Shown piece by piece: positions 1 to 10,199 of a stretch of DNA of 10,199 nucleotides. Within the stretch, counting starts at the first letter, position 1, and each line of letters starts with the position of its first letter. Below the pieces are notes generated by a model, which worked only from the letters and a program-made list of their open reading frames with translations, searched no databases and had not been told where the DNA came from. Source of the DNA: an uncultured Oligoflexia bacterium (GTDB taxonomy: Bacteria > Bdellovibrionota > Bacteriovoracia > Bacteriovoracales > Bacteriovoracaceae). The position numbers and the translations under genes were made by a program. Location: assembly GCA_950060715.1 (NCBI GenBank), contig CATLVA010000025.1, positions 1 through 10,199 of the forward strand. The letters are read 5' to 3'.

Positions 1-365
1 ACAGCGCCCCCGCCCTGTTCGACACCGCAGTGGTTGCGACCCCCGCAGGTGACCCCCTGGCAGAGCGGCTGCTCTTTATGAAGCAGGTGGACTGCCTGGT
101 GCGCTGCGGCACTGCCCGCCTGCGCCGCATTGCTGCAGTCAATGGCTCCGCATCCCAACTAGTGCGCCTCCGCTGCATGCAACAGCAAGGGAAGATGTGG
201 TATTTTATTCAGGAGAGCGGAGAGCTGGTGTCACCCAGCGCCTCATCGGCGGAGTTTGTCAAAAAGTTCTGTCTGGTGCGGGACGACGAAGCTCTGGTTA
301 CCCAGTACTGCGACTACCAGAACCTGTCCGAGTCCAGCAGCTGCTCCAATGATGGCAACGTTTAG
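1..365 (+). CDS. 3' end of an unrecognised cysteine-containing protein, truncated by the window edge
   Basis: I do not recognise this protein. The frame is open from position 3 to the TAG at 363-365 and has no stop before the window edge, so it is probably the C-terminal part of a longer gene; a GTG at 30 is only one possible internal start, and no clear ribosome binding site precedes it. The visible part is hydrophilic, has six cysteines and a serine-rich tail (SESSSCSND), and has no membrane segment, signal peptide or catalytic motif that I can name. Base composition is about 61% GC by hand count over 1-360, far above the rest of the window, and third codon positions are mostly G or C. This supports real coding in a high-GC genome but makes it foreign to its neighbours. 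It could be a transferred gene or the end of a chimeric assembly join. Confidence 0.45.
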   Translation, partial: SAPALFDTAVVATPAGDPLAERLLFMKQVDCLVRCGTARLRRIAAVNGSASQLVRLRCMQQQGKMWYFIQESGELVSPSASSAEFVKKFCLVRDDEALVTQYCDYQNLSESSSCSNDGNV

Positions 366-393
366 GCCTGCAATAATTTTATCGAGTGTAGGA

Positions 394-429
394 TTCCCCG
401 TCATGAATCTATAATATCATAACGGGGAA
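394..429. terminator. long inverted repeat between the first gene and ald; possible bidirectional terminator
   Basis: TTCCCCGT at 394-401 is perfectly complementary to ACGGGGAA at 422-429. After one mismatch (C402 against A421) the stem continues with ATGA 403-406 against TCAT 417-420, leaving a 10-base loop. It lies between the converging ends of the first gene (stop at 365) and ald (stop at 443), which suits termination. Neither strand has a convincing run of T after the stem, so it is not a classic intrinsic terminator; it could also be a recombination or protein-binding site. Confidence 0.45.
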
Positions 430-442
430 AATTTGGTTATAT

Positions 443-1561
443 TTAGAGATATTTTTCCGGGTCAAGTGGAGTAAAAGGTAGTTCAAGGTCACGAGCTACT
501 TGCTCATAAACAAGATTTCCTTTGTAAATATTTACTCCTAAACGTAGTGGCTCGTCTTGCATAATTGACTTTTCTACTCCGTTTTTTGCCAGCATTCTAG
601 CGTATTTTAAAGTCACGTTAGTTAGAGCGTAAGTTGAAGTTCTTGGAACAGCACCTGGCATATTTGCTACACAGTAGTGAACAACTCCATCAACTACGAA
701 AGTTGGATTTTCGTGAGTCGTTGGCTTACAAGTTTCAATACATCCACCTTGGTCTACAGCAATATCTACAACAACTGAACCGTCTTCCATTTTGCTTATC
801 ATTTCGCGAGTTACAAGCTTAGGAGCTTTTGCACCAGCGACTAAAACAGCACCAATGACAAGGTCAGAGTTTAAAACTGCTTCTTCAATATTTTGTGAGT
901 TTGAAAATAGAGTTGTAATTCTGTTTTCAAATAGATCGTCCATTTCAGCTAATCTTTTGGTATTTAGATCAATACAAGTAACATCTGCACCCATACCCAT
1001 GGCCATCTTAGCAGCGTTTGTACCAGCGATACCACAACCAATGATTGTTACCTTTGCACGGTGAACACCTGGAACACCTCCAAGAAGAATCCCTTTTCCA
1101 CCTTTGTCTTTTTGTAAGCACATGGCACCAACTTGAGTGGCCATTCTACCAGCTACTTCTGACATAGGTACAAGTAATGGAAGAGATCCATCAGGGTATT
1201 GAATAGTTTCATAAGCAATACAAGTTGCACCTGACTTCATAAGACCTTCTGTAAGATCTTTATCTGCTGCAAGGTGAAGATAAGTATAAAGGATATGGTG
1301 AGGTCTTAGAAGAGCGATCTCAACTGGCTGAGGCTCTTTAACCTTTACAATCATTTCACCAGTTGCAAAACAATCTTCAAGTGTATCTAAGATTTTTGCT
1401 CCCGCTTCAATATACATTTCATCAGTAATACCGATACCAAGTCCAGCTCCCTTTTGAACAAAAAGCTCATTTCCATCTTGAACTAATTGTCTTACTCCAG
1501 AAGGTACAAGACCTACACGGTTTTCATTGTTTTTAATTTCCTTAGGCACTGCAATTTTCAT
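443..1561 (-). CDS. ald: alanine dehydrogenase
   Basis: Catalyses reversible oxidative deamination of L-alanine to pyruvate and ammonia with NAD+ in the cytoplasm, linking amino-acid catabolism to central carbon metabolism. The 372-residue product matches the usual family length of about 370. It opens with MKIAVPKEIKNNENRVG, the family N-terminus. Key residues fall at the family positions: Lys75 (in VKVKEP), His96 (in YTYLHLA), the Rossmann glycine motif GCGIAG at 175-180, Asp198 after the second Rossmann strand, Asp270 and Asn300 before MPGAVPRTST. I chose the ATG at 1561 because GAGG lies about 7 bases upstream on the minus strand; an in-frame ATG 13 codons upstream at 1600 would add a non-conserved leader. 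It is a single gene, divergent from the M16 operon. An amino-acid-eating lifestyle would make this enzyme useful, but that is inference. Confidence 0.96.
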   Translation of the reverse strand: MKIAVPKEIKNNENRVGLVPSGVRQLVQDGNELFVQKGAGLGIGITDEMYIEAGAKILDTLEDCFATGEMIVKVKEPQPVEIALLRPHHILYTYLHLAADKDLTEGLMKSGATCIAYETIQYPDGSLPLLVPMSEVAGRMATQVGAMCLQKDKGGKGILLGGVPGVHRAKVTIIGCGIAGTNAAKMAMGMGADVTCIDLNTKRLAEMDDLFENRITTLFSNSQNIEEAVLNSDLVIGAVLVAGAKAPKLVTREMISKMEDGSVVVDIAVDQGGCIETCKPTTHENPTFVVDGVVHYCVANMPGAVPRTSTYALTNVTLKYARMLAKNGVEKSIMQDEPLRLGVNIYKGNLVYEQVARDLELPFTPLDPEKYL

Positions 1562-1591
1562 ATTGACCTCATATAAATAAATGTTTTCCTC

Positions 1592-1619
1592 ACTATACAA
1601 AAAAATCCGATTTTGAACA
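1592..1619 (-). promoter_or_regulatory. possible ald promoter
   Basis: On the minus strand a TATAGT box (1597-1592) lies 30 bases upstream of the ald start. The best -35 at 16-base spacing is TGTTCA (1619-1614), a poor match with three of six consensus bases. The -10 is reasonable and the position is right; the -35 is weak, so activation or a different sigma factor is possible. Confidence 0.3.
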
Positions 1620-1685
1620 CTTTAAAATGGCCGAGATGATCAAAAATCTGAGCTTTAACACGAAGCACGATCAAACTTGCCAAGG

Positions 1686-1737
1686 TTGTGAAATTTTTGG
1701 AAAAAAGGTTATAATTGGTCATTATTCATAGAGGGAG
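1686..1737 (+). promoter_or_regulatory. promoter and ribosome binding site of the M16 peptidase operon
   Basis: TTGTGA at 1686-1691 and a perfect TATAAT at 1710-1715 are separated by 18 bases, matching a housekeeping sigma-70 type promoter. Transcription would start near 1722, giving a leader of about 20 bases. A strong GAGGGAG Shine-Dalgarno sequence at 1731-1737 lies 5 bases before the ATG at 1743. Confidence 0.7.
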
Positions 1738-1742
1738 CATAT

Positions 1743-3122
1743 ATGCGGCAGCTAGTTTTAGGTTTTGTTGTTTTTGGCCTTTTGGGGTGTAGCCACCACT
1801 CATCGACTCAGGGGAATTCCTCTCATGAGCAAGGTCAAAATAAATCGGGTATTCAGTTAGAGGTTTTCGAGAAGACTTTAGACAATGGTCTTAAAGTTTT
1901 AGTTGTGGAAAACAAGAAATTACCTGTTTTTAGTTTCTATTCGTATTACAGAGTTGGTTCTAAATTTGAAAAGCCAGGCACGACTGGATCAAGTCACCTG
2001 TTAGAACATATGATGTTTAAAGGTGGAAAGAAATATGGGGCCAATGCGTTTGATGAAATCGTCTCTGGAAATGGGGGACGAAATAACGCTTATACTACAA
2101 ATGATCTGACTGTTTATTATGAGATGCTTCCAAGTGAGCACTTCGAGATCATCGCAGATGTAGAAGCCGATAGGATGCAAAACCTTCTTTTAGAAAAAGA
2201 ATCTTTTGAAAAAGAACGTTATGTTGTTCTAGAGGAGAGAAAGCTTCGTTATGAAAACTCAGACAGAGGTAAGCTATATCTACAAATGATGAAAGAGCTA
2301 TTCGTGGGAACTCCTTATGGTTCATCGGTTATTGGAGAAGTTGAGGATTTAAAAACTGTTTCCCGTGATAAGGTTTGGGATTATTTTCAAAAATTCTATG
2401 CTCCAAATAATGCAGTTATTCTGGTCGTAGGTGATGTGGATCACGATGATATCTTCTCCATTATGGAAGATAAATTTGGAGACATTAAGCAAAATAAGAA
2501 GCTCAAAGAACAAAAGAAAACTCTTTTAGGAGAAAATGGGTTTGATTTTAAAGTAAAGCTTCCAAAGAGAATTGCGTTAAAAGGGACTTCACCTAATCCA
2601 AATTTTTATATGACTTTCAAGGGAGTTAAAATTGGAACGAGAGACGGGTTCGCTCTTGACATTCTAAGCTCTGTTCTTGGTGATGGTGAAAGTTCATACC
2701 TAAATAGAAAATTTGTTCTTGGTAATAAACCACAGCTATCAGGAGTTTACGCTGCAAACATGACTCTGCAGGAGAGTGGAGCGTTCTTTATTGGTGGAGA
2801 GCTATTAGAGAAAGTCGATCAGAAGAAATTTGAGTCAGAACTGAAAGATACCTTGAATAAGTCTTGTGATGAAGCACTTTCAATGCGAGCGATTCAGAAA
2901 GTAAAAAATCAGTACCTCTTCTCTATGGTAAATGAGTTAGATACAAATTCTGGAATTGCCGAGTTCTTAGGCAATAGGGAAGTGTATTATGGAGATTATA
3001 ATTTCTATAAAAAAGAAACTGAGACCTACGACTCTATAACAATTGAAGAATTGAAAGCAGTCTGCGAGAAGTACATCAAAGGACAGGATGCACTTACTCT
3101 TACCATTTGGAATAAAAATTAA
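1743..3122 (+). CDS. M16 family zinc metallopeptidase, lipoprotein (catalytic subunit)
   Basis: A 459-residue member of the M16 (insulinase / processing-peptidase-like) family. The N-terminus is a lipoprotein signal: a hydrophobic stretch ending in the lipobox LLGC, with Cys16 as the lipidated residue; Ser17 at +2 is compatible with outer-membrane sorting, so the protein probably works in the periplasm. The zinc motif HxxEH is intact as HLLEH at residues 85-89 (His85, Glu88 as general base, His89), and the third ligand is expected at Glu164 or Glu165 in VVLEERKLRYEN, near the usual distance. The C-terminal half has the second M16 domain (GDGESSYLNRKF region) without a clear Arg/Tyr pair. M16B enzymes degrade peptides or process proteins inside a clam-shell chamber made by two such proteins; the partner is the next gene, 11 bases downstream. 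Substrate unknown. Bacterial annotation often calls such genes YmxG or PqqL-like, but neither name is justified here. Confidence 0.93.
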   Translation: MRQLVLGFVVFGLLGCSHHSSTQGNSSHEQGQNKSGIQLEVFEKTLDNGLKVLVVENKKLPVFSFYSYYRVGSKFEKPGTTGSSHLLEHMMFKGGKKYGANAFDEIVSGNGGRNNAYTTNDLTVYYEMLPSEHFEIIADVEADRMQNLLLEKESFEKERYVVLEERKLRYENSDRGKLYLQMMKELFVGTPYGSSVIGEVEDLKTVSRDKVWDYFQKFYAPNNAVILVVGDVDHDDIFSIMEDKFGDIKQNKKLKEQKKTLLGENGFDFKVKLPKRIALKGTSPNPNFYMTFKGVKIGTRDGFALDILSSVLGDGESSYLNRKFVLGNKPQLSGVYAANMTLQESGAFFIGGELLEKVDQKKFESELKDTLNKSCDEALSMRAIQKVKNQYLFSMVNELDTNSGIAEFLGNREVYYGDYNFYKKETETYDSITIEELKAVCEKYIKGQDALTLTIWNKN

Positions 3123-3133
3123 GGATGATGACC

Positions 3134-4492
3134 ATGAAAATAGCCTTGCTACTGGCGTTATTAAGCGCCAATACATTTGCAAAAAACTACTTAGACGAAA
3201 ACGTCAAAAAATTTGATTGGAATGGAATTGAAGTTGTTTGGTTAGAAGATGATTCACTTCCTACCTATGATGTCATTTTCTATTTCGGTTCAGGTGCACT
3301 AGATGATGGGAAAGATAAAAGAGGTTTAACTGAACTTACTTTATCTGAAATCACCTCTGGAACTCCTAAATTTAGTCAGTCTCAGCTAGTAGAATCATTA
3401 GAATTTTTTGGTACTAGTTATGGGAGTCAAGTAACTCATGAGTTCAGTTCATTTGCAGTGAGTGGTCTTAATAAGAATTTTCATCCAGCACTTAAGCTTG
3501 TTTGTCATGTCTTTAATCAAACTCAATTTCCAAAAAATGAGATCGAAAAATCAAAGAGAAGAATTCTTTCTTCTATGAAAAATATGATTTCAAATCATGG
3601 AGCTCTTGCAGATCATGTTTTCAGAATCGAATCGATGAAAGACTCTGGATATGATTATCCGACAACTGGTTTTATGAAGTCTATCGGAAAGCTAAATTCG
3701 GCTGACTTACAAAAGAGGTTAGAAGACTTAAATGAGAAGGCATATAAACGAATTTATATGAGAGGGGATAAGACCCTTAAGGACTTAGAAAAAATAGTTC
3801 AAAATGATTGTAATTGGAAACAGGGTGAAAAAAGTACGACTCTTCCTGAAGTAAAAAAGGCTGTTGGTCATAAGGTTTTCCTAGTACCTGTTCCTAATGC
3901 TAATCAAGCCCAAGTTAGAGTTGGTCGAATTATGACTTCGAAAGAAGTGGGAACTGACGATCATGTACTGAAAAGTTTCAGTGGAAAGTTCTTAGGCGGA
4001 GGTTTCTCTGGTAGGTTGATTCAAGAATTAAGAGTTAAAAGAGGACTTACTTACTCTGCTGGAGCATTTGTTGCTGAACAAAAGCAGTACGGAAGAGTTG
4101 GTATTTCAACTTTCACAAAAAACGAGACACTTCTTCCTCTTTTAAATGCGATCAATGATGTAGTGGTTGAAAATTCAACTTCGGTTGATAAAAAAACTTT
4201 CACCCTCGCTACTAATAATGCGAAAGGAAATTTTCTACTTGGTTTAGAAAGTAGTTCAGACTTTTTAAAGAACCTAATGTATTTTGATCATATTGGTCGT
4301 TCATACGATGAAATTTATGAGTATTCTTCTGATATCGATGCGATCACTCCAGAGAAATTAGCAAATGAAATTAAAGCTAATTTTAATCTGCAAGAGCAAG
4401 TTATCGTAATTGTCGGAGATAAGAGTCTCGCTAAAGACTTAAAAGCGGCAGGCTATAAGGCTCAAATTCTAGATTACAAAGATTATTTATAA
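3134..4492 (+). CDS. M16 family peptidase-like protein, non-catalytic partner subunit
   Basis: A 452-residue secreted M16-family protein. A signal peptide (MKIALLLALLSANTFA, cleavage after Ala16) replaces the lipoprotein signal of its neighbour. In the segment aligned with the zinc motif it reads GLTELTLSEITSG (residues 64-76), so both histidines and the catalytic glutamate are absent and it should not hydrolyse peptides alone. It keeps the C-terminal substrate-binding signature RVKRGLTYSAGAF, with Arg300 and Tyr307 as the likely Arg/Tyr pair known from M16B heterodimers. I chose ATG 3134 over the in-frame ATGs at 3125 and 3128 because the AAGGA at 3121-3125 is 8 bases from 3134 but touches the other two. 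That Shine-Dalgarno sequence overlaps the upstream stop codon, so the two genes are co-transcribed and probably translationally linked. Likely role: the other half of the M16 heterodimer. Confidence 0.9.
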   Translation: MKIALLLALLSANTFAKNYLDENVKKFDWNGIEVVWLEDDSLPTYDVIFYFGSGALDDGKDKRGLTELTLSEITSGTPKFSQSQLVESLEFFGTSYGSQVTHEFSSFAVSGLNKNFHPALKLVCHVFNQTQFPKNEIEKSKRRILSSMKNMISNHGALADHVFRIESMKDSGYDYPTTGFMKSIGKLNSADLQKRLEDLNEKAYKRIYMRGDKTLKDLEKIVQNDCNWKQGEKSTTLPEVKKAVGHKVFLVPVPNANQAQVRVGRIMTSKEVGTDDHVLKSFSGKFLGGGFSGRLIQELRVKRGLTYSAGAFVAEQKQYGRVGISTFTKNETLLPLLNAINDVVVENSTSVDKKTFTLATNNAKGNFLLGLESSSDFLKNLMYFDHIGRSYDEIYEYSSDIDAITPEKLANEIKANFNLQEQVIVIVGDKSLAKDLKAAGYKAQILDYKDYL

Positions 4493-4508
4493 ACAAGATT
4501 TAACCTTG

Positions 4509-4529
4509 GGAAAGTTCTAGTGACTTTCC
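4509..4529. terminator. short hairpin at the convergent gene ends
   Basis: GGAAAGT (4509-4515) pairs perfectly with ACTTTCC (4523-4529) around a 7-base loop. It lies between the stop of the M16 partner gene (4492) and the tail of the bactofilin gene and includes the bactofilin stop codon (4519-4517). There is no T run on either side, so an intrinsic terminator function is only possible. Confidence 0.35.
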
Positions 4530-4879
4530 TGAGGCCCTTCTTCAGTATGCCCTTCCATATTAATCTCTGCACCAGGAAAAATACTAATTGAATTGGCTTT
4601 AATTAGGCCTGAAATTTTAGCTGAGGATCTTGCTGTAAGGGTCCCACTGGCGTTAATTGATCCTGCAAATTCCCCAAAAACTTCAATGTCATGACAATAG
4701 ATATCAGCGTTAACTTCAGCTCCACGCTCTATGGTAACTTTACCTATATCCTTCATTGTGATTTTACCTTCAACCTTGCAGTTTAGGTAAGTATCCCCTT
4801 GGAAGGAAAACTCGCCGTTTAGGTTTGAGTTTTTTCCAAGTAAGGAAAAGTTTAGATCTTTGAAGCGTTTATCATCCAT
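4517..4879 (-). CDS. bactofilin
   Basis: A 120-residue protein whose core (about residues 12-112) is the right-handed beta-helix of bactofilins (PF04519, formerly DUF583). The repeating short hydrophobic/glycine pattern is plain: GEFSFQGDTYLNCKVEG, GKVTIERGAEVNADI, IEVFGEFAGSINAS, GTLTARSSAKISGLIKA, SISIFPGAEINMEG. Bactofilins polymerise without nucleotide into cytoplasmic filaments or membrane-bound sheets and position cell-wall enzymes; Helicobacter CcmA is the best-known shape-determining case. The length is typical of short bactofilins and there is no membrane segment. It is the last gene of the minus-strand operon, 3 bases after the membrane-protein stop codon and with only a weak Shine-Dalgarno (GAG), so it is probably translated by coupling. 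With a YkuD/NTF2 enzyme in the same operon, a role in cell shape is the likeliest reading. Confidence 0.93.
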   Translation of the reverse strand: MDDKRFKDLNFSLLGKNSNLNGEFSFQGDTYLNCKVEGKITMKDIGKVTIERGAEVNADIYCHDIEVFGEFAGSINASGTLTARSSAKISGLIKANSISIFPGAEINMEGHTEEGPQESH

Positions 4880-4882
4880 AAA

Positions 4883-5605
4883 TTACTCGATATTAAATGG
4901 GCCTATTTGTTGATAGAAAATAAGGTCACCAGTTTTTGAAAAAAGATAAATTTTATAACGGCTACTTAGTGAGGATATTTTTTCAAAACTAACCGGAGAA
5001 GGGCGAAGTCTTGAAAATGAATAATACTCACCTGAAGCATATTGAAGCTTTAGGTTTTTTTCGTTGAGCTCCTCTGGAGGGTAAAATTGAAGGTGAGGAC
5101 CTTGATACTGAACAACTGACATATAACCAGTCAGTTTATTTTCAGTATTATTGAGCATGTTAAAGTTAAGTTTGATTTGTTTCTTTTCAGTTGTGACCTT
5201 AATGTCAGAGAGGGTCACCATATTTTGTCCACGTAGGTCTTGTGAACCAAGAGGAATTGTAAATAAACTCAGTAGAGATGCAGTTCCCTCATTAGTTGTC
5301 CCACCTCTAGATAACTTCCTAGTTAATTCTTCATTTGTTTTTTTCAGGTCTTTTAACTGTGCATTAAAAGCAATTTCTTGCTCATCTAATTGTTGTAAAA
5401 TGGCTGGTTCTAATGCCTTGAGCTCACTTACTTTGTTCTTTAAAAAGATCGAGTAAAAGAGAGAGCCTGCTAAAAAGAAGATGATTAATGCTGGCACAAT
5501 CATCAAAATATAACGTATCAACCTTTTGTTGACTTTGATATATTTTGGCGGAGCAGGTGTATTATAGACGATTAACGTGACTTCCTTAGATGGATCCTTA
5601 ATCAT
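4883..5605 (-). CDS. single-pass inner-membrane protein with periplasmic coiled coil; likely bactofilin partner
   Basis: I recognise no named family for this 240-residue protein. Residues 1-30 are cytoplasmic and basic just before the membrane (KYIKVNKRLIRY); 31-55 form one transmembrane helix (YILMIVPALIIFFLAGSLFYSIF); 57-98 are heptad-like and likely coiled coil; about 120-240 look beta-rich and would lie in the periplasm. The positive-inside rule supports this orientation. The short N-terminal pattern KEVTLIVYNTPAPPKYIKVNKRLI resembles the cytoplasmic leader seen in some bactofilin-linked M23 peptidases, but no M23 peptidase motif is present here. Its ATG overlaps the TGA of the upstream enzyme gene (ATGA, 5605-5602) and bactofilin follows 3 bases later. 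The position between a periplasmic enzyme and a cytoplasmic scaffold suggests a linker between them, comparable in logic, not in proven homology, to Helicobacter Csd5 or Csd7. Confidence 0.8.
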   Translation of the reverse strand: MIKDPSKEVTLIVYNTPAPPKYIKVNKRLIRYILMIVPALIIFFLAGSLFYSIFLKNKVSELKALEPAILQQLDEQEIAFNAQLKDLKKTNEELTRKLSRGGTTNEGTASLLSLFTIPLGSQDLRGQNMVTLSDIKVTTEKKQIKLNFNMLNNTENKLTGYMSVVQYQGPHLQFYPPEELNEKNLKLQYASGEYYSFSRLRPSPVSFEKISSLSSRYKIYLFSKTGDLIFYQQIGPFNIE

Positions 5606-6594
5606 TCGCTACTTCTTTTTTTTTTTAGACCATCAAAAAATCTCATTGAAGGAGTGAATGCAATATTTGCTTCCTCCGTTAACTTCTGGAAACCTTCGTG
5701 GACAATTTTCCACTGATAGTTTTGATCTTTTTTAAGATATAATGTTTTTTTACCAATATCATTGATAACTTCCGAAGTGTAATCTTGCTCGATTGTAACA
5801 ACGGCATAATTTTTATAAGTTAAAGCTGAGATATTTCTAAACTTAATAATAGGACTGTCATTTCTAGCAAAAACAGCTCGCTTATATCGGCGATAAGCAT
5901 AGAAATTACCTTTGCTACTAGTAAATTCATTAGGTGAGTAAGAATTGATATAAGTTTCAAAGTCCTTATTGACCCAAGCAGTTGACCAGTTTTGTACTAC
6001 GGTCATCAAGTCTTCTTTATTCGTTTTCCAAGTGTCTTCAGATAAGAATGCTAAGTCTTGTACAATGACTACTGGTGTATTTTGAAGATCAATATACTGA
6101 GAGATATCTTTTAAGTCAGCATCAACGGCAACGACACAACCTCTTGAGTCAAGACCTTTAGAAACTCTTTTATCATCATCAGTTGAGTGAAGCCAAATTC
6201 CCCCTCCTGTTTTACCGTTCATTCTATCAATCACATTAGGGTAGTTTGTCGTAAACGCTCCAGCACCATAGATCAAACCAGTTTCACCATAACGAGAAAT
6301 TAATTCTTGCGCTGAGTGAAAGTTTTGGAAGAAGTAAACTCCCTCTGGAGTTTTATGGTCTCCCTGAACTTGCTTATTACCAATAATTTTCCCTGTCGCA
6401 ATTTGATACTTCTTAAGTAGCTTAGGAAAAGGCTCTGCGTATTGATATAGATACAAAGTATGAGTGGATTTTTCTACGACGATAACATGGTGAGTGAATC
6501 TCTGATCAAGCTGATAAATCGCCGATGGTAGAAAATTTTCAGCAAATGCTGATGTATATAAAAATAATCCGATAAATAAAGTCAATAATTTCAT
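5602..6594 (-). CDS. YkuD-fold peptidoglycan L,D-carboxypeptidase/transpeptidase with C-terminal NTF2-like domain (Csd6/Pgp2/Bd1075 type)
   Basis: A 330-residue exported protein. Residues 1-18 are a signal peptide with cleavage after SAFA. Residues about 34-168 are a YkuD catalytic domain: GDHKTPEGVYFF (78-89) is the family strand motif, His136 lies in GGIWLHST, and Cys153 in SRGCVVA (149-156) is the catalytic cysteine. Residues about 184-312 form an NTF2/SnoaL-like domain (VVQNWSTAWVNKDFETYINSYS onward). This architecture is that of Helicobacter Csd6, Campylobacter Pgp2 and Bdellovibrio Bd1075, which trim tetrapeptide stems to tripeptides and generate helical or curved cells; the NTF2 domain targets Bd1075 to one face of the cell. 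L,D-carboxypeptidase activity is therefore more likely than crosslinking. I chose ATG 6594 over the TTG at 6600 because GGAG lies 9 bases before the ATG and only 3 before the TTG. First gene of the operon; its 3' end holds an 11-base A run (see findings). Confidence 0.93.
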   Translation of the reverse strand: MKLLTLFIGLFLYTSAFAENFLPSAIYQLDQRFTHHVIVVEKSTHTLYLYQYAEPFPKLLKKYQIATGKIIGNKQVQGDHKTPEGVYFFQNFHSAQELISRYGETGLIYGAGAFTTNYPNVIDRMNGKTGGGIWLHSTDDDKRVSKGLDSRGCVVAVDADLKDISQYIDLQNTPVVIVQDLAFLSEDTWKTNKEDLMTVVQNWSTAWVNKDFETYINSYSPNEFTSSKGNFYAYRRYKRAVFARNDSPIIKFRNISALTYKNYAVVTIEQDYTSEVINDIGKKTLYLKKDQNYQWKIVHEGFQKLTEEANIAFTPSMRFFDGLKKKRSSE

Positions 6595-6629
6595 GCGCAA
6601 ATACTCCGCAGGTCGGTGAATACTCTCTA

Positions 6630-6658
6630 ATTTTAAGTGTAATAGATTTCTTTTTCAA
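6630..6658 (-). promoter_or_regulatory. promoter of the YkuD / membrane protein / bactofilin operon
   Basis: On the minus strand, TTGAAA (6658-6653) and TAAAAT (6635-6630) are separated by exactly 17 bases, with five of six consensus bases each. Transcription would start near 6622, about 28 bases before the ATG at 6594, and the GGAG ribosome binding site falls inside that leader. No other promoter was seen inside the operon. Confidence 0.65.
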
Positions 6659-6695
6659 TGAAAATGATGCCTCAACTTGTCATCTTTTACCTACT

Positions 6696-6743
6696 TAAAC
6701 ATTCGAAATATCAATCTGTTAGAATAGGAGATATAGATTGGAG
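6696..6743 (+). promoter_or_regulatory. possible promoter and ribosome binding site of the acidic coiled-coil protein gene
   Basis: TAGAAT at 6720-6725 matches five of six -10 bases. The best -35 is TAAACA at 6696-6701 with 18-base spacing, a four-of-six match. Transcription would begin near 6732. GGAG at 6740-6743 is 6 bases before GTG 6750; a second AGGAG at 6726-6730 is 7 bases before TTG 6738 but would lie upstream of that predicted transcript start. Confidence 0.4.
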
Positions 6744-6749
6744 AATAGC

Positions 6750-9308
6750 GTGAAAATTTTTGCTTTAAAATCAAATAATGAAGAGTTCAAAGGACTCATT
6801 GAAGACTTGAAAGCCTTTGCTGAAGTGGATCTTGAGCAGACTGCCGATTCCATTTTTCTTAAACTTTCAGAATGTGATGCTATTTTATTAGATTTAGATG
6901 AACAGCAAAAAATTACAGATAAGCTGACTAAGAAAGTCAGGAAAAGCCATCCAGATCTTCCCATTTTTGTTCTTGCCAATAACCTGGATGCTAAAAAGCT
7001 TGGAAAACACCAGCAATCAAAATTAGCTCCAGATTTATATTTTCGATATCCAACAGAGCCTGAAGTCCTAGAGATAATGTTGTCAGAGTATAGGGACGAT
7101 GATGATGTTCTGGTAGGAGAAGAACTGGCAGAGGAGGATTATAGCCTCTTGGAAGGACATCAAAAAACGAGTGAAGATTCAACGAATATCAGAAAAGTAA
7201 ACAATAAGATCGACAGCGCATTCGAAGACGCCTTCTCAGATGATTTTATGGGAATGGAAATGGAAGCGAATCAAGTCGAAGTAGAGGAGGGTTCCGTTGA
7301 AGCCGATTTGGAGCAAGAGCCATTTGAAGTTTCGGCTGAGGAATTTGATTTGGGAGAAGAGTTTAATCTTGGAGAGGACGATTTGAACGACAATGACTCA
7401 GAAGATGGTTTTGCCTTAGATGATGAGGTGATGAGTTTAGATGAAAGTGAGGTAATGGAGCTTGGATCCGAAGAAGAAGATAGCTTAGATGAAGAATTAT
7501 TGCCTTCCTCTGAGGATCTTGAATTTCCAGACGTTGAAGAAATAACAAAGAGTATACAACTTGAAATGGACGGAGAAAGTGAAGTTAAAGAATTTGCATT
7601 CGATAAACCTGGAGATGACAATTCGGACAGCATTGATGAGCTTGTATTGGGAGATGATGAAAGTGAAAACTCTTTCGTTGAAGAAGCAGGCCTTGAATTA
7701 GGCTCTGACGATGATTTTGAATTAAGCCTTGGGGATGATGAACTAAGTGTCGATAACTCTGCCGACGATCAGCTTGAAGTACTTGAAGAAGATGAAGGAT
7801 TATCATTTGATGATGGCTCTGAATTAGATGATCTGGAGTTTAGCTTGGGAGAAGATAGTGATGACACTTCCGCTTCAGAAGAATCAGACTCCGAATTAAA
7901 TATTGATGAAGGGACTGGAACTGCTATTTCTTTGAGTGAAGAAGAGGTCGATGAATCTTTTGATCCTTTTGCTGAAGATGACTCGCTTAGTTTGAGCGAT
8001 GAAGATGATATTGTGGCTGAAAGCCTTGAAGCCAATGAATCCGAAGAAGATTTATCAGCTGTAGAGTTCTCTACTGGTAAAGGGGGATTTGAAATTGAAG
8101 AGGGAACTTTAGATGAAGGAGAGTTAGAAAATCTCTTTACTGAAAAGGAATCCAAATCTGACCTGGTTATCGAGCATAAGCAAAAAAACACAGAGGAACC
8201 AGAAGAGTTCTCTTTGTCTGAAGACCCGCTTGAAGAAGATTCATTTATGGAGCTAGATGATCCAACAAAAGTGGGGGAAGAGCTAACAGCATCGGCATTA
8301 TTTGTCGATGAGAGCACAAAAATTTCTGCTAAAAAGTTACCTGAATCGCCGCCTGATTTTACCCAAACAATTAAGGCCAGAATTGATGAAATAGATGCCT
8401 TGGTAGATGATGAAGATGAGGAATTCGAAGAAGAAGCAACTATGGTGGCTCAAATGCCAACGCCAGCAGAGCTTCAGCAAGAACAAGATGAAGCAACTCA
8501 GGTCTTTTCTGGTGAAATTTTAAAAGCCACAGCAGATCAAGATGAAGACAAAACCAAAACTCATGTTAATGAAGACCTTATTGAAGCAATTGAGTCAGAG
8601 GATGATGCTGATCAAGAAGTTCACGTACAAAGTCGTGCTTCTCAAATGTATGTAAGTGATGACACTAAAGTTCAATATCAAGAGTATGTGAAGGATCGTG
8701 ATGAAGAACTTATGCGCTTAGGAGAGACGATAAAATCTCTTCGTGCGGATAGAGAAGGACTTCTTGATCGAATCACTGAACTGGAAGAGTCTCATGGTCG
8801 AGAGAAACGGGATTTTCTCAATATACAGGCAGAATTGGATGAGAAAAAAATTGAAGTCGAAATTCTTAAAAAGAGATATTCAAAAGAGATAGAAGACATA
8901 AAGTTTCGTTTAGACTTGGCTACGGATAAAAAAGATGTTCTATCCGCTAAAAATAAGCAATATGAACAAGAGTTTGAAAAACTAAGAAGAGAGAAAAAAG
9001 TAGATGTGAATAGAGTTCGTGCCCGCGAACGCGAATTGGAAGAGAAACTTGAGCTTCTTAAACGTGATACTGAGGTTCAAATCAGGAATAGGGATCATAA
9101 AATTCTTGAACTCAAAAGACGTATTGACACCTTAGAGTTCGACATTGAAAATGCTCATCTTCGAGAAAGAAAAAAATCTAATGACAACGATATGCTCGAA
9201 GATAGAATGGATAAGGTCATTAAAACCTTAAGAACTGTAATTGGTCAGTTAGAAGATGATTCAACTGATGAAAGACATAAATTAATAAAGAAAAACCTGG
9301 ATGTGTAA
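6750..9308 (+). CDS. large acidic protein: degenerate receiver domain, disordered acidic middle, C-terminal coiled coil
   Basis: I recognise no named family for this 852-residue cytoplasmic protein. Residues 1-114 have the alternating strand/helix pattern of a response-regulator receiver, with Asp48 (in AILLDLDE) at the phosphorylation position. The acidic pair after strand 1 is missing (FALKSNNEE), the Ser/Thr of strand 4 is Ala76 (VLANN), and the conserved Lys of strand 5 is replaced (YFRYPTEPE), so phosphotransfer is unlikely. Residues about 115-630 are extremely rich in Asp, Glu, Ser and Leu, with repeats such as FDLGEE, FNLGEDD, LVLGDDE, LSLGDDE and FSLGEDS (about 199-370). Residues about 643-845 are a long, charge-balanced coiled coil. 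The layout recalls RomR-like or FimV-like polarity proteins but shows no clear homology. I start at GTG 6750 (GGAG 6 bases upstream); TTG 6738 is the alternative and adds four residues. A GGDEF gene follows directly. Confidence 0.85.
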   Translation: MKIFALKSNNEEFKGLIEDLKAFAEVDLEQTADSIFLKLSECDAILLDLDEQQKITDKLTKKVRKSHPDLPIFVLANNLDAKKLGKHQQSKLAPDLYFRYPTEPEVLEIMLSEYRDDDDVLVGEELAEEDYSLLEGHQKTSEDSTNIRKVNNKIDSAFEDAFSDDFMGMEMEANQVEVEEGSVEADLEQEPFEVSAEEFDLGEEFNLGEDDLNDNDSEDGFALDDEVMSLDESEVMELGSEEEDSLDEELLPSSEDLEFPDVEEITKSIQLEMDGESEVKEFAFDKPGDDNSDSIDELVLGDDESENSFVEEAGLELGSDDDFELSLGDDELSVDNSADDQLEVLEEDEGLSFDDGSELDDLEFSLGEDSDDTSASEESDSELNIDEGTGTAISLSEEEVDESFDPFAEDDSLSLSDEDDIVAESLEANESEEDLSAVEFSTGKGGFEIEEGTLDEGELENLFTEKESKSDLVIEHKQKNTEEPEEFSLSEDPLEEDSFMELDDPTKVGEELTASALFVDESTKISAKKLPESPPDFTQTIKARIDEIDALVDDEDEEFEEEATMVAQMPTPAELQQEQDEATQVFSGEILKATADQDEDKTKTHVNEDLIEAIESEDDADQEVHVQSRASQMYVSDDTKVQYQEYVKDRDEELMRLGETIKSLRADREGLLDRITELEESHGREKRDFLNIQAELDEKKIEVEILKKRYSKEIEDIKFRLDLATDKKDVLSAKNKQYEQEFEKLRREKKVDVNRVRARERELEEKLELLKRDTEVQIRNRDHKILELKRRIDTLEFDIENAHLRERKKSNDNDMLEDRMDKVIKTLRTVIGQLEDDSTDERHKLIKKNLDV

Positions 9309-10199
9309 TTGAAAAAGATTTTAGTTCATCAATTAAGAGACGAGGAAATTAAATTGATCGAGAAGTTGGCTAAGGAAGCTTACCAGACTTCAGTCGTACA
9401 AGTTGACGATTTCTCGAAACTACTTGATAGCGATGTTGGTCAATACAGCAGTTTTTTTATTAAAGTCGATGAGGATACGGAAACTGATAATCTAGAGGCA
9501 GTGCTTAAATATTTTGCCCGGATTCCTTGTCATATCGTTCTTGAAGATAACAACTATGATGCCTTAAAGCTTGGTTTTCGGTATCGAGTCAATGAGATCT
9601 TTGAAAATAAAATCCAAATATCTACTTTAGAGCGTGCGATGCTCAGGGTGAGTGTTATTGCGGATGAGGATGGTAAGCTTCTTCCTGTTGAGCAGATAGT
9701 TCGCCTTTTTTCTAATTCTATGAAAATTAAAACGAATCTCGATTTGTATAATCGCCTAGCGAATTATTTTAAAAGCTTCCAGTTTGACCTACAGTTTTCT
9801 TTATTAGAGAGACTAAAAGACGGATCACAAATGTGTTACGGTGAAGCTTTTGATGACAAAATATTCAAAGCAGCGCTAAGTACTAGGCTACAACGTCGCT
9901 ATGTTGGTCAAGTTGTCGAAATCGAACCTGGAATATTTGCTACACCTGTTTTTGATGGAAAAGATCAAAAAGTATGGGTTCTTTTAAAAATTGAAAGCGA
10001 AAAACAAGATTTTGTCTTTAACTCACTGTTTTTTAAATTTTTAGAAGGTGTGATGCACTTTAGGGCCACTGAAGAGAAACAACAAACTCTAGAAATGTTG
10101 GCGAAAACAGATGAAGTCACAGGTCTTTATAATCAGAGAAAACTGTCTGAAGACCTGGAAGCTGCGGTTAAGCTTCACGAGCAGGAACATGATAATTTT
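9309..10199 (+). CDS. diguanylate cyclase (GGDEF) with receiver-like N-terminus, truncated by the window end
   Basis: The 297 visible codons have no stop and continue past the window. The C-terminal residues 267-279, TDEVTGLYNQRKL, are the signature that opens GGDEF domains (DxLTGLxNRR-like); the GGDEF active site itself is outside the window, so whether the enzyme is active cannot be judged. If it is, it makes cyclic di-GMP from two GTP. Residues 1-112 resemble a receiver without its chemistry: KKILVHQL as strand 1, IPCHIVLED as strand 4, then ALKLGFRYRVNEIFE where a normal receiver has the GADDYLxKP-type strand. Residues about 130-250 have a GAF-like strand/helix pattern and lead through a helix into the cyclase. 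The TTG start at 9309 immediately follows the TAA of the acidic protein gene (9306-9308); only a weak GGA (9299-9301) precedes it, so translation probably depends on coupling. The first in-frame ATG is far downstream, inside the receiver-like domain. Confidence 0.85.
   Translation, partial: MKKILVHQLRDEEIKLIEKLAKEAYQTSVVQVDDFSKLLDSDVGQYSSFFIKVDEDTETDNLEAVLKYFARIPCHIVLEDNNYDALKLGFRYRVNEIFENKIQISTLERAMLRVSVIADEDGKLLPVEQIVRLFSNSMKIKTNLDLYNRLANYFKSFQFDLQFSLLERLKDGSQMCYGEAFDDKIFKAALSTRLQRRYVGQVVEIEPGIFATPVFDGKDQKVWVLLKIESEKQDFVFNSLFFKFLEGVMHFRATEEKQQTLEMLAKTDEVTGLYNQRKLSEDLEAAVKLHEQEHDNF

What the first reader, a model, noticed from the sequence alone, without database searches (positions are those of the whole stretch)
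4517..6594. Compact cell-shape module: YkuD/NTF2 enzyme, membrane coiled-coil linker and bactofilin in one operon
In Helicobacter the shape enzyme Csd6 and the bactofilin CcmA are parts of one shape pathway but encoded apart; in Bdellovibrio the Csd6-like Bd1075 creates curvature. Here a Csd6/Bd1075-type enzyme and a bactofilin are joined through an unrecognised single-pass protein with overlapping or nearly touching reading frames. The middle protein has a basic cytoplasmic tail that could bind bactofilin and a periplasmic coiled coil plus beta domain that could hold the enzyme's NTF2 domain. Together they form a plausible complete inside-to-outside machine for placing peptidoglycan trimming. 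I know of no description of this exact three-gene unit.
Basis: partly seen in the sequence, partly recalled or inferred. Interest (0 to 1): 0.75.

Follow-up and report, generated by a model that had tools for sequence, protein, structure and literature searches.

The report
Bactofilin, membrane adaptor, wall-trimming enzyme operon
Relatives of a predatory bacterium keep three touching genes - a cell-wall trimming enzyme, a membrane-spanning adaptor and a cytoskeletal protein - that probably work together on cell shape, the adaptor looking like a known cytoskeleton anchor with a different outer domain.

Summary
On the minus strand a Bd1075/Csd6-type YkuD-NTF2 enzyme (5602-6594), a 240-aa single-pass protein (4883-5605) and a bactofilin (4517-4879) overlap by 4 nt or lie 3 nt apart. 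In 116 loci from 115 of 129 genomes of one order, the enzyme is directly upstream of the linker in 113 and bactofilin directly downstream in 113; the six misses are contig ends. Outside that order the core is linker plus bactofilin (33 of 34 loci); the enzyme is upstream in one. The linker matches no Pfam family. AlphaFold2 (pLDDT 93) gives a cytoplasmic beta-hairpin, a long membrane/coil helix and an Ig-like beta-sandwich. Its hairpin-TM-coil half is related (hhalign 96%) to the N-terminus of M23 peptidases with LmdC architecture; in R. rubrum LmdC that hairpin is needed for bactofilin-dependent localisation. Best reading: an LmdC-like bactofilin anchor with an Ig-like domain in place of M23, working with a separately secreted LD-carboxypeptidase. 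Bactofilin binding is inferred from homology; linker-enzyme contact is only suggested by rate covariation. New variant of a known kind.

The parts
5602..6594 (-). Csd6/Bd1075-type enzyme: signal sequence, YkuD domain (about 6064-6489), NTF2-like Cds6_C domain (about 5695-6009). TTG 6600 is an alternative start.
   Evidence: Pfam PF03734 1.6e-16, PF24125 1.1e-19; 7o21 1.6e-42; His and Cys of the active site in 112 of 112 in-order enzymes, window included
6187..6189 (-). catalytic His codon (His138 of the 332-aa ORF; Bd1075 H141)
   Evidence: alignment; 112 of 112
6136..6138 (-). catalytic Cys codon (Cys155; Bd1075 C156)
   Evidence: alignment; 112 of 112
5689..5691 (-). Phe304 codon, position of Bd1075 W303 in the NTF2 pocket
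   Evidence: W in 91 and F in 21 of 112; role of W303 from PMC8938487 (passages)
4883..5605 (-). linker/adaptor, 240 aa, single-pass; no Pfam family
5528..5584 (-). linker residues 8-26: cytoplasmic beta-hairpin, proposed bactofilin-binding site
   Evidence: AlphaFold2 model; hhalign to N-termini of M23 proteins
5306..5527 (-). linker residues 27-100: one continuous helix, membrane segment (about 33-54) then periplasmic coil
   Evidence: AlphaFold2 model; hydrophobic run read by eye in the translation
4886..5263 (-). linker residues 115-240: periplasmic beta-sandwich, Ig-like (label mine)
4517..4879 (-). bactofilin, 120 aa; domain about 4559-4846
   Evidence: PF04519 72.3 bits
6595..6737 (.). 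divergent intergenic region with a promoter-like site on the minus strand (6658-6630); the scan of the region found 7 such sites, shuffles 7.5 on average
   Evidence: gene positions

Best explanation
The unit is a bactofilin-based cell-wall editing module. The bactofilin polymerises in the cytoplasm. It is held at the inner membrane by the linker's N-terminal beta-hairpin, the same kind of anchor that M23 peptidases of LmdC architecture carry. The linker crosses the membrane, extends into the periplasm as a coil and ends in an Ig-like domain where LmdC has its M23 peptidase. The separately secreted Bd1075-type LD-carboxypeptidase (tetrapeptide to tripeptide trimming) is placed by this scaffold, directly through the Ig-like domain or indirectly through the wall, so that trimming is confined to one zone and shapes the cell. 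Shown here by computation: gene order and its conservation, domain identities, active-site conservation, hairpin-TM-coil homology to M23 proteins, predicted beta-sandwich, joint absence in four genomes. Inferred: hairpin binds bactofilin; enzyme is an LD-carboxypeptidase; linker localises the enzyme; role in shape.
For: Synteny: 113 of 116 loci for each neighbour, the six misses at contig ends; trio intact in 8 loci where the M16/ald flank is moved or not found within about 6 kb (L056, L064, L069, L079, L082, L103, L117, L120). In four genomes (G066-G069) the trio is not beside the kept M16 genes and no enzyme, linker or bactofilin matched at E 1e-3 genome-wide. Linker and a second bactofilin go together: 2 or more bactofilin matches in 156 of 171 linker-positive and 24 of 197 linker-negative genomes (hand tally). 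In 6 of 10 bactofilin loci examined from 'negative' genomes (L310-L313, L321, L326) a divergent linker-like gene lies directly upstream (hhalign 90.7% for three of them). Hairpin: AlphaFold2 pLDDT 93; hhalign linker vs M23 N-terminus 96.4% (hairpin+TM+coil), 78.2% hairpin only, score 19.2 vs 12.3 best of 40 column-shuffled controls. PMC10945521 section 13: exchanges in the LmdC hairpin abolish its enrichment at the inner curve. Four bactofilin-less genomes keep the M23 domain, but an HMM of the M23 N-terminus scores E 0.5 or worse in 4 of 4, against 0.008 or better in 21 of 21 others. Rate covariation: linker-enzyme partial r 0.57, enzyme-bactofilin 0.51, linker-bactofilin 0.37, versus 0.22-0.32 for the three with the neighbouring rr gene (68 loci).
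Against: In 33 of 34 outside-order loci the enzyme is not in the operon, though 48 of 56 such genomes have a Cds6_C match (hand tally): the linker's first partner was not necessarily this enzyme. The NTF2 domain of Pgp2 is reported to bind peptidoglycan (PMC8938487 discussion). In the rate test every pair, rr included, beat all 500 permutations; linker-M16b (0.74, ald controlled) is nearly as high as linker-enzyme (0.78), and linker-bactofilin is only slightly above the rr baseline. An HMM of the linker N-terminus does not separate the bactofilin-less M23 proteins cleanly: 16 of 21 others score better than all four, 5 of 21 do not. Hairpin match to a Leptospira M23 encoded next to a bactofilin was not significant (4%); the M23 genes that do match are not next to a bactofilin. 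Three of the 10 loci (L307, L308, L314) have no linker by the bactofilin and L309 only a 79-aa match; G341 has a linker without bactofilin beside it.
Confidence: 0.55

Rival explanations
1. Linker and bactofilin form the machine; the enzyme is only co-transcribed with it and reaches its site alone, through its NTF2 domain binding the wall.
For: Linker-bactofilin pairs without enzyme in 32 of 34 outside-order loci; enzyme without a linker match in many genomes of G130-G272; the NTF2 domain is reported to target Bd1075 (PMC8938487, passages).
Against: Linker-enzyme has the highest rate covariation among the trio; the enzyme is immediately upstream of the linker in 113 of 116 in-order loci.
Confidence: 0.27
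2. The linker works like H. pylori Csd5: its periplasmic domain binds peptidoglycan, it recruits bactofilin to the envelope and brings in synthesis enzymes; the carboxypeptidase acts in parallel.
For: Csd5 is described as a transmembrane protein that binds PG by its SH3 domain and recruits CcmA (PMC9507126, abstract and passages). Only 11 of 114 trio bactofilins have an MFSK-like start by a crude rule, so they may need an anchor.
Against: Predicted periplasmic fold is a beta-sandwich of Ig-like type; no SH3 family among the Pfam rows shown (25 of 101 families shown). None of the eight window proteins scanned is MurF.
Confidence: 0.12
3. The grouping is a fossil of an old gene order with no joint function.
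For: The wider neighbourhood (ald, two M16 peptidases, rr, GGDEF-like) is also conserved in most loci.
Against: The trio stays together in 8 loci where the flank changed, and is absent as a whole in four genomes that keep the M16 genes.
Confidence: 0.04

Closest known systems
LmdC-BacA (M23 peptidase-bactofilin) module, Hyphomonas / Rhodospirillum rubrum (PMC10945521)
   Same: Bitopic protein encoded next to the bactofilin gene and overlapping it in Hyphomonas; N-terminal cytoplasmic hairpin, TM, coil.
   Different: Here the periplasmic end is an Ig-like domain, not an M23 peptidase; a hydrolase-type enzyme is encoded separately in the same operon.
Bd1075 of Bdellovibrio bacteriovorus; Csd6 of H. 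pylori; Pgp2 of C. jejuni
   Same: YkuD + NTF2 architecture, catalytic His and Cys, Val two after the Cys as in Bd1075, aromatic (W or F) at the Bd1075 W303 position.
   Different: Bd1075 is reported monocistronic; here the gene sits in an operon with a bactofilin and its presumed membrane partner.
Csd5-CcmA (H. pylori, PMC9507126)
   Same: Transmembrane protein that links a cytoplasmic bactofilin to the periplasm.
   Different: Csd5 has an SH3 domain and works with MurF; whether its gene lies near ccmA was not checked here.
PbpC-BacA (Caulobacter, PMC12448750)
   Same: Cytoplasmic N-terminus of a bitopic wall enzyme binds bactofilin and can anchor it to the membrane when overproduced.
   Different: PbpC is a wall synthase and binds through its first 13 residues.

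Membership tests
Bactofilin | PF04519 domain above cut-off | tested here: met
   72.3 bits, cut-off 27.9
Bactofilin | polymerises without nucleotide | not testable with these tools
   -
Csd6/Pgp2/Bd1075 LD-carboxypeptidases | YkuD domain followed by Csd6-type NTF2 domain | tested here: met
   phmmer to 7o21, 6xj6, 6xj7, 4xzz
Csd6/Pgp2/Bd1075 LD-carboxypeptidases | catalytic His and Cys | tested here: met
   112 of 112 in-order enzymes incl. window
Csd6/Pgp2/Bd1075 LD-carboxypeptidases | Bd1075-type NTF2 end with W303 | tested here: inconclusive
   position is W in 91, F in 21 of 112; window has F
Csd6/Pgp2/Bd1075 LD-carboxypeptidases | tetrapeptide-to-tripeptide activity | not testable with these tools
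   -
LmdC-type bactofilin client | gene directly upstream of bactofilin, touching or overlapping | tested here: met
   3-nt gap in the window; bactofilin directly downstream in 113 of 116 loci
LmdC-type bactofilin client | N-terminal cytoplasmic beta-hairpin, TM, coil | tested here: met
   AlphaFold2; hhalign to N-termini of M23 proteins of the same architecture. LmdC itself was not available for comparison
LmdC-type bactofilin client | C-terminal M23 peptidase domain | tested here: not met
   no PF01551 in the window linker at E 1; beta-sandwich model. So it is not an LmdC, though it may anchor bactofilin like one
LmdC-type bactofilin client | binds bactofilin | not testable with these tools
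   -
Csd5 | periplasmic SH3 domain | tested here: inconclusive
   no SH3 family among the Pfam rows shown; fold rows are other beta-sandwiches

The most novel reading that the evidence does not exclude
Bactofilin partners are a modular family: one conserved hairpin-TM-coil anchor carries interchangeable periplasmic ends - an M23 peptidase in LmdC, or, in a family that matches no Pfam model and is spread through the phylum of Halobacteriovoraceae, a non-enzymatic Ig-like adaptor. In one order the adaptor has joined a Bd1075-type carboxypeptidase in its operon, which gives a physical route from a cytoplasmic filament to a one-sided wall-trimming enzyme.
Probability: 0.45. Interest if true: 0.75.

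Novelty: new variant of a known kind. Interest (0 to 1): 0.62.

Why it matters
PMC8938487 says that, to its authors' knowledge, no mechanistic basis is known for targeting a protein to one side wall, and Bd1075 is the case in point (passage). Here a close relative of Bd1075 is encoded with a bactofilin and a membrane adaptor, so the question becomes directly testable in culturable relatives. The hairpin result also gives a sequence handle for finding other bactofilin partners.

Tried and rejected
Leptospira M23 (next to a bactofilin on plasmid lbp2) as an LmdC stand-in: profile match of its N-terminus to the linker not significant (4%), so not used as support. R. rubrum and Hyphomonas LmdC sequences were not obtained; the link to them is by published architecture only. 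Pfam and NCBIfam gave no family for the linker; the profile search found 39 proteins, none with a precomputed Pfam domain, only 7994 candidates having been scored. DUF6776, recalled as a bactofilin neighbour in gammaproteobacteria, was not tested beyond the Pfam scans. The Halomonas and Proteus regions show a bactofilin-like protein with a membrane segment and no linker-like ORF among the ORFs listed. AlphaFold2 of a divergent linker with three sequences gave low confidence (60.4) but the same order of elements. Complex prediction and residue coupling were not attempted: the tool takes single natural chains, and about 110 sequences are too few. The 10 linker-less order genomes other than G066-G069 were not counted as losses: six have no close M16b match, two (G093, G106) have M16b at a contig edge, and G126 and G049 show about 1.1 and 0.4 kb beyond M16b without a bactofilin match and stay unresolved. 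G004 gave no M23 protein comparable with the others and is not in the 25 compared. In the second search for linkers, 12 of the 28 genomes had been picked because of earlier weak matches; of the 10 others without linker or extra bactofilin, 7 gave the M23 protein.

Literature: searches (open-licence PMC only) showed no description of this three-gene unit in the titles and abstract starts listed. Lists were capped (20 of 24; 15 of 82; 15 of 42); none of the 15 listed mentions bactofilin. I read passages of PMC8938487, PMC12448750, PMC9507126 and PMC10151779, and passages plus sections 9 and 13 of PMC10945521; no paper was read whole.
Full report
What is there. On the minus strand three genes read enzyme (5602-6594), linker (4883-5605), bactofilin (4517-4879), with a 4-nt overlap and a 3-nt gap. 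They face two M16 peptidase genes and alanine dehydrogenase on one side, and on the other a divergent gene for a receiver-like plus coiled-coil protein ('rr' below; described by eye, one weak Pfam match) and the start of a gene with a weak GGDEF match. No Rfam match lies in the window.

The enzyme. Pfam gives YkuD and Cds6_C; phmmer finds four distinct solved sequences, best 7o21 at 1.6e-42, then two Pgp2 entries and 4xzz, which is Csd6. Among 112 in-order enzymes, window included, the catalytic His and Cys are invariant, the residue two after the Cys is always Val (as Bd1075 V158), and the Bd1075 W303 position is W in 91 and F in 21, the window having F. PMC8938487 (passages) reports that W303 and the NTF2 domain are needed for convex-face targeting and describes W303 as conserved among Bdellovibrio homologues but absent from other such enzymes; here W or F stands at that place throughout another order. 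An N-terminal hydrophobic segment is seen in 109 of 112.

Conserved neighbourhood. The one scan of genome contigs with the linker alignment gave five loci, four titled Halobacteriovoraceae and one Oligoflexia MAG; all five keep the trio and most of the wider block. NCBI places Halobacteriovoraceae in Bacteriovoracales, Bdellovibrionota. The linker occurs in 115 of 129 genomes of the order, nearly always once. I fetched 116 loci from these 115 genomes and scored neighbours with HMMs seeded on the window: enzyme directly upstream on the same strand in 113 of 116, bactofilin directly downstream in 113 of 116. The six misses (L114, L126, L128, L129, L145, L147) sit at contig ends. In eight loci the M16/ald flank is moved or not found within about 6 kb while the trio is intact.

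Presence tallies (made by hand from the printed tables). In the order: linker 115, enzyme 115, both 114 of 129; two or more bactofilin matches in 103 of 115 linker-positive and 0 of 14 linker-negative genomes. Outside it, 56 of 239 genomes have a linker at E 3.1e-6 or better; 53 of these have two or more bactofilin matches and 48 have a Cds6_C match. Twelve more genomes (one of them in the order) had weak linker matches, E 3.7e-5 to 9.5e-4, and are counted as negative. Over the 368 genomes, 156 of 171 linker-positive against 24 of 197 linker-negative have two or more bactofilin matches; some of the 24 are fragments, split matches or below cut-off.

The core is two genes. I fetched 34 of the 56 outside-order loci (those with printed positions). 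Bactofilin follows the linker in 33 of 34, the exception being L197 (G341). An enzyme match is upstream in only one, L192, where it is cut by the contig end. I then looked at ten bactofilin loci from genomes counted as linker-negative. In six (L310-L313, L321, L326) a gene of linker type lies directly upstream, L312 being cut by the contig end; L309 has a 79-aa match; L307, L308 and L314 have none. For L310, L311 and L313, hhalign to the linker profile gives 90.7%, E 1.3e-6, over 210 columns. A wider profile that includes these three then finds G273, G277 and G284 at 1e-35 to 1e-19; G284 is the independent one.

Joint absence. Of the 14 order genomes without linker, 13 also lack the enzyme. 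For most this may be assembly gaps (see Tried and rejected). In G066, G067, G068 and G069 both M16 genes are present; in two (L279, L282) an rr-like gene follows M16b after about 90-120 nt, in two (L280, L283) a small gene lies between M16b and a gene with a similar start (by eye). The trio is not there, and no bactofilin, linker or enzyme matched in those genomes. They may be one clade, so this is perhaps one event.

The anchor is shared with M23 peptidases. Of 28 genomes searched with the wider profile, 19 matched: four have divergent linkers, three (G219, G231, G233) gave unrelated or unread hits, and 12 matched only over about profile 5-127, mostly 8-97 (hairpin, TM, coil), at E 1e-6 to 9e-4, in open frames of 275 to 352 aa. 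I read 11 of these in full and one contig-cut; the three sent to Pfam are M23 peptidases at 1e-32 to 1e-34 and the rest look alike. Several are near-identical, so the M23 profile is shallow (Neff about 2.2-2.5). Profile comparison: hairpin+TM+coil 96.4%, score 47.4 (best of 40 column-shuffled controls 16.2); hairpin+TM 94.2%, 32.0 (13.9); hairpin alone 78.2%, 19.2 (12.3). PMC10945521 (passages and sections 9 and 13) reports that LmdC of R. rubrum has a conserved N-terminal beta-hairpin, that exchanges in it abolish LmdC enrichment at the inner curve, and that bactofilin genes lie next to M23 genes in 226 species. The M23 genes matched here are not next to a bactofilin, and their likeness to LmdC rests on architecture.

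A natural control. M23 proteins with this N-terminus also occur in the window's order beside the Ig-type linker. Of 26 genomes searched, 25 gave a comparable protein (not G004). With an HMM of the M23 N-terminus, 21 of 21 from bactofilin-bearing genomes score E 0.008 or better and 4 of 4 from bactofilin-less genomes 0.5 or worse, though the M23 domains of the four score 126-150 bits, close to the 131-158 bits of 14 other order genomes. With an HMM of the linker N-terminus the split is not clean: 16 of 21 score better than all four, 5 of 21 do not. The result fits a hairpin kept for bactofilin; the four may be one clade.

Does the linker touch the enzyme? Patristic distances for seven genes at 68 loci: linker-enzyme rho 0.88, against 0.89 for the two M16 genes. 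After regressing on ald, m16a and m16b: linker-enzyme 0.57, enzyme-bactofilin 0.51, linker-bactofilin 0.37, and 0.32, 0.24, 0.22 for linker, enzyme and bactofilin with rr. All six pairs, rr included, beat 500 of 500 permutations, so only the relative sizes say anything. rr was cut to 140 aa, and linker-M16b (0.74 with ald controlled) is close to linker-enzyme (0.78). This is suggestive only.

How it probably works. Bactofilin filaments form in the cytoplasm. By a crude rule only 11 of 114 trio bactofilins carry an MFSK-like membrane-targeting start (motif from PMC12448750, passages), so the linker may be their membrane anchor, as Csd5 is for CcmA (PMC9507126) and PbpC can be for BacA. The linker's Ig-like domain stands in the periplasm and either holds the carboxypeptidase or marks the wall for it.

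Known or new. Bactofilin plus bitopic partner plus wall hydrolase is a known kind. New here: an adaptor family without a Pfam model, an Ig-like end in place of M23, the enzyme supplied separately from the same operon, and the order-wide conservation. I found no description of it in the searches named under Tried and rejected. The interest is moderate to high because it gives a testable scaffold for a Bd1075-type enzyme; it is limited because many genomes with that enzyme, presumably including Bdellovibrio relatives (unnamed here), show no linker and only one bactofilin. Rechecking mended some counts (notably 6 of 10, not all, bactofilin loci in 'negative' genomes have a linker-like neighbour); it did not require a change of odds.

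Noticed in passing
window 6738-9308 (+) and 9309-10199 (+): A receiver-like N-terminus, very acidic middle and coiled-coil C-terminus (856 aa), followed by a protein with a weak GGDEF match, sit divergently next to the trio. The rr gene is found upstream of the linker in 29 of 34 outside-order loci, mostly without the enzyme, and may be tied to the bactofilin pair.
   Followed up: partly
L217-L246 (listing truncated): The other, more widespread bactofilin lies between ParB and ATP synthase subunit genes in most of the loci that the listing shows, pointing to a separate bactofilin tied to chromosome segregation.
   Followed up: partly
L309 (G297), about 1453-2708, minus strand: In a 1.3-Mb genome the order enzyme-linker-bactofilin recurs, but the enzyme match lies in two frames and the linker match is a 79-aa frame only.
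   Followed up: no
L001 and L004, both in G001: One MAG holds two copies of the whole neighbourhood, with linkers 61% and 44% identical to the window's; a mixed MAG or a true duplication.
   Followed up: no
L318 3477-5057 (Leptospira borgpetersenii plasmid lbp2): PBP1A, bactofilin and an M23 peptidase (annotated) in a row; the M23 protein's N-terminus looks hairpin-like before a hydrophobic segment, but the profile match to the linker was not significant.
   Followed up: partly
L310-L313 and L321: The divergent linker-bactofilin pair of this lineage is flanked in several of these loci by a MurJ-like membrane protein gene and an FHA-like gene (by eye, no search).
   Followed up: no
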